Below are positions 1 to 64,000 of a DNA stretch of 64,000 nt, one piece after another. The stretch covers positions 1 through 64,000 of the forward strand of contig JAGNLM010000006.1 of assembly GCA_017999615.1 (NCBI GenBank), written 5' to 3'. Under the pieces are notes generated by a model. That model saw only the letters and a program-made list of their open reading frames with translations. It did no database searches and had not been told where the DNA came from. The translations under genes and the position numbers were made by a program. This DNA comes from Gammaproteobacteria bacterium (GTDB lineage Bacteria; Pseudomonadota; Gammaproteobacteria; JAABTG01). Position 1 is the stretch's first letter. Each line of letters begins with the position of its first letter.

Positions 1-114
1 GAACTCAACAGCCTGATCGGCGGGCGCGATGCGGGCATGGTGCTCTACACCGCGTGGAGCGAGCGCGCCCTGCGCCAGATTGCCAAGCGCTGGCGTATCC
101 CGCTGCCGCCATGA
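1..114 (+). CDS. 3' end of an unidentified prophage gene (partial)
   Basis: An open frame enters from the left edge and ends at a TGA at 112-114, giving 37 residues of the C-terminus, ending in IPLPP. The stop overlaps the ATG of the next small gene by an ATGA junction, a typical sign of translationally coupled phage or operon genes. The visible tail is basic and helical-looking (ALRQIAKRWR) but I do not recognise the family. Its only context is the prophage-like gene run that follows. Confidence 0.5.
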   Translation, partial: ELNSLIGGRDAGMVLYTAWSERALRQIAKRWRIPLPP

Positions 115-236
115 GCGCGGACATGACAGGCGACGAGCTGCTCGCCCTGACCCTCACCGCCGGCTGCGGCGGGCTCACCGACCCCGATCAGGCCCGGCGC
201 ATCTGCGTCCGGTTGGAGGCCTTGTGTCGGAACTAG
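111..236 (+). CDS. small hypothetical prophage protein, 41 aa
   Basis: This 41-residue frame starts at an ATG that overlaps the preceding stop (ATGA) and ends at TAG 234-236. It contains two cysteines in its middle (GCGG) and near its end (LCRN) and no recognisable domain. An in-frame alternative start at 123 is possible. The tight overlaps on both sides support it as a real gene in a compact phage-type operon. Its function is unknown. Confidence 0.45.
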   Translation: MSADMTGDELLALTLTAGCGGLTDPDQARRICVRLEALCRN

Positions 237-598
237 CCGTCCTGCGCGAGCTGCTGGCCGACGCCCTCGCCCGCGTAGAGGCGCTCGAGGCGGCCGAGCG
301 GGCGAGAGATGTACGTGAGCGGCAGGCAGAGCTGCTGAATCGCGCAGCGGCCGCCGTGGACCCGCTGGCGAGCCGCTGGCAGCGTGCCCAAGCCCTCGCC
401 CGCCGGGTGGCCGCCCGTGGCCGCAGCGCCCGGCCGCCGGCGACCGAGGCCGACCGATGGGTGGACCAGGCCCTCGGCCTCGGGGCGCTGCCGGCCAGCG
501 CGCGCCGCCTGTGGGAGCTGTTGACGCCCGAGCGTCAAACCGGAGCGGCTACGCTCCCCCCATCACCGCCGACCCGTGGCGGACTATGGGATGACTGA
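224..598 (+). CDS. hypothetical coiled-coil prophage protein, 124 aa
   Basis: The frame is chosen from a GTG at 224 preceded by GGAGG at 215-219, and it overlaps the end of the 41-residue gene upstream. The first half is a long charged Ala/Glu/Arg-rich helix, roughly residues 5-80, likely a coiled coil. The tail is Pro-rich. It lies directly before the capsid-like gene, with an ATGA-type overlap at 591-598. Position and helical character would suit a scaffold-like or other head-morphogenesis protein, but this is inference from context only. The reading frame stays open further upstream to about 29, but that would overlap two other genes. Confidence 0.5.
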   Translation: MSELAVLRELLADALARVEALEAAERARDVRERQAELLNRAAAAVDPLASRWQRAQALARRVAARGRSARPPATEADRWVDQALGLGALPASARRLWELLTPERQTGAATLPPSPPTRGGLWDD

Positions 599-1721
599 CA
601 TGACCCAAGACGAATACGCACGCGGACTCGAAGACATCGCGGTCCGCCAGGGCGTCGAGCGCGCCAAGAGCGCTCGCACCGAGCGCCTGGCGGCCGGCCG
701 GTACAGCCGCGAGGACCTGGTTGACGCGCTGGACGATTACATCGGCGAGCTGGTCGGCGACCCCTCCAGCGACCCGCACCCGCTCGCCAGGCACCTGCAC
801 CGGGATAGCTCTCTGCGCCGCGTGCTGTACGAATACCACGGCGCCGACACCGCGCAGGACCTGCACCGTGCCTTGGCGTTCTCGGACTGGCCGCAGCTGA
901 TCGCAACCCGCGTCACCCGTGCTGTGACGCAGCGCCCCTCGGGCCTCACCGAGCACCGTGCCCTCGTCCTGCCTGCGCCGCTCGACACCTACCACCCGTC
1001 GGCGTTCTTCGAGACGGCATCGAGCGATGCCATCGCGCCCATCCCGACCGGCGGCGGCCCGTGGCCCATCCCTGAAATCGACATCAGCGACGCGACCGTC
1101 ACCGGCGCGCCCTCGCGCTACGCGGTGCGGGTGGCCATCGGCCGGGCGTTGTTCTTGACCGCGAGTCTGTCGCCCGTCGAGGCGCTGGTCACCGAGCTGC
1201 ACAACGTGCTGTTGCGCGCCGAGAGCAAGGCGTTCTCGACCTACCTGGAGAGCTCGCCGCAGTTGGGGGATGGCAACCCGCTGTTCGTCGACGGCACCAA
1301 CGCCATCGCCAGCGGCAGCGGCGGCGAGCCGTCCGCCACGACGATCGGCGTCGCGCTGCAGACCCTGCGCACGCAGGCCAATGCGGCCGGCGCCCGTAAC
1401 GCGGTGCGCGGCAAGTATCTCGCGGTGCCACCCGCGCTGGAGGCGACTGCGCTCACCGCGCTGGGAGCTATCGACCCGCACGACCGCCGCGGCTTGCAGG
1501 TGGTGGTCCTGCCGTACGCCAGCAGCTCGACCGCCTGGTGGCTGTTTGCCGCCCCCCGCGAGGCCGCCTCGATTGCCCGCCTGTCGGTCGGCGATGCGGT
1601 CGATCCGGTGGTCGAGACCCGTCCCGTCCCGATGCAGGATGCGGTCGACTTCCGGGCGGCGGTGGACTTCGGATTCATCGCCTTGAGTCGTGCCGGCTGC
1701 TTCTATAACCCAGGCGCATAA
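591..1721 (+). CDS. probable phage major capsid protein (HK97-like fold)
   Basis: This 376-residue protein resembles the capsid domain found in Mu-like and related prophage head proteins. The segment with FVDGTNAIASG, a helix, then GKYLAVPPALEA around residues 228-285 matches the usual capsid pattern of a target loop, a backbone helix and a 'pre-formed values' strand. The C-terminus (VDFRAAVDFGFIAL, GCFYNPGA) fits the terminal P-domain strand of such proteins. The N-terminal 80 residues are helical and charged. Starts at ATG 591 (ATGA overlap with the gene before) and ATG 600 are both plausible; GTG 576 is less likely. It is followed by a strong hairpin, so it probably ends its transcript. 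The product would form the virion shell. The family call rests on remembered patterns, not a search. Confidence 0.6.
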   Translation: MTDMTQDEYARGLEDIAVRQGVERAKSARTERLAAGRYSREDLVDALDDYIGELVGDPSSDPHPLARHLHRDSSLRRVLYEYHGADTAQDLHRALAFSDWPQLIATRVTRAVTQRPSGLTEHRALVLPAPLDTYHPSAFFETASSDAIAPIPTGGGPWPIPEIDISDATVTGAPSRYAVRVAIGRALFLTASLSPVEALVTELHNVLLRAESKAFSTYLESSPQLGDGNPLFVDGTNAIASGSGGEPSATTIGVALQTLRTQANAAGARNAVRGKYLAVPPALEATALTALGAIDPHDRRGLQVVVLPYASSSTAWWLFAAPREAASIARLSVGDAVDPVVETRPVPMQDAVDFRAAVDFGFIALSRAGCFYNPGA

Positions 1722-1733
1722 GGTTTCTGCCGT

Positions 1734-1757
1734 CTGCCCCCGTCGCGACGGGGGCGG
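1734..1757 (+). terminator. hairpin after the capsid-like gene
   Basis: A perfect 18-bp palindrome (half-arm CCCCCGTCG) at 1737-1754, extendable by a few pairs, lies 12 bases after the capsid gene stop. There is no downstream T-run, so it may be a weak intrinsic terminator or an mRNA 3'-end stabiliser. Confidence 0.4.
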
Positions 1758-1934
1758 CAGGCGTTAGTCGGCGAGTGGCCTGCCTCGGACCAACCAACCC
1801 CGACTGCCAGCGGGCGCACCATTACCTCGGGCGCCGCGGCTGGCCCCCCGGAGCCCCCGGCCGGGCCCGGGGGTCGCACCGGCCGGACAGTTCACGCCCA
1901 CCCCGGCGGGCTCAAGCCGGGGCCCTCCCCACCG

Positions 1935-1961
1935 TATAGCGTTACCGCCCGTAACGCTATA
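1935..1961. repeat. GTTAC/GTAAC inverted repeat, site A
   Basis: Perfect 11-bp arms (TATAGCGTTAC and its complement) flank a 5-bp spacer, CGCCC. The same geometry recurs at 2014-2040, centre to centre 79 bp away. The right arm includes TATAAG, which resembles a -10 element. It is a probable operator or iteron of the integrated element. Confidence 0.65.
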
Positions 1962-1987
1962 AGGTGACGCCGCGGACATCTGCGGTG

Positions 1988-2016
1988 TTGCGACCGAGCC
2001 GTTAGTGGTCTACCTT
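1988..2016 (+). promoter_or_regulatory. possible weak promoter for the SprT-like gene
   Basis: TTGCGA (1988-1993) and TACCTT (2011-2016) are separated by 17 bp. They match the sigma-70 consensus at 4/6 and 3/6 positions. The inverted repeat at 2014-2040 overlaps the -10 and start region, as a repressor operator would. The match is weak, so this is only a candidate. Confidence 0.3.
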
Positions 2017-2040
2017 AGCGTTACTGCCGGTAACGATAAG
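2014..2040. repeat. GTTAC/GTAAC inverted repeat, site B, overlapping an RBS
   Basis: Arms of 11 bp with one mismatch (CTTAGCGTTAC versus the complement of GTAACGATAAG) flank a 5-bp spacer, TGCCG. The right arm runs into the AAGGGG ribosome binding site (2038-2043) of the gene starting at 2050, so a bound protein or an RNA hairpin here would interfere with expression. Confidence 0.65.
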
Positions 2041-2049
2041 GGGGTTGGC

Positions 2050-2682
2050 GTGGAAGATCATATTCGCCGGTGCCAGCACTGCGGGGCGTTCTTCACATCA
2101 CCGCGCCGGTCCGCCCGGTTCTGTTCCGCGCGGTGCCGCATCGGCAATCACCGCAATGGCTCGCGGCCGCTGTCGTCGGTCTGGCTTCGCCGTGCCGCTC
2201 GGGCCCTGGCGGGCGAGCTACTCGTGCCGCTGGGCGCAGAGGTCGCCGTCAACCGCCTGGATATCCATTTCAGTGAGTACCGCGAGAAGTCAGACAGCGG
2301 CGTCGAGCTTGGCGTCATCGGCGGCAAAGCATACGGTGGCCAGGACGCGATAACCATCGCCATTTCAGCCGATGCGGTGCTGGTGCTGGGGACGTTGTTG
2401 CACGAGCTGATCCACCTTGCGACCCCTGGCGAAGGACACGGCGGAAGGTTTGCCGAGGTCGCTCGCGAGCTAGGGTTTCTCCCCCCGGTCACTCAGTACA
2501 AGCCGAGCGCGACCCTGAAAGACCGGCTCAAGGCGCTTGCTCAGAAGCTCGGCCCGATGCCGATGCCCTTCGACCCACGCGTAAGCAAGACCGGGACAAT
2601 CAGGTTCAAGGCGCTGAAGGGTAGCCCCGACGTGTTTGTCCCCGTCGGCACCCCTGATTGGGTGCCCAAGCGCAAGCCGTAG
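2050..2682 (+). CDS. zinc-ribbon SprT-like metallopeptidase of the prophage
   Basis: The start is set at GTG 2050 because AAGGGG lies 6 bases upstream; the frame is open further left but would run through an operator-like repeat. The 210-residue product has an N-terminal zinc ribbon (C8xxC11 and C25xxxC29), then a basic segment. A metalloprotease-type HELIH motif lies at residues 118-122 with a further histidine at 130 (GEGHGG), the pattern of SprT-like (zincin) domains. SprT-like proteins are known or suspected proteases acting on DNA-bound proteins. Small versions with a zinc ribbon occur in phages and mobile elements, but their role is not established. It is a single gene between the capsid operon and the tRNA-Asn site. 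The substrate is unknown. Confidence 0.6.
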   Translation: MEDHIRRCQHCGAFFTSPRRSARFCSARCRIGNHRNGSRPLSSVWLRRAARALAGELLVPLGAEVAVNRLDIHFSEYREKSDSGVELGVIGGKAYGGQDAITIAISADAVLVLGTLLHELIHLATPGEGHGGRFAEVARELGFLPPVTQYKPSATLKDRLKALAQKLGPMPMPFDPRVSKTGTIRFKALKGSPDVFVPVGTPDWVPKRKP

Positions 2683-2740
2683 CCGTTAGCCGCTAACAGC
2701 CCCCTGGTCAGGCAACTGGCCGGGCCTTTCTGCGTCTGGA

Positions 2741-2825
2741 GGCCGCCCCACGCGCGCGCGGGCGCGACGACTTCCCGGCAAGATTGCCGGAAGGTTGCAG
2801 GGGCCGCCCCACGCGCGCGGGCGCG
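2741..2825. repeat. duplicated GC-rich block around a hairpin
   Basis: The 12-mer GGCCGCCCCACG followed by an alternating CG run occurs at 2741-2766 and again at 2802-2825. Between the copies, 2771-2794 forms a hairpin with near-perfect 10-bp arms (GGCAA/TTGCC core, one bulged C). The two copies differ by one CG dinucleotide. Confidence 0.6.
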
Positions 2826-2848
2826 TGGGAGGGGGTCGCCGGCGGGGA

Positions 2849-2865
2849 CCGTTACCGCGTAACGG
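2849..2865. repeat. GTTAC/GTAAC inverted repeat, site C
   Basis: Arms CCGTTAC and GTAACGG (7 bp, perfect) are separated by CGC. It shares the core with sites A and B but has a 3-bp spacer. Confidence 0.6.
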
Positions 2866-2908
2866 GCGGGCGACTGCACACGGGCGGGGCGGGTTGTGTG
2901 CAGCGGGC

Positions 2909-2930
2909 TGGGTAACAGCGCTGTTACCCA
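2909..2930. repeat. 22-bp perfect palindrome, site D
   Basis: The half-arm TGGGTAACAGC is followed directly by its exact complement, giving a 22-bp palindrome. Here the two half sites are everted relative to sites A-C (GTAAC first, GTTAC second). Confidence 0.65.
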
Positions 2931-2981
2931 AGCAGGATCGCGGGGCGGGGTCGCCTGGCGACAGGGCGAGCAGATCCCGGG

Positions 2982-3003
2982 CTGTTACCCAAACTGTTAC
3001 CCA
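2982..3003. repeat. tandem direct half sites, site E
   Basis: CTGTTACCCA occurs at 2982-2991 and again at 2994-3003, a 12-bp period. It is identical to the right arm of the 22-bp palindrome at 2909-2930, which makes a shared binding protein likely. Confidence 0.6.
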
Positions 3004-3050
3004 ATTCCTCCGCGCCGTCTCGCTTTTCTCGTGTAAACCCTTGGTTTCTT

Positions 3051-3126
3051 TGGCTCCCCGGGACGGGCTCGAACCGCCGACCTAGTGATTAACAGTCACC
3101 CGCTCTACCGACTGAGCTACCGGGGA
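3051..3126 (-). tRNA. tRNA-Asn (GTT)
   Basis: The minus strand folds into a complete 76-nt cloverleaf including encoded CCA. The acceptor stem is TCCCCGG/CCGGGGA with discriminator G, and the anticodon loop reads GTT within CTGTTAATC. It decodes Asn codons AAC/AAU. The prophage-like DNA lies immediately on its 3' side (lower coordinates), the usual arrangement when an element has integrated into a tRNA gene and restored it. The 3' end of this gene is therefore a likely attachment site. Confidence 0.95.
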
Positions 3127-3152
3127 AAAGCGCGACGTATCCTACTGGCGGC

Positions 3153-3187
3153 GCGGGAATGGGTCAACCTGAGGAAACCATTCCCGC
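3153..3187 (-). terminator. hairpin between the aminotransferase gene and tRNA-Asn
   Basis: Arms GCGGGAATGG (3153-3162) and the exact complement (3178-3187) flank a 15-nt loop. It lies 55 bases beyond the aminotransferase stop. No T-run follows on the minus strand, so it is only a possible terminator or processing structure. Confidence 0.35.
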
Positions 3188-3241
3188 CGGACGCGCGGCC
3201 GGCGGCCGCGCCGTCGGGCTGGCCATGGAGCCAGCGCCCCG

Positions 3242-4429
3242 TCAAGCCGGCCCGAGGAAGGCCGTGATGCGCTCCATGGCCTTTTCCAGGTTCGCCAGGC
3301 TCGTGGCGATGGAAATGCGCTGGAACCCCGGGGCGCCGAAGGCGGAGCCGGGAACGAGCGCGACGCCGGCCTCGCGCAGCAGCAGGTCCGCGAAGGACAC
3401 GTCGTCGGAGGCCCCCGTCGCACGCATGGCATCCCGGGTGTCGGGGAACAGGTAGAAGGCCCCCTGGGCCGGGAGGCAACGGACCCCCCGGATGCCGTTC
3501 AGGGCCCCCAGCACGTAATCGTGCCGCGTCTTGAACGCCCGCACCATCTCGGCGATGAACGCCTGGTCGCCGTCGAGGGCCGCCTCGGCTGCGACCTGGG
3601 CAATGGAGGTCGGGTTGGAGGTGCTCTGGGACTGGATCTTGACCATGGCCCGGATCAGCGGCGCGGGGCCGGCGGCATAGCCGATGCGCCAACCCGTCAT
3701 GGAGTAGGCCTTGGAGACGCCGTTCAGCACGACGGTCCGGTCATAGAGGTCCGGCCGGGCCATCAGGATGTTCGCAAAGGGCTCGCTGCCCCAGGTGATG
3801 TGCTCGTACATGTCGTCGCTGGCGACGAGCACGTCCGGGTGCCGGTGCAGGACCTCGCCGAGTGCCGCGAGTTCGGCCCGCGTGTAGCAGACCCCGGTCG
3901 GGTTGGAGGGGCTGTTGATCACCAGCATGCGGGTGCGCGGCCCGATGGCCCGCTCCAGTTGCTCCGGGGTCAGCTTGAACCCGTGCTCGGAAGTGCCCTC
4001 GAGGATGACGGGGGTCCCGTCGGCCAGCAGCACCATGTCGGGGTAGGACACCCAGTACGGCGCGGGGATGAGCACCTCGTCCCCCGCGTCGAGCAGAGCC
4101 TGGGCGAGGTTGTAGAAGGTCTGCTTGCCGCCCACGGACACCACGACCTGCTCCGGGGCATAGGTGAGCCCGTTGTCGCGCTGGAGCTTGCGGATCACGG
4201 CCTGCTTCAGCGACGGGATTCCGTCGACCGCGGTGTACTTGGTGAAGCCGCGGTCCAGGGCCTGTTTGGCGGCGTCCTTGATGTGGGTGGGTGTGTCGAA
4301 ATCCGGCTCCCCAAGCCCGAGGTTGATGATGTCCTGGCCGGACGCCTTGAGCGCGGCGGCGCGGGCGCTCACGGCGAGGGTGGGGGAGGGCTTGATGCGC
4401 CGTACGCGCTGGGAGAGGCGGAGTTCCAC
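3242..4429 (-). CDS. class I PLP-dependent aspartate aminotransferase (Ibeta type)
   Basis: This 395-residue fold-type I aminotransferase transfers the amino group of aspartate (or a similar amino acid) to 2-oxoglutarate in the cytoplasm, using pyridoxal phosphate. Visible hallmarks are the substrate-side [10 protein letters not shown] near residue 38, the cofactor-site NSPSNPTG at 172-179, and the Schiff-base lysine K240 in [20 protein letters not shown] near the C-terminus should carry the carboxylate-binding arginine. It is full length for the subgroup. The start is GTG at 4429. The gene stands alone, with uvrB divergent upstream and tRNA-Asn downstream. Some members of this subgroup also accept prephenate, so the precise substrate is not certain. 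Confidence 0.88.
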
Positions 4430-4561
4430 GGCGAAGGTCCTGGTGCGGGAAGGGAGTGTCGGCCGGGAATTCTATACCAAGCGGGCGCGCTTGCCCCCGG
4501 GGCAGGCGCGCCGATCCGGGGGCAGGGGCTGCCGCGCCGGGGCGGGGCCGCCAGCGGGAGA

Positions 4562-4590
4562 TTGGCCCCCCCCGGTGGGGGCGCTATCCT
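4562..4590 (+). promoter_or_regulatory. candidate uvrB promoter giving a nearly leaderless mRNA
   Basis: TTGGCC (4562-4567) and TATCCT (4585-4590) are 17 bp apart, with 3/6 and 4/6 consensus matches. The uvrB ATG at 4598 lies only 7 bases after the -10, where transcription itself would start, and no Shine-Dalgarno sequence is visible. No LexA-type box (CTG-N10-CAG) was noticed. Confidence 0.35.
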
Positions 4591-4597
4591 GCGGCCC

Positions 4598-6649
4598 ATG
4601 TCCAGGCCATTGGAGCTGGTTTCGAGCTATGCACCGTCCGGCGACCAGCCGGACGCCATCCGCCGGATGCTCGAGGGGATCGAATCCGGCCTCGCCTGCC
4701 AGACCCTGCTCGGCGTCACCGGCAGTGGCAAGACGTTCTCGGTCGCGAATGTCATCCAGCACGTCCAGCGCCCGACCCTGATCCTTGCGCCGAACAAGAC
4801 GCTGGCAGCCCAGCTCTACGGGGAGATGCGCGAGTTCTTCCCGCACAACGCAGTCGAGTACTTCGTCAGCTACTACGACTATTACCAGCCGGAGGCCTAC
4901 GTCCCCTCGACCGACACGTACATCGAGAAGGACGCGTCGATCAACGAGCACATCGAACAGATGCGGCTCTCGGCGACGAAGGCGATTCTCGAGCGCAGGG
5001 ACGTGGTGATCGTGGCGACCGTCTCGGCGATCTACGGCCTCGGCGACCCGGACGCGTACATGAGCATGGTGTTGCACCTGGCGCGCGGACACCTGCTCGA
5101 CCAGCGGGAGATCCTGCGCCGCCTCGCAGAGCTCCAGTACGCACGCAACGAGCTCGAGCTCTCCCGGGGCACCTTCCGGGTGCGCGGGGACGTCATCGAC
5201 ATCTTCCCCGCAGAGAGTGAGCGGGACGCGATCCGCGTGGAGCTGCTCGACGACGAGATCGAGTCGCTCGGCTACTTCGATCCCCTCACGGGGGAGGTGC
5301 TGCGGAGAGTGCCGCGCCTCACCGTCTACCCGAAGAGCCACTACGTCACGCCCCGCGAGCGGGTGCTGGAGACGGTGGACGGGGCGCGCGCGGAACTGCG
5401 GGAGCGGCTCGAGCAGCTCCACCAGGCGGGTAAGCTGCTCGAGGCCCAGAGGCTGGAGCAGCGCACGACCTTCGACCTCGAGATGATGCAGGAGCTCGGT
5501 TACTGCAAGGGCATCGAGAACTACTCCCGCTACCTCTCCGGGCGCCGGCCGGGGGAGCCGCCGCCGACCCTCTTCGACTACCTGCCGCAGGACGCCCTGC
5601 TGGTGGTGGACGAGAGTCACGTCACGATCCCCCAGCTCGGCGGCATGTATCGGGGGGACCGCTCGCGCAAGGAGACGCTCGTCGAGTACGGCTTCCGGCT
5701 GCCTTCGGCCCTCGACAACCGCCCGCTTCGTTTCGACGAGTGGGAGCGGCTGATGCCCCAGGCGATCTTCGTGTCGGCCACCCCGGGCCCCTACGAGCTC
5801 GAGCACTCCGGGCAGGTGGTAGAGCAGGTGGTGCGGCCTACAGGGCTGGTGGACCCGGAGATCGAGGTCCGGCCCGCGGCGACGCAGGTCGATGACCTGC
5901 TCTCCGAGATCGTGCTGCGCGTGGCGGGTGGTGAGCGGGTGCTGGTCACGACCCTGACCAAGCGGATGGCCGAGGACTTTACCGACTTCCTCGGTGATCA
6001 CGGCATCCGGGTGCGCTACCTGCACTCGGACATCGAGACCGTGGAGCGGGTGGAGATCATCCGCGACCTGCGGCTCGGCGAGTTCGACGTGCTGGTGGGG
6101 ATCAACCTGCTGCGCGAGGGCCTGGACATCCCCGAGGTCTCCCTGGTCGCCATCCTGGACGCGGACAAGGAGGGTTACCTGCGGTCGGAGCGCTCCCTCA
6201 TCCAGACCATCGGGCGCGCCGCTCGCAACCTGCACGGCAAGGCGATCCTCTACGCCGACGGGGTGACGGGCTCCATGCGCCGGGCCATCGACGAGACCGA
6301 GAGGCGGCGCGCGAAGCAGCAGGAGTACAACCGCTCCCACGGGATCACGCCGAAGTCGGTGGAAAAGGCCGTGGCCGACATCATGGAGGGTGCGAGGAGC
6401 GGCCCGGTCGTTCCGGCGAGCCGGTACGCCCGCGTGGCGGAGGACCTCTCCGTCTACGCCGCGCTCGCGCCCGAACAGTTGAGGAAAAAGGTGTCGGAGC
6501 TCGAGGCCCAGATGTACCGGCACGCGGAGAATCTTGCATTCGAAGAGGCCGCGCGGCTGCGGGACGAGATCCGTCGGATCGAGGACCTCCACCTCGGGAT
6601 CGCGAAGGAGCCGGCGTCCCGGGGGCGGAGGCGCCGGGCGTCGGGTTGA
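4598..6649 (+). CDS. uvrB: excinuclease ABC subunit B
   Basis: UvrB is the damage-verifying helicase-like subunit of nucleotide excision repair. It is loaded by UvrA and recruits the UvrC nuclease. The 683-residue product has Walker A GVTGSGKT at 39-46, the damage-probing beta-hairpin region [15 protein letters not shown] at about 90-105, the Walker B DESH near residue 340, and the helicase motif VI segment QTIGRAARN near 545. A C-terminal UVR domain ([12 protein letters not shown], about 645-655) binds UvrC. The frame is open far upstream, antisense to the aminotransferase gene, but ATG 4598 gives the family N-terminus ([12 protein letters not shown]). No RBS is visible before it. It is a monocistronic-looking gene ending just before tRNA-Val. 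Confidence 0.97.
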
Positions 6650-6776
6650 GCGGTGCCCTCGGCAGCGCGCCCCAGACCCGTGCAGACCCCGCGGCACCCC
6701 CGGAGCGGGCCCCTTCGGTTGTCGGCGACGCACGCTTGCTCGCCGGGCGGGGATTCCGCTATCTTTACGGCCCCAC

Positions 6777-6851
6777 AGGCGCGTAGCTCAGTGGTAGAGC
6801 ACTACCTTGACATGGTAGTGGTCGGTGGTTCGATCCCACTCGCGCCTACCA
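6777..6851 (+). tRNA. tRNA-Val (GAC)
   Basis: A complete 75-nt cloverleaf with encoded CCA: acceptor stem AGGCGCG/CGCGCCT, D-loop AGCTCAGTGGTAGAGC, anticodon loop TTGACAT with anticodon GAC, and T-loop GGTTCGATCC. It reads Val GUC/GUU codons. It lies between uvrB and thrS and has its own hairpin terminator. Confidence 0.95.
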
Positions 6852-6858
6852 GAAAAAC

Positions 6859-6897
6859 AAGGGGTTGGCTGCGCAGGCTGGCCCCTTTGTCGTTTTT
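6859..6897 (+). terminator. intrinsic terminator after tRNA-Val
   Basis: Arms AAGGGG (6859-6864) and CCCCTT (6882-6887) enclose a GC-rich loop and are followed by a T-rich tail including TTTTT at 6893-6897. It sits 8 bases downstream of the tRNA. Confidence 0.55.
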
Positions 6898-6942
6898 GTC
6901 GCCCTGAGGGGCGACAACGGGGCCTCGCCCCTGGACGGGGCC
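6896..6942 (+). promoter_or_regulatory. thrS leader hairpins
   Basis: After the tRNA-Val terminator come two more hairpins. The first has 9-bp perfect arms TTGTCGCCC/GGGCGACAA (6896-6904, 6909-6917) with loop TGAG. The second has arms GCCCC/GGGGC around 6927-6941. In E. coli, ThrRS represses its own mRNA by binding tRNA-like hairpins upstream of thrS, so these could be an operator; no tRNA-Thr-like anticodon loop was recognised. Confidence 0.35.
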
Positions 6943-6963
6943 GTGACGAACTGAGTGCCTGAC

Positions 6964-8889
6964 ATGCCAATCATTACCCTGCCCGACGGTTCCCAGAAGG
7001 CGTTCGACCAGCCGGTGACGGTGGGGGAGGTCGCTGCCGCGATCGGCCCCGGACTGGCCAGGGCAGCGGTTGCGGGCCGGGTCGACGGCAGGCTCGTGGA
7101 CACGTCCCATCGCATCGACCGGGACGCCACGCTGGCGATCGTCACCGAGCGCGACCCCGAGGGCGTGGACGTCATCCGCCACTCCACCGCGCACCTGATG
7201 GCGCACGCGGTGAAGGAGCTCTTTCCCGAGACCCAGGTGACGATCGGTCCCGTGGTCGAGGACGGGTTCTATTACGACTTCTCCCGGGAGGAGCGCTTCC
7301 GTCCCGAGGACCTCGCGCTCATCGAGGCGCGGATGAAGGAAATCGCGAGCCGCGACCTTCCGGTCGAGCGGACCGAGATGGCGCGGGACGACGCGGTGCG
7401 CTTCTTCCTCGACCAGGGCGAGAAGTACAAGGCCGAGATCATCGCCTCCATCCCGGCCAACGAGACCCTCTCTCTGTACCGCCAGGGCGAGTTCGTGGAC
7501 CTCTGCCGCGGGCCGCACGTGCCCTCCACGGGGAAGCTGCGGGCCTTCAAGCTGATGAAGCTGGCGGGCGCCTACTGGCGGGGCGACTCGCGCAGCGAGA
7601 TGCTGCAGCGCGTCTACGGGACCGCCTGGGGGAGTCAGAAGGACCTGGACGCCTACCTCCATCGCCTGGAGGAGGCCGAGAAGCGCGACCACCGCAAGCT
7701 CGCCAAGCAGTTGGACCTCTTCCACCAGCAGGAAGAGGCGCCCGGAATGGTCTTCTGGCACGACCGGGGCTGGACCGTGTACCGCCTGGTCGAGCAGTAC
7801 ATCCGCGACGTGATCCGGGAGCACGGCTACACGGAGGTCCGGACCCCGCAGGTGATCGACCGCTCCCTCTGGGAGCGCTCCGGACACTGGGACAAGTTCC
7901 GGGAGAACATGTTCACCACCCGGAGCGAGAATCGGGACTACGCGGTCAAGCCCATGAATTGCCCGGGCCACATCCAGATCTTCAACCAGGGGCTGCGCAG
8001 CTACCGCGACCTGCCCCTGAGGATGGCGGAGTTCGGGTCCTGCCATCGCAACGAGGCCTCGGGGACGCTGCACGGCCTGATGCGGCTCCGGAACTTCGTC
8101 CAGGACGACGCGCACATCTTCTGCACCGAGGAGCAGCTGCAGCCCGAGGTCGCGGCCTTCATCGACCTGTTGTTCCGGGTGTACGCGGACTTCGGGTTCC
8201 AGGAGGTCATCATCAAGCTCTCCACCCGTCCCGAGCAGCGCGTCGGGGCGGACGAGGTCTGGGACCGGGCGGAGCAGGCGCTCGCCGTGGCCCTGGACGG
8301 CAAGGGGCTCGACTGGAAGCTGCAGCCCGGCGAGGGCGCGTTCTACGGGCCCAAGATTGAATTCTCGCTGCGGGACTCCATCGGGCGCGTCTGGCAGTGC
8401 GGGACCATCCAGGTGGACTTCTCCATGCCTGGCCGGCTCGGCGCCGAATACGTGGCCGAGGACGGTAGCCGAAAGGTCCCGGTCATGCTGCACCGGGCGA
8501 TCCTGGGCTCCATGGAGCGCTTCATCGGGATTCTGATCGAGGAGCACGCGGGCAAGCTGCCGGCCTGGCTCGCTCCGGTACAGGCCGTTGCCCTCAATAT
8601 CACCGATGGGCAGGCCGAGTACGCGCAGGAGGTCGTGAAAGTCCTGCGGAAACAGGGGTTCCGGGTCGAGTGCGACTTGAGAAACGAGAAAATCGGTCTT
8701 AAGATCCGCGAGCACACGCTGCAGCGGGTCCCTTACCTCCTCGTGCTGGGGGGGCGGGAGCTGGAAAACCGGACCGTGGCCGTTCGCACCCGCAACGGAG
8801 CCGATCTCGGGGCGATGCCGTTGGAGGGGTTCGCCGAGAAGCTCCGTGAAGAGGTGGCGAGCCACGGTCGAGTCGTTCTGGAGGGCTGA
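6964..8889 (+). CDS. thrS: threonyl-tRNA synthetase
   Basis: ThrRS charges tRNA-Thr and edits mischarged Ser-tRNA. The 641-residue product has the family order. The TGS domain begins ITLPDGS. The editing domain carries HSTAHLMAH (H73, H77, the same numbering as E. coli), the class II core follows with NCPGH and motif 2 [11 protein letters not shown], and motif 3 and the anticodon-binding domain end the protein. The start is ATG 6964 (family N-terminus [10 protein letters not shown]) rather than a GTG 9 bases earlier. It leads the translation operon thrS-infC-rpmI-rplT-pheS-pheT-ihfA; infC begins 2 bases after its stop, so the two are probably translationally coupled. Confidence 0.97.
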
Positions 8890-8891
8890 CA

Positions 8892-9407
8892 ATCACTGCG
8901 AAGACGGAGTACCGCATCAACGAGGAGATCACGGCTCGGACGATGCGCGTGGTCGGGCCGGAAGGCGAGCAGGTCGGGATCCTGTCCCGGGAAGATGCTC
9001 TCCGGATGGCAGAGGAAGCGGGTGTGGACCTGGTGGAGATCGCGCCCCAGGCGGACCCCCCCGTGTGCCGGGTCATGGACTACGGCAAGCACTTGTTCGA
9101 AGAGAGCAAGCGCAAGACCTCCGCGCGCAAGAGGCAACAGCAGGTCCAGGTCAAGGAGATGAAGTTCCGCCCTGCAACCGGGGAGGGGGACTACCAGGTC
9201 AAGCTGCGCAAGCTCGTCGAGTTCATCACCGAGGGCGACAAGGCCAAGGTGACACTGATGTTCCGTGGTCGCGAGATGGCCCACCAGGAACTGGGGATCA
9301 AGCTGCTACGGAGGGTCGAGGCCGATCTGGCCGAGATCGCGAAGGTGGAGCAGTTCCCGCGGCTCGAAGGCCGCTTCATGACGATGATGCTGGGACCGAA
9401 GAAATAG
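8892..9407 (+). CDS. infC: translation initiation factor IF-3 with an AUC start codon
   Basis: IF-3 binds the 30S subunit, prevents premature 50S joining and discriminates against non-canonical start codons. The 171-residue frame is read from ATC 8892. The family N-terminus (YRINEEI) lies upstream of the first ATG at 8943, and GGAGGG (8879-8884) is correctly spaced. Rare AUU/AUA/AUC starts are a known feature of infC that lets IF-3 repress its own synthesis. The N-domain ends near residue 90, followed by a Lys/Arg/Gln linker ([12 protein letters not shown]). The C-domain carries the MFRGREMAH motif. The gene follows thrS by 2 bases and precedes rpmI. Confidence 0.95.
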
Positions 9408-9436
9408 CGGATTCGGACCCTGACGATAAAGTCTCC

Positions 9437-9485
9437 GGCGGCGGTCCTGGGCGGACCGCCAAACGGGCGCAGTCCCTGCCGCCGG
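9437..9485 (+). promoter_or_regulatory. structured leader before rpmI (candidate L20 operator)
   Basis: An 8-bp hairpin (GGCGGTCC/GGACCGCC, 9440-9447 and 9453-9460) overlaps a CCGGCGG segment (9435-9441) that can alternatively pair with CCGCCGG (9479-9485). Mutually exclusive or pseudoknot-like pairing upstream of rpmI is how L20 autoregulation works in other bacteria; conservation here is not tested. Confidence 0.3.
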
Positions 9486-9515
9486 GGGTAGTAGTCGATA
9501 AACAGGAGTGCAGAC

Positions 9516-9713
9516 ATGCCCAAGATGAAGAGTAACCGGGGCGCGGCGAAGCGCTTCCACGCCACGGGCGGGGGCGGGTTCAAGCGGACCCAGGCCTTTC
9601 GCCGCCACATCCTCACCAAGAAGGCGACCAAGCGCAAACGCCAGCTGCGCGGCCCGGCCCAGGTGGCCGCGACCGACGTGCGGAACGTGCGCGGCATGTT
9701 GCCTTACAGCTAA
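9516..9713 (+). CDS. rpmI: 50S ribosomal protein L35
   Basis: This 65-residue basic protein of the large ribosomal subunit shows the family start [14 protein letters not shown] and the internal HILTKK segment. AGGAG lies at good spacing before the ATG. It sits in the canonical infC-rpmI-rplT order, 15 bases before rplT. Expression is expected to be coupled to rplT and repressed by L20. Confidence 0.97.
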
Positions 9714-9728
9714 GGGAGGAGGCCCAAG

Positions 9729-11119
<1,391 letters not shown>

Positions 11120-11123
11120 CGTC

Positions 11124-13502
11124 ATGCGCTTCAGCGAACGCTGGCTCCGGGAATGGGTCTCTCCGCGGCTCGACACGGCAGGCTTGGCCGCGCGCCTCAC
11201 CGCGGCGGGGCTCGAGGTCGACAGCGTCACGCCGGTGGGGGAGCGCTTCTCGGGCGTGGTCGTCGGTCACGTGCTCGAGGTCGCCTCGCATCCCGCCGCC
11301 GATCGGCTTCACGTCTGCCGGGTCGATGCGGGGGGGAGCGAGCCGCTCGTCATCGTGTGTGGCGCGGCGAACGTGGCCGTGGGCATGAAGGCCCCCACGG
11401 CCCTGGTGGGCGCCCGGTTGCCCGGGGGCATGGAGATCCGGCGGGCGAAACTGCGGGGGGTGGAATCGTCCGGGATGCTCTGCTCGGCCCGGGAGCTGGG
11501 GCTCGCGGAGACGAGCGAAGGGCTCCTGCCGCTGCCCGCGGATGCCCCGGTCGGGCTCGACGTGGTGAGCTATCTCGGCCTCGACGACGTCGCCATCGAG
11601 GTGGACCTCACCCCGAACCGCAGCGACTGTCTGTGCGTCGCAGGGGTCGCCCGTGAGGTGGGGGTCCTCTTCCAGCAACCGGTCCGAGGCGTGGCGGTGG
11701 AGCCGGTCCCGCCGGTCATCCCCGACACCTTCCCGGTCGAGCTCGAGGCGCCTGCCGACTGCCCGCGCTACGTGGGGCGGGTGGTGCGCAACGTCGACCC
11801 TGCCGCGCAGACCCCGCTCTGGATGAAGGAGCGCCTGCGGCGCAGCGGGCTGCGAAGCATCAGCCCCGTCGTCGACGTGACCAACTACGTCCTCCTCGAG
11901 CTCGGGCAGCCGATGCACGCGTTCGATCTGGATCGCCTCTCCGGCGCCATCCGGGTCCGTCGCGCCCGGGCCGGGGAGTCCCTGACCCTCCTCGATGGCA
12001 ACTCGCTCAGTCTCGACGAGGACTGCCTGCTGATCGCCGACGACCGGGGCCCCATCGCCCTCGCCGGGGTCATGGGTGGCCTCGAGTCGGGCGTCACCGC
12101 CGAGAGCCGGCACATCTTTTTTGAGAGCGCGTTCTTCTCGCCGAGCGTGATCGCGGGGCGGGCGCGGCGTTTCGGATTGGCGACCGACGCGAGTCACCGC
12201 TACGAGCGGGGAGTGGATTTCGAGCTTCAGCGCCGAGCCATCGAGCGCGCCACCGGGCTCCTGGTGCAGATCGCGGGCGGCGAGTGTGGTCCGGTGATCG
12301 ACCGGGCGTCACCGGAACACCTTCCCACGAGGGCACCGATCACCTTGCGGGCGGTGCGGCTGCAGAAGGTCCTCGGCGTTGCCGTCCCCGACGAGGCGGT
12401 GGCCGACGTGCTGAGCCGCCTCGGGTGCCGCGTCGAGACCCAGGCCGGCGGCTGGAGGGTCACGCCCCCGAGTTTCCGCTTCGATCTCGCGATCGAGGTG
12501 GACCTGATCGAGGAGGTCGCTCGGGTCAACGGGTACGAGCACGTTCCCACCACGGCGCCGGTGGCCCACCTGAGCCTGCGCCCTGTGCCGGAGACGCGGG
12601 TGCCCCTGGAGCGGCTGCGGGGACTGCTCGCCGACCGCGGCTACCAGGAGGCCATCACCTACAGCTTCGTGGACCCATCGCTGCAGGTCATGCTGGACCC
12701 CGGGGAAGAGGTCGTCCGCCTCGCGAACCCCATCTCCGCCGACATGGCGGTCATGAGGACGACCCTGTGGCCGGGGTTGCTGAAGGCCCTCGCGCACAAC
12801 CAGAACCGCCAGCAGGCCCGCGTCTGGCTCTTCGAGTCAGGACTGCGCTTCCGGCGCCGCCACGGTGAAACCATGCAGGAGCCCGTCCTTGCGGGGCTCG
12901 CTTCCGGCAGTGCGCTGCCCGGGCAGTGGGGTCTGGCCCGGCGGCCGGTGGATTTCTACGACGTGAAGGCGGACGTGGAGGCGCTCCTCGCGTCGACCGG
13001 GGTTGCCGCTGAGTTCCGTTTCGAGCCGGCGAGCCATCCCGCGCTGCACCCGGGCCAGACCGCCGCGGTATTCCGGGGCGCGGAGGAGGTCGGACGGCTC
13101 GGAGCCCTTCACCCCGCGCACTTGCGGTCGCTAGACCTCGAGGGCCCGGTCTATCTCTTCGAACTGGGCCTGAGGCCGTTGCAGGCGGGGGTACTCCCCC
13201 GGTTCGCCGCTCTGTCCCGGTTTCCGGCGATCCGCCGTGACCTGGCCGTAGTGGTGGACGAGGCCGTGCCGGCAGAGGCGGTGCGCGCGGCGATTGGACA
13301 GGCTGCGGGGGATCTGCTAAATGACCTTGAGTTGTTTGATGTATATCGTGGGGAAGGCATTGACGGCGGACGCAAGAGCCTGGCCCTGTCTCTGACCCTT
13401 CAGGCGACGGATCGAACTTTGCTGGACGCAGAGGTCGATGCGGTCTTGAAAAGGGTCCTGGAAAAGCTGGAAAGGGAATACAAGGCCACTCTCAGGGCGT
13501 AG
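11124..13502 (+). CDS. pheT: phenylalanyl-tRNA synthetase beta subunit
   Basis: The 792-residue beta chain of PheRS carries tRNA binding and editing of mischarged Tyr-tRNA. The expected blocks are visible. An EMAP/OB-like tRNA-binding domain spans about 40-150 ([21 protein letters not shown]). B3/B4 editing follows ([14 protein letters not shown]), then B5 ([16 protein letters not shown]). The C-terminal ferredoxin-like anticodon-binding domain contains [14 protein letters not shown]. The gene starts 4 bases after pheS with no clear RBS, so it probably depends on translational coupling. ihfA begins 2 bases after its stop. Confidence 0.97.
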
Positions 13503-13504
13503 CG

Positions 13505-13810
13505 ATGGCGTTAACGAAGGCAGGCATGGCCGAGAAGCTCTTCGAGGAGCTCGGTCTGAACAAGCGCGAAGCCAAAGAGATGGTCGAGTCCTTCTTCGAG
13601 GAGGTCAGGCGCTCCCTCGAAGCCGGGGACCAGGTCAAGCTGTCGGGCTTCGGCAACTTCGACCTGCGTGACAAGAATCAGCGTCCGGGCCGGAACCCGA
13701 AGACCGGGGAGGAGATCCCGATCAGCGCACGGCGGGTCGTTACGTTCCGCCCCGGTCAAAAATTGAAAACACGGGTAGAGGCTTATGCTGGATCCGTCGA
13801 GCGGCGGTGA
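13505..13810 (+). CDS. ihfA: integration host factor alpha subunit
   Basis: IHF-alpha forms the DNA-bending heterodimer with IhfB and acts in recombination, replication and transcription. The 101-residue product shows the HU/IHF signature [21 protein letters not shown] (about 47-67), including the proline that intercalates DNA, and the start [20 protein letters not shown] typical of IhfA. It is the canonical neighbour of pheT. Its 3' end overlaps the next gene by 26 bp. Confidence 0.96.
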
Positions 13811-14141
13811 TCTTCCACCGATCCCGGGAAAGCGCTACTTCACCATCGGTGAGGTGAGCGAGCTCTGTGCGGTGAAGCCGCACGTCCTCCGGTACTGGGA
13901 ACAGGAATTCCCGCAGCTGAAGCCGCTCAAGCGTCGCGGCAACCGCCGGTATTATCAACGGCAGGACGTCATCCTGATCCGCCAGATCCGGAGCCTGCTC
14001 TACGAGCACGGCTTCACGATCGGTGGGGCGCGTCACAGGCTCTCCGGCGAGGAAGCGAAGAGTGATCTGAGCCAGAGCCAGCAGATCGTCCGTCAGTTGC
14101 GCAGCGAGCTCGAGGAAGTCCTGGAGATCCTCAAGCGCTGA
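13785..14141 (+). CDS. MerR-family transcriptional regulator next to ihfA
   Basis: This 118-residue protein has the MerR winged helix-turn-helix: [22 protein letters not shown] near residues 18-40, then [15 protein letters not shown] dimerising helix with acidic/Gln-rich residues ends it ([12 protein letters not shown]). There is no ligand domain and no metal-binding cysteine pair, so the effector is unknown. The overlap with ihfA means it is co-translated. The ihfA-merR pair is widespread in gammaproteobacteria, but to my knowledge its targets are not well established. Confidence 0.85.
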
Positions 14142-14292
14142 CGGTCGGCGACTCCGGGTCGCGTACGATTTCGGGGCGCCCACCCCCCCCCTTTGGGATC
14201 CACGCAGACCTGGTGTACTCTACGGGCCCTCGGGAGGGGCTGCTGAGAGATGGTCGGTTGACTCCCTCCCGCGCGGTAAGACACTGCAGACT

Positions 14293-14370
<78 letters not shown>

Positions 14371-14386
14371 TACTCCTGCTACATCG

Positions 14387-14404
14387 GGCGGTTGTCAGAC
14401 CGCC
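14387..14404 (+). terminator. weak hairpin after tRNA-Pro
   Basis: Arms GGCGGT and ACCGCC enclose a 6-nt loop 17 bases after the tRNA. There is no T-run, so this may be only a processing or weak stop signal. Confidence 0.25.
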
Positions 14405-14611
14405 GTCCATCACATCCTGCTTCAATGCGGACTCGAAATCGCTATCGCTGCCCGCCGGACGTTAGCTCCGCCGGGTGATCGAGGGGCGAGTGCGCGTGCG
14501 AGGGACGGTCGCTCCATCCCGCAGTGGGGAGCGGCAAACGTTGCGGCAGGGCTGCCCCTGGCACATATTCCTTCTCTCCTTGCTTCCTTACATGACCGGG
14601 GTTTTTTGCTG

Positions 14612-15067
14612 ATGCGGATCTGGGTCGACGCGGACGCCTGTCCGAAGGTGGTCAAGGAGGTCCTGTTCCGCGCCGCCGAGCGGTTGCGCCTGCCCCTGGT
14701 CCTGGTCGCCAACCAGCCCGTCGCGGTTCCGCGCTCGCCCCACATCCGCGCCCTGCTGGTGTCGGCAGGCTTCGACGCGGCGGACAGTCGGATCGTGCGC
14801 GACCTCGAGCCCGCGGACCTGGTGGTCACGGCGGATATCCCCCTGGCGGCTGCGGTGCTCGAGAAGGGCGGTCACGTCCTCAGCCCGCGGGGCGAACGCT
14901 ACACCCGCGACAACATCCGCGATCGGCTGGTCATGCGTGACTTCATGGAGACCCTGCGCAGCAGCGGCGCGGTGACGGGTGGACCCCCTCCGCTGTCGCA
15001 GACCGACCGTAAGGCGTTCGCCGACGCGCTGGACCGATTCCTCGCCGGCGGCGAGGCCGCTCGGTAG
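14612..15067 (+). CDS. yaiI: UPF0178 (YaiI/YqxD-like) protein
   Basis: The 151-residue protein matches the YaiI/YqxD family. It starts [16 protein letters not shown], with [12 protein letters not shown], then the acidic segment [15 protein letters not shown] and [16 protein letters not shown]. The conserved aspartates (D6, D8 and ADIP) resemble PIN-domain nucleases, but no activity is established. ATG 14612 is chosen because it gives the family N-terminus; the frame is open upstream through the tRNA. It sits alone between tRNA-Pro and a minus-strand pair. Confidence 0.85.
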
Positions 15068-15087
15068 GTCGGCCGGCCGGCAGGAGG

Positions 15088-15699
15088 TCAGCCTGCCAGG
15101 CGCACGAGGGTTTCGTGGTCCGGTTCCGGCGCGCTGCAGCGCCAACAGCGCCCCTGGCCCTGCGGGTAGAGCCGGCCGCACGCCAGGCAGACCCGTTCCG
15201 GGCCATCCCGCTCAACCTTCTCGGGCCAGTCGAACCCGGAAAGCTTGAAGACGCGGTCGCCCGGGCGGAAGTAGCCGGACAACTCGTGGGGCAGCCGCAA
15301 AGTGACCTTCCTGCCGTGTCCGGGCAGGGACCGTTGCGGGACGCCGGCGGACGGGTACCGCTCGCGGAGCGCGCGCATGCGGCGCACCTGCATCTGGTTC
15401 CTGGCCACGTCCTCCACGACCCCGAGCCAGCTTTGAGTCGTCGCCCGCCGGGACCACCGGGCCAGGAGGAAGAAAACCAGGGCCGCGAAGGCGAAGGAAG
15501 AGAGTACGTCCTGGCTCAGCTCGCCCATCTCCCACCAGATGAGCCCCAGGATCGCGGGCAGGACCAGAAGGAAGAAGCCCCAGGCGTAGACACGGGATTG
15601 GCGGCCATAGGTACGTACCCAGGCCGCGGTCTGGTCCGGGGTCAGGGGGGGCGGTTCAGCGCGCGATCGCGTCTTGAATGCCCTGCTTGGCCCGCTCAA
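15088..15699 (-). CDS. membrane protein with C-terminal zinc ribbon, unknown function
   Basis: I do not recognise a named family. The 203-residue product has a cytoplasmic-looking N-terminus and two hydrophobic helices (about 37-56, WGFFLLVLPAILGLIWW, and about 65-82, LSSFAFAALVFFLLARW). A soluble domain with a beta-rich PGDRVFKLSG segment follows. The C-terminal zinc ribbon has paired cysteines (CLACG and CWRCS, about 171-188). The start proposed is TTG 15699 with AAGGAA 6 bases upstream, overlapping the lipoprotein gene by 44 bp; a later start is possible. It is likely co-transcribed with the upstream lipoprotein gene, so a shared envelope role is inferred. Confidence 0.6.
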   Translation of the reverse strand: MSGPSRAFKTRSRAEPPPLTPDQTAAWVRTYGRQSRVYAWGFFLLVLPAILGLIWWEMGELSQDVLSSFAFAALVFFLLARWSRRATTQSWLGVVEDVARNQMQVRRMRALRERYPSAGVPQRSLPGHGRKVTLRLPHELSGYFRPGDRVFKLSGFDWPEKVERDGPERVCLACGRLYPQGQGRCWRCSAPEPDHETLVRLAG

Positions 15700-16108
15700 T
15701 CCATTCCTTCCCCTGCTGGGTCACCGCACCCTTGACGGCGCTCGCGAGCCCGGGCCTGGTCAGAGTCTTCCCGTCGATCTTCACCTCGAAGGGTGAGGTC
15801 GCATAGGCGGACAGCGGGTCGCTCAACTGGAGAGCCGTATTCTCCTGGGCGTTGTACTCGTAGTAACACACGGCCTCACCGTCGCGCCCCTGGGAGGAGT
15901 AGCGCACCCGGACGGCCGCGTGTTCGTATCCTTTCGTCTCGGTGTCCGCGCCCTTTATCGTCGCGGAGGGGCCGGTCTCTTTCAGCACGATGTTCTTGCA
16001 GAGGGTGACGCGCACGTCTTCCGTCGGGCTCGAGCAGCCGGAGACCAGGAGTCCCACGGAGAGGAACACGACAGGGAAAAGGACCTTGGAACCTCGCAGA
16101 TCGCTCAC
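15656..16108 (-). CDS. small lipoprotein, unknown function
   Basis: GTG 16108 with AGGAG about 10 bases upstream gives a 150-residue protein with a lipoprotein signal peptide. A basic start (DLRGSK) is followed by a hydrophobic core and LVSGC, the lipobox cysteine near residue 24. The mature part has a Cys pair (TLCKNIV and AVCYYEY), a possible disulfide, and a Lys/Gly/Ala-rich C-terminal helix. It should sit in the envelope. I do not recognise the family. The frame is open 27 codons upstream, but that would bury the signal peptide. It overlaps the zinc-ribbon membrane protein gene downstream. Confidence 0.65.
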   Translation of the reverse strand: MSDLRGSKVLFPVVFLSVGLLVSGCSSPTEDVRVTLCKNIVLKETGPSATIKGADTETKGYEHAAVRVRYSSQGRDGEAVCYYEYNAQENTALQLSDPLSAYATSPFEVKIDGKTLTRPGLASAVKGAVTQQGKEWIERAKQGIQDAIAR

Positions 16109-16494
16109 GCGTCTGATCTCCTGGGGTGATCGTCGAAACGCTGGCCAACCGATGCCGGGCGCAGTGTAGGACCGGGCCGGGGTGGCCACAAGCGCAAGCC
16201 TCTGTCACAGGCCTGCCGCGCCCGCGGACTCGGTCCCGCGGGAAGCTAACATGACCTCAGGCCTTCTCGCGAGCGCATCCAGCACTGCCTGGAGGGGCTT
16301 CCCCGGGTTTCGTGACGGGTCTCGCAGATGGTTTGGACAGCCCGCCGGGCGAGTGGCGAATTCATGACACGTCAACCTCGACACCGGGCCGCCCCGGAAA
16401 CGTCCTGGTCTACACTGTCTTGGACGCGCGGCCCGGTCTTCCCGGGGACGGAACGCTGCCGGTTCTGAACGGGTGAGGGGAGATATCCCTGGCC
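16109..16494. other. intergenic region between divergent genes, no gene seen
   Basis: These 386 bases separate the minus-strand lipoprotein gene from the plus-strand LysE-type gene and must hold both promoters. TACACT at about 16412-16417 could be a -10 for the exporter gene, but no matching -35 is evident. No convincing small ORF or structured RNA was seen. Confidence 0.4.
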
Positions 16495-17115
16495 ATGCTG
16501 GGCGAACTGCTCCAGGTCCTGCTCGTGCTGACGCTGGGGCTGCTCAGCCCCGGTCCTGACTTCTTCCTGGTCGTCAAGAACAGCCTCGGAGGCAACCGCC
16601 GGCGGGCCTATGGGACCGTGGCGGGAATCACGCTGGGCCTGTCCGTGCAGATGCTGGTGGTGTCACTCGGTTTCGTCGCCGCGCCGCCCGAGGTGCTCTC
16701 GGGGGTGCAACTGGCAGGGGCGGCCTTTCTGGCCTATCTTGGGCTCCGTGCCCTGCTCTCGGACCCAGCGTCGGCGGGTGGGGGGGGGCGATTGGATGGA
16801 GCCCGGGCCCTGCCGGGTGCGCGGAGTGGATTCGTGGAGGGCCTGCTGTGCAATCTCACCAACCCGAAGGCCTTCCTGTTCTTCGTGAGCCTGTTCGCCC
16901 AGATGCTCCACCCCGGAACGCCGCCAGCCTGGCGTGTCATGCTGCCGGTGGCCATCGTGGTGCACGGCGTGGCGGCCTGGAGCCTCGTCGTTCTCGCGGT
17001 GCAGTCCCCACCGGTGGAGAGGCGCCTGCAACGGGCCCAGCGCTGGCTGCCCCGCGCGTTCGGACTGGCCCTGCTCGTGCTCGCGGCCTTCGTCGCCTGG
17101 CAGGGGCTGTCGTGA
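16495..17115 (+). CDS. LysE/RhtB-family amino acid exporter
   Basis: This 206-residue inner-membrane protein has about six hydrophobic helices and the family motif LGLLSPGPDFFLVVKNSLGGNR (about 15-36), in which the conserved PGP kinks the first helix pair. A second conserved block, LCNLTNPKAFLFF, lies near residue 120. LysE/RhtB proteins export amino acids or derivatives; the substrate cannot be read from the sequence. Its TGA overlaps the GTG of the next gene by GTGA, so the two are translationally coupled. Confidence 0.85.
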   Translation: MLGELLQVLLVLTLGLLSPGPDFFLVVKNSLGGNRRRAYGTVAGITLGLSVQMLVVSLGFVAAPPEVLSGVQLAGAAFLAYLGLRALLSDPASAGGGGRLDGARALPGARSGFVEGLLCNLTNPKAFLFFVSLFAQMLHPGTPPAWRVMLPVAIVVHGVAAWSLVVLAVQSPPVERRLQRAQRWLPRAFGLALLVLAAFVAWQGLS

Positions 17116-18452
17116 CGGCGCGATACCGGCGTGCTGCGGCGGCGTTGCTGCTTGCCTCGCTGGCGCCCCTGCACGCCCACGCGGTGCCCGAGGAGTCGGT
17201 GATCGCCCTGGGGCTGACCGTGCCCCTGGCTCCCATTCTTGCCGCACTCGAGGCCCGGATCCCCCAGGAGGTGCGCCAGGACCGCTCCTGGCATCAGCAC
17301 GATGGCTTCGAGGTGCGTTATGCGGCGCGGCGTGGGCCGCTCGACCTGCAGGTGCAGGGGAACGTCCTGGTCGCCCGGACCCTGGTCGGGTACTGGGTCC
17401 AGGCACGCAAAGACGTCCTCGGAAAGCTCACCGTGCGGGGGAGTTGCGGGGTCGAGGAACCCCCCCGCGGGGTCCTGTTGACCCTGACCACCCGTTTCGG
17501 TCTGCGCCCCGACTGGCGGCTGGCCGTGGAAACGGCCATCCATCCGCCCCAGTTCCTGAACCCGTGCCAGATGACCTTCGCGGGCATTGACGTCACGGGG
17601 GCCGTTGCGCGGGCGCTGCACGAAAAACTCTGGCACACGGCTCGCGCGGTGATCGACCAGGAGGCCCCGAGGCTCGGTGACCTGCAGGTCCCCGCGACGC
17701 TCGCCTGGCGGAGGCTGCATCGCCCCATCCCGATGGAGAACGGCCTCTGGCTGGAGCTCAACCCCGTGTCCGTCTGGGTGACCCAGCCCCTCGCCGACGG
17801 GCGCGCGGTGCAACTGGTCCTCGGCCTGACGGCGCGACCAAGCCTGCGGGAAGGGCTGCCCGCGGAGGGTTTGCCCGTGCCGCCGCTGCCGCCACTGCAG
17901 GTGGCCCCGCCGGTGGTCCCGAGCCTGGAGCTGCCGGCCCGACTGGCGTTGCCCCACGCGGACGCGGAGCGACTGCTGCGCTCGGCCCTGGAAGGCCGCC
18001 CCCTGGAGTGGGCAGGGCGCACGGTCACGCCCACGCGGGTGAGGCTCACCGCCCAGGGCGGTACGCTGGCGGTGGAAGCGACGCTCTCCGGCTTGGTCTC
18101 GGGGACGGTCCGGCTCGCCGGCGCTCCCGAGTACGACCCTGAGACGGGTGAGTTGTTCCTGCGGGATCTGGACTACACGTTGCGGACCGAGGACGTGGAC
18201 CTGCAACGCCTGGACCGCGGCCTCCACGAGCTCGTTCGCGGCGTCGTCGCCCAGCGCAGCCGCTGGCCCTTGCGGGAGCGGATCGAGGACTGGCGTGCCC
18301 GCGTCGAGCGGTCCCTGGCCGAGACCGTCGTGCCCCCGTTCACATTGCGGACGAAGCTCGTGGAGGTGCGCCCGAGCGCCGTGCGGGTGACCGACACGGC
18401 CACCGTCCTGGACGCCGTTCTGGCAGGGGAGGCCCGTTTGGGCCTGGAGTGA
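17112..18452 (+). CDS. DUF4403-family exported protein
   Basis: GTG 17112 overlaps the exporter stop and yields a 446-residue protein with a signal peptide (YRRAAAALLLASLAPLHAHA, about 5-24). Two similar lipid-binding-like halves follow, of the type grouped as DUF4403. Recognisable pieces are LGLTVPLAPILAALEARIP, VTGAVARALHEKLW, GLWLELNPVSVWVTQP and the late IEDWRARVERSLAE helix. The protein is expected in the periplasm. DUF4403 proteins look like tubular lipid-binding folds, but I know of no proven function. It is followed by a strong hairpin terminator. Confidence 0.75.
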   Translation: MTARYRRAAAALLLASLAPLHAHAVPEESVIALGLTVPLAPILAALEARIPQEVRQDRSWHQHDGFEVRYAARRGPLDLQVQGNVLVARTLVGYWVQARKDVLGKLTVRGSCGVEEPPRGVLLTLTTRFGLRPDWRLAVETAIHPPQFLNPCQMTFAGIDVTGAVARALHEKLWHTARAVIDQEAPRLGDLQVPATLAWRRLHRPIPMENGLWLELNPVSVWVTQPLADGRAVQLVLGLTARPSLREGLPAEGLPVPPLPPLQVAPPVVPSLELPARLALPHADAERLLRSALEGRPLEWAGRTVTPTRVRLTAQGGTLAVEATLSGLVSGTVRLAGAPEYDPETGELFLRDLDYTLRTEDVDLQRLDRGLHELVRGVVAQRSRWPLRERIEDWRARVERSLAETVVPPFTLRTKLVEVRPSAVRVTDTATVLDAVLAGEARLGLE

Positions 18453-18454
18453 AG

Positions 18455-18477
18455 CCCCCCGGCCCTGGGCCGGGGGG
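18455..18477 (+). terminator. strong hairpin after the DUF4403 gene
   Basis: Perfect 11-bp arms (CCCCCCGGCCC and its complement) start 2 bases after the stop. The T-run is weak (CTCGTCTTT downstream). It could also act on transcripts from the right. Confidence 0.5.
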
Positions 18478-18541
18478 AGTGCCTCGTCTTTGCGTTGACC
18501 GGGCTCGCGCCCGCGGGGCAAGGGTTTTCTGGGCGGGCGTC

Positions 18542-18730
18542 TCAGCCGGCCTTGTGCGTATTCATGCCGAGCAGGCTATACGCGGGGCAATAGCCCACGA
18601 TGCCGGTCACCAGGGGCACCAGCCCGATCCAGCCCCACACACCGATGGTGCCGGCGAGCGTCAGCCCCACCAGGACCAATCCGGCGACGACGCGCGCAAT
18701 GCGATCCAGGGTACCCGTGTTCGTGGTCAT
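18542..18730 (-). CDS. DUF2892 small membrane protein
   Basis: The 62-residue protein begins with a polar stretch (MTTNTGTLDRIAR) and has two hydrophobic helices (VVAGLVLVGLTLAG and IGLVPLVTGIVGYCPAYSLLG). The GYCPAYSLLGMNT ending is characteristic of DUF2892, the membrane part also found at the C-terminus of YgaP-type rhodaneses. GGAGACC precedes the ATG. It stands alone, divergent from the FmdB-like gene. Its function is unknown. Confidence 0.85.
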   Translation of the reverse strand: MTTNTGTLDRIARVVAGLVLVGLTLAGTIGVWGWIGLVPLVTGIVGYCPAYSLLGMNTHKAG

Positions 18731-18831
18731 GCCTTTGGTCTCCTCGTGAGTTGTTTCGGCGTCGGGTCTGTTGCCGCCTCGTAAAGGATAGAATATCCGC
18801 CGCCATCGCTCTCGCCTGAGGGGGAACCGGA

Positions 18832-19332
18832 ATGCCCATCTACGAGTTCTACTGCGTCGATTGCCACACGGTGTTCAACTTCTTCTCCCGGCGCGTGAAC
18901 ACCGACAAGCGGCCTGAGTGTCCCCGCTGCGGGCGCCCCGAGCTGGAGCGGCGGATGTCGGTGTTCGCGATCTCCAGGGGCCGCAAGGACGACGGGGGCG
19001 CCGACGACCTTCCGGACCTCGACGACGAGCGTCTGGAACGGGCGATGGAGGGCATGGCCTCGGAGCTCGAGGGCGTCGACGAGGAAGACCCGAAGGCCAT
19101 GGGGCGCATGATGCGCCGGCTCTTCGATGCCGCCGGCATGAAGATGGGAGCGGGGATGGAGGAGGCCCTCCGGCGCATGGAGGCGGGAGAGGACCCTGAC
19201 CAGGTCGAGTCCGACCTGGGCGACGTGCTCCAGTCCGAGGACCCGTTCGCACCCAGGGTCAAGGGCGGGCTCGCCGGTTTGCGCCGGCAGCTGCTGCCGC
19301 CTCGGGTGGACCCCACGCTCTACGACCTCTAG
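18832..19332 (+). CDS. FmdB-type zinc ribbon protein with acidic extension
   Basis: The N-terminal 45 residues are a FmdB/CxxC regulatory zinc ribbon: MPIYEFYCVDC (C8, C11), then CPRCGRPEL. After residue 50 comes about 115 residues of acidic, Met- and Glu-rich helix (DDLPDLDDERLERAMEGM and repeats of MxxMM/RRM), ending in LLPPRVDPTLYDL. Most FmdB proteins are only 70-110 residues, so this is an extended form, which I recall from other non-enteric proteobacteria. No function is established. GGGGGAA precedes the ATG. Confidence 0.8.
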   Translation: MPIYEFYCVDCHTVFNFFSRRVNTDKRPECPRCGRPELERRMSVFAISRGRKDDGGADDLPDLDDERLERAMEGMASELEGVDEEDPKAMGRMMRRLFDAAGMKMGAGMEEALRRMEAGEDPDQVESDLGDVLQSEDPFAPRVKGGLAGLRRQLLPPRVDPTLYDL

Positions 19333-19345
19333 CCTCGGAGGTCCG

Positions 19346-19372
19346 GCCGGCGCCCCTTTGGGGAGGCGCCCG
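19346..19372. terminator. hairpin between convergent fmdB-like and folE2 genes
   Basis: GGCGCCCC, a TTT loop and GGGG-AG-GGCGCC form a bulged stem between two converging stops (19332 and 19408). It probably serves both strands. Confidence 0.4.
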
Positions 19373-19407
19373 GCGGGCCTCGGGGACGCGCAGTCGGGGT
19401 GCTACGC

Positions 19408-20220
19408 TCAGGCGGACTCTCTGTCCTTGTCCCGTTTGACCATCGCGTACGCCGAGTGGTTGTGGATCGACTCGAAGTTCTCCGACTCGACCACGTAGGC
19501 CGCGACCCGGTCGTCCGCATTCAGCCGGGCAGCCACGTCGCGAACCATGTCCTCGACGAATTTCGGGTTGTCGTACGCGCGCTCGGTGACGTACTTCTCG
19601 TCGGGCCGCTTCAGCAGACCGTAGAGCTCGCAGGAGGCCTCCGATTCCACGATGTCGATGAGGTCCTCGATCCAGATGAACCCCCGCGAGCGCACGTTGA
19701 CCGTGACGTGGGAGCGCTGGTTGTGGGCGCCGTACTCGGAGATCTCCTTCGAGCACGGGCACAGGCTGGTCACCGGGACGACGACCTTGATGGACATGAT
19801 CGGTTTGTCGTCATGGATCTCCCCCGCGAAGGTCACCTGATAGTCGATGAGACTGCGCACCCCGCTGACGGGCGCGTGCTTGGTGACGAAGTACGGAAAG
19901 ACCATGTCGACGTGACCCGACGCCGCCTCGAGGCGCTGCGTCATCTCGCTCAACATCTGCTTGAACGAGTCCACCGTGATCTCGTACTCGTGGTTGTTGA
20001 GGATTTCCACGAAACGGGACATGTGCGTGCCCTTGAAGTCGTGGGGGAGATTCACGTACATGCTGAACACGGCGACCGTGTGCTGCTCGCCGCCGCTGCG
20101 GTCGCGCACCCGGACCGGGTGCCGGATCTCCTTGATGCCGACCTTGTCGATGGGGATCCGCCGGGTGTCGTGGCTGCTCTGCACGTCGGCGATTTCGACC
20201 GCCCCTGCGGATTCACTCAT
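19408..20220 (-). CDS. folE2: GTP cyclohydrolase FolE2 (type IB)
   Basis: FolE2 converts GTP to 7,8-dihydroneopterin triphosphate, the first step of folate (and queuosine-type) synthesis, and replaces the zinc-dependent FolE. The 270-residue product has the COG1469 features: [10 protein letters not shown] near residue 28, GTHMSRFVE near 65, and the catalytic cysteine in [19 protein letters not shown] near 150. The C-terminal part includes [21 protein letters not shown]. It lies 78 bp downstream of dxs on the same strand, probably as the last gene of xseB-ispA-dxs-folE2. FolE2 genes in proteobacteria are often under Zur control; no clear Zur box was recognised. Confidence 0.95.
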
Positions 20221-20268
20221 GGACCCGATCCTCGTGGTTGCGCCAGGACATCGCGTGGGGCGCCTTTA

Positions 20269-20283
20269 TTGTCGACAAATATA
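20269..20283 (-). promoter_or_regulatory. A+T-rich palindrome with -10-like element before folE2
   Basis: In the dxs-folE2 gap the minus strand holds TATATT (20278-20283) overlapping a 10-bp palindrome TTGTCGACAA (20269-20278). It is the only A+T-rich patch in the gap. No fitting -35 was found. It could be a separate regulated promoter for folE2. Confidence 0.25.
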
Positions 20284-20298
20284 CTCGGACTTCGTTCC

Positions 20299-22188
20299 TC
20301 AGGCGACTCCGGAGAGACCGGGCGCGCCCTGGTGCCGATACTTCTCCACGGCTCGCTGAATCCCCTCGGCGTCCAGCCCGCACGCCGCCAGGAGGTCCTC
20401 GCGCTCACCCTGCTCCACGAACCGGTCCGGGAGGCCGAGGTTGATGACCGCGGTGTCCAACCCCAGCGCGGCCAGGCATTCGTTCACGCCGGAGCCGGCC
20501 CCGCCAGCGACCACGTTTTCCTCCACGGTCACCAGTAGCCGGTGGGTGCGAGCCAGCTGAGCCACGAGCTCTTCGTCCAACGGTTTGACGAAGCGCATGT
20601 TGACTACCGTCGCGTCGAGCCGCACGCCCGCCTCCAGGGCGGGGGCGACCATGGTACCGAAGGCGAGGAGGGCGACCTCGCGCCCGCGGCGGCGCACCTC
20701 GCCCTTCCCGATCGGAAGGGCCCGCAGCAACGGCTGGACCGTCACCCCAGGGCCGGCCCCGCGCGGGTAGCGGACCGCTGCCGGGCCGTCCATCCGGAAT
20801 CCCGTAAAGAGGGCCTGCCGGCACTCGTTCTCGTCGGCGGGCGCCAGGATGGTCAGGTTGGGGATGCAGCGCAGGAAGGAGAGGTCGAAGCTCCCTGCGT
20901 GGGTCGGACCGTCCGGGCCCACCAGGCCCCCGCGGTCCACCGCGAACAGGACCGGCAGGTTCTGGAGCGCGACGTCGTGGACCACCTGATCGTAGGCGCG
21001 CTGCAGGAACGTGGAGTAGATCGCCACGACCGGCTTCAGGCCCTCGCAGGCGAGTCCTGCCGCGAGGGTCACGCTGTGCTGCTCGGCGATGCCGACGTCG
21101 TAATACCGGTCGGGGAACTGCTCCGAGAACCGGACCAGCCCGGACCCCTCGCGCATGGCCGGGGTGATCCCCACGAGGCGATCGTCCTGAGCCGCCATGT
21201 CGCAGATCCAGTCGCCGAAGACCTGGGTGTAGGTCGGGCCCTGGCTCGCCGGCTTCTCCATCTTCCCCGTGGCGGGGTCGAAGGCCGAAACCCCGTGGAA
21301 CGTGACGGGCTTTGCCTCGGCGGGTGGGTAACCCTTGCCCTTGCGGGTCACCACGTGCAGGAACTGCGGGCCCGTCAGGTCCTTGAGGTTGCGCAGCGTG
21401 CGCACCAGCAGGGGCAGGTCGTGGCCGTCCACCGGTCCCACGTAGTTGAAACCGAGCTCCTCGAAGAGAGTGCCGGGAACCACCATGCCCTTGACGTGCT
21501 CTTCGGTGCGGCGCGCGAACTCCCACACGCTCGGCATGCTGCGGAGGACCTTCTTGCTACCCTCGCGGACCGAGGCATAGAAGCGGCCCGTCAGGAGCCG
21601 GCCCAGGTAGTTGGAGAGCCCCCCGACGTTCGGGGAGATGGACATGTCGTTGTCGTTCAGGATGACCAGCAGGTTCGCGTCGAGGTCACCGGCGTGGTTC
21701 AGCGCCTCGAATGCCATCCCTGCGGTCATGGCACCGTCGCCGATCACGGCGACGACCCGCCGCCGGGCGGCCTGGCGCTTCGCCGCGATCGCCATGCCCA
21801 GCGCCGCGCTGATGGAGGTGCTGGAGTGCCCGACCCCGAAGGTGTCGTAGGGGCTTTCGTCGCGCCGGGGGAAACCGGAGATCCCGCCCTTCTGGCGCAG
21901 GGTCGGCATACGGGAGCGGCGGCCGGTCAGGATCTTGTGGGGATAGGCCTGGTGGCCCACGTCCCAGACCAGCCGGTCCTCCGGCGTGTCGTAGGTGTAG
22001 TGGAGCGCGATGGTGAGCTCCACCGTGCCGAGGCTGGCGGCGAGGTGCCCCCCGGTCTGGCAGACCGTGTGGATGAGCAGGTCGCGCACCTCTGCCGCCA
22101 CGAGAACGAGCTCTTCCTCCGGCAGCTTCCGCAGGTCCGCGGGGTCATCGATCCGCTCGAGAATGGGGTAGTGACCGGGCTTGCACAT
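20299..22188 (-). CDS. dxs: 1-deoxy-D-xylulose-5-phosphate synthase
   Basis: DXS condenses pyruvate and glyceraldehyde 3-phosphate with thiamine diphosphate, the entry step of the MEP isoprenoid pathway. The 629-residue product has [15 protein letters not shown] near residue 75, [14 protein letters not shown] near 113, and the ThDP/Mg motif [19 protein letters not shown] near 148-166, followed by LNDNDMSIS. The transketolase-type central domain follows ([21 protein letters not shown]). The start is ATG 22188; upstream in-frame sequence has no family character. The gene lies between ispA (upstream) and folE2 (downstream) in one minus-strand operon. Confidence 0.97.
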
Positions 22189-22238
22189 GGCGATGGCTGA
22201 CGAGGCTTCGGGCAGGGCGGTTTCTCGGTGCGAGTGGC

Positions 22239-23162
22239 TCAGTGCCGGCGCTCGACGATGAATGCGGAGAGCCAGCGCAGAGGGTCCGCTCCGGCGTCGA
22301 GGACCGACAGGCTCTCCATGGCCTGCTCGTGGAGTTGGTTGGCGAGCTCGATGGACCGCGCGAGCCCCATCACGGACGGGTAGGTGGGTTTGTGGCGGGC
22401 CGCGTCGGCACCGCGGGCCTTGCCGATGGTCGCCGTCTCGCCCTGGACGTCCAGGACATCGTCGCGGATCTGGTACGCGAGTCCGATGCACTTGGCGTAA
22501 TGGTCCAGGCGCTCGAGCGTGTCCTCCGGCGTGTCCGGGGCGGCCAACCCCCCCAGCCGCACGCAGGCCCGCAGGATGGCGCCGGTCTTGTGGATGTGCA
22601 TGTTCTCCAGTTCGGTCTCGTCGAGGGCGCGGCCGACCGCCTCGAGGTCGAGGGCCTGCCCACCCACCATGCCGCGGGACCCCGCCGCCGTCGCCAGGGT
22701 CTCGACCATCTGCAGCCGGCGCTCGGCGGACACCCTCAGCGTTTCGTCGCGGGCCAGGACGTGGAAGGCGAGGGCCTGGAGCGCGTCACCGACCAGTATC
22801 GCCGTGCCCTCGTCGTACGCCCTGTGGCAGGTGGGGCGTCCCCGCCGAAGGTCATCGTCGTCCATGGCCGGAAGGTCGTCGTGCACCAGCGAGTAGGCGT
22901 GGATGAGCTCCACCGCGGCTGCTGGCCCGTCGAGCCCCGACCGTTCGACCCCGAGGGCCTCGCCCGTGGAGTAGACCAGGGCCGGACGAATTCGTTTCCC
23001 CCCGAGGAGAACGGCGTACCGCATGGCCTCGTGCAGTCGGACCGGCCGGATGTGGGCCGGGGGAAGCCAGCGCTCGAGCACCGTCTCCACGCGACTCGCG
23101 TGGCTGCGCAGGAGCGGTTCCAGCCTCCCGGCATCCCCGGGGGGGTCAACCGGGCTGGTCAT
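22239..23162 (-). CDS. ispA: (2E,6E)-farnesyl diphosphate synthase
   Basis: IspA builds farnesyl diphosphate from IPP and DMAPP for ubiquinone, lipid carrier and quinone synthesis. The 307-residue product has GGKRIRPAL near residue 52, the first aspartate-rich motif [15 protein letters not shown] near 92-106 and the second, [12 protein letters not shown], near 228. The ATG at 23162 overlaps the end of xseB by 17 bp, which indicates coupled translation. It sits between xseB and dxs in the standard isoprenoid operon order. Confidence 0.96.
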
Positions 23163-23388
23163 CGCTCGCGAACGGTTGGACCTCCAGTCCCCCGTTCCTC
23201 CTGCCGAGGATCTCCACCTTGCGCAGGGCACTGTCCAGGGTCTGCTGGCAGGCGCGGTGCAGCGCCAGGCCGCGCTCGTAGGCCTCCAGGGACTGCTCCA
23301 GCGAGAGGTCCCCCCGTTCCAGCTTTTCGACGAGGCCCTCGAGCTCCCGGAAGGCCTGTTCGAAATCCACTTCGCCCTGCGTCTCCAA
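23146..23388 (-). CDS. xseB: exodeoxyribonuclease VII small subunit
   Basis: XseB is the small regulatory chain of ExoVII, a single-strand DNA exonuclease. The 80-residue product has the family core FEQAFRELEGLVEKLERGDL followed by LEQSLEAYERGLALHRACQ. The proposed start is TTG 23388, since no ATG or GTG precedes the conserved core. The large subunit gene xseA is not in the window. xseB heads the minus-strand operon with ispA, dxs and folE2. Confidence 0.93.
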   Translation of the reverse strand: METQGEVDFEQAFRELEGLVEKLERGDLSLEQSLEAYERGLALHRACQQTLDSALRKVEILGRRNGGLEVQPFASDDQPG

Positions 23389-23490
23389 GAGGTGCCGCTC
23401 CGCGTGGCAAGCCCTTGAACCTACTATACGGCCCAGGGCCGGTCAACGCGGGGTACACTGTGCGCCCCCAATCGAGTCCTTGGAGCCGAC

Positions 23491-24036
23491 ATGCCGGGGC
23501 GGTGGATCGAGGCGCAGGCGTTTCCCCTCGTGCTCTTGGCGGTGCTCCTGGCGGCCGGGTGCTCGGTCCTCCAGGAGGAGCCCGGTGACCAGGGAGAGAA
23601 CTGGGTGGAGGAGCGGGTCACGCTTCCCCCCTACCCGGTGCCCGGTAGCCTGGTGGCGGCCGACATCGGGCGTCCCGGCGACCCGTACCGCTATTTCTTC
23701 GACCCGGCATCCCTCTCCGTGGGCCGGGACGGCGTCACGCGCTACACCGTGGCGCTGGTCTCGCAGGGGGGCGGCAGGAACGTCTTCTACGAGGGCATCC
23801 GTTGTCAGACGCAGAGCGCGAGGCGTTATGCGTATGGCCTCGACGGGAGGTTCCAGGGCATGGAGTCGAGTGACTGGGAGTTCATCCGCCAGGACGGCGG
23901 GAGCGCCTATCAGTACATCCTCGCCCGGGGCTATCTCTGCCAGCCCCGGGGATTCCCCTTCGAGGCCGCGACCGCCCGCGACCGCCTGGCGCGGGGCACC
24001 GTCCCGGGGCTGCGCGAGCAGGAAGGGTTCCGGTGA
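23491..24036 (+). CDS. CNP1-like lipoprotein
   Basis: This 181-residue protein has a lipoprotein signal peptide: hydrophobic LVLLAVLLAAGC, with lipobox cysteine at about residue 24. The body matches the CNP1-like family: WVEERVTLPPYPVPGSLVA, RYFFDPASLSVGRDGVTRYT, the segment VFYEGIRCQTQSARRYAYG, and a late cysteine pair partner in YLCQPRG. It is probably periplasmic or outer-membrane attached; its function is unknown. GGAG lies at suitable spacing before the ATG. Its stop overlaps the GTG of parE (GTGA), so the two are co-translated. Confidence 0.8.
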   Translation: MPGRWIEAQAFPLVLLAVLLAAGCSVLQEEPGDQGENWVEERVTLPPYPVPGSLVAADIGRPGDPYRYFFDPASLSVGRDGVTRYTVALVSQGGGRNVFYEGIRCQTQSARRYAYGLDGRFQGMESSDWEFIRQDGGSAYQYILARGYLCQPRGFPFEAATARDRLARGTVPGLREQEGFR

Positions 24037-25919
24037 GCGGGTACGACGCCTCCGCTATCGAGGTCCTGACCGGCCTCGAGCCGGTTCGCCGGCGCCCGGG
24101 GATGTATACGGACACCTCGCGCCCCAACCACCTGGCCCAGGAGGTGGTGGACAACAGTGTGGACGAGGCGCTGGCCGGCCACGCGACGCACGTGGCGGTC
24201 ACGTTGCACCCGGACGGCTCGCTCAGCGTGAGCGACGACGGCCGCGGCATGCCCGTGGACGTACACCCCGGGGAGAAGGTCTCGGGGGTGGAGGTCATCC
24301 TCACCCGATTGCACGCGGGCGGAAAGTTCTCGCAGAAGAACTATCAGTTCTCCGGCGGTCTTCACGGGGTGGGCGTCTCGGTGGTGAACGCCCTGTCGAA
24401 GCACCTCGAAGTCTGGGTCCGCCGCGCAGGGGTGGAGTACAACATGGCGTTCGCCGACGGGGCCCCGGTCTCGGACCTGGAGGTGGTCGGCGAGGTCCCC
24501 AAGCGTGCCACGGGGACCACCTTGCGGTTCTGGCCGGACCCGCAGTTCTTCGACTCCCCCCGCTTCTCGGTACCGCGCCTGCAGCACGTGCTGAAGGCCA
24601 AGGCGGTGCTCTGCCCGGGGCTGCGCGTCAGCTTTCGTGACGAGGCGACCGGGGAGGAGCAGGAGTGGCTCTACCAGGAGGGGCTGGCGGCCTACCTGCA
24701 GGAGGCCAACCAGGGTCTCGAGAGCATCCCGGCGGTGCCCTTCGTGGGGAGTTTCCGCAGCGAGCGCGAGGCCGTCGACTGGGCGCTCGCCTGGCTGCCG
24801 GAGGGGGGCGAGGGGCTCTCCGAGAGCTACGTGAACCTGGTGCCCACCCCCCTCGGAGGCACGCATGTGAGCGGGCTACGCAGCGGGCTGCTCGAGGCGA
24901 TGCGGGAGTTCTGCGAGTTCCGCAACCTCCTGCCGCGCGGGGTCAAGCTGGCGCCGGACGACGTCTGGGAGCGTTGCACCTACGTGCTGTCGGTGAAGCT
25001 GGCCGAGCCGCAATTCTCGGGGCAGACCAAGGAGCGGCTGTCCTCCCGGGAGTGCGCCGCGTTCGTCTCGGGGGTGGTGAAGGACGCCCTCAGCCTGTGG
25101 CTCAACCAGCACCCCGAAACTGGCGAGCAGATCGCCGAGATTGCGGTCGCGAGTGCCCAGCGCCGGCTTCGGGCGAGCCGCCAGGTGGTGCGCAAGAGGG
25201 TGACGAGCGGACCCGCCCTGCCCGGCAAGCTGGCGGACTGCACGGGTCAGGAGTTGGAGCGCACCGAGCTCTTCCTGGTGGAGGGCGACTCGGCCGGCGG
25301 GTCGGCAAAACAGGCCCGCGACCGCACCTTCCAGGCGATCCTCCCCCTGCGCGGCAAGATCCTGAACACCTGGGAGGTGGAGCCCGAGGCGGTGCTGGCC
25401 TCCCAGGAGGTGCACGACATCGCCGTCGCGGTCGGTGTCGACCCGGCGTCGTCGGACCTGAGCGGGCTGCGTTACGGCAAGGTGTGCGTGCTGGCCGACG
25501 CCGACTCGGACGGGGCCCACATCGCGACCCTGCTCTGCGCCCTGTTCGTGCGCCATTTCCGCCCGCTGGTCGAGGCCGGGCACGTCTTCGTCGCCATGCC
25601 GCCGCTCTACCGGATCGACGTGGGCAAGGACGTCTATTACGCGCTGGACGACGGTGAGAAGCAGGGGATCCTGGACCGCATCGCGGCCGAGGGGAGAAGG
25701 GGGAAGGTGAGTGTGCAGCGCTTCAAGGGGCTCGGTGAGATGAGCCCCTTGCAGCTTCGCGAGACCACCATGGCCCCGGACACGCGGCGGCTCCTCCAGC
25801 TCATGGTCGAGCCCGGGGACGACACCGATTCCCTGATGGACATGCTCCTCGCGAAGCGCCGCGCGGCGGACCGCAGATCCTGGCTCGAGACCAAAGGCAA
25901 CCTGGCGGAGGTGCTCTGA
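24033..25919 (+). CDS. parE: DNA topoisomerase IV subunit B
   Basis: ParE is the ATPase subunit of topoisomerase IV, which decatenates daughter chromosomes. The 628-residue product has the GHKL ATP-binding motifs [12 protein letters not shown] near residue 40, DDGRGMPVD near 68 and [15 protein letters not shown] near 108. The Toprim motifs [17 protein letters not shown] near 415 and DADSDGAHI near 493 follow. The length and [11 protein letters not shown] wording fit ParE rather than GyrB, which carries an insertion in most gammaproteobacteria. The start is GTG 24033, overlapping the lipoprotein stop. parC follows after 2 bases. Confidence 0.96.
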
Positions 25920-25921
25920 CG

Positions 25922-28192
25922 GTGGCCGGCAGCGAACCACGCGTGAACACGGTCGAGGCCATCGAGCGGCGGCCGTTGCGAGAATTCACCGAGAAGGCCT
26001 ATCTCGACTACTCGATGTACGTCATCCTGGACCGGGCCCTGCCGCACCTCGGTGACGGCCTGAAGCCGGTCCAGCGGCGGATCGTCTACGCGATGTCCGA
26101 GCTCGGCCTGCGGGCGGGGGCAAAGCACAAGAAGTCGGCCCGCACCGTGGGCGACGTGCTCGGCAAGTACCACCCCCACGGGGACTCGGCCTGCTACGAG
26201 GCCATGGTCCTGATGGCGCAGCCGTTCTCTTTCCGCTACCCGTTGGTGGACGGCCAGGGCAACTGGGGGTCGCCCGACGACCCGAAGTCGTTCGCGGCGA
26301 TGCGCTACACCGAGGCCCGCCTGACCCCCTTCGCCCAGGTCCTGCTCCAGGAGCTCGAGCAGGGCACGGTGGACTGGGTCCCCAACTTCGACGGAACCCT
26401 GGACGAGCCGGCCGTCCTCCCGGCCCGGCTGCCGCACGTGCTGCTGAATGGTGCGACGGGGATCGCCGTCGGGATGGCGACCGACATCCCGCCGCACAAT
26501 GTCCGCGAGGTGGCCAGCGCCTGTCTCCGGCTCCTGGATGACCCGCAGGCGACGGTGGCCCAGCTCTGCGAGCACATCCGCGGGCCGGATTTCCCCACCG
26601 AGGCCGAGATCACCACCGCGGCGGCCGACCTGCGCAAGCTCTACGAGACCGGCGTCGGCTCGGTGCGCCAGCGTGCCCGCTACGAAGTCGACCGCGAAGA
26701 GGGCGCGATCGTCATCACCGCGCTGCCTCACCAGGTCTCGGGGGCCAAGGTCCTGGAGCAGATCGCGGCGCAGATGACCGCCAAGAAGCTCCCGATGGTG
26801 GAGGATCTGCGGGACGAGTCCGACAACGAGAACCCCACGCGACTGGTGGTGGTCCTGCGGAGCAAGCGTGTCGAGGCGGAGCCGGTCATCTCCCACCTCC
26901 TGGCCACCACCGACCTCGAGCGCTCCTATCGGGTCAACCTGAACCTGATCGGCCTCGACGGCCGCCCGCGGGTCATGGGCTTGCGCGAGTTGCTCCTCGG
27001 CTGGCTGGAGTTCCGGGAGCGAACCGTTCGCAGGCGCCTGCAGCACCGGCTCGACCGGGTGCTCGCGCGCCTGCACATCCTGGACGGCCTGCTGATTGCC
27101 TACCTCAACATCGACGAGGTGATCGCCATCATCCGGCGGGAGGAGGAGCCCAAGCCGGTGCTGATGGCCCGTTTCGGGCTGAGCGACGCGCAGGCCGAGG
27201 CGATCCTGGAGTTGAAGCTCCGCCACCTGGCGCGTCTGGAGGAGATGAAGATCCGGGGCGAGCAGCAGGACCTGGCGCGCGAGCGCGACGGGCTCCAGGA
27301 GACGCTCGGCAGCCCGAAGCGCTTGCGGGCCCTGATGGCGGAGGAGATCCAGGCCGACGCCCGTACCTACGGTGACGCCCGGCGCTCGCCCCTGGTCGAG
27401 AGGACTCAGGCGCAGGCCCTGGAGGAGAGCGAAGTCGTCCCGGCGGAGCCCGTGACGGTAGTCCTCTCCGAGCGAGGGTGGGTGCGCACGGCGAAAGGGC
27501 ACGACGTCGACCCCCGGTCGCTCGCGTACCGCTCCGGGGACGGCTTCAAGGCGGCGGCGCCCGGGCGCAGCAACCAGCTCGCGGTGTTCCTCGACTCCAC
27601 CGGGCGTGCCTACGCCCTTCACGCGCACACGCTGCCCTCGGCCCGGGGGCAGGGCGAGCCCCTCACGGGCCGGATCGACGCCCCTGACGGTGCGACGTTC
27701 GAGGGCCTGCTGGTCGGCAACGCCGAGGACCTGTACCTTCTCGCGACGGATGCCGGCTACGGTTTCGTCGCGAGCTTCGAGGAGCTGGCGGGGCGCAATC
27801 GCAGCGGAAAGGCCGTGCTGACCGTACCCGAGGGGGCGCGGGTATTGTCTCCCGTGCGGGTCCGGGACCTCGAGCGTGACCTCGTCGCGGCCGTGACCAC
27901 GGCCGGCCGGTTGCTGGTGCACCCGGTGTCCGAGCTCCCTCGGCTCTCCAAGGGCAAGGGCGTGAAGATCATCGGGATCACGCCCGCGGCCCTCGCCAGC
28001 CGCGAGGAGTACGTGAAGGCACTGACCGTGGTGCGCCCGGATGGACAGCTGAAGGTGACCGCGGGAAAGCGCGAGCTGACCCTGAGACCTTCCGACTGGG
28101 AGCCCTATCGGCTCGGCCGCGCGCGCAAGGGGCTGAAGCTGCCACGGGGATTCCAGCGCGTGGACGCGATGCTGGCCGTGGAGCCGGGTTGA
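25922..28192 (+). CDS. parC: DNA topoisomerase IV subunit A
   Basis: ParC is the DNA breakage-rejoining subunit of topoisomerase IV. The 756-residue product has the N-terminal [12 protein letters not shown], the quinolone-resistance region [12 protein letters not shown] (S89 and E93 correspond to the usual resistance positions and are wild type) and the catalytic tyrosine Y129 in AMRYTEARL. The C-terminal part has about five beta-pinwheel repeats. The start is GTG 25922, with GGAGGTG just upstream inside the end of parE. The two genes form an operon with the CNP1-like lipoprotein gene. Confidence 0.96.
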
Positions 28193-28197
28193 CGGGC

Positions 28198-28226
28198 AAA
28201 AAAAGCCGGGATGAATGATCCCGGCT
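28198..28226 (-). terminator. hairpin with T-run reading on the minus strand
   Basis: Perfect 9-bp arms AGCCGGGAT/ATCCCGGCT (28204-28212, 28218-28226) with a 5-nt loop are preceded on the plus strand by A7, so on the minus strand the stem is followed by seven T. It looks like an intrinsic terminator for transcripts running leftward into parC, although no minus-strand gene ends here. It may also cap the parC mRNA. Confidence 0.5.
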
Positions 28227-28375
28227 CAATGAACGGACAAGGGAGGAGGGGTTTCCGTTCACTGGGGCTATCGAGCGCTGGGTAGAAATCTTTAGGGGCG
28301 CGCCGGGGCCTTGAAGGACCGTCTCGGCGGCCATAGATCCGGGAAAGCTGTTCTGGCAGAGACAGGGGAGTACCC

Positions 28376-29269
28376 ATGAAGCGAGTCTTTCTCTTCGTCC
28401 TCACCAACCTCGCGGTCCTGGTGGTTCTCAGCACCGCCGCCCGCCTGCTCGGCGTGGACCGTTTCCTGACGGCCCAGGGCGGCGGGATCGACCTGAGCCA
28501 GCTGCTGGTCTTCGCGGCGCTCTTCGGGATGGGCGGGGCGTTCGTTTCGCTGGCGATGTCCAAGTGGACCGCCAGGCACATGACGGGAGCCCAGGTCATC
28601 GGGCAGCCCGGCACCGAGCTCGAGGCCTGGCTGGTGCGCACCGTTCAGGACCAGGCGCAGCGTGCGGGGATCGGGATGCCGGAGGTGGCGATCTTCGACT
28701 CGCCGGACCCGAACGCCTTCGCCACGGGAATGAACAAGGACAAGGCCCTCGTAGCTGTCAGCACGGGCCTCCTCCAGCGCATGAACAAGCGCGAGGTGGA
28801 GGCGGTGCTCGGGCACGAGATCAGTCACGTCGCCAACGGGGACATGGTGACCCTCGCCCTCATCCAGGGTGTGGTGAACACCTTCGTCATCTTCCTCTCA
28901 CGCGTCGTGGGCAGCGTCGTCGACCGTGCGTTGTCGCGCAACGAAGAGTACGAAGGACCGGGCATCGGCTACTGGGTCACGAGCATCGCGGCCGAACTGC
29001 TGTTCGGGGTGCTCGCGAGCATCATCGTGATGTGGTTCAGCCGCCAGCGTGAGTTCCGGGCGGACCGGGGCGGGTCCGCACTCACCAGTCCTGCGCAGAT
29101 GGTCGCGGCCCTGGAGCGCTTGAAGGCCTCGGCCGAGGGGCAGCACCTGCCGGACCGCCTGGCCGCCTTCGGGGTGTCGGGCCGCACCGGTGGGGGCTTG
29201 GCCCGCCTGTTCCTGTCGCACCCGCCGCTCGAGGAGCGGATCGCTGCGCTGCAGGAGCCGCGCACGTGA
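28376..29269 (+). CDS. htpX: membrane metalloprotease HtpX
   Basis: HtpX is an inner-membrane zinc protease that degrades misfolded membrane proteins, often induced by envelope stress. The 297-residue product has two N-terminal transmembrane helices, the zinc motif [11 protein letters not shown] (HEISH near residue 146-150), and two further helices around 160-215. The third ligand region is [10 protein letters not shown] near 225. GGGGAG precedes the ATG. The stop overlaps the start of the DUF1015 gene by a GTGA junction. Confidence 0.95.
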
Positions 29270-30513
29270 GCGGGTCCGCGGGTCCCCTGACGCGTCCCTT
29301 CCCGGGCCTGCGGCCCGCGCCGGGCCTGGCCGAGGCGGTGGCGGCCCCCCCCTACGACGTGGTGAGCCTCGAGGAGGCGAGGGCGCTCTCCGCAGGCAAG
29401 CCCTGGAGCTTCCTGCACGTCTCGCGGCCCGAGATCGACCTCCCCGACGGGACCGACCCGTACGACACCGCGGTCTATCGCAAGGGGGCGGAGACCTTTA
29501 AGGGCATGCGGGAAGCGGGGGTCCTGAAGGCCGACACCGGGCCCCGCTACTACGTGTACCGTCTGGTCCAGGGCGGGCACAGCCAGACGGGTGTCGTGCT
29601 GGCCGCCTCGGTGGCGGCCTACGAGTCGGGTCAGATCCGCCGTCACGAACTGACCCGTCCCCAGAAGGAGGACGACCGGGTTCGGCACATCCAGGCGCTC
29701 GGCGCCCAGACCGGTCCTGCGTTCCTCACCTACCGCAAACATCCCGACCTCGACCGGCTCGTCTCCTCGGTGGTGGCGGGTGCGCCCGAGGTCGATTTCA
29801 CCGGGGCGGACGGGGTGCGCCACACGCTCTGGGTGGTGGCCGACCCCGACCGGTTGGCCGAGTTCAGTGCCGCCTTCGAAGCGGTAGGGCGCCTGTACAT
29901 CGCCGACGGGCACCACCGCTCCGCGGCCGCTGCCCGCCTCGCCCAGGCTCACCGGGCGGCCGCAGGGGCGCCGGACGCACCGTCGCTCTACTTCCTCGCC
30001 GTCGCGTTCCCCGACGACCAGATGCGCATCCTGGCCTACCACCGGGTCGTCGCGGACCTCGGGGGGCTCAGTCCGGAGGCCTTCCTGGAGCGCCTGGGGG
30101 AGGAGTTCGAGGTGCAGCCGAGTGCCTCTCCCGTCACGCCCGCGGCGCCGGGCGAGTGGGGTCTGTTCCTGAGCCGGGGCTGGTTCAGGCTCAGGGCCCG
30201 GGGTGGGCCGCTTTCAGCGGGTGACCCCGTGGCCCGCCTGGACGTGAGCGTGCTGTCGGACCGGGTTCTCGGTCCGCTCCTCGGGATCGAGGACTTGCGG
30301 CGCGACCCGCGCATCGACTTCGTGGGCGGGATCCGCGGCCTCGGGGAGCTCGAGCGGCGCGTGCGCTCGGGGGAGATGGCGGCGGCGTTCGCCCTCTATC
30401 CCACCCAGCTCTCCGACCTGATGGCGGTCGCCGACGCGGGTCTCATGATGCCGCCCAAGTCCACCTGGTTCGAGCCGAAGCTGGCGGACGGGCTCGTCTC
30501 GCACCTGCTGTAG
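29266..30513 (+). CDS. DUF1015-family protein
   Basis: The 415-residue cytoplasmic protein matches DUF1015: N-terminal [22 protein letters not shown], the segment [15 protein letters not shown] near residue 125, and [15 protein letters not shown] near 210, where the DGHHR motif is the family hallmark. Members in archaea (SerK) phosphorylate free serine using ADP, but the role of bacterial members is not settled. The start is GTG 29266, overlapping the htpX stop. It ends shortly before the convergent epmB gene. Confidence 0.85.
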
Positions 30514-30541
30514 GGCCGGCGCGACCGTCCCTCCGCCGCGG

Positions 30542-31519
30542 TCACAACGGGAGCTTCGAGGGTGCGCCCCGAAGCTCCCTCACGAGACGCGGTACCAGAT
30601 ACCCGGGCAGGCGCTCGCGGACCCCGGCGAGCAGGGCCCGGGCGCTGTCATCGGCGACCTCGAAGTGGGCGGCGCCCTGCACCGGGTCGAGCTGGTGCAG
30701 GTAGTAGGGCAGCACCCCTGCCTGGAAGAGGCGTTCGCTGAGCTCGGCCAGCACCCGGGCGTCGTCGTTCACCCCCCGCAGCAGCACGGCCTGGTTGAGC
30801 AGCGTCACTCCGGTTCGCGCGAGCTCTCGCGCCGCCCGGGTGACCGTGTCGTCGATCTCCGCGGGGTGGTTGGCGTGGAGGACGACGACCGTCTGAAGCG
30901 GGCAGCCCTCCAGCCAGGACAGGAGCCCCTCGTCGACTCGCGACGGGAGAACGACGGGCGTGCGGGTGTGCACCCTCAGGCGCCGCACATGCGGGATGGC
31001 CGCGATCCGTCGCACGAGTCCCGCGAGCCGCTCGTCGCTGAGGGTGAGGGGGTCACCGCCGCTCAGAATCACCTCCTGCACCGACCCGTCGGCCGCGACC
31101 GCCCGGACCGCGGCATCCCATGCGTCGTGTCCGGCGTGCTCGCCGTAGGGAAAGTGGCGGCGGAAGCAGTACCGGCAATGGACCGGGCAGGCTCCGGTCG
31201 CGATGAAGAGCGCGCGCCCGGGGTATTTGCGGAGCAGACCGGGGGTAGTGGCAGCGGCGAGGTCCCCGACCGGGTCCTGGCTGAAGCCCGGGGCGTGGTG
31301 GTGCTCTTCGGCGACGGGCAGGACCTGGCGCAGGAGTGGGTCCTCGCGATCACCCCGCCGCATGCGGTCGACGTACGCGAGGGGCACGCGAAGCGCAAAC
31401 GGCGAGGCGGCGAGGGGCAGCGTCGCAGGGTCCAGGCCGAGGCGCGCCAGGAGCTCCTCGGGGCGGCTCAGTGCCGCGGCCAGTTCGATCTGCCAGCGTG
31501 CGATAGCGCGAGGTATCAT
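30542..31519 (-). CDS. epmB: EF-P lysine 2,3-aminomutase EpmB
   Basis: EpmB is a radical-SAM enzyme that makes (R)-beta-lysine, the group EpmA attaches to EF-P. The 325-residue product has the iron-sulfur motif CPVHCRYCFRR (C111, C115, C118), the SAM-binding ILSGGDPL near residue 150, and the PLP-site pattern of lysine aminomutases later (LRGVNDD, PYYLHQLDPVQGAAHF). The C-terminal zinc-binding tail of clostridial aminomutases is missing, as expected for EpmB. The start is ATG 31519. It is divergent from efp with 102 bp between. Confidence 0.93.
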   Translation of the reverse strand: MIPRAIARWQIELAAALSRPEELLARLGLDPATLPLAASPFALRVPLAYVDRMRRGDREDPLLRQVLPVAEEHHHAPGFSQDPVGDLAAATTPGLLRKYPGRALFIATGACPVHCRYCFRRHFPYGEHAGHDAWDAAVRAVAADGSVQEVILSGGDPLTLSDERLAGLVRRIAAIPHVRRLRVHTRTPVVLPSRVDEGLLSWLEGCPLQTVVVLHANHPAEIDDTVTRAARELARTGVTLLNQAVLLRGVNDDARVLAELSERLFQAGVLPYYLHQLDPVQGAAHFEVADDSARALLAGVRERLPGYLVPRLVRELRGAPSKLPL

Positions 31520-31621
31520 GGTCGGCCGGAGTAGGGCTGCACCGTGCTGCGCGAGAAAAGAACGGGTTGGGCGACGACGGGAGCCGCCGACCCTTGCGAA
31601 TTCTGACGACCCGGAGACCTT

Positions 31622-32191
31622 ATGGCGAGCATCGGGATGAACGACCTCCGCGTGGGGGTCAAGATCATGGTGGAAGGGGACCCCTGCACGATCGTGGAGT
31701 CCGACCTGGTGAAGCCGGGCAAGGGTCAGGCCTTCACACGCATCCGCTACCGGAACCTGAAGACCGGCCGCGTGCTGGAGCGCACCTACAAGTCGAGCGA
31801 TTCGGCCGAGCTCGCCGACGTCATGGACAGCGAGCTGCAGTACCTCTACGCGGACGGCGACCACTTCCACTTCATGCACCCGGACAGCTACGAGCAGATT
31901 GCCGCCGACGCGGCCGTCGTGGGCGACGCGGCCCAGTGGCTGAAGGGACAGGACACGTGCACGGTGACGCTCTGGAACGGGCTGCCGATCGCGGTGTCGC
32001 CGCCCAACTTCGTCAGCCTGCGCATCACCCGGACCGACCCGGGCGTGCGGGGAGATACCGCCTCGGGGGGCGGCAAGCCGGCCACGCTCGAGACCGGGGC
32101 CGTGATCAAGGTCCCGCTCTTCGTCGAAGAGGGCGAGGTCATCAAGGTCGACACTCGAACGGGCCAGTACGTCTCGCGGGTGAAGGAGTAG
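31622..32191 (+). CDS. efp: translation elongation factor P
   Basis: EF-P relieves ribosome stalling at consecutive prolines. The 189-residue product has three beta-barrel domains. The modified lysine is K34 in KPGKGQAF, exactly where EpmA attaches beta-lysine. The C-terminus shows [24 protein letters not shown] precedes the ATG. Its neighbours epmB and epmA make the complete modification cassette, apart from the hydroxylase EpmC, which is not in the window. Confidence 0.96.
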
Positions 32192-32272
32192 CCCGGTCCC
32201 CCACGGGGCCGCCCCTCCGGGGGTCGGCCCTCAAGGGGCCAGGCCTGCGCGTGCAAAGGGGCCGGTGGGGGC

Positions 32273-33253
32273 ATGCACCACTTGGACGCTGAGGACTGGC
32301 GCCCCACGGCTTCGCTCGAGGCCCTGCGGGCACGGGCCCGGCTCCTGGAGGACGTGAGGTCCTTTTTCCGGGAGCGCGGGGTGCTCGAAGTGGAGACCCC
32401 CGTCCTCGGGAACGCCACGGGCACCGACCCGCACCTCGCCCCGCTGCGGGTGTGGCACGGCGCGGGGGGTGGGGGAACCCTCTACCTGCAGACTTCTCCC
32501 GAGCTCGCCATGAAGCGGCTCCTCGCCGCCCATGGCGTCCCCATCTATCAGGTCACCAGGGCGTTCCGGGACGACGAGCGCGGCAGCCTGCACAACCCGG
32601 AGTTCAGTCTCCTCGAGTGGTACCGACCGGGCTGGGACCACCAGGCCCTGATGGGCGAGGTGGAGGCCCTCTTCGAACGGGTGGTGGGAACGGCGGGGGC
32701 GCGGCGGCTGACCTACCGGGAGGCCTTCCGGTCGGCTGTCGGTCTCGACCCTTTCGATTGCGCCGCCGGGGCTCTGTGCGAGCGCGCCGCTCGCCACGGG
32801 CTGGCCACCGCGTCCGGGGCCGACGGGGAGGCCGGCACGGAGGCCTGCCTCGATTTCCTGTTCGCGGTCGTCGTGCAGCCCTGGCTTTCGGCCGTGCCTC
32901 TCGCCTTCGTCTACGACTATCCCGCCTTCCAGGCATCCCTGGCCCGGGTACGCCCGGGTGACCCACCGGTGGCCGAGCGTTTCGAGGCGTTCCTCGGGGG
33001 CGTGGAGGTGGCCAACGGCTACCACGAGCTCACCGACGCCGACGAGCAGGCGCGCCGCTTCGAGGCCGACCTCGCGCGGCGCCGCGCGGCGGGTCTTCCG
33101 GAGGTCCCGGTGGACGGGCGCCTGCTCGCCGCGCTGCGGGCGGGGTTGCCCCCTTGCGCCGGAGTCGCGTGCGGCCTCGACCGGATGCTGCTCGCGGCGC
33201 GTGGTGGGGGGCGGATCGACGAGGTGTTGGCGTTTCCCCTCGAGCGGGCCTAG
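32273..33253 (+). CDS. epmA: EF-P--(R)-beta-lysine ligase EpmA
   Basis: EpmA is a truncated class II lysyl-tRNA synthetase homologue that attaches beta-lysine to EF-P K34. The 326-residue product has motif 1 ([11 protein letters not shown]), motif 2 ([19 protein letters not shown] near residue 92-110) and motif 3 ([12 protein letters not shown] near 302). There is no N-terminal anticodon-binding domain, which separates it from true LysRS. It is 81 bp downstream of efp. Its TAG stop overlaps the stop of the convergent nadB gene. Confidence 0.94.
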
Positions 33254-34905
33254 GCGTCCAGCGCCAGCCGTCCGACCGGCAGGGTTCCGCGGCAACCTCG
33301 GAAGCCCGGGGGGCAGAGGACCGTGTTGACGGGCGGACGGGTCTCGTCGGGCGCCGGGTAGTCGAGCGTGTAGTGCAGTCCACGGCTCTCGCGCCTCGAG
33401 AGGGCCGAGCGGATGATGAGGTCGGCGACCTGCGCCAGATTGCGCAATTCGATGAGGTCGTTGGTCACCCGGAAGTGCCCGTAGTACTCGTCGATCTCCC
33501 CGAGCAGGAGGTCGACCCGGTGTTTCGCCCGCTCGAGCCGCTTGGTGGTGCGCACGATCCCCACGTAGTCCCACATGAAGCGGCGCAACTCCTCCCAGTT
33601 GTGCGCGACCACTACCTCCTCGTCGGAGTCCGTGACCCGGCTCTCGTCCCAGGGAGGGATCACCCCCGGAGCTTCGGTTCTCGGCAGGTGCTCCAGGATG
33701 TCGGTGGCGGCGCTGCGCGCGTACACCAGGCACTCGAGCAGCGAGTTGCTCGCCATGCGATTGGCCCCGTGCAGGCCGGTGAAGGCGGTCTCCCCGATCG
33801 CGTAGAGGCCTTGCAGGTCCGTCGCCCCTCGCAGGTCCGTGAGGACGCCCCCGCAGGTGTAGTGGGCCGCAGGCACCACGGGGATCGGCTCGCCAGTGAT
33901 GTCGATGCCGTAGTCGAGACAGCGGGCGTACACGTTCGGGAAGTGCTCGCGGACGAAGTCGGCGGGTCTGTGGCTGATGTCGAGGAAGACACACTCGACC
34001 CCCAGGCGCTTCATCTCGTGGTCGATGGCCCGCGCCACGACGTCCCTCGGGGCGAGCTCGGCGCGGGGGTCGAAACGATGCATGAACGGGGTGCCGTCGG
34101 GCAGCAGGAGACGCCCGCCTTCCCCGCGCACAGCCTCGGTCACCAGGAAGGACTTGGCCTTGGGGTGGTACAGGCAGGTGGGGTGGAACTGGATGAACTC
34201 CATGTTTCCGACCCGGCAGCCGGCGCGCCAGGCCATCGCGATCCCGTCTCCCGTGGCCACGTCGGGATTGCTGGTGTACAGATAGACCTTGCCAGCACCG
34301 CCGGTGGCGAGCACCGTGACGGGAGCGGCGAAGACCTTCACCTGGCGGGTCGCGCGATCGAAGACGTAGGCGCCGAGACAGCGATTCGGGGTCCGCCCCA
34401 GCTTCGCGGCGGTGACCAGGTCCAGGGCGAGGTGGTGCTCGTAGACCGTGATGTTGGCGGCCTTGCCTGCCTGGCCGACGAGGGCCTCCTCGATCGATCG
34501 GCCGGTCGTGTCCGCCGCGTGCACGACGCGTCGGCGGCTGTGGCCGCCCTCGCGGGTCAGGTGCAGCACCACCGACCCGTCGCTGCGCTGCTCGCGCGTG
34601 AACTCGACGCCCTGGGCCGTCAGCCACTCGATGGCCTCTCGGCCGCCCGCGACCACATGGCGAACGACGTTCGGCTCACAGAGCCCCGCGCCGGCGGCGA
34701 GGGTGTCGGCGACGTGCTGCTCGACCGAGTCGCCCGGGTCGAGCACGGCCGAAATACCGCCTTGGGCGTAGTAGGTGTTCCCCTCGGCAAGGGGGCCCTT
34801 GGAGACCACGGCCACCCGCACGTGGGGGGCGAGATGCAGGGCAAGGGCGAGCCCTGCGGCGCCGGTGCCGATGACCAGGACGTCGCTGGACAGGGGTTCG
34901 TTCAT
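33250..34905 (-). CDS. nadB: L-aspartate oxidase
   Basis: NadB is the FAD enzyme that oxidises L-aspartate to iminoaspartate in de novo NAD synthesis. The 551-residue product has the FAD-binding [11 protein letters not shown] at about 13-23, [13 protein letters not shown] near 43, the active-site region [15 protein letters not shown] near 203, EFIQFHPT near 236 and [15 protein letters not shown] near 350. The C-terminal fumarate-reductase-like domain is intact. It is divergent from rpoE, as in Pseudomonas, and its stop meets that of epmA head-on. nadA and nadC are not in the window. Confidence 0.96.
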
Positions 34906-34980
34906 GGCGGGACCTGCGTTGAGGAAGAGGGGCGGAGGGGTCGGCGGCGGCCTTGCTACAATATACTCCTGGCCATCATT

Positions 34981-35008
34981 CGAACTATATCGGACACGCC
35001 TGGTCTAC
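34981..35008 (+). promoter_or_regulatory. candidate sigma-E-type autoregulated promoter of rpoE
   Basis: CGAACTA (34981-34987) and GTCTAC (35003-35008) are separated by 15 bp. They match the sigma-E consensus GGAACTT / GTCTAA at 5/7 and 5/6 positions with the right spacing. The predicted start leaves a leader of about 40 nt before rpoE. Autoactivation of rpoE is well known in this family. Confidence 0.5.
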
Positions 35009-35051
35009 GGGGGTAGGCAGGGAGCGCCGATCGTGCAGAAGGGGAGCCCAG

Positions 35052-35627
35052 GTGGGCGAGGACGGCGTTGACCGCACACTCGTCGAGCGTGTCCAGCGCG
35101 GCGACAAGCGGGCTTTCGATTTGCTTGTGCTCAAGTATCAGCACAAGCTGGTCAAGCTGGTCTCGCGCTACGTGCGTGACCCTTCCGAAGTCATGGATGT
35201 CGTCCAGGAGGCCTTCATCAAGGCCTACAGGGCGTTGCCGAGTTTCCGGGGCGAGAGCGCGTTCTACACGTGGATCTACCGCATCGCCATCAATACGGCC
35301 AAGAACTATCTCGTGGCGCAGGGTCGGCGGCCCCCGGACGGGGACATCGATTCGAGCGACGTCGATCAGATCGAGGGAGAGACCGAGCTCAAGGACAACG
35401 CGACGCCCGAACGGCTGCTGCTGCGCGACGAGATCGAAGAGACCGTCATGGACGCGATCGCACAGTTGCCGGAGGACCTTCGAGTCGCCATCACCCTGCG
35501 CGAGCTCGAGGGGCTCAGCTACGAGGAGATCGCCGAGGCGATGGACTGTCCGGTAGGAACGGTACGATCCCGCATCTTCCGCGCCCGGGAGGCGATCAAC
35601 AAACGCCTGCAACCGCTTCTGGATTAG
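35052..35627 (+). CDS. rpoE: RNA polymerase sigma-E (AlgU-like) factor
   Basis: This extracytoplasmic-function sigma factor directs the envelope-stress response. The 191-residue product contains region 2 (LVERVQRGDKRAFDLLVLKY, DVVQEAFIKAYRALPSFRG, FYTWIYRIAINTAKN) and region 4 (LPEDLRVAITLRELEGLSY, then the helix-turn-helix GTVRSRIFRAREAI). It closely follows E. coli RpoE and Pseudomonas AlgU. The start is GTG 35052, with GGGGAG 5 bases before it; a longer upstream frame lacks family character and would span the promoter. It heads the operon with its anti-sigma factor rseA. Confidence 0.96.
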   Translation: MGEDGVDRTLVERVQRGDKRAFDLLVLKYQHKLVKLVSRYVRDPSEVMDVVQEAFIKAYRALPSFRGESAFYTWIYRIAINTAKNYLVAQGRRPPDGDIDSSDVDQIEGETELKDNATPERLLLRDEIEETVMDAIAQLPEDLRVAITLRELEGLSYEEIAEAMDCPVGTVRSRIFRAREAINKRLQPLLD

Positions 35628-35642
35628 GGGGCATCACGCGTC

Positions 35643-36206
35643 ATGACCGAGGTCAATCACGAGCGGATATCGGCACTGGTCGATGGTGAGCTCGGCCGGG
35701 CCGAAGCCCTGTCGTTGCTGAGCCGGATCGAGGGCGACCCCGACTTGCGGCGAGTCTGGGAGCGCTATCACCGCATCGGGGACGCCGTGCGGGCCCAGCC
35801 GGCTCCCTCCATTCCCGCCGGGCAGCTCCTCGATCGGGTCCGGATGGCGGTCGCAGCCGAGCCGACGCTGTACCGATTCCCCACCTTGCGCCGGGGGGCC
35901 TTGCGGCCGCTGGCGGGGCTCGCCCTCGCGGCGTCGGTCGCGGTGGTGGCCGTCCTCGGGGTTCGCTCCTTCCTCGACGACCCGGGGCTCGGGGCCGGCG
36001 CGGTCGCGCAACGGGATGCGGCGCCGGAGCTGGGCGTGCCGCTCCAGGCCGGGCCGGGACTGGGTCTCGTTTCGGCGCGCGAGGCGTCGGGGCTGATGGA
36101 CGCGCGGCTGAGCCGTTACGTGATCAATCACAGCGAGCTCGCGGGACCGAACGTGCACGGAATGCTGCCCTACGCCAGGATCGTCGCCCACGATGCGGGA
36201 CGGTAG
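35643..36206 (+). CDS. rseA: anti-sigma-E factor RseA (MucA)
   Basis: RseA holds sigma-E at the inner membrane until stepwise proteolysis releases it. The 187-residue product has the cytoplasmic N-domain (HERISALVDGELGRAEALSLL, about 5-25, then WERYHRIGDAVR) and one transmembrane helix (LAGLALAASVAVVAVLG, about 88-105). A periplasmic C-domain ends LSRYVINHSELAG...MLPYARIV, like MucA. The C-terminus does not end in the usual hydrophobic YxF DegS-activating sequence. It follows rpoE by 15 bases and overlaps rseB by 14 bp. Confidence 0.93.
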   Translation: MTEVNHERISALVDGELGRAEALSLLSRIEGDPDLRRVWERYHRIGDAVRAQPAPSIPAGQLLDRVRMAVAAEPTLYRFPTLRRGALRPLAGLALAASVAVVAVLGVRSFLDDPGLGAGAVAQRDAAPELGVPLQAGPGLGLVSAREASGLMDARLSRYVINHSELAGPNVHGMLPYARIVAHDAGR

Positions 36207-37206
36207 AGACAACGCCCCAGGCGCCGGTCCTCTGCGCCGGCTCTGGATAGGGATCACCCTGGCGCTGGCCGCCCAACTGGCCGCCGCCAGCTCGGCCGGG
36301 GACCAGGACCCCTCGTGGTGGCTCGAGCGCATGCCCGTGGCCGCCCGGACCCTGAACTACGACGGCGTATTCGTGTATCGGCACGCCGGTGGGATGGAGA
36401 CCATCCGCGTGATTCACCGGGTGGTCGACGGCAATGAACAGGAGAGACTGACCTCCCTCGACGGTGACCGGCGCGAGGTCCTGCGGGGCCCCGATCGCGT
36501 CACGTGCATCTGGTCGGGCAACAAATCCGTGCTGGTCGACGAGAGCCGCAGGCGCGGGTTGCTCGGGAGCGCCCTGTTCCAGGCCGACGACCGGCTGCGC
36601 CAGCAGTACCGGCTGGAGATGGGGGGGCAGGCCCGGATCGCGGGGCGCGCCGCGCGGGAACTCCGGGTGGCGCCGGTGGACGAGTTCCGCTACGGGTACC
36701 GCCTGTGGCTGGACGTGGGCAGTGCCCTGCTCCTCAAGGCCCAGTTGCTCGATGAAAAGGCTGCGGTTCTCGAGGAGCTCCTGTTCACGCGGATCGAACT
36801 GCCCGAGGAGATCCCCGACAACGTCCTCGAGCCCGAGGTCGCCAGCGAGGGGTTCGACCGGCACACCACTGCCGGCCCGGCGGCGCCGGCCCCGGCCCCG
36901 AAGACGGCCCCGCCGCACTGGGCGGTGGGCTGGGTACCCCCGGGGTTTCATGAGACGGGTTACTCGAGAGAGCCCCTGGCGGGCGGGCAGACGCCGGTGG
37001 ATCACCTCGTTTTCAGCGATGGGCTCGCAGCATTCTCCGTCTACGTGGAGCGGGTCACCGGGGACCGCAAGCCGTTCGAGGGGCTCTCCCAGATGGGTGC
37101 GCTCACGGCCTACGGAAAGCGGCTCGGGGAGTTCCAGGTCACGGTCGTCGGAGACGTGCCGCGGGTCACGGTGGACCGCGTCGGCCGCTCGGTGCAGAGG
37201 CGATGA
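36193..37206 (+). CDS. rseB: sigma-E regulatory protein RseB (MucB)
   Basis: RseB is the periplasmic protein that shields RseA and senses lipopolysaccharide or lipoprotein stress. The 337-residue product has a signal peptide (WIGITLALAAQLAAAS). The LolA-like N-domain starts WLERMPVAARTLNYDGVFVYRH, and the C-domain has HWAVGWVPPGFHETGY, with VDHLVFSDGLAAFSVYVE. A Pro/Ala linker joins them (GPAAPAPAPKTAPP, about 235-250). It overlaps rseA upstream and shares an ATGA junction with rseC downstream. Confidence 0.93.
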   Translation: MRDGRDNAPGAGPLRRLWIGITLALAAQLAAASSAGDQDPSWWLERMPVAARTLNYDGVFVYRHAGGMETIRVIHRVVDGNEQERLTSLDGDRREVLRGPDRVTCIWSGNKSVLVDESRRRGLLGSALFQADDRLRQQYRLEMGGQARIAGRAARELRVAPVDEFRYGYRLWLDVGSALLLKAQLLDEKAAVLEELLFTRIELPEEIPDNVLEPEVASEGFDRHTTAGPAAPAPAPKTAPPHWAVGWVPPGFHETGYSREPLAGGQTPVDHLVFSDGLAAFSVYVERVTGDRKPFEGLSQMGALTAYGKRLGEFQVTVVGDVPRVTVDRVGRSVQRR

Positions 37207-37661
37207 CGGCGGCGCTCGAGGAGGTCGCGACTGTCGTGGCAGTCGACGGGGACTTCGTCCTGCTCGAGGTGGAGCGGGGCGGGGGCTGCGGGGCTTGCGC
37301 CCTGAAGGGCTCGTGCGGGGTCAGCGCGCTCTCCTCGGCCTTCGGGCACCGGGCGGTGGAATTGCGCCTGCGCAACACGCTTGGCGCGTGTGCCGGGGAA
37401 AAGGTGCTGCTCTCGATTGACGAGACGGCAGTCGCCCGGGGCTCGGCGACGGTATACGCTGTGCCTTTGACGGGGCTCGTGGCCGGGGCAGGCATCGGCC
37501 ACTGGCTCGGCACTCGGTTCGGCCTTTCGCTGGATGGAATGGCGGCCATGGGGGGGCTCCTCGGGCTCCTGCTCGGGGCTGCCCTCGCCTGGTGGATTGG
37601 CAAGGGTGCAAGGGGCGATGCGCGCTTCGAGCCCGTGCTCCGGCGCCGGCTACCGGGCTGA
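37203..37661 (+). CDS. rseC: SoxR-reducing / sigma-E regulator RseC
   Basis: RseC is a small inner-membrane protein; in E. coli it contributes to the SoxR-reducing system and modulates sigma-E. The 152-residue product has the cysteine-rich N-terminus GGGCGACALKGSCG (about 27-40) and two transmembrane helices (VPLTGLVAGAGIGHWLG and MGGLLGLLLGAALAWWIG, about 87-137). It overlaps rseB by an ATGA junction and lies 71 bp before mucD. Confidence 0.9.
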   Translation: MTAALEEVATVVAVDGDFVLLEVERGGGCGACALKGSCGVSALSSAFGHRAVELRLRNTLGACAGEKVLLSIDETAVARGSATVYAVPLTGLVAGAGIGHWLGTRFGLSLDGMAAMGGLLGLLLGAALAWWIGKGARGDARFEPVLRRRLPG

Positions 37662-37732
37662 GCGAAGGGCCGCGGATTTCGATCAGGGGCGTCGGCGGCG
37701 ACGCCCGGACAGGAGGCGGGGAGCCAGAAGAG

Positions 37733-39184
37733 ATGAAAGCGATTCGAGCCGTAAACGCAGGTGTGGCGCGTGTCGCGCTGTTGCTGGTGGGGATGGCGGC
37801 TGCCGTTCCCGTGACGCATGCCCGGGACGGTCTGCCCGAGTTCACGTGGCTCGTGGACAAGTACGGTCCGGCCGTGGTGAACATCTCCACGACCCAGAGC
37901 AAGGCGTCGCCCCACGGCCTGCCCAAGGGGCTGGAGCTGCCGAAGGGACTCGAGATCCCCGACATCCCCGAGGACAGCCCCTTCTATGAATTCTTCCGCC
38001 GGTTCTTCGGAGAGGGCGGCCAGCCGGAGGAGTTCGACGCTCAGTCGCTCGGTTCGGGCTTCATCATCTCCAGCGATGGCTTCATCCTGACCAACCACCA
38101 CGTCGTACGCTCCGCCGACGAGGTGGTGGTGCGGCTGACTGACCGGCGGGAGCTCACCGCGGAGGTCGTGGGCAGCGACGAGCGCAGCGACGTGGCGCTG
38201 CTGAAGGTCAAGGCCACAGACTTGCCGACGGTGAAGCTCGGTACTTCGGCGAAGCTCCGGGTCGGCGAGTGGGTGCTCGCCATCGGCTCGCCCTTCGGCT
38301 TCGACTACTCCGCGACCGCCGGGATCGTGAGCGCCATGGGGCGCAGTCTCCCCTCCGAGAACTACGTTCCCTTCATCCAGACGGACGTGGCCATCAACCC
38401 GGGGAATTCGGGCGGCCCGCTCTTCAACCTGGAAGGGGAGGTGGTCGGGGTCAACTCGCAGATCTACAGCCGCACGGGTGGTTTCATGGGGCTGTCGTTC
38501 GCGATTCCCATCGACGTGGCCGTGGACGTCGTCGACCAGTTGAAGGGCCAGGGACGGGTGAGCAGGGGCTGGCTCGGCGTTCTCATCCAGGACGTCAACC
38601 GCGAGCTCGCGGAGTCTTTCGGGATGGACCGCCCGCGCGGCGCCCTGGTCGCGCGCGTGCTGCCATCCAGCCCGGCGAGCGAGGCCGGATTCCAGGTCGG
38701 AGACATCGTGCTGGAGTTCGACGGCAAGGCGGTGGTGCAGTCATCGGACCTTCCGCCCATCGTCGGCAAGGCGCGGGTCGGAGTCCGGGCACCGGTCAAG
38801 GTGCTGCGCGAGGGCAAGCCCGTTCAGTTGTCCGTGACCATCGCGGAGCTGCCCGAGGAGAAGGAAGTCCGGGCGCGTTCCGGGGGACCGGGGGGGCCCG
38901 CCACGGATTCGCGCCTCGGGCTCACGGTGCAGGAGTTGACTCGCGAGCAGCGTGAGGAGCTCGAGGTCAAGGAGGGCGGGGTGCTCGTTACGCAGGTCGC
39001 CGACGGTCCGGCGCATCGCGCCGGTGTGCGGCAAGGGGACGTGCTGCTGATGCTGAACGGCGTCCAGCTGAAAGGAACGGCACACTTCCGCGAGTTGGCC
39101 GGCGGCCTGCCGTCCGACCGCTCGGTGCCGCTGCTGGTGCAGCGGCGTGGAAACCCGCTGTTCCTCGCGCTCAAGTTGCGCTGA
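37733..39184 (+). CDS. mucD: periplasmic serine protease/chaperone MucD (DegP family)
   Basis: MucD degrades or refolds misfolded periplasmic proteins and dampens the sigma-E response. ATG 37733 gives 483 residues with a signal peptide (VALLLVGMAAAVPVTHA). The trypsin-like domain has catalytic His123 (NHHVV), Asp153 (RSDVALLK) and Ser226 (GNSGGPLF), and two PDZ domains follow (about 290-370 and 395-475). A frame open further upstream overlaps rseC and lacks a signal peptide. It is the fifth gene of the rpoE operon; a promoter-like element and a terminator separate it from lepA. Confidence 0.95.
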   Translation: MKAIRAVNAGVARVALLLVGMAAAVPVTHARDGLPEFTWLVDKYGPAVVNISTTQSKASPHGLPKGLELPKGLEIPDIPEDSPFYEFFRRFFGEGGQPEEFDAQSLGSGFIISSDGFILTNHHVVRSADEVVVRLTDRRELTAEVVGSDERSDVALLKVKATDLPTVKLGTSAKLRVGEWVLAIGSPFGFDYSATAGIVSAMGRSLPSENYVPFIQTDVAINPGNSGGPLFNLEGEVVGVNSQIYSRTGGFMGLSFAIPIDVAVDVVDQLKGQGRVSRGWLGVLIQDVNRELAESFGMDRPRGALVARVLPSSPASEAGFQVGDIVLEFDGKAVVQSSDLPPIVGKARVGVRAPVKVLREGKPVQLSVTIAELPEEKEVRARSGGPGGPATDSRLGLTVQELTREQREELEVKEGGVLVTQVADGPAHRAGVRQGDVLLMLNGVQLKGTAHFRELAGGLPSDRSVPLLVQRRGNPLFLALKLR

Positions 39185-39223
39185 GCGCGGCAGGGGCTTG
39201 CCCCCGGGCCTGCCGCCGGAGCC

Positions 39224-39252
39224 TTTCCGGTGGCGGGCCCCTGGGTTACACT
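39224..39252 (+). promoter_or_regulatory. weak promoter candidate upstream of lepA
   Basis: TTTCCG (39224-39229) and TACACT (39247-39252) are 17 bp apart, with 3/6 and 4/6 matches to the sigma-70 consensus. It would start a leader of about 95 nt that contains the terminator-like hairpin next to the lepA start. Confidence 0.3.
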
Positions 39253-39322
39253 TCCCGGGTCTGGTCCTTCGCTGGGCCGCGGGACAGCGCCGGAAGAGCG
39301 GTCTGAGCACGAGAGACCGGGA

Positions 39323-39349
39323 AAAGGGCGTCCATGGCGCCCTTTTTTT
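39323..39349 (+). terminator. intrinsic terminator directly before lepA (attenuator-like)
   Basis: Perfect 8-bp arms AAAGGGCG/CGCCCTTT (39323-39330, 39338-39345) with a 7-nt loop lead into a run of seven T (39343-39349). The lepA ATG lies only 6 bases after the T-run, so this either ends the mucD transcript or attenuates lepA. Confidence 0.65.
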
Positions 39350-39355
39350 CGTTGC

Positions 39356-41152
39356 ATGGATCACATTCGAAACTTCTCAATCATCGCCCACATCGATCAC
39401 GGCAAGTCGACCCTTGCCGATCGCCTGATCGAGTCGTGCGGTGGACTCAGCCGGAGGGAGATGGCGGCGCAGGTTCTCGACTCGATGGACCTCGAGCGGG
39501 AGCGCGGAATCACGATCAAGGCCCAGAGTGTCACGCTCAGCTACAAGGCGCGCGACGGCCGGGTGTACGAACTGAACATCATCGACACCCCGGGCCACGT
39601 CGATTTCTCCTATGAGGTCTCCCGTTCGCTCGCCGCCTGCGAGGGGGCGCTGCTGGTCGTCGACGCGGCTCAGGGCGTAGAGGCGCAGAGCGTCGCCAAC
39701 TGCTACAAGGCGATCGAGCAGGGCCTCGAAGTGGTGCCGGTGCTCAACAAGATCGACCTGCCCGCCGCGGAGCCGGCGCGAGTCATCCAGGAGATCGAAG
39801 AGATCATCGGGATCGAGGCGCAGAACGCCCTGCGGGTGAGCGCCAAGACCGGGGAGGGGGTGCCCGACCTGCTCGAGGCCATCCTCGTGCGGATCCCGCC
39901 TCCGGTGGGCAATCCCGACGGCCCGCTCAAGGCTCTCATCGTGGATTCCTGGTTCGACAACTACCTGGGCGTCGTGTCGCTCATTCGTGTCGTCGACGGG
40001 CGGGTGACGGCCGGGCAGCGCGTGCGGGTCATGGCGACCGGTGTCTCGGCCGAGGTTGGAAAGCTCGGAATCTTCGCTCCGAAGCCGCGCGACCGGACGG
40101 TCCTCGAGACGGGAGAGGTCGGGTTCATGGTCGCGGGGATCAAGGACATCCACGGGGCGCCGGTCGGGGACACCATCACCGACGACCGCCGTCCCGCCCA
40201 GGCGCCGCTCCCCGGCTTCAAGGCTGTAAAGCCCCAGGTCTTCGCTGGCCTCTACCCGGTTGACTCCGCGGACTACGAGGCCTTTCGTGAGGCGCTCGGC
40301 AAGCTGCGCCTGAACGACTCCGCGCTGCAGTACGAGCCGGAGAACTCCCAGGCGCTCGGCTTCGGGTTCCGGTGCGGTTTCCTCGGGCTGCTGCACATGG
40401 ACATCGTCCAGGAGCGGCTCGAGCGTGAGTACCATCTGGACCTGATCACCTCGGCACCGACGGTTGTCTACGAGGTGGTCACCACCGGGGGCGAAACCCT
40501 GCGCGTGGAGAACCCGGCGGACCTCCCCGCGGCGAATCGCATCGCAGAGATTCGGGAGCCGATCGTGCAGGCGAACATGCTGATGCCGCCCGAGCACCTC
40601 GGCAACGTCATCAATCTCTGCATCGAGAAGCGGGGTGTCCAGCGCTCGCTCCAGTATCTCGGCCGGCAGGTTGCGTTGGTGTACGAACTGCCTCTGAGCG
40701 AAGTCGTGCTCGACTTCTTCGACCGGCTCAAGTCGCTCAGCCGGGGCTACGCCTCGCTGGATTACCAATTCGTCCGTTTCCAGGCCGCGGACCTGGTGAA
40801 GCTCGACATCCTGGTGAACGCCGAGCGGGTGGACGCCCTGTCGATCATCGTGCACCGCGACCAGGCCTTCGCGCGCGGGCGAGACCTCTGCGAGCGCATG
40901 CGGGAGATCATCCCGCGCCAGATGTACGAGGTCGCAATCCAGGCGGCGATCGGGTCCCACATCGTGGCCCGCCAGTCGGTGAAGGCCCTGCGCAAGAACG
41001 TCACGGCGAAGTGCTACGGTGGAGACGTGACCCGCAAGCGCAAGCTGCTGGAGAAGCAGAAGGCGGGTAAGCGCAGGATGAAGCAATTCGGCAAGATCGA
41101 GATCCCGCAGGAGGCGTTTCTCGCCGTCCTGCAGGTCGGGAAGAAGACATGA
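39356..41152 (+). CDS. lepA: elongation factor 4 (LepA)
   Basis: LepA is a translational GTPase that acts on ribosomes in unusual states and during initiation or assembly. The 598-residue product has the full set of G motifs: AHIDHGKST (G1, about 11-19), the RGIT switch, DTPGHVDF and NKIDLP. The LepA-specific C-terminal domain ends [20 protein letters not shown]. The start ATG 39356 matches the family N-terminus [15 protein letters not shown]. No Shine-Dalgarno is present, because a terminator and T-run occupy the region. lepB overlaps its stop. Confidence 0.96.
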
Positions 41153-41943
41153 AGATCGATTTCGCGACGTTGCTGTTCGGTTTCGTTCTGGCGAGTGGCG
41201 TCCTCTGGCTGCTCGACGCCGTGTCGTTCGCGCCTGCGCGGCGCCGCAGGGCCGAGGCAAGCGGCAGGCCGATGCCGCCGCGGCCCCGTCTGTTCGAATA
41301 CGCACGGTCGTTCTTTCCCATCTTCCTGGCCGTTCTGCTCCTGAGGTCGTTCCTGGTCGAGCCGTTCCGCATCCCGTCCGGGTCCATGTTGCCCACCCTG
41401 CTCATCGGGGACTTCATCCTGGTGAACAAGTTCACCTACGGGATCCGGCTGCCGGTCGTGGACCGCAAGGTCTTCGAGATCGGTAGTCCACAGCGGGGCG
41501 ACATCGTGGTGTTCCGCTACCCGGAAGACCCCTCCGTGCCTTTCATCAAACGGGTGGTCGGTCTGCCCGGGGACCGTATCGGGTACTTCCACAAGACCCT
41601 GTACGTGAACGGCAAGGAAGTCGCGCAGGAGCCCGCCGGAACCTATCGAGGGAGCGGATCGGGTGCCGTGATGAGCGGCGCCGACGTTCGTCGCGAGGCG
41701 CTGCAGCCGGTGGTCCACGAGATCCTGGTGCAGCCGTCGGCCCCGTCGGTGGAAGGAGAGATGGTCGTGCCGGACGGCCACTACTTCGTGATGGGGGACA
41801 ATCGCGACAACAGCCGCGACAGCCGGTACTGGGGCACGGTACCGGACGCCAACCTCATCGGAAAGGCCTTTCTCATCTGGTTCAGTTGGGACTGGGCCGG
41901 CGGGGAGATCAACCTCGGCCGGGTCGGCAACCCCGTTCGGTAA
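41149..41943 (+). CDS. lepB: signal peptidase I
   Basis: LepB removes signal peptides on the periplasmic side of the inner membrane. The 264-residue product has two transmembrane helices (about 8-24 and 54-68), catalytic Ser79 in [10 protein letters not shown] and the general-base Lys134 in [13 protein letters not shown]. The late motif [14 protein letters not shown] is also present. The start codon ATG overlaps the lepA stop by ATGA. It supports secretion of the periplasmic proteins encoded nearby. Confidence 0.95.
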
Positions 41944-41992
41944 CCCGTGGCGAGGCGCGGAAGACCGCGCTCAGGATGCATCGGAGGACGAC

Positions 41993-42376
41993 ATGAATAC
42001 GCTGCGTAAACAGATGGGCATGACGGTGATCGGCTGGGTCTTGACGCTCGTGGTGCTGGCCTTCGGGGTGCTCTTCGTGCTGCGGCTCGTGCCCCTGTAC
42101 ACGGAGAGCTTCAAGATCGACCAAGCCCTCAGCTCCATCATCCGCGACCCGTCCACGGCGGACAGCAGCCGCGCCGAGATCGTCAAGAGATTCGTGGCGC
42201 GCATGAGCATCGACGACGTGGACCGCTTCGACAGTGAGGAGAAGGTCAAGGATTCCCTCACGGTGGAGAAGGGCAACGGGCGCACCGTCATCCGGATGCA
42301 GTACCAGACGCTCGCGCCGCTGGTCGGGAATCTCTCGATTCTCGCCGACTGGGACAAGGAGGTCAGCCGTCCGTAG
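41993..42376 (+). CDS. DUF4845 membrane-anchored protein
   Basis: The 127-residue protein has one N-terminal transmembrane helix (MTVIGWVLTLVVLAFGVLFVL, about 10-30) followed by a short periplasmic domain (LVPLYTESFKIDQALSSI). The family DUF4845 is commonly encoded between lepB and rnc in this group of bacteria. Its function is unknown. It is separated from lepB by 49 bp and from rnc by 7 bp, so it belongs to the same transcript. Confidence 0.85.
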   Translation: MNTLRKQMGMTVIGWVLTLVVLAFGVLFVLRLVPLYTESFKIDQALSSIIRDPSTADSSRAEIVKRFVARMSIDDVDRFDSEEKVKDSLTVEKGNGRTVIRMQYQTLAPLVGNLSILADWDKEVSRP

Positions 42377-42383
42377 GACGGAC

Positions 42384-43091
42384 ATGGCCCGCGGCCGGCT
42401 GGTGTCGCAGCTCGCCCCCCGGTTCGCGCGGCCGGAGCTCCTCGAGCGCGCCTTGACCCACCGCAGCGCCGGGGGAGACCACAACGAACGGCTGGAGTTT
42501 CTCGGCGACGCGGTGCTCGGCTTCCTCGTCAGCGAGGAGCTGTTCCGGCGCTTCGGGGATGCCTGCGAGGGAGACCTGACCCGTCTGAGGGCCCGCCTCG
42601 TGCGGGAGTCGACGCTCGCAGACCTCGCCAGGGGCGGGGGGCTTGGCGAGGACCTGAGGCTCGGGGGCGGGGAGCTCAAGAGTGGTGGGCGCAATCGTGA
42701 TTCGATCCTCGCCGACGCCCTCGAGGCGGTGATCGGAGCGGTCTACCTGGACGCAGGGGTCGACGGGTGCCGCGAGCTCGTGCTCGGCCTCTACGCAGAC
42801 CTGCTCGCCGGCATCGAGCCGGGGCAGATCGAGAAGGACCCGAAGACCCGCCTGCAGGAATGGCTCCAGGGGAGGCGCCTGCCGCTCCCCACGTACGCCG
42901 TCACCCGCGTGACGGGCGACGCCCACGACCAGGTCTTCGCCGTCGTGTGCGAGGTGCAGGGGCTCGGGCTCTTCGCCGCGGGTGAAGGGGCGAGCCGACG
43001 GGGGGCGGAGCAGGTTGCGGCGGGGCACCTGCTCGCCCAACTGGCAGGCTCTCCTCCGGGGCGGGGCGGTGCTCCCCGCGACGAGCGTTAG
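42384..43091 (+). CDS. rnc: ribonuclease III
   Basis: RNase III cleaves double-stranded RNA, including rRNA precursors and some mRNAs. ATG 42384 gives 235 residues. The endonuclease domain has the signature HNERLEFLGDAVLGF (about 32-46) and DSILADALEAVIGAVYLD (about 106-123), with the catalytic acidic residues. A C-terminal dsRBD follows (KTRLQEWLQGRRLPLPTY). The frame is open upstream through DUF4845 but without family sequence. It is followed 19 bp later by era, the usual order. Confidence 0.95.
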   Translation: MARGRLVSQLAPRFARPELLERALTHRSAGGDHNERLEFLGDAVLGFLVSEELFRRFGDACEGDLTRLRARLVRESTLADLARGGGLGEDLRLGGGELKSGGRNRDSILADALEAVIGAVYLDAGVDGCRELVLGLYADLLAGIEPGQIEKDPKTRLQEWLQGRRLPLPTYAVTRVTGDAHDQVFAVVCEVQGLGLFAAGEGASRRGAEQVAAGHLLAQLAGSPPGRGGAPRDER

Positions 43092-43110
43092 AGGGCGGGG
43101 CGAGCGGCCG

Positions 43111-44013
43111 ATGGATACGGACGACAGGGTGACGAGGTGTGGGTTCGTGGCCATCGTCGGCCGCCCGAACGTGGGCAAGTCGACCCTGCTGAACCACCTG
43201 GTCGGACAGAAGGTCAGCATCACGTCCTCCAAGCCCCAGACGACCCGTCACCGGGTCATCGGCATCAAGACGGCGCAGGGTGCCCAGGCCATCTACGTCG
43301 ACACGCCGGGTCTGCACGGGGGCCGGGGGCGCGCCATCGATCGGGCCATGAGCCGGGCGGCCCTGGGCGCCCTGCAGGACGTGGACCTCGTGGTCTTCGT
43401 CGTCGAGGCCCTGCGTTGGACTGGGGACGATGCACGGGTCGCGGAGCGGTTGCGGGATCTCCGCGTTCCCGCCATCCTGGCGGTCAACAAGGTGGACCGG
43501 GTCGAGCGAAAGGAGGACCTGCTGCCCTACCTGGAAGAGTTGGGTACGCGCGGCTCCTTCGCGGAGGTCATCCCGGTCTCGGCGCGCGCGGGCATCCAGC
43601 TCGACGTCCTGGAGCGTGAGGTCGGGTGTCGCCTTCCGGAGTCCGCCCCGCTCTTCTCGACGGACCAAGTGACGGACCGCAGCGAGCGTTTTCTCGCCGG
43701 GGAGATCATCCGTGAGAAGCTGATGCGCCGGCTGGGGCAGGAGGTCCCGTACCGTCTGACGGTCGAGATCGAGCGCTTCTCGGAAGAGGGCGTGACTACG
43801 AAGATCGACGCCGTCATCTGGGTCGAGACGCCCGGCCAGAAGGCCATCGTCATCGGGGCCGAAGGCAAGATGTTGAAGGCGGTGGGTGCGGAGGCGCGCG
43901 CGGACATCGAGCGCATGCTCGAGAAGCGGGTCTATCTTGGTCTCTGGGTGAAGGTCCGGGAGGGGTGGTCGGACGACGACCGGGCGCTGCGCCAGTTGGG
44001 GTACGACGGATAG
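43111..44013 (+). CDS. era: GTPase Era
   Basis: Era is a GTPase that binds 16S rRNA and is needed for 30S maturation. The 300-residue product has G1 GRPNVGKST (about 17-25), G2 region TTRHRVIGI, DTPGLH and NKVDR. A C-terminal KH domain follows (VIWVETPGQKAIVIGAEGKMLK). ATG 43111 gives the family N-terminus. It is located between rnc and recO in the standard order, 7 bp before recO. Confidence 0.95.
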   Translation: MDTDDRVTRCGFVAIVGRPNVGKSTLLNHLVGQKVSITSSKPQTTRHRVIGIKTAQGAQAIYVDTPGLHGGRGRAIDRAMSRAALGALQDVDLVVFVVEALRWTGDDARVAERLRDLRVPAILAVNKVDRVERKEDLLPYLEELGTRGSFAEVIPVSARAGIQLDVLEREVGCRLPESAPLFSTDQVTDRSERFLAGEIIREKLMRRLGQEVPYRLTVEIERFSEEGVTTKIDAVIWVETPGQKAIVIGAEGKMLKAVGAEARADIERMLEKRVYLGLWVKVREGWSDDDRALRQLGYDG

Positions 44014-44020
44014 CGTTCCC

Positions 44021-44734
44021 ATGCGCGCACAGCTCGAGCCGGCCTACGTCCTGCACCGCAGGCCTTACCGGGAGACGAGCCTGCTGGTCGAGGCGCTGAC
44101 GCGGGAACACGGCCGGATCGGCCTCGTGGCGCGCGGGGCCCAGGGGGAGCGCTCGCGCCTGAGGGGAACGCTGCAGCCCTTCGTCCCGCTGCTCCTCTCC
44201 TGGAGCGGGCAGCAGGAGTTGATGTCCCTGACCGGGGCCGAGGGCGCAGGGGGTGGAACGCTTCCGGCCCGGGCGCTTCTCTCGGGCTTCTACCTGAACG
44301 AGCTCCTGATCCGCCTGCTGCCCCGCCTCGATCCCCACCCTGCGATCTACGACGCGTACGCCGAGGCCCTGGCCGGCCTTGCACGGCGCGAGGTGGAGGA
44401 GGCGGTCCTGCGGGTCTTCGAGAAGCGGCTCCTGGGCTCTCTCGGCTACGGGCTGGTCCTCGGTGGCGCCGACTGCACCGGCAACCCCCTCGACCCCGAG
44501 GGCACGTACCGCTACCAGGTGGAGACGGGGGCCATCCCGGGCGACTCGAGCGGCGAAGGGGTGACCGTCCGGGGGGCCACCCTGTTGGCGGTGGCCGAAG
44601 AGCGGGTCAGCGATCAGCGGTCGGCGCGGGAGGCCAAGCAACTCATGCGCTACGTGCTTCGGCACTATCTGGGGGACCGCCCGCTGGAGAGCCGGTCCCT
44701 CTTTCGCAGGCCGGGCGAGGGGCAGGAGACGTGA
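44021..44734 (+). CDS. recO: DNA repair protein RecO
   Basis: RecO anneals single-stranded DNA and helps RecR load RecA in the RecF pathway. The 237-residue product has an N-terminal OB domain ([21 protein letters not shown]) and a helical C-domain ([27 protein letters not shown]). The four-cysteine zinc finger of some RecO proteins is absent; only one cysteine (GGADCTGN) is seen in that region. It lies between era and pdxJ, with its stop overlapping the pdxJ start. Confidence 0.93.
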
Positions 44735-45495
44735 GGGACATGGGGGGAGACGCGGTGTCGGAGAGGGACGAGATCCTGCTGGGCGTGAACGTCGACCACG
44801 TGGCGACCCTCCGTCAGACCCGGGGAACGCGCTATCCGGATCCGGTCCAGGCGGCGATCGACGCGGAGCAGGCCGGGGCCGACGGGGTCACCGTTCATCT
44901 GCGGGAGGACCGGCGGCACATCCAGGTGCGCGACCTGGAGGTCCTGCGAGAGGTCCTGCTGACCCGGATGAACCTGGAGATGGCTGTCACCGCCGACGGC
45001 CTGGCGGTGGCCGAGCGGATTCGCCCGGCCGACTGCTGCCTGGTGCCGGAGCGCCGGGAGGAGCTCACGACCGAGGGTGGGCTCGACGTCGCGGGAAATC
45101 TCGCGGCGGTGCGCGACGCCTGCCAGCGCCTGGCGGCTGCGGGGGTGCGCACGTCGCTCTTCATCGACCCGGACCCCCGTCAGGTCGAGGCGTCCCTGCA
45201 GGCCGGAGCCCCCGTCGTCGAGGTGCACACCGGGAGGTTCGCCGACGCCCGGGACCGCGCCGAGCAAGCCCGAGAGCTCGCCCGCATCGGGAGCGTGGCC
45301 GCCTTGGCGCGAACCGCTGGCCTGCAGGTGAACGCGGGGCACGGCCTGAACTACCAGAACGTCCAGGCGGTCGCCGCCATCCCCGAGGTGTGCGAACTGA
45401 ACATCGGGCACGCCATCATCGCCCGGGCGCTCTTCACCGGCATCGGCGAGGCGGTGCGTGAGATGAAGCGGCTGATGCGGGAGGCCCGCCGGTGA
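44731..45495 (+). CDS. pdxJ: pyridoxine 5'-phosphate synthase
   Basis: PdxJ joins 1-deoxyxylulose 5-phosphate (the product of Dxs in this window) with aminoacetone 3-phosphate to form pyridoxine 5'-phosphate. The 254-residue TIM-barrel has the family start [21 protein letters not shown], the segment [17 protein letters not shown] and the C-terminal [15 protein letters not shown]. The start GTG 44731 overlaps the recO stop; ATG 44740 is an alternative. The stop overlaps acpS. Confidence 0.95.
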
Positions 45496-45890
45496 TCCTG
45501 GGCATCGGCGTGGACGTCGTGCGGGTCTCGCGGATGCAGTCGATCGTGGACCGCTTCGGCGGGCGCTTCCCACAGCGCATCCTGACGGGGGAGGAGTTGG
45601 AGGAGCTGCCGGGCAGGCGCCGCTCCGCACCGTTCCTCGCCAAGCGGTTCGCCGCCAAGGAGGCCCTGGTCAAGGCCCTCGGTACCGGTTTCCGCTTCGG
45701 CGTCGGCCCGCGCGACATCGGGGTGCGCCACGACCCGCTGGGACGGCCGTATCTCGTCTTCTCCGCCGTGGCCCAGGGGCTGCTCGATGCGCGCGGTGTC
45801 GCCGAGAGTCACCTCAGTCTCGCGGACGAGGAAGACCTGGCCGTCGCCTTCGTGACCCTCCTGAGGCAGCTCCAGGACTCCAACCCCTGA
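45492..45890 (+). CDS. acpS: holo-[acyl carrier protein] synthase
   Basis: AcpS transfers the 4'-phosphopantetheine arm from CoA to apo-ACP. The 132-residue product has the two conserved motifs: [12 protein letters not shown] (about 4-15) with the Mg-binding Asp, and [17 protein letters not shown] (about 48-64). The GTG start overlaps the pdxJ stop. It is the last gene of the long rpoE-to-acpS gene series and is followed by a hairpin shared with the convergent rne gene. Confidence 0.95.
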
Positions 45891-45948
45891 GGGGCTGCGG
45901 GACCACCGGGCGAGATGGGCCGCGGTTCCGTCGGACACCACGTACAGG

Positions 45949-45975
45949 GCGGGCATGGCGTGACGCCAGGCCCGC
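45949..45975. terminator. bidirectional hairpin between acpS and rne
   Basis: Arms GCGGGC/GCCCGC (45949-45954, 45970-45975) enclose an inner TGGCGT/ACGCCA stem. It lies between the converging acpS and rne stops. No long T-run is present on either strand. Confidence 0.45.
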
Positions 45976-46016
45976 TTGCACGGCTGTTTCGCGGACGTCT
46001 GCCGGCTTCGCCGGTC

Positions 46017-48509
46017 TCAGGCCCCCGATTCCGAGGAGCGGTCCGGGCTCGACGATGCCCCCCCGGAGGCTGTGCCGGGTCCCTCGGAGGTAGCGCTTCG
46101 CTCCACGGGTGGGGGTGAAGGTGGCGCGGATTCGACCCGCGCGCGGGGCGCGGCCGGTTCGCCCTGGGCCTCGCTCGCCGCCGGGGCCGGTCGCTCGGCT
46201 GGACGGTGAGGGGGTGCGGCCTCTGCCTCACCACTGTCGGCGGGAGAGGCATCGGGCGTGGATGCGCCAGGAGTCGCCCCCTCGACGCGACGACGGCCAC
46301 GCCCGCGGCGGCTGCCCCGGTGGGAGCGTGGGGGCCGCCCGGTCTCCGTTGGCCTTCCCGCCTCGGCGCCTTCCGCTGCCGTAGCCTCGGGGGGCGGAGC
46401 GAGCTCCACCCGTTCCTCGGTGTCGAGGCTGCGCTCGGGCACCGCAGGCGGCGCAGCCGCTGGTGCCGCTGGTGCCGCTGGTGCCGCCGCAGCCGCAGCG
46501 GAACCAGCGCCGGCCTCTGAGGCTGTCGGCCGTGGTGGCGGGGCCGTGCGTTCCCGTTCCCTTCTGGCGGGGGGCTCGCGCGTCGAGGTCCCTCCCCGCG
46601 GGGGTGTGGATTCCCGGTCCCGGGCGGGGGCGGACTCACGGGGGGGCAGGTTGTCCCGAACGGACTCCGTGCCCCGCGGGGGACGCTGACGCCCGCCGCG
46701 CCGAGCACCCCCAGTGCGTGAGCCGGGCCCTTCCTGGCGTCCCCGGCGCGGCTCCTCCGGGCGAGTCCGCGGGCGCGCCGAGGGGCGCTCTTGCTCTTCT
46801 GTCTCGCCCGGGCCCCCGGCGCCGCCGAAGACCGCGCTCCACAAGCGGCGGATGAAGCCGGGGCGCACCTCGCCCGCGGGTTCCCGGGGCGGCGGCGTGG
46901 GTGCCTGGGGAAGCACGGCCTTCACCGCCGGCTCTTCCATGCGGGCCCGCGCCGGCGAGGTCACGAACTCCGGTGTCTCCTCGGGCTGGGCCGCCAGTTG
47001 ATAGCTCGGTTGGCTGTACACGCCGTGCTCGGTCTCGTCTTCCCGGACCCGCTGGATGTCGTATTGCGGGGTCTCGAGCCGCGTGTTGGGGACCAGGACG
47101 ACGTGGACCTCGTGGCGCCTCTCCACGTCCTGGATGGCCGCACGCTTCTCGTTCAGGAGGTAGGTGGCGACGTCGACAGGAACCTGTGCCAGCACCCGCC
47201 CCGTCTTCTCCTTCATCGCCTCCTCCTCGAGGATGCGCAGGATGGAGAGGGCGAGCGACTCGAGGCTGCGGATCGTGCCCTGACCGTTGCAGCGTGGGCA
47301 CACGATCTGGCTGGATTCCCCGAGCGAGGACCGCAGGCGCTGGCGCGACATCTCCAGCAGCCCGAAACGGGAGATGCGCCCGATCTGGACGCGGGCCCGG
47401 TCCATCGTCAGGGCGTCCTTCAGACGGTTCTCCACCTCCCGCTGGTTGCGCGCGGGGGTCATGTCGATGAAGTCGATCACGATGAGGCCGCCCAGGTCGC
47501 GCAGGCGCAATTGGCGGGCGACCTCGTCGGCGGCCTCGAGGTTGGTCTGCAGGGCCGTCTCCTCGATGTCCGCGCCCTTGGTCGCACGGGCCGAGTTGAT
47601 GTCGACCGACACGAGGGCCTCGGTGTGGTCGAATACCACGGCGCCCCCGGAGGGCAGGCGCACCTCGCGCCGGTAGGCTGATTCGATCTGGCTCTCGATC
47701 TGGTAGCGCGTGAACAGCGGAACGGGGTCCTGGTAGAGCTTGACCTTGCGCACGTTGTCCGGCATCACGTGCCGGATGAAGTCGAGGGCGTTCTCGTAGA
47801 CCCCGGGGTCATCGACCAGGATCTCGTTGATGTCCTGCCGGTAATAGTCCCGGATCGCGCGGATGATGATGTTGCTCTCCTGGTGCACGAGGAACGGCGC
47901 TGGGCGTGCGTCGCTCGCCTCTTCGATGGCGCGCCAGAGGTGCAACAGGTAGTCGAGGTCCCACTGCAGCTCCTCGTTGCTGCGGCCCACGCCGGCGGTG
48001 CGCACGATGAGCCCCATCCCGGTGGGAACGTCGAGGTTGCTCAGCAGCTCCCGTAACTCGTCCCTCTCTTCTCCCTCGATACGCCGGGAGACCCCGCCGG
48101 CCCTCGGGTTGTTTGGCATGAGGACCAGGTAGCGCCCGGCGAGGCTGACGAAGGTGGTGAGTGCCGCTCCCTTGTTGCCCCGTTCCTCCTTGTCCACCTG
48201 GACCAGAAGCTCCTGCCCCTCCTCGAGGAGCTCGCTCAGCTTCATCCGGCCCGTGTCGGCGCCCTCCTTCTCGAGGAAGTAGCTGCGGGCGATCTCCTTC
48301 ACGGGCAGGAATCCGTGCCGGGACGCCCCGTACTCGACGAAGGCCGCCTCCAGGCTCGGCTCGAGGCGGGTGATCCGTCCCTTGTAGATGTTGGCCTTCT
48401 TCTTCTCACGGGAAGGCACCTCGATGTCCAGGTCGTACAGGCGTTGACCGTCGACCAGGGCCACGCGCAGCTCTTCGGGCTGCGTGGCATTGATGAGCAT
48501 GCGTTTCAT
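46017..48509 (-). CDS. rne: ribonuclease E
   Basis: RNase E is the main endonuclease of mRNA decay and rRNA/tRNA processing and the scaffold of the degradosome. The 830-residue product starts [21 protein letters not shown]. It has the S1 RNA-binding domain (about 35-125), the catalytic acidic residues in [22 protein letters not shown] (near 300) and LIVIDFIDM (near 345), and the Zn-link cysteines in CPRCNGQG (near 400). From about residue 510 it is a low-complexity Pro/Arg/Ala/Glu-rich scaffold tail with an AAP repeat. The gene has a long leader typical of autoregulated rne. Confidence 0.95.
46460..46486. repeat. triplicated 9-bp unit inside the rne tail
   Basis: CTGGTGCCG occurs three times in tandem and encodes repeated Ala-Ala-Pro units on the minus strand in the disordered RNase E tail. 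The same alanine-rich codons continue on both sides with imperfect copies. Copy number may vary between strains. Confidence 0.7.
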
Positions 48510-48880
48510 GAAACCGTTTACCCTCGGTCGGGTGCTCGACAAGCATCCAACCGGCAAGAGGACTCCGCGTCACCCGGCGCACGGCCTGGCACGAGGGAGG
48601 GCATGTCCGGGGGAGACGGGCGCGCGGGGCGGATGCCGGCTGCGGATGGCGCGCGAGCAGATTGCAGCCGGGATTTGATCGTTCTTACCCTGACCCGGTA
48701 TGCCACCACGCTCACGGGGCGCATCGGGCGACATCGGAATCCTGTGCGAGTCCTCGGGGTCACGGGAAGCTACGGCGCCGACCGCGGCGTCGCCCAGTTC
48801 CCCCGCCGGCCAGGAAATCCCTGGCAATTCCAGACTATAGCAACGTTGGGGGTGGCCGGCAAACTACGTATCATTGGCGA
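48510..48880. other. rne leader and divergent rne/rluC promoter region
   Basis: There are 371 bases between the divergent starts of rne and rluC. A good minus-strand promoter lies close to rluC (48834-48862), so most of the region is transcribed as the rne 5' leader (about 320 nt). No clear promoter or RBS for rluC was recognised, and no credible small gene. Confidence 0.5.
48834..48862 (-). promoter_or_regulatory. rne promoter, sigma-70 type
   Basis: On the minus strand TTGCCG (48862-48857) and TATAGT (48839-48834) are separated by exactly 17 bp, with 4/6 and 5/6 consensus matches. Transcription would begin near 48827, leaving about 318 nt of leader before rne. Long leaders with stem-loops let RNase E cleave and control its own mRNA in E. 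coli. Confidence 0.6.
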
Positions 48881-49840
48881 ATGGAGACGCAAGAGCAGTC
48901 GCAGCCCGAAGGGGCCTACCGGTTGGTGGTGGAGGTCGACGCGGGAGGGCAGCGGGTCGACAACTTCCTTCGCGCCCGGCTGAAGGGCGTTCCGAAGAGC
49001 CTCATCTACCGAATCCTGCGGACCGGGGAGGTGCGCGTCAATCGCGGCCGGGTCCGGCCGGACCATCGGCTGGAGGCCGGTGACGTCGTCCGCGTCCCGC
49101 CGCTGCGCCGCGGTCAGGAGACGGGCAAGACGCCACCCGACGGGCGTGCGACCCGCCTGCTGCGCGAGAGGGTCCTGTTCGAGGACCGGTCGCTCCTGGT
49201 CCTGGACAAGCCCGCAGGACTCGCCGTGCACGGCGGCAGCGGCCTGTCCTTCGGGGTGATCGAGGCCCTGCGGGCCTTGCGTCCCGAGGCCCCCTTTCTC
49301 GAACTGGTTCACCGGCTCGACCGGGAGACCTCCGGGTGTCTCATGGTGGCGAAGCGGCGGCCAACCCTGAGGGCCCTGCACGCGCTCCTGCGCTCGGGGG
49401 AGGTGACGAAGACCTACACGGCCCTCCTGGTCGGCAGGCTCGAGGGTCCCCGCGAGGTGCAGGCCCCCCTGCGCAAGAACGTGCTGCAGTCGGGCGAGCG
49501 GGTCGTGCGCACGAGCGAGGAGGGAAAGGCGGCCTTCACGCGGCTCGAGCCCATCGCCCACGGACCGGAGGTCACCCTGGTCCGGGCCACGCCGCTCACG
49601 GGACGCACGCACCAGATCCGGGTCCACGCGGCCGAGACGGGCCACCCGGTGGCGGGAGACCTGAAGTACGGGGACCCGGACCGCAATCGCGCGCTCCGGG
49701 CGAAAGGGCTGCGTCGGCTCTTCCTCCACGCCCACTCCCTGCGCTTCCGGCACCCCGACAGCGGGGAGCCCGTCGAGGTCACGGCCCCGCTACCCGAGGA
49801 GCTGCGTGGGGTCCTGAAGGCCCTCGGGGTATCGCAGTGA
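48881..49840 (+). CDS. rluC: 23S rRNA pseudouridine synthase RluC
   Basis: RluC isomerises uridines 955, 2504 and 2580 of 23S rRNA (E. coli numbering). The 319-residue product has an N-terminal S4 domain (QRVDNFLRARLKGVPKSLIYR, about 23-43) and the catalytic Asp in HRLDRETSG near residue 150. It continues with the TPLTGRTHQIRVH motif and PVAGDLKYG. It is divergent from rne, as in E. coli and Pseudomonas, and the next gene overlaps its stop (GTGA). Confidence 0.92.
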   Translation: METQEQSQPEGAYRLVVEVDAGGQRVDNFLRARLKGVPKSLIYRILRTGEVRVNRGRVRPDHRLEAGDVVRVPPLRRGQETGKTPPDGRATRLLRERVLFEDRSLLVLDKPAGLAVHGGSGLSFGVIEALRALRPEAPFLELVHRLDRETSGCLMVAKRRPTLRALHALLRSGEVTKTYTALLVGRLEGPREVQAPLRKNVLQSGERVVRTSEEGKAAFTRLEPIAHGPEVTLVRATPLTGRTHQIRVHAAETGHPVAGDLKYGDPDRNRALRAKGLRRLFLHAHSLRFRHPDSGEPVEVTAPLPEELRGVLKALGVSQ

Positions 49841-50511
49841 AGACCTTCCGGCTCCTCGTCTTCGACTGGGACGGCACCCTCATGGACTCCGAGGACCGCA
49901 TCGTCGGCTCGGCGAAGGGGGCCATGACCGACCTGGGGCTCGAGCCCCGCAGCGACGAGGCCATCCGCGACATCATCGGCCTCGGTCTGCGCGAGGCGAT
50001 GCAGGTGCTGTATCCGGAACTGCACCCGGAGACACACACCGCGCTGGTCGAGCGCTACCGGGTCCGCTTCCTGGCCGAGGGGGGGATCCCCATGCCCCTG
50101 TTCCCGGGTGCCCACGAGACCCTGACCGCCCTGCGCCGGGAGGGGTACCTGCTCGCCGTGGCCACGGGTAAGGGTCGCCGCGGCCTGGACCACGTGCTCG
50201 CCGAGTCCGGTCTCGCTCCGCTGTTCGCAGCCACGCGTTGCGCCGACGAGACGCGATCGAAACCCCACCCGCAGATGCTGCTCGAGCTGATGGCCACGCT
50301 GGGCACGGGGCCGGACGAGACACTCATGATCGGCGACAGCGAATACGACCTGCAGATGGCGCTCGAGGCGGGCGTTCCGTCGCTCGGGGTGAGCTACGGG
50401 GTGAAGGACTGCGAGCGTTTGCTAGACTACCGCCCGCTCGCGTGCCTCGATGCGATCGACGAACTGCCGGCATGGCTCGATGCCTGGCGCCTGAACGGGG
50501 GAGAGCGATGA
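49837..50511 (+). CDS. HAD-family hydrolase (phosphoglycolate-phosphatase-like)
   Basis: The 224-residue HAD protein has the nucleophile motif FDWDGTLMDSED (D10, D12), motif II ATGKGRRG near residue 110, the motif III lysine in RSKPHPQML near 145 and MIGDSEYDLQMA (motif IV) near 165. The helical cap (about 17-80) is of the type seen in phosphoglycolate and similar phosphatases. The substrate is not known. The GTG start overlaps rluC and its stop overlaps sppA, which is the order found in many gammaproteobacteria. Confidence 0.85.
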   Translation: MKTFRLLVFDWDGTLMDSEDRIVGSAKGAMTDLGLEPRSDEAIRDIIGLGLREAMQVLYPELHPETHTALVERYRVRFLAEGGIPMPLFPGAHETLTALRREGYLLAVATGKGRRGLDHVLAESGLAPLFAATRCADETRSKPHPQMLLELMATLGTGPDETLMIGDSEYDLQMALEAGVPSLGVSYGVKDCERLLDYRPLACLDAIDELPAWLDAWRLNGGER

Positions 50512-51479
50512 CCGATGCGGCGGATACGGAGAAGGGGGGCGGGGAGCGGCGCTCTCCGGGCTGGGAGCGGGACCTCCTGGAACGACTGGCATTCGCTTCC
50601 CTCCAGGAGCAGCGCCGCGCAAGGCGCTGGGGGATCTTCTTCAAGTTCCTGGTCGTCGCCTACGTGGTGGCCCTCGCATGGGTGTACTGGCCCAGTGATC
50701 TCGAGGCGCTCGGCACTACGAAGCACACGGCCCTCGTCGACGTCGAAGGGGTGATCGCCGAGCACGCCCGCGGCGGCGCCAGCATCGTCAATCGCAGCCT
50801 GAAGGCCGCGTTCGAGGACCGGAACGCCAAGGGCGTCATCCTTCGCATCAACAGCCCGGGCGGCAGCCCCGTGCAGGCAGAGGCCATCTATCAGGAGGTC
50901 CGGCGCCTGAAGGAGAAACACCCGGACCTCCCCGTCTACGCCGTGATCACGGACATCTGTGCCTCGGGCGGCTACTACGTCGCGGCCGCCGCCGATCGCA
51001 TCTACGCCGACCCGTCGAGCATCGTGGGCTCGATTGGCGTCAGGATGGACGGATTCGGCTTCGTCCGGGCCATGGAGAAGGTCGGCGTCGAGCGCCGCCT
51101 GCTGACCTCCGGAGAGCACAAGGCCCTGTTCGACCCGTTCTCACCCGCAAACCCCGTCGAGACCCAGCATCTCGAGAAGATGCTGGAGGAAATCCACGAG
51201 CGCTTCATCGCCCGCGTCCGCGAGGGGCGGGGCTCGCGGCTCGTCGAGGACGACCAGTTGTTCAGTGGCCTCATCTGGACCGGGGCACGGGGCAAGGACC
51301 TGGGGCTGGTCGACGAGCTGGCCAGTACCGAGCACGTGGCGCGCGAGGTGATCGGGGCCGAGAAGATCGTCAACCACACCGCCAAGCCCGATTACCTGGA
51401 ACGGCTGGTGGACCGCTTCGGCGTCGCCCTGGGCGAAGGGTTCTCGGCAGTGCTCGGAGCGACCCCCGGGGTGCGCTGA
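50508..51479 (+). CDS. sppA: signal peptide peptidase SppA (short form)
   Basis: SppA is an inner-membrane serine protease that degrades cleaved signal peptides. The 323-residue short form has one transmembrane helix (about 42-60) and the ClpP-like core: VDVEGVI, RINSPGGSPVQAEAIY near residue 115, and the catalytic serine in ICASGGYYVAAAADRIYA near 153. The lysine is in SGEHKALFDPF near 205. GGGGGAGAG precedes the ATG. It is the last gene of rluC-HAD-sppA and functionally complements LepB, encoded 9 kb away. Confidence 0.93.
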   Translation: MTDAADTEKGGGERRSPGWERDLLERLAFASLQEQRRARRWGIFFKFLVVAYVVALAWVYWPSDLEALGTTKHTALVDVEGVIAEHARGGASIVNRSLKAAFEDRNAKGVILRINSPGGSPVQAEAIYQEVRRLKEKHPDLPVYAVITDICASGGYYVAAAADRIYADPSSIVGSIGVRMDGFGFVRAMEKVGVERRLLTSGEHKALFDPFSPANPVETQHLEKMLEEIHERFIARVREGRGSRLVEDDQLFSGLIWTGARGKDLGLVDELASTEHVAREVIGAEKIVNHTAKPDYLERLVDRFGVALGEGFSAVLGATPGVR

Positions 51480-51557
51480 CGGGAAGGGGGCCTCGACAGA
51501 GGGTGGAGCGTTCCGCCAGGAACCGTGGGAGCACCGCGCACCCGCGCGCGGCGCGGG

Positions 51558-52145
51558 TCAATCCAGGGTGAGCACGTCCACTCCGGCCTCGGCCAGCATC
51601 GCCGTGAGTCGGATGAGGGGCAGCCCGACCAGTGCGGTCGGGTCCTCACCCTCGATGCGTTCGAAGAGCGCGATCCCCAGACCCTCGGATTTGAAGCTGC
51701 CCGCCGCGTCGTAGGGCCGTTCCCGCTCCAGGTAGCGCTCGATCTGGGCAGCGCCGAGCACCCGGAACACGACCCTGGAGGGCACCAGGTCCACGCTCGC
51801 CGTCCCCGAGGCGGCGTCCAGCAGGCAGAGGCCCGTGAGGAATACCACCGGTCTGCCCGAGGCCCGCGTCAGTTGCGCCACGGCGGCCTCGTGCGTCCCG
51901 GGCTTTCCCAGCCGCTCCCCGTCCAGCACCGCCACCTGGTCGGACCCGACGATGAGGGCGTCCGGAAAGGCCGCGGCCACCGCCCGCGCCTTCGACTCGG
52001 CAAGCCGGCGCACGAGGGCCGCAGGGTGCTCCCCGGTGATGGGCGACTCTTCGACTCGGGGGGCGGCCGCCTCGAAACGCAGGCCCAGGCGGTCCATGAG
52101 CTCACGCCGGTAGGGCGAGGTCGAGGCGAGCACGATCCTGCGCAT
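51558..52145 (-). CDS. maf: Maf-family nucleotide pyrophosphatase (YceF type)
   Basis: Maf proteins hydrolyse non-canonical or modified nucleotides to monophosphates. The 195-residue product has the N-terminal [16 protein letters not shown] motif (about 6-21), [22 protein letters not shown] and [11 protein letters not shown]. It ends [32 protein letters not shown] 52145 has GGGGA 7 bases upstream; TTG 52151 is a less likely start. In E. coli the yceF gene sits next to yceD-rpmF-plsX, but here it is 11 kb away, between sppA and the pyruvate carboxylase genes. Confidence 0.9.
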
Positions 52146-52179
52146 GAGCAATCCCCGGAGCGACGGGTAGGGGCCGGGC

Positions 52180-54006
52180 TCAGGCCGCGGGCTGGATCTC
52201 GATCAGCGCCTCGTCCGGGTTGACGCTGTCGCCCTTGACCACGTGCACCGCTGCCACGGATCCAGCGATGGGTGCCTGCAGCTCGGTCTCCATCTTCATG
52301 GCCTCCGTGACGATCACCGGGTCACCCGCCCGGACCGCGTCACCGACCCGCACGAGCACCTCCACGATCGTGGCCGGCATGGAGGTCGTGACATCCCCCT
52401 GCTTGCTGGCACGGGGGCGCTTGCTTCCGCGATGGGCGGCCGCCACGCCTGCGCTGGGCTCGGCGGAGACCTCCTGCAGGGACTCCATCATGACCTCTTC
52501 GGGCATGCCGTCGACGGTCAGATAGAACGGGCGCTTCTCCTGGGTGCGATGCCCCGTGCCACGGATCTGGATGTGATAGGTCTCCCCGTGGACCGTGACG
52601 TTGAACTCGGTGGGGATCGTTCCCTGGGGCCGCTGGCCGGGCCTGACTGGCTCGAGCGGCTCAGGGACCAGACGACCGGCGCGGCGCGCATCCAGGTACT
52701 CGCGGGCCAGGTCCGGGAACATCGCGAAGGTGAGGACGTCCCCCTCGCTCTGGGCGAGGTCCCCGACCTGGGTGCGCAGGCGCTCCATCTCCGGCTCGAT
52801 CAGGTCGGCCGGGCGGCAGTCGATGACCGACCGGCCCCCGATCGCCAGCTTGCGCACGACCTCGTTGACCGGCCCCGGCGCGCGGCCGTAACGCCCCTCC
52901 AGGTAGAGCTTCGTCTCGTTGGTGACGATCTTGTACCGCTCGCCGTTCAGCACGTTGATGACCGCCTGGGTCCCCACGATCTGGGAGGTCGGGGTCACGA
53001 GGGGCGGGTAGCCGAGGTCGGCGCGCACCCGGGGGATCTCCTCGAGCACCGCATTGATCTTCTGCAGCGCCCCCTGGTCCCGGAGTTGTTGAACCAGATT
53101 CGAGGTCATTCCCCCAGGGACTTGATTTACCTGCACTCTCGTGTCAAGTCCAGTGAACTCGCTCTCGAAGTGCTGGTACTTCCTGCGGGACTCGTAGAAG
53201 TAGAAGCCGATCTCCTGCAGGAGCGCGAGGTCGAGCCCCGTGTCCCACTCCGTGTCACGCAATGCCGCAACCATGCTCTCGGTGGCGGGGTGGCTCGTGC
53301 CCCCGGACAGGGACGAGATCGCGGTGTCGATGTGCCGGCAACCCGCCTCGATCGCCTTGAACTGGCACATCTCCGCCAGGCCGGCCGTCGCGTGGGAGTG
53401 CACCTGGATAGGGACCCCGACCGAGCGCACCAGCGCCCGCACCAGGGTCTCGCTGGAACGCGGCGTGAGCAGGCCCGCCATGTCCTTGATGGCGATGCTC
53501 TGGCACCCCATCTCCTCGAGCTCGCGGGCCATCTCGACGAACTGCTCGATGCTGTGGACGGGACTCGTCGTGTAGGCGATCGCCCCCTGCGCGTGCTTTC
53601 CGGTGGCCCGCACCGCCTCGACCGCCGTGCGCAGGTTCCGGGTGTCGTTCAGGGCGTCGAAGATGCGGAAGACGTCGATCCCGTTCTCGGCCGCCCGGGC
53701 TACGAAAGCACGCACCACGTCGTCGGAGTAGTGCCGGTAGCCCACCAGGTTCTGCCCCCGCAGGAGCATCTGCAGGCGGGTGTTGGGCAGCGCCCGGCGC
53801 AGCTGCTTCAGCCGGTCCCAGGGGTCTTCCTTCAGGAACCGGATGCAGGAATCGAAGGTGGCCCCACCCCAGACCTCGAGAGACCAGAAACCGACCCGGT
53901 CGAGCTTGGGGCAGACGGGCAGCATGTCGGCCGTGCGCATCCGGGTCGCGAGGAGGGACTGGTGCGCATCGCGCAGGCTGGTATCGGTGATGTACACGCG
54001 GGACAT
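52180..54006 (-). CDS. pycB: pyruvate carboxylase subunit B (carboxyltransferase/biotin carrier)
   Basis: This 608-residue subunit transfers CO2 from biotin to pyruvate. The carboxyltransferase TIM-barrel (about 1-450) contains [20 protein letters not shown] at the start, [13 protein letters not shown] near 120 and [13 protein letters not shown] near 170. The C-terminal biotinyl domain has EAMKMETEL with the biotinylated lysine near 574. Alone it would also fit the alpha subunit of oxaloacetate decarboxylase. The biotin carboxylase gene 14 bp upstream and the lack of beta and gamma membrane subunits favour a two-subunit pyruvate carboxylase, as in Pseudomonas. It should replenish oxaloacetate. 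Confidence 0.85.
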
Positions 54007-54020
54007 GGCGCAGTCCTCTC

Positions 54021-55439
54021 TCAGTACCCGAGGTGAGCGGCGATGGCGGCCGCGAAGGCCGCCGCCATTTCCTGGGCCGGCCTCTGAACGGAGTAGTCGA
54101 GCAGCTCCGGGTGATTCTCGATGAAGCTGGTGTCGAAACGGCCTGCGCGGAACTCGGGCACCTGCAAGATGCGCTGGTGGAACGGGATGGTGGTCTTGAC
54201 CCCCCCGAGCCCGAGGTCCTTCAGCGCCCGGCCCGAGCGGTCCAGGACCTCCTCCCAGGACAGCGCCCACACCGAGAGCTTCACGCAGAGCGAATCGTAA
54301 TAGGGCGGGATCTCGTAGCCCGTGTAAATGCCCCCATCGGTGCGCACCCCGGGTCCGCCCGGTGCGTAGTAACGCGTGATGCAACCAAAGCTCGGGAGGA
54401 AGTCGTTCTTCGGGTCCTCCGCGTTGATGCGGAACTGCACGGAGTATCCCCGCCGCGTGATCTCCTCCTGCCGGAAGGGCAGGGGCTCGTCGTTGGCGAT
54501 GCGGATCTGCGCCTTCACGATGTCGATGCCGGTGATCTGCTCGGTCACGGTGTGCTCGACCTGCAGCCGGGTGTTCATCTCCATGAAGTAGACCTGGCCG
54601 TCCTGGTCCAGGAGGAATTCCACGGTGCCGGCGTTCGTGTAGCCGACGGCCGCAGCCGCCCGTACCGCATACACCCCGAGCCGCTGACGAACGTCGTCGG
54701 CCAACTGGGGCGAGGGGGCGATTTCGAGCAGTTTCTGGTGGCGGCGCTGGATCGAGCAGTCGCGCTCGAAGAGATGGACGATGTGCCCGAAGTGGTCCGC
54801 CAGGATCTGAACCTCGATGTGGCGAGGGTTGATGATGGCCTTCTCGAGGAAGACCTCAGCCGCGCCGAACGCCTTGCGGGCCTCCGAGACCACCCGGTCG
54901 AAGTGCCGCCGAAGGTCCTCCGGCGTGTTGCAGCGGCGGATGCCGCGCCCGCCACCGCCCGAGGTCGCCTTCAGCATCACCGGGTAGCCCACCTCTTCGG
55001 CCACCCCGAGGGCGTCCTCGAGCGAATCCAGGTTGCGGTCGCTGCCCGGAATCACCGGGACACCGGCGGCACGCATGCTCCGACGGGCCTCGGTCTTGTC
55101 ACCCATCCGGCGGATGACGTCCGGCGTGGGGCCGATGAACCGCACCCCGCGGGCCTCGCAGGCCTCCGCAAGCAGGGGATTCTCCGAGAGGAACCCGTAG
55201 CCAGGGTGAAGGGCGTCGCAACCCGCCGCGACGGCGAGGTTGACGAGTCGGTGTACGTTCAAGTACCCCGCGACGGACTCGGGGCCGATGTTGTAGGCCT
55301 CGTCGGCCTTTTTGACGTGGAGGGCGTGGCGGTCAGCGTCGGTGTACACCGCGACGGGCTTGATGCCCATCTCGTTGCAGGCCCGCACCACTCTTACCGC
55401 GATCTCCCCGCGGTTGGCGATCAGGATCTTGCCGAACAT
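54021..55439 (-). CDS. pycA: pyruvate carboxylase subunit A (biotin carboxylase)
   Basis: The 472-residue ATP-grasp biotin carboxylase carboxylates the biotin on PycB. It starts MFGKILIANRGEIAVRVVRAC. It has HPGYGFLSENP near 75-85, the glycine-rich ATP loop SGGGGRGIR near 163-171, the catalytic EMNTRLQVEHTVTE near 286 and the QFRINAEDP segment near 335. It resembles AccC of acetyl-CoA carboxylase, but the adjacent pycB and the absence of accB next to it point to pyruvate carboxylase. A 33-codon upstream extension without family sequence was excluded. Confidence 0.85.
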   Translation of the reverse strand: MFGKILIANRGEIAVRVVRACNEMGIKPVAVYTDADRHALHVKKADEAYNIGPESVAGYLNVHRLVNLAVAAGCDALHPGYGFLSENPLLAEACEARGVRFIGPTPDVIRRMGDKTEARRSMRAAGVPVIPGSDRNLDSLEDALGVAEEVGYPVMLKATSGGGGRGIRRCNTPEDLRRHFDRVVSEARKAFGAAEVFLEKAIINPRHIEVQILADHFGHIVHLFERDCSIQRRHQKLLEIAPSPQLADDVRQRLGVYAVRAAAAVGYTNAGTVEFLLDQDGQVYFMEMNTRLQVEHTVTEQITGIDIVKAQIRIANDEPLPFRQEEITRRGYSVQFRINAEDPKNDFLPSFGCITRYYAPGGPGVRTDGGIYTGYEIPPYYDSLCVKLSVWALSWEEVLDRSGRALKDLGLGGVKTTIPFHQRILQVPEFRAGRFDTSFIENHPELLDYSVQRPAQEMAAAFAAAIAAHLGY

Positions 55440-55596
55440 CGAAGCCCTTTCGTGGGTGACTGGCTGGAGCAGGCGGGCCGGAGGGGATGCCCCGGCGCCG
55501 CGCACGCGCGAACCCTCGCAGCCGGGGCTGGCGGGCAAAGCGGTTTATCGTAGCACCGGATGCCGGCCGTCTGCGAGGTGGCCCCGGGCTGACCGC

Positions 55597-56865
55597 TCAG
55601 ATCGGGTGGTCGATACGGACGTCCACCGTGGGGGATGCGGCAGGGGATACCGCCTCGCTCTGCCCCTCCAGGTCCCCGGTCTGGGGTATCGCATTCCCCG
55701 AACGGGAGACCCGCGCCCCCACGACGACCTGCGGGATCGCGGAGAGCTTTGCGCCCCCGCTCATCACCGCCCGGTCGTCCAGGGTAACCGTCAGGGGCAA
55801 CTCGGCCGCCGTGTGCCGCACGATGGCGAGCGGCATGCGCGCACCTTCCGCCGGGCGTGCGTACACGAACACCGCATCCCCCGCGGCGACGCGGTCCTGG
55901 AGCTCGGGCGCCAGGGTGACCCGCACGGTCACCGCGGCCGGGGCGAGCACGGCCACAGCCGGGGTCGTCTGTGCCTCAGGAACCGAGGGGGCGGGCGCGG
56001 CCTCGGAGGAGGTCTCCGGTGGGGCGACCTGCTTGCGGGCCTCGACGAGATACTGCGCGACCGTGGCCTTCTCCTCTGCGCTCGTGACGACCTGCTCGAG
56101 GGTCTCCCAGTAGCCTATGGCCTCGGCGTACTGCTGACGCTGCGAGGCGGCCAGCCCCGAGAGCCAGAGCGCGGTGGGGGCCCGGGAGTCGATGGCCAAG
56201 ACCTCGTGCAGGATCTCCTCCGGCTTCCCGCTCAGGTCGCCGTCGTTCGCGAGGGCCGTCGCCTCGGCCAGGCGCGTCAGCACCTCGGCGTCCCGGGGCG
56301 CGAGGCGGGCGGCCGCCCCGAAGGCCTCCCGCGCCTCGGCGAAACGCTCGAGGGCGTTGTAAGAGCGGCCGAGCATCACCCAGCCCTGCAGGTTGTTCGG
56401 GTCCTCCTGCAGCTTGCGAATGAGACCGGCGATCAGGTCGGTCATGGAATGCTCGCCGGGCACACCCCGGGCGCCTGCGGCGCTCTGGGGGGCCTCGAGC
56501 GTGCCCTGGAGTGCCGCCGGCGTCCCGAGCTCCGCGTAGAGCCAGATGGCGCTCGCGGGAATCGCGAGGGCCACCAGGACGGCAGCCCAGCGGGGCGCCT
56601 GGCGCGTGGCGCGCGTGCCGCTGCGGACCTCGCTGTCCCGGAGAAGGTCCCGCTCGATCTCGAGGCGTGCCTCCTGGGCCTGGTCGCGGCCGAGCTCGCC
56701 ATCCGATTCCTGCTGCTCGAGCTCGGCGACCCGGTCCCGGTGCACCGCGAGGTTCAGCCGGTCCCGGTGGGCCTCCACCGCCCTCGCACGGCCGAGCAAC
56801 GGTGGCAGGACGAGGGCCAGGGCCACCACCAGCATCGCGGCGGCGCTCAAGAGGAAAACTGTCAT
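55597..56865 (-). CDS. ccmI: cytochrome c maturation protein CcmI
   Basis: CcmI is the apocytochrome c chaperone of the haem lyase complex. The 422-residue product has two transmembrane helices (about 2-22 and 95-112) with a leucine-zipper-like acidic loop between (LNLAVHRDRVAELEQQESDGEL). TPR repeats span about 150-290 (WVMLGRSYNALERFAEAREAF). A C-terminal periplasmic domain is rich in beta-structure (VTVRVTLAPELQDRV). It is the last gene of ccmABCDEFGHI and overlaps ccmH by ATGA. Confidence 0.92.
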   Translation of the reverse strand: MTVFLLSAAAMLVVALALVLPPLLGRARAVEAHRDRLNLAVHRDRVAELEQQESDGELGRDQAQEARLEIERDLLRDSEVRSGTRATRQAPRWAAVLVALAIPASAIWLYAELGTPAALQGTLEAPQSAAGARGVPGEHSMTDLIAGLIRKLQEDPNNLQGWVMLGRSYNALERFAEAREAFGAAARLAPRDAEVLTRLAEATALANDGDLSGKPEEILHEVLAIDSRAPTALWLSGLAASQRQQYAEAIGYWETLEQVVTSAEEKATVAQYLVEARKQVAPPETSSEAAPAPSVPEAQTTPAVAVLAPAAVTVRVTLAPELQDRVAAGDAVFVYARPAEGARMPLAIVRHTAAELPLTVTLDDRAVMSGGAKLSAIPQVVVGARVSRSGNAIPQTGDLEGQSEAVSPAASPTVDVRIDHPI

Positions 56866-57332
56866 GGGTCCACCGCCTTCCCGGCGAGCAGCTCCCGGGC
56901 CTTCTTCTCCTCATCCGCGGACAGGGCCGCCCCCTGGGTGCGCCCGGCCCTGCGGCGCACGTGGAGGAGGGCCAGCACGGCGCCCAGTGTCACCAGCACC
57001 GCGGGCCCGAACCAGAGCAGGGCGGTCGTGACCGTCACGGGTGGCCGGTAGAGCACGAAGTCCCCGTAGCGGCCGACCATGAACTCCACGATCTCGTCGT
57101 CGCTGCGGCCCGCCTGGATCATCTCGTAGGTCTGGTCCCGAAGGTCCCTGGCGAGCTCCGCGTCGGATTCCGCCAGGTTCTGATTCTGGCAGACGAGGCA
57201 GCGCAGCTCGGCGATGAGCGCGCGGTACCTCGCCTCCTGCTCGGGGCGATCGAAGGCTCGCGGCTCCACCCCGGCCGCGCCGGCGGCCAGGGCGAAGGAG
57301 AGCAGCAACAGTGCGGGGAGGATTCTCTTCAC
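56862..57332 (-). CDS. ccmH: cytochrome c maturation protein CcmH
   Basis: CcmH is a membrane-anchored thioredoxin-like protein that keeps the apocytochrome haem-binding cysteines reduced. The 156-residue product has a signal peptide (LPALLLLSFALAAGAAG), the redox motif LRCLVCQNQ with C45 and C48, and one transmembrane helix at about 105-124. It corresponds to the short CcmH (CycL), with the TPR part encoded separately as ccmI. It starts 3 bases after the ccmG stop. Confidence 0.95.
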   Translation of the reverse strand: MKRILPALLLLSFALAAGAAGVEPRAFDRPEQEARYRALIAELRCLVCQNQNLAESDAELARDLRDQTYEMIQAGRSDDEIVEFMVGRYGDFVLYRPPVTVTTALLWFGPAVLVTLGAVLALLHVRRRAGRTQGAALSADEEKKARELLAGKAVDP

Positions 57333-57335
57333 GGT

Positions 57336-57863
57336 TCAATCCGCCGTCTGGAGCCTTTGAATGAGCGGTTGGAGCGTCTTCTCCCAGTTCTCGGGAGTCA
57401 CCGGGCCGGTGAGCTTGTGCCGAATGACGCCCTTGCGGTCGATGACAAAGGTCTCCGGCACGCCGTAGACACCCCACTCGATCCCGACGCGCCCGTCCTC
57501 GTCGAAGGCACTTGCGACATAGGGGTCGCCGAACGTCGTGAGCCAGCGACGGGCATCCTGCCGGGTATCCTTGTAGTTCAACCCGTAGACGGGGACGCTG
57601 CCCTTGCGCGCCAGTTCCACCAGGAGGGGGTGCTCCTGCCGGCAGGAGACGCACCAACTGGCCCAAACGTTGAGCAGGGTGACCTTGCCGGAAAAGTCTT
57701 CGGTGCCCACCGATTTCGCCGGGTCGGCGACCGTGGGCAGACGGAACACGGGAGCGGGCTTGCCGATGAGCGGAGAGGGGACCTCCCGAGGATTCAGGGT
57801 CAGCCCGACACCCAGAAAGACCAGGAGGACCAGGAACAGCCCGAGTGCGACGTAACGTCCCAT
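57336..57863 (-). CDS. ccmG: thiol:disulfide interchange protein CcmG (DsbE)
   Basis: CcmG is a membrane-tethered periplasmic thioredoxin that passes reducing power to CcmH. The 175-residue product has an N-terminal anchor helix (VALGLFLVLLVFLGVGLTL), the active site WASWCVSCRQEHP with C71 and C74, and the cis-proline region GVYGVPETFVID near 132-140. The ATG at 57863 shares its A with the ccmF stop (TGATG), so translation is coupled. An upstream frame inside ccmF was excluded. Confidence 0.95.
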   Translation of the reverse strand: MGRYVALGLFLVLLVFLGVGLTLNPREVPSPLIGKPAPVFRLPTVADPAKSVGTEDFSGKVTLLNVWASWCVSCRQEHPLLVELARKGSVPVYGLNYKDTRQDARRWLTTFGDPYVASAFDEDGRVGIEWGVYGVPETFVIDRKGVIRHKLTGPVTPENWEKTLQPLIQRLQTAD

Positions 57864-59851
57864 CAGTGTTTCCCCGCGAGGGCGAGCCTGGACGATCCCC
57901 TGGCGCCCGGCTGCCGCGCAGCCTCGGCCAGGAGGCGGTAGCGCCGGTCGGTGGCAGCGAGGAGGCCGCCCAGCCCCATCAGCACCGAGCCCCACCAGAT
58001 CCACTGGATGAATGGCTTGTTGTAGACCCGCAAGCTCCACGATTCACCCTGGGCCGCCTCGCCGAGGGCTACGTAGATATCTCGCGTGAGACGCGAACGG
58101 ATGGCCGCCTCGGTCATCGAATGGGACTGGGAGGCGTACTGGCGCTTCTCCGGGTGCAGGGTCGTCACCTCCCGGCCGTCCCGGGTGACCCGCACGGTGC
58201 CCTGGGTCGCGAGGTAATTCGGTCCGGGCAGGCGGGTGACCCCCTCGAAACGGAAGTCGTAATCCCCGACCTTGACGCTGTCGCCGACGCCCATGTTCAC
58301 GTCCCGTTCCTTGCTGTACGTGGAGCTGACGGCGATCCCGAGCGTCAGCACCGCGACCCCCACGTGCGCGACGACCATCCCCAGATAGGCACGGGGAAGG
58401 GCGAACAGGCCGGACAACCCCCCGTGCCTGCGAAGCCTTCGGGCAAGGGCCGCTCCCGCCGTCAGGAGGACCCAGAGGGCGAGCACGGTGGAGAGGATGA
58501 CGCCGACCACGGTCCCCCCGCCCAACAGCACGACCAGCGCCGTGCCGAGCGCCACGGCCGCCGCGGCCGTGGGCCAGAGGGCGCGGGCGAGAGCGGAAGT
58601 GCTGTCCTCTTTCCACCGCACCAGCGGACCGAGCCCGAGGAGCAGCACGAGCGGCAGGGCCAGAGGGACGAACACGCTGTTGAAGTACGGTGGCCCCACG
58701 GAGATCTTGCCGAGTCCCAGGGCATCCATGAACAGCGGGTACAGGGTGCCCAGCAGGATGCTGGCCGAGGCCGCGACGAGGACGACGTTGTTCAGGAGCA
58801 GCAACGTCTCGCGGGACATCAGCTCGAAGCTCCCCCCGCCGGCGACGGCCGGTGCCCGCCAGGCGTACAGGAGTAGCGAGCCACCGACCACGGCCGCCAG
58901 GAAGATGAGGATGAACACCCCCCGGGCGGGATCGCTGGCGAACGCGTGGACCGAGACCAGCACGCCCGAGCGCACGAGAAAGGTGCCCAGCAGGCTCAGC
59001 GAGAAGGCGAAGATGGCGAGGAGCACCGTCCAGGCCTTGAACGCCCCGCGCTTCTCGGTGACCGCGAGGGAGTGCAGCAGCCCGGTGGCGACGAGCCATG
59101 GCATCAGGGATGCGTTCTCGACAGGGTCCCAGAACCACCACCCGCCCCAGCCAAGCTCGTAATAGGACCACCAGCTGCCGAGCGCAATCCCGAGGGTCAG
59201 GAAGACCCAGGCCACCAGGGTCCAGGGGCGTGACCAGCGCACCCATGCAGCGTCCACCCGCCCCTCCATCAGCGCGGCCACCGCGAAGGCGAAGGGCACG
59301 ACCAGCCCGACGTAGCCCATGTAGAGCATCGGCGGGTGCAGCGCGAGGCCCGGGTCCTGGAGCAGGGGGTTCAGCTCCCGGCCCTGCGTCGGGACGGGGA
59401 CCAGGCGGTCGAAGGGGTTCGACGTGAGGAGCATGAAGAGCAGGAAGCCGATGCTCACCAGGCCGCACGTGGCGACGACCCGGGCCACGAGCTCGTCCGG
59501 CAGTCCCCGGCGGAACGTGCTGACCCCCACGGACCACAGGGCGAGCAGGAGCGCCCAGAGCAGGAGTGACCCCTCGTGCGCGCCCCAGACCGCTGAGACG
59601 CGATAGACCAGGGGCTGGTCGGTGTTGGAGTTGTGGGCCACGTAGGCCACGGAGAAGTCGCTGACGATGAACGAGTAGGTGAGGGTGCCGAAGGCCACGA
59701 GCAGGAGCAGGAGCTGCGCCCGCGCCGCGGGCACGGCAGTCGCCACCCACCCCGGGATGCCGCGGGCGGTCCCGATCAGCGGCAGAACGCCCTGCACTGC
59801 GGCGACCCCAAGCGCGAGAATCAGCGCGAAGTGACCGATTTCCGGGATCAC
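57863..59851 (-). CDS. ccmF: haem lyase subunit CcmF
   Basis: CcmF joins haem from CcmE to apocytochrome c. The 662-residue polytopic membrane protein has about fifteen helices. The tryptophan-rich WWD motif is [20 protein letters not shown] near residue 230-250, and [17 protein letters not shown] lies near 175. The large periplasmic loop precedes the last helix ([14 protein letters not shown]). The start is GTG 59851, overlapping the ccmE stop (GTGA). It is the largest gene of the cluster. Confidence 0.95.
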
Positions 59852-60312
59852 GGCAGGCGGCCCGTGCGGCCCGTCACGGCAGCGGGTCCCGCGCCAGCGG
59901 TCTTCAGCGCGTCGGCCACCTCCGGGGGCATGTAGTTCTCGTCGTGCTTGGCGAGGACCTCGTCGGCGGCGAACCGGCCGTCCGGTCCGAGCTTGCCGAG
60001 GGCTACGGTCCCCTGCCCCTCGCGGAACAGGTCGGGAAGGATCCCGGAGTAGGTCACCGGGACCCGGTGGGCCGTGTCGGTGATCGCGAAGTCGACCGTC
60101 AGCCCGTCACCGTGACGCTTCAGGCTGCCAGTCTCCACGAGCCCGCCCAGGCGGAACGTGTGGCCGATGGGTGCCTCCCCCGCGCTGACCTGGGTGGGGC
60201 TGAAGAAATAGAGCATGTTCTGGCGAAAGGCCGTGAACGCGAGGGCTGCCGCGGCGCCGACGCCGAGCAGGATCGCGCCGACCAGGGCCACGCGCTTCTT
60301 TGTCGATTTCAT
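59848..60312 (-). CDS. ccmE: haem chaperone CcmE
   Basis: CcmE binds haem covalently in the periplasm and delivers it to CcmF. The 154-residue product has one N-terminal anchor helix ([19 protein letters not shown]), an OB-like barrel ([14 protein letters not shown] near 53-66) and the haem-binding His123 in [13 protein letters not shown]. The Tyr127 of the HxxxY motif is also present. ATG 60312 overlaps the ccmD stop by ATGA. Confidence 0.95.
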
Positions 60313-60482
60313 ACGGTCCTCCTGGCACGCCGGGCGCGCCGCTGCAGGTCCCGGCGGACCCGGCGCTGGCACGCAACGGCGGCGATCAGATTGCCGGCGA
60401 GCACGGCGAATGCCACCCCGTAGGCAGTCCACACGTAGAACGCGTACCCGCCCATGTGCAGGAACGACGCGATGCCCGTCAT
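60309..60482 (-). CDS. ccmD: haem exporter protein CcmD
   Basis: CcmD is a small single-helix membrane protein that helps release haem-loaded CcmE from the CcmABC complex. The 57-residue product has the family pattern [20 protein letters not shown] followed by a hydrophobic stretch and a strongly basic tail ([16 protein letters not shown]). ATG 60482 overlaps the ccmC stop by ATGA, and its own stop overlaps ccmE in the same way. It is easily missed because the same frame is open much further upstream, antisense-free but inside ccmC. Confidence 0.9.
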
Positions 60483-61213
60483 GACCGCGTGACCTCCTCG
60501 GCCCACGGACTCTCGCGCTCCCGCGACAGCAGGTCGCAACGGGCGCGCATTAAGACCGTGGTCGCATAGAAAAGTTTGAACCCGAGCGCCATGACCAGCA
60601 GGGGGATGAGCATGCTCAGGTGGATCGAGGGCGAATCGAGCTTCGTCACCGTAGATCCCTGGTGCAGCGTGTTCCACCACATCACGGAGTAGTGGATGAT
60701 GGGGATGTTCACGACCCCGACGAGCGAGAGCACCGCCGCGGCACGCCCCGCATTGCGCCGGTCCTCGATGGCCGAGCGCAGGGCGATGATCCCGAGATAG
60801 AGGAAGAGCAGGACGAGCTCCGAGGTGAGCCTCGCGTCCCACACCCACCAGGCGCCCCACATGGGCTTGCCCCAGACGGCGCCGGTCACCAGGGCGAGGA
60901 AGGTGAAGGAGGCCCCGATGGGGGCGCTGGCGCCCGCGAGCACGTCCGCGACCTTGTGGTTCCAGACGAGGAAGACCGCGCCGGCGATGGCCATGACCAC
61001 GTAGATGAACATGGACATCCAGGCGCTCGGGACGTGCACGAAGATGATCCGGAAGGCATCCCCCTGCTGGTAGTCGGCGGGGGAGAAGCCCAGCCCGCCC
61101 ACGAGGCCCGCGGCGATCAGGAGCGCCGTGAGCACCGCGAGCCAGGGAACGAGCCGGCCCGCGAGGCGGTAGAAGTGGGGGGGCGAGGCAATCCGCTGAA
61201 GCCAAGTCCACAT
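60479..61213 (-). CDS. ccmC: haem exporter protein CcmC
   Basis: CcmC loads haem onto CcmE. The 244-residue membrane protein has six helices and the periplasmic WWD motif [20 protein letters not shown] near residue 114-133, flanked by conserved histidines ([11 protein letters not shown] and [15 protein letters not shown]). It follows ccmB by 7 bp and overlaps ccmD. Confidence 0.95.
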
Positions 61214-61220
61214 GGATTTT

Positions 61221-61952
61221 CTAGCTCAGGCTGATCCGCAGGGCGGCGGCGGTGGCGACGGGGGCCAGCGTGATCGAGAGGATCAGCAGTGCCCCGATGA
61301 AGAGCAGTTGCCCGCTCACGGGCAAGCCCGCCCCCGCCGCACCGACCGCGTTGGCGGCGAAGATGAGCAGGGGAACGTAGAGCGGGAGGACCAGCAGCGA
61401 CAGCAGCGCGCCGCCGCGGCGCAGCCCCACCGTCAGGGCGACTCCGATCGCCCCGACCAGGCTCAATACCGGCGTCCCGAGCGCCAGGGTCAGGAACAGG
61501 GTGCCCATGGCACGCGCCGGCAGGGCGAGCAATACGCCCAGCAGGGGCCCGAGCACCAGCAGGGGCAACCCCGTCACCAGCCAGTGGGCCAGGATCTTCG
61601 CGAGCACCAGGATGGAGAGAGGGTGCGGGCTGAGGACGATCTGCTCGAGCGCCCCGTCGTCGTAGTCCGACCGGAACACCCCGTCAAGGGAGAGCATCGT
61701 CGCGAGGAGCGCCGCGACCCAGATGAGGCCCGGGGCCAGCAGGCGCAGCGTCTGGCTCTCCGGGGTGATCCCCAGCGGGAACAAGGAAACCACGATCACG
61801 AAGAAGAGGAGCGGGTTCGCCAGCTCGCCCCGGTGACGGAGGGCGAGCGTCAGGTCACGGCGCAACAACACCCAGAACGCGTCGGCGAGCGACGGTGCCG
61901 CCGCTTCGGCGGACCTCTCGTGGGCAGGGTCTTCCTGAGGCAGTGCGGCCAT
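61221..61952 (-). CDS. ccmB: haem exporter protein CcmB
   Basis: CcmB is the membrane partner of the CcmA ATPase in the complex that releases holo-CcmE. The 243-residue product has an N-terminal polar extension of about 22 residues, then LLRRDLTLALRHRGELANPLLFF and six hydrophobic helices. The LSLDGVFRSDYDDGALEQIVLSP segment near 90-112 is the family hallmark. The ATG at 61952 overlaps the ccmA stop by one base (TGATG). It is slightly longer than E. coli CcmB (about 220 residues). Confidence 0.93.
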   Translation of the reverse strand: MAALPQEDPAHERSAEAAAPSLADAFWVLLRRDLTLALRHRGELANPLLFFVIVVSLFPLGITPESQTLRLLAPGLIWVAALLATMLSLDGVFRSDYDDGALEQIVLSPHPLSILVLAKILAHWLVTGLPLLVLGPLLGVLLALPARAMGTLFLTLALGTPVLSLVGAIGVALTVGLRRGGALLSLLVLPLYVPLLIFAANAVGAAGAGLPVSGQLLFIGALLILSITLAPVATAAALRISLS

Positions 61953-62653
61953 CACGCAGAGAGGTGAACGCTGTCGACCCGACAGTCCGGCAGCCTGACC
62001 GGGTGGTGCGAGGTCAGCACGACCATGCCGCCTTCGTGCGTGTGCTCGGAGATCAACGTCTCGATGTCGGCGACACCCCGGCGGTCGATCGCCGTGAAGG
62101 GTTCGTCCAGGATCCAGAGCCGCGCGCGGGTGACGATCAGCCTCGCGAGGGCGACCCGCCGGCACTGCCCCGCGGAGAGGGTCCGTGCGGGAACGTCTTC
62201 GAAGCCGAGCAGGCCCAGACGCTCGAGGGCCTGGTCCAGGCCGACGTCCTCCTGCGGACGCTTCAACGCCCGCGCGATGCGCAGGTTCTCGATGGGCGTC
62301 AGCTCGAGCTTCACACCCGGCGCGTGCCCGAGGTAGGCGAGATCGAGCAGGAAATCGGAGCGCACGCGGGCGATCGGCTCGCCGTCCCAGAGAACCTGTC
62401 CCTCGGCGGGCAGGCTGAGGCCGCACAGGATCCGCAACAGGCTCGTCTTGCCACTGCCGTTGCGGCCGTCCACCTGCAGGACGTCTCCGGGTCCGACGGA
62501 CAGGCTGAGGTCGCGGAAGAGCACCCGACCGTCGCGCACGCAGGTGAGGCCGACGGCGGACAAGCGAGGCGCGCCAGCGGGTAGGCCCTCGAGCCTCACG
62601 GCGCCCGGAGAGTCGTGGTGCGTGGAGTCGACGGGAAAGGCGCCCTGGAGCAT
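61952..62653 (-). CDS. ccmA: haem exporter ATP-binding protein CcmA
   Basis: CcmA is the ABC ATPase that powers release of haem-bound CcmE. The 233-residue product has Walker A DGRNGSGKT (about 62-70), the Q-loop region, the signature TLSAGQCRRVALARL near 158-172 and Walker B LWILDEPFTAID near 180. The first 30 residues before the usual family start (LSAVGLTCVRDGRVLF) are unusual and poor in family character; a TTG at about 62563 would give the usual N-terminus. It heads the minus-strand ccmABCDEFGHI operon and is divergent from yceD. Confidence 0.9.
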   Translation of the reverse strand: MLQGAFPVDSTHHDSPGAVRLEGLPAGAPRLSAVGLTCVRDGRVLFRDLSLSVGPGDVLQVDGRNGSGKTSLLRILCGLSLPAEGQVLWDGEPIARVRSDFLLDLAYLGHAPGVKLELTPIENLRIARALKRPQEDVGLDQALERLGLLGFEDVPARTLSAGQCRRVALARLIVTRARLWILDEPFTAIDRRGVADIETLISEHTHEGGMVVLTSHHPVRLPDCRVDSVHLSA

Positions 62654-62771
62654 GGCGCCGAAGTATGAAGGCTTTCACAGGTCAAGCCAAGGGTGTCGCC
62701 ACGCAATCCCCGGGGCACCTGCGAACCCGGTCAGGACCCTGTGCCCGGGCTTCCGGGAGTCCCGTTCCTCT

Positions 62772-62800
62772 TTGACACCCGAGGCCTGGAACCCTACTAT
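62772..62800 (+). promoter_or_regulatory. consensus-like promoter of yceD-rpmF-plsX
   Basis: A perfect -35 TTGACA (62772-62777) is followed after 17 bp by TACTAT (62795-62800), which matches TATAAT at 4/6 positions. Transcription should start 6-9 bases later, at or within 4 bases of the yceD ATG (62810), giving a leaderless or nearly leaderless message. Confidence 0.6.
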
Positions 62801-62809
62801 TCGCCGCTT

Positions 62810-63319
62810 ATGTCGGGGGGGTTGCCGGCCTTCATCGAACCCGTACGGCTCGCCGAGCTCGGGCGCTCGCTCGCGGGGCGTTTGCCGCTCGAGCGCATGC
62901 ACCGGCTCGGGGAGTTGCTGGCTGACCGCCGGGGCGAGGTCGAGGTCCGCCTGGAGTTTCGCCAGGAGGGCCGCGGGCGGGTCGTCGTTCGCGGGAGGAT
63001 CGGGGCGCTCCTGCGGCTCACCTGTCAGCGCTGCCTCGAGCCGTTCGATTTCGCCGTCGACGTGCCGGTCCACCTGGTAGTCGTGGGCAGCGACGCGCAG
63101 GCACAGCGGCTGGCCGAGGAAGAGGACCCTCTGCTCGTCGGGGAGGATCAGGCGCTCTCGCTGGCAGAGATGGTGGAGGACGAGTTGCTGCTGGCGCTGC
63201 CCCAGGTGCCCGCCCATCCGCCGCCGGGCTGCGGGGGGGCTGCTCGGCCGGAGGCCGGGTCGGAGCGGGAACCGAGCCCGTTCGCCTCCCTGCGGACGCC
63301 GGGCGGCGGCGATACGTAG
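62810..63319 (+). CDS. yceD: YceD (DUF177) family protein
   Basis: YceD/DUF177 proteins are encoded before rpmF and take part in 23S rRNA or ribosome accumulation in the few cases studied. The 169-residue product aligns in outline with E. coli YceD. It has an N-terminal FIEPVRLAELGRSL, the paired cysteines LTCQRCLEPFDF near 65, and the acidic EDQALSLAEMVEDELLLALPQVPAH segment. ATG 62810 fits the family start; there is no Shine-Dalgarno and the promoter lies immediately upstream. It is divergent from ccmA and leads rpmF-plsX. Confidence 0.88.
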   Translation: MSGGLPAFIEPVRLAELGRSLAGRLPLERMHRLGELLADRRGEVEVRLEFRQEGRGRVVVRGRIGALLRLTCQRCLEPFDFAVDVPVHLVVVGSDAQAQRLAEEEDPLLVGEDQALSLAEMVEDELLLALPQVPAHPPPGCGGAARPEAGSEREPSPFASLRTPGGGDT

Positions 63320-63424
63320 GGGAGTGGCCGAGCGCGGGCTGCGTTCGAGTGAAGAGCGCGTCCGCACGGAGTCACCCAGACAGAGTCATCGAGAGATAGA
63401 GACGTTCAATTCGAGGAGAACCGT

Positions 63425-63616
63425 ATGGCCGTTCAGCAGAATCGCAAGACCCCGTCCAAGCGCGGCATGCGCCGCTCCCACGACGGCCTGTCCAACCCTC
63501 CGCTGTCGGTCGACCAGACCACCGGCGAGGTGCATCGCCGGCACCACGTGGGCGCCGACGGCTTCTATCGCGGGAGAAAGGTCCTTCCGGAGACGGAAGC
63601 CGAGACGGAAGAGTAG
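63425..63616 (+). CDS. rpmF: 50S ribosomal protein L32
   Basis: This 63-residue basic ribosomal protein starts [20 protein letters not shown], as L32 does, with the [18 protein letters not shown] segment near the end. The zinc-binding cysteines of some L32 proteins are absent. A strong GAGGAGAA precedes the ATG. It lies 105 bp after yceD and 3 bp before plsX in the usual ribosome/fatty-acid operon. Confidence 0.96.
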
Positions 63617-63619
63617 CGC

Positions 63620-64000
63620 TTGAGCGTCACGATCGCGGTCGACGCGATGGGCGGGGACCACGGTGCCACCGTGGTGGTGCCCGCCGCTCTGGGCGTCCTC
63701 GGGGGCACCGACGACCTCCACCTGGTGCTGGTCGGGGACCAGGCCGTCATCGGGAGCGAGATCGACCGGCTGGGTCAGCGGGCCGACCATCGGGAGCGCC
63801 TGCGGATCCACCACGCCTCGCAGCGGGTGGAGATGGACGAGCCGCCGGCGGTGGCCCTGCGCAACAAAAAAGACTCGTCCATGCGCGTGGCCATCGACCT
63901 GGTCAAGCGGGGCGACGCGGACGCCTGCGTGAGCGCCGGGAACACCGGGGCGCTGATGGCGACCGCGCGTTTCGTGCTGAAGACGCTGCCCGGGATCGAC
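63620..64000 (+). CDS. plsX: phosphate acyltransferase PlsX (5' part, cut by the window edge)
   Basis: PlsX makes acyl-phosphate from acyl-ACP for phospholipid synthesis. A frame from TTG 63620, 3 bases after rpmF, stays open to the window end (127 codons). It shows the PlsX N-terminus [21 protein letters not shown], the segment [33 protein letters not shown] near residues 83-112, and LKTLPGID at the edge. TTG is the only start codon before the conserved region. The downstream genes (usually fabH, fabD) are outside the window. Confidence 0.9.

Follow-up and report, generated by a model that had tools for sequence, protein, structure and literature searches.

Predicted integrase arm-type sites and separate cargo-associated palindromes among the GTTAC/GTAAC sites at the right end of a tRNA-Asn island

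The window analyzed here is a stretch of 64,000 nucleotides at the start of contig C6 of a 2.47-Mb gammaproteobacterial genome. An integrated element, which we call E1, is cut at the contig start, and the first 3.1 kb of the window are its right end. Comparison of contig ends and BLAST found 2 sibling elements, E2 and E3, in the same genome. The features of the E1 right end are collected in Table 1, from the end of a TerS-like helix-turn-helix (HTH) gene, whose E3 protein has weak matches to phrog_57 and phrog_66, through a capsid gene and a cargo gene flanked by 2 blocks shared with siblings, to the tRNA-Asn gene that was the target of integration. The 3' half of that tRNA gene comes from the element. 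The cargo gene starts at GTG 2050 or at GTG 2005. Among the viral contigs there are no close relatives of the metallopeptidase, the capsid protein or the E1 integrase, and the capsid protein has no match in phage records.

Table 1. Features of the E1 right end, in window coordinates.
Feature	Position	Strand	Evidence or remark
3' end of TerS-like HTH gene	1..114	+	85% DNA match to E3, where the gene is complete
Major capsid protein gene	576..1721	+	phrog_4523, E 2.9e-19
Block 1, non-coding, after the capsid gene	1779..1930		89-91% identical in E1, E2, E3
Predicted hairpin 1	1930..1966	+	16-bp stem, one mismatch; left edge of cargo segment
Predicted hairpin 2	2012..2041	+	overlaps likely ribosome-binding sequence of cargo gene
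Cargo gene, SprT-like metallopeptidase with Cys-cluster and HELIH	2050..2682	+	PF10263 below cut-off, phrog_6361; motifs
Block 2, right-end backbone	2702..2907		shared with E2 (86%); 2702-2768 also with E3
Short palindrome CCGTTACCGCGTAACGG	2849..2865		in backbone shared with E2, reading CCGTTGCCGCGTAACGG there
Two inverted putative arm-type sites (22-bp palindrome)	2908..2931	minus 2909-2917, plus 2922-2931	same 9-mer TGTTACCCA
Tandem pair of putative arm-type sites TGTTACCCAA	2983..3004	+	present at both E1 ends
50-bp att core	3049..3098, duplicated at G000:C8:97465-97514		exact match
tRNA-Asn gene, integration target	3051..3126	-	ARAGORN; Rfam tRNA

Block 1 is a candidate cis-acting site. 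It has no match in the viral contigs and short matches only in other genomes. About 79 bp of non-coding sequence (window ~1824-1902) are identical in E1, E2 (L146) and E3 (L003), exceeding the conservation of their neighborhood, and this stretch is a candidate packaging or other cis-acting site. Just 3' of the capsid gene, window 1740-1808 has a weak match to the Rfam Proteo-phage-1 RNA, scoring 24.6 bits versus a gathering score of 42; beyond the tRNA, Rfam gives sub-threshold matches only.

The 3' end of the tRNA-Asn gene recurs without change on contig C8, at 97478, where the 50-bp core is duplicated. In a genome of the same genus (G003), the C8 flank, with a dihydroorotate-dehydrogenase-like gene, and the C6 flank, with an aminotransferase-like gene (both identified by inspection), are joined through one intact tRNA-Asn, which is the empty site. 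Because of the duplication and the uninterrupted site, C8 and C6 hold the 2 ends of one insertion. After the core, C8 carries in order a tandem repeat CTGTTACCCAACTGTTACCCAA, an inverted TTGGGTAACA, a tyrosine integrase, a second open reading frame (ORF), and a small gene for an HTH protein whose family matches are weak. The integrase lies 240 bp from the core and has the PF13356 arm-binding domain (E 2.4e-13).

Both siblings are inserted in tRNA genes other than that of E1. E2 has its left end on C15 and its right end at the far end of C6, and inspection identifies the tRNA gene of its core as tRNA-Arg(CCT); E3 has its left end on C4 and its right end at the end of C5. The breaks of contigs C4, C5, C6, C8 and C15 fall inside these 3 related elements, which share near-identical stretches: the end of C8 matches the start of C15 exactly over 127 bp, and the genes 3' of the E1 and E2 integrases are 96% identical. 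The window starts inside an element because the assembly breaks at such stretches of sibling elements. E1 would be about 9 kb long if its gap equals the corresponding E3 stretch of about 3.4 kb. Contig C21 was considered as the missing middle and rejected, as its ORFs look chromosomal and neither of its ends overlaps the element ends.

A preliminary description of this DNA had named 5 sites with a GTTAC/GTAAC core in what it took for the end of a prophage, and had suggested one protein with several binding modes for all of them. The 5 sites exist where it placed them, with the direct repeat corrected to 2983-3004 (TGTTACCCAA at 2983-2992 and 2995-3004), and with one mismatch in the 11-bp arms of the palindrome at 2014-2040. 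The palindrome at 1935-1961 is the inner part of a 16-bp stem (1930-1966) that contains a single mismatch, exceeding the longest stem in any of 200 shuffles. GTTAC or GTAAC occurs 10 times in 1771-3050, versus a mean of 1.7 and a maximum of 7 in 500 dinucleotide shuffles, which is about a 6-fold enrichment. Genome-wide counts come from pattern searches. GTTACN{1,8}GTAAC has 5 matches in the genome, 3 of them the window sites and a fourth within the right end of a sibling element, and the 6 copies of TGTTACCCAA are all at the ends of E1 (3 at the C6 end and 3 at the C8 end), compared to 1 occurrence of its reversed control pattern. The sites are specific to the element, as the preliminary description had supposed. 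One word, TGTTACCCA(A), makes up both the tandem repeat at 2983-3004 and the 22-bp palindrome at 2909-2930. TGTTACCCAA and AGCGTTAC, the word of the 1935 and 2014 palindromes, differ outside GTTAC, and the sites are at least 2 systems and not one family.

The first kind can be followed through related elements. In E1 the tandem pair is found 132 bp after the core on C8 and 66 bp before the core on C6, plus inverted copies. E2 has GTGGATCCCCGGTGGATCCCC and CTGGATCCCCTGTGGATCCCC as its pair at both ends, and E3 has GGCGACTAACTGGCGACTA. Two elements of other genomes, found through their capsid protein, are L132, in tRNA-Pro with a 49-bp core and the pair GCTTACCCTGTGCTTACCC, and L134, in tRNA-Leu with a 58-bp core and the pair GTAGCCCCAGCGTAGCCC. 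The geometry is common to all 5 elements, 3 of which are from one genome. At the integrase end a tandem 11-12 bp pair follows the core at a distance of 106-134 bp, and at the opposite end the pair precedes the core by 61-83 bp, in the same orientation at both ends and in each element with its own sequence. A shared tandem pair arose in 0 of 300 shuffles for each of the 5. The E1 integrase is 29% identical to that of E2 and has only a 56-residue local match to that of E3, and the repeated word changes with the integrase, 5 elements having 5 words. Tandem 11-12 bp pairs also stand directly 5' of the gene in 4 integrase homologs (L045-L048, 30-39% identical), all with PF13356.

We read the TGTTACCCAA sites as arm-type sites because of where they lie, because both arms of the att core have them, because they vary with the integrase, and because the integrase encoded beside att has an N-terminal arm-binding domain. 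That the tandem and inverted TGTTACCCAA pairs are integrase arm-type sites, and that the 1935 and 2014 palindromes are a separate hairpin feature of the cargo, is as a joint reading very probable. The tandem pair at 2983-3004 and the inverted pair at 2909-2930 would serve one att arm; the other would be served by the sites ahead of the integrase gene on C8, a matching tandem pair and one inverted copy. With the TGTTACCCAA sites gripped by the arm-binding domain, strand exchange in the 50-bp core would fall to the catalytic domain, and the inverted site near the integrase start may let the integrase repress its own gene. The E2 integrase would go with TGGATCCCC, not with TGTTACCCAA. The tandem-pair rule helps to locate arm sites and the true ends of islands, the sequence itself going with the integrase.

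The repeats have a further regularity. CCC stands at the same repeat position for 8 of 8 integrases with PF13356 (E1, E2, L132, L134, L045, L046, L047 and L048), in TGTTACCC, TGGATCCC, GCTTACCC, TGTAGCCC, TGGAACCC, CACACCC and so on. The E3 integrase has no PF13356 hit, and its repeat, GGCGACTA, is without CCC.

The TGTTACCCAA word is not unique to integrases, because unrelated phages have the same pair within their terS genes, as seen in 26 of 30 viral contigs. The gene there is a small-terminase-like gene beside a gpA-type large terminase, which invites the reading that the E1 copies are terminase-binding (cos/pac) sites lying near the att core by chance. We consider this very improbable, given that E1 has pairs flanking the core on either arm, none of them within a terS gene, and that in the siblings, whose integrases differ, these positions are taken by different words. 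In these contigs (L062-L091, e.g. L068 6259-6494) the pair reads TGTTACCCAAnnTGTTACCCAA and codes for VTQxVTQ, and the large terminase gene is downstream. Usually there is an inverted copy close to the start of the gene, about 180 bp upstream of the pair, as well as 2 more copies at 18-bp steps. This is a candidate cosB-like array.

The second kind of site belongs to the cargo. The right ends of E1, E2 and E3 have in common block 1 (1779-1930) and block 2 (2702-2768, and with E2 to ~2907). What lies between is 2 palindromes and the metallopeptidase gene in E1, short HTH-like ORFs and a longer related palindrome, TATAAGCGTTACCAGTAGTGGTAACGCTTATA, in E3, and almost nothing in E2, where the cargo-free right end has no such palindrome. 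Since the cargo of E1 and E3 has them and E2 is without, the AGCGTTAC palindromes go with the cargo and not with the integrase. As a trait of the whole family they were rejected, being absent from the capsid-bearing loci L131-L135.

Fold energies are -20 kcal/mol for palindrome 1 (z -5.7), -13.2 kcal/mol for palindrome 2 (z -2.4), and -27.4 kcal/mol for the E3 palindrome (z -7.8). The 7-bp palindrome at 2849 folds no better than shuffles and differs by one base between E1 and E2. The outer stem bases differ between copies with pairing kept, and the distance between the GTTAC and GTAAC halves is 8, 10 or 13 bp, depending on the palindrome. Because of this covariation and the varying half-site distance, an argument made on 3 sequences, we prefer hairpins over a rigid dimer site. 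If the metallopeptidase gene starts at GTG 2050, palindrome 2 covers its ribosome-binding sequence. The most likely function is that the 1935 and 2014 palindromes act as hairpins in the cargo-gene leader, the second of which would mask the ribosome-binding site. Reading the hairpins as intrinsic terminators was rejected, as there is no T run, and no terminator-like site was found in 1700-3060.

A serious rival for these 2 palindromes only is that they are not RNA hairpins but DNA operators of a dimeric regulator that acts on the cargo gene. In its favor, a single gene is preceded by 2 identically spaced copies at a distance of 79 bp from each other, and palindrome 2 overlaps the likely translation start region. 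We hold the operator reading to be possible but somewhat doubtful, since the copies keep their pairing although their outer stem bases are not the same, and the GTTAC halves of the E3 relative are spaced differently; leader hairpins are favored. As a widespread phage operator, AGCGTTAC-N5-GTAACGCT was rejected, being present in 13 viral contigs where a permuted palindrome is present in 19; in several of the 13 there are 2 or more copies.

The sequence shared with both siblings stops at ~1930, the start of hairpin 1, and a related hairpin is found in the different cargo of E3, from which one could argue that the AGCGTTAC hairpins are recombination or processing structures driving cargo exchange between the 2 fixed blocks. 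We regard such a role as highly unlikely.

Replication-origin iterons would be another explanation of the palindromes and repeats together. A phage replisome-organizer gene (L051, PF09681) does contain AGCGTTAC-N5-GTAACGCT, and L054 has it in tandem within a gene of unknown family, but the contig counts above amount to no palindrome excess in the viral contigs, the tandem pair is explained by the integrase, and the repeat CTGTCAG after the E3 helicase gene is a better origin candidate. We rate iterons as quite unlikely. The E1 right end showed no initiator gene, the middle of the element being missing. The AGCGTTAC...GTAACGCT palindromes in other contigs lie inside coding sequence, reading SVTxxNA, in genes for a LuxR-type HTH protein (L050, 5251 and 5331), a phage replisome organizer (L051, 510), and an unknown family in tandem (L054, 2643 and 2667). 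Inverted CTGTCAG or CTGTCGG repeats stand directly after a DUF3987 helicase gene in E3 (L126 12867-12966) and in a related phage contig (L166 3276-3480), and these arrays are a candidate replication origin.

What remains to be weighed is one phage repressor or activator binding all 5 sites in several modes. The shared GTTAC core and the strong local clustering would suit it, and a regulator gene could lie in the missing middle of E1. Against it, the sites are of 2 kinds outside GTTAC, the TGTTACCCAA kind varying with the integrase and the AGCGTTAC kind with the cargo, and the GTTAC halves are set at the 3 distances given above. We give one common regulator scarcely any credence. The C8 part of E1 has no AGCGTTAC palindrome, the middle of the element being missing. 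The part of the proposal that holds is that some of the sites would serve a DNA-binding protein of the element whose gene is outside the window; this would be the tyrosine integrase encoded at the other end, on C8. Neither a repressor or activator nor a replication initiator is called for by the tandem pair and the everted palindrome, which the integrase would explain. The apparent multi-mode regulator is resolved into ordinary integrase arm sites.

As to what E1 is, a satellite-like island with a capsid gene is more likely than the prophage first supposed, the visible set amounting to ~7-10 kb. Across E1 and its siblings that set is an integrase, an AlpA-like HTH protein, a primase, a helicase, a TerS-like HTH protein and one capsid gene. 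The order in E3, part of which is missing, is integrase, ORF, AlpA-like HTH, Toprim primase, DUF3987 helicase, ORF, TerS-like HTH, so that the combination of integrase, AlpA-like regulator and primase/helicase in a small element is found in this sibling; E1 itself shows the integrase and, on C8, the weakly assigned small HTH gene, and its gap would hold the others. L132 (2158-12395) and L134 (reverse, 904-10667) are complete islands of ~10 kb in tRNA genes, with an integrase, a primase or helicase-like gene, and a capsid gene, which in L134 encodes a fused protease-capsid. No large terminase or portal was found in L132 or L134 among the 10 proteins scanned. These elements point to a group of ~10-kb tRNA islands that carry a capsid gene, the rest of the virion not being seen so far.

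E1 is a candidate satellite, similar to a phage-inducible chromosomal island (PICI) or a PICMI. With PICMIs (PMC10803314) it shares the format of a small tRNA- or gene-integrated island with an integrase, a gene directly after or overlapping it, an AlpA-like regulator and a DUF3987-type primase/helicase. The integration site of PICMIs is fis, and they lack a capsid gene, whereas E1 is in tRNA-Asn with a capsid gene, and the cores seen here are in tRNA-Asn, tRNA-Arg and other tRNA genes, none in fis. The cf-PICIs (described in PMC10803314) are likewise satellite-sized with their own capsid gene, but average 14 kb; E1, read in part, shows capsid and TerS-like genes and no large terminase or portal. 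For the arm sites, one close likeness is to IntS of ICEMlSymR7A (PMC11963761), which has 5 arm sites in a 283-bp attP and negative autoregulation: in both cases several short repeated sites lie in both attP arms beside the integrase gene. Its consensus, TGKTGGTATC, is different, and it belongs to a conjugative element, unlike the capsid-carrying island for which we infer arm sites here. IntS of the KplE1 prophage has arm sites in the integrase promoter region (PMC2951348), and as in E1 these stand by a tRNA-derived core and overlap the region before the integrase gene; its motif has a TAAA core in the P' sites, and those sites are experimental whereas the E1 sites are predicted. Beside these systems, the arm sites, which are the main part of the finding, make a good instance of an already known kind.
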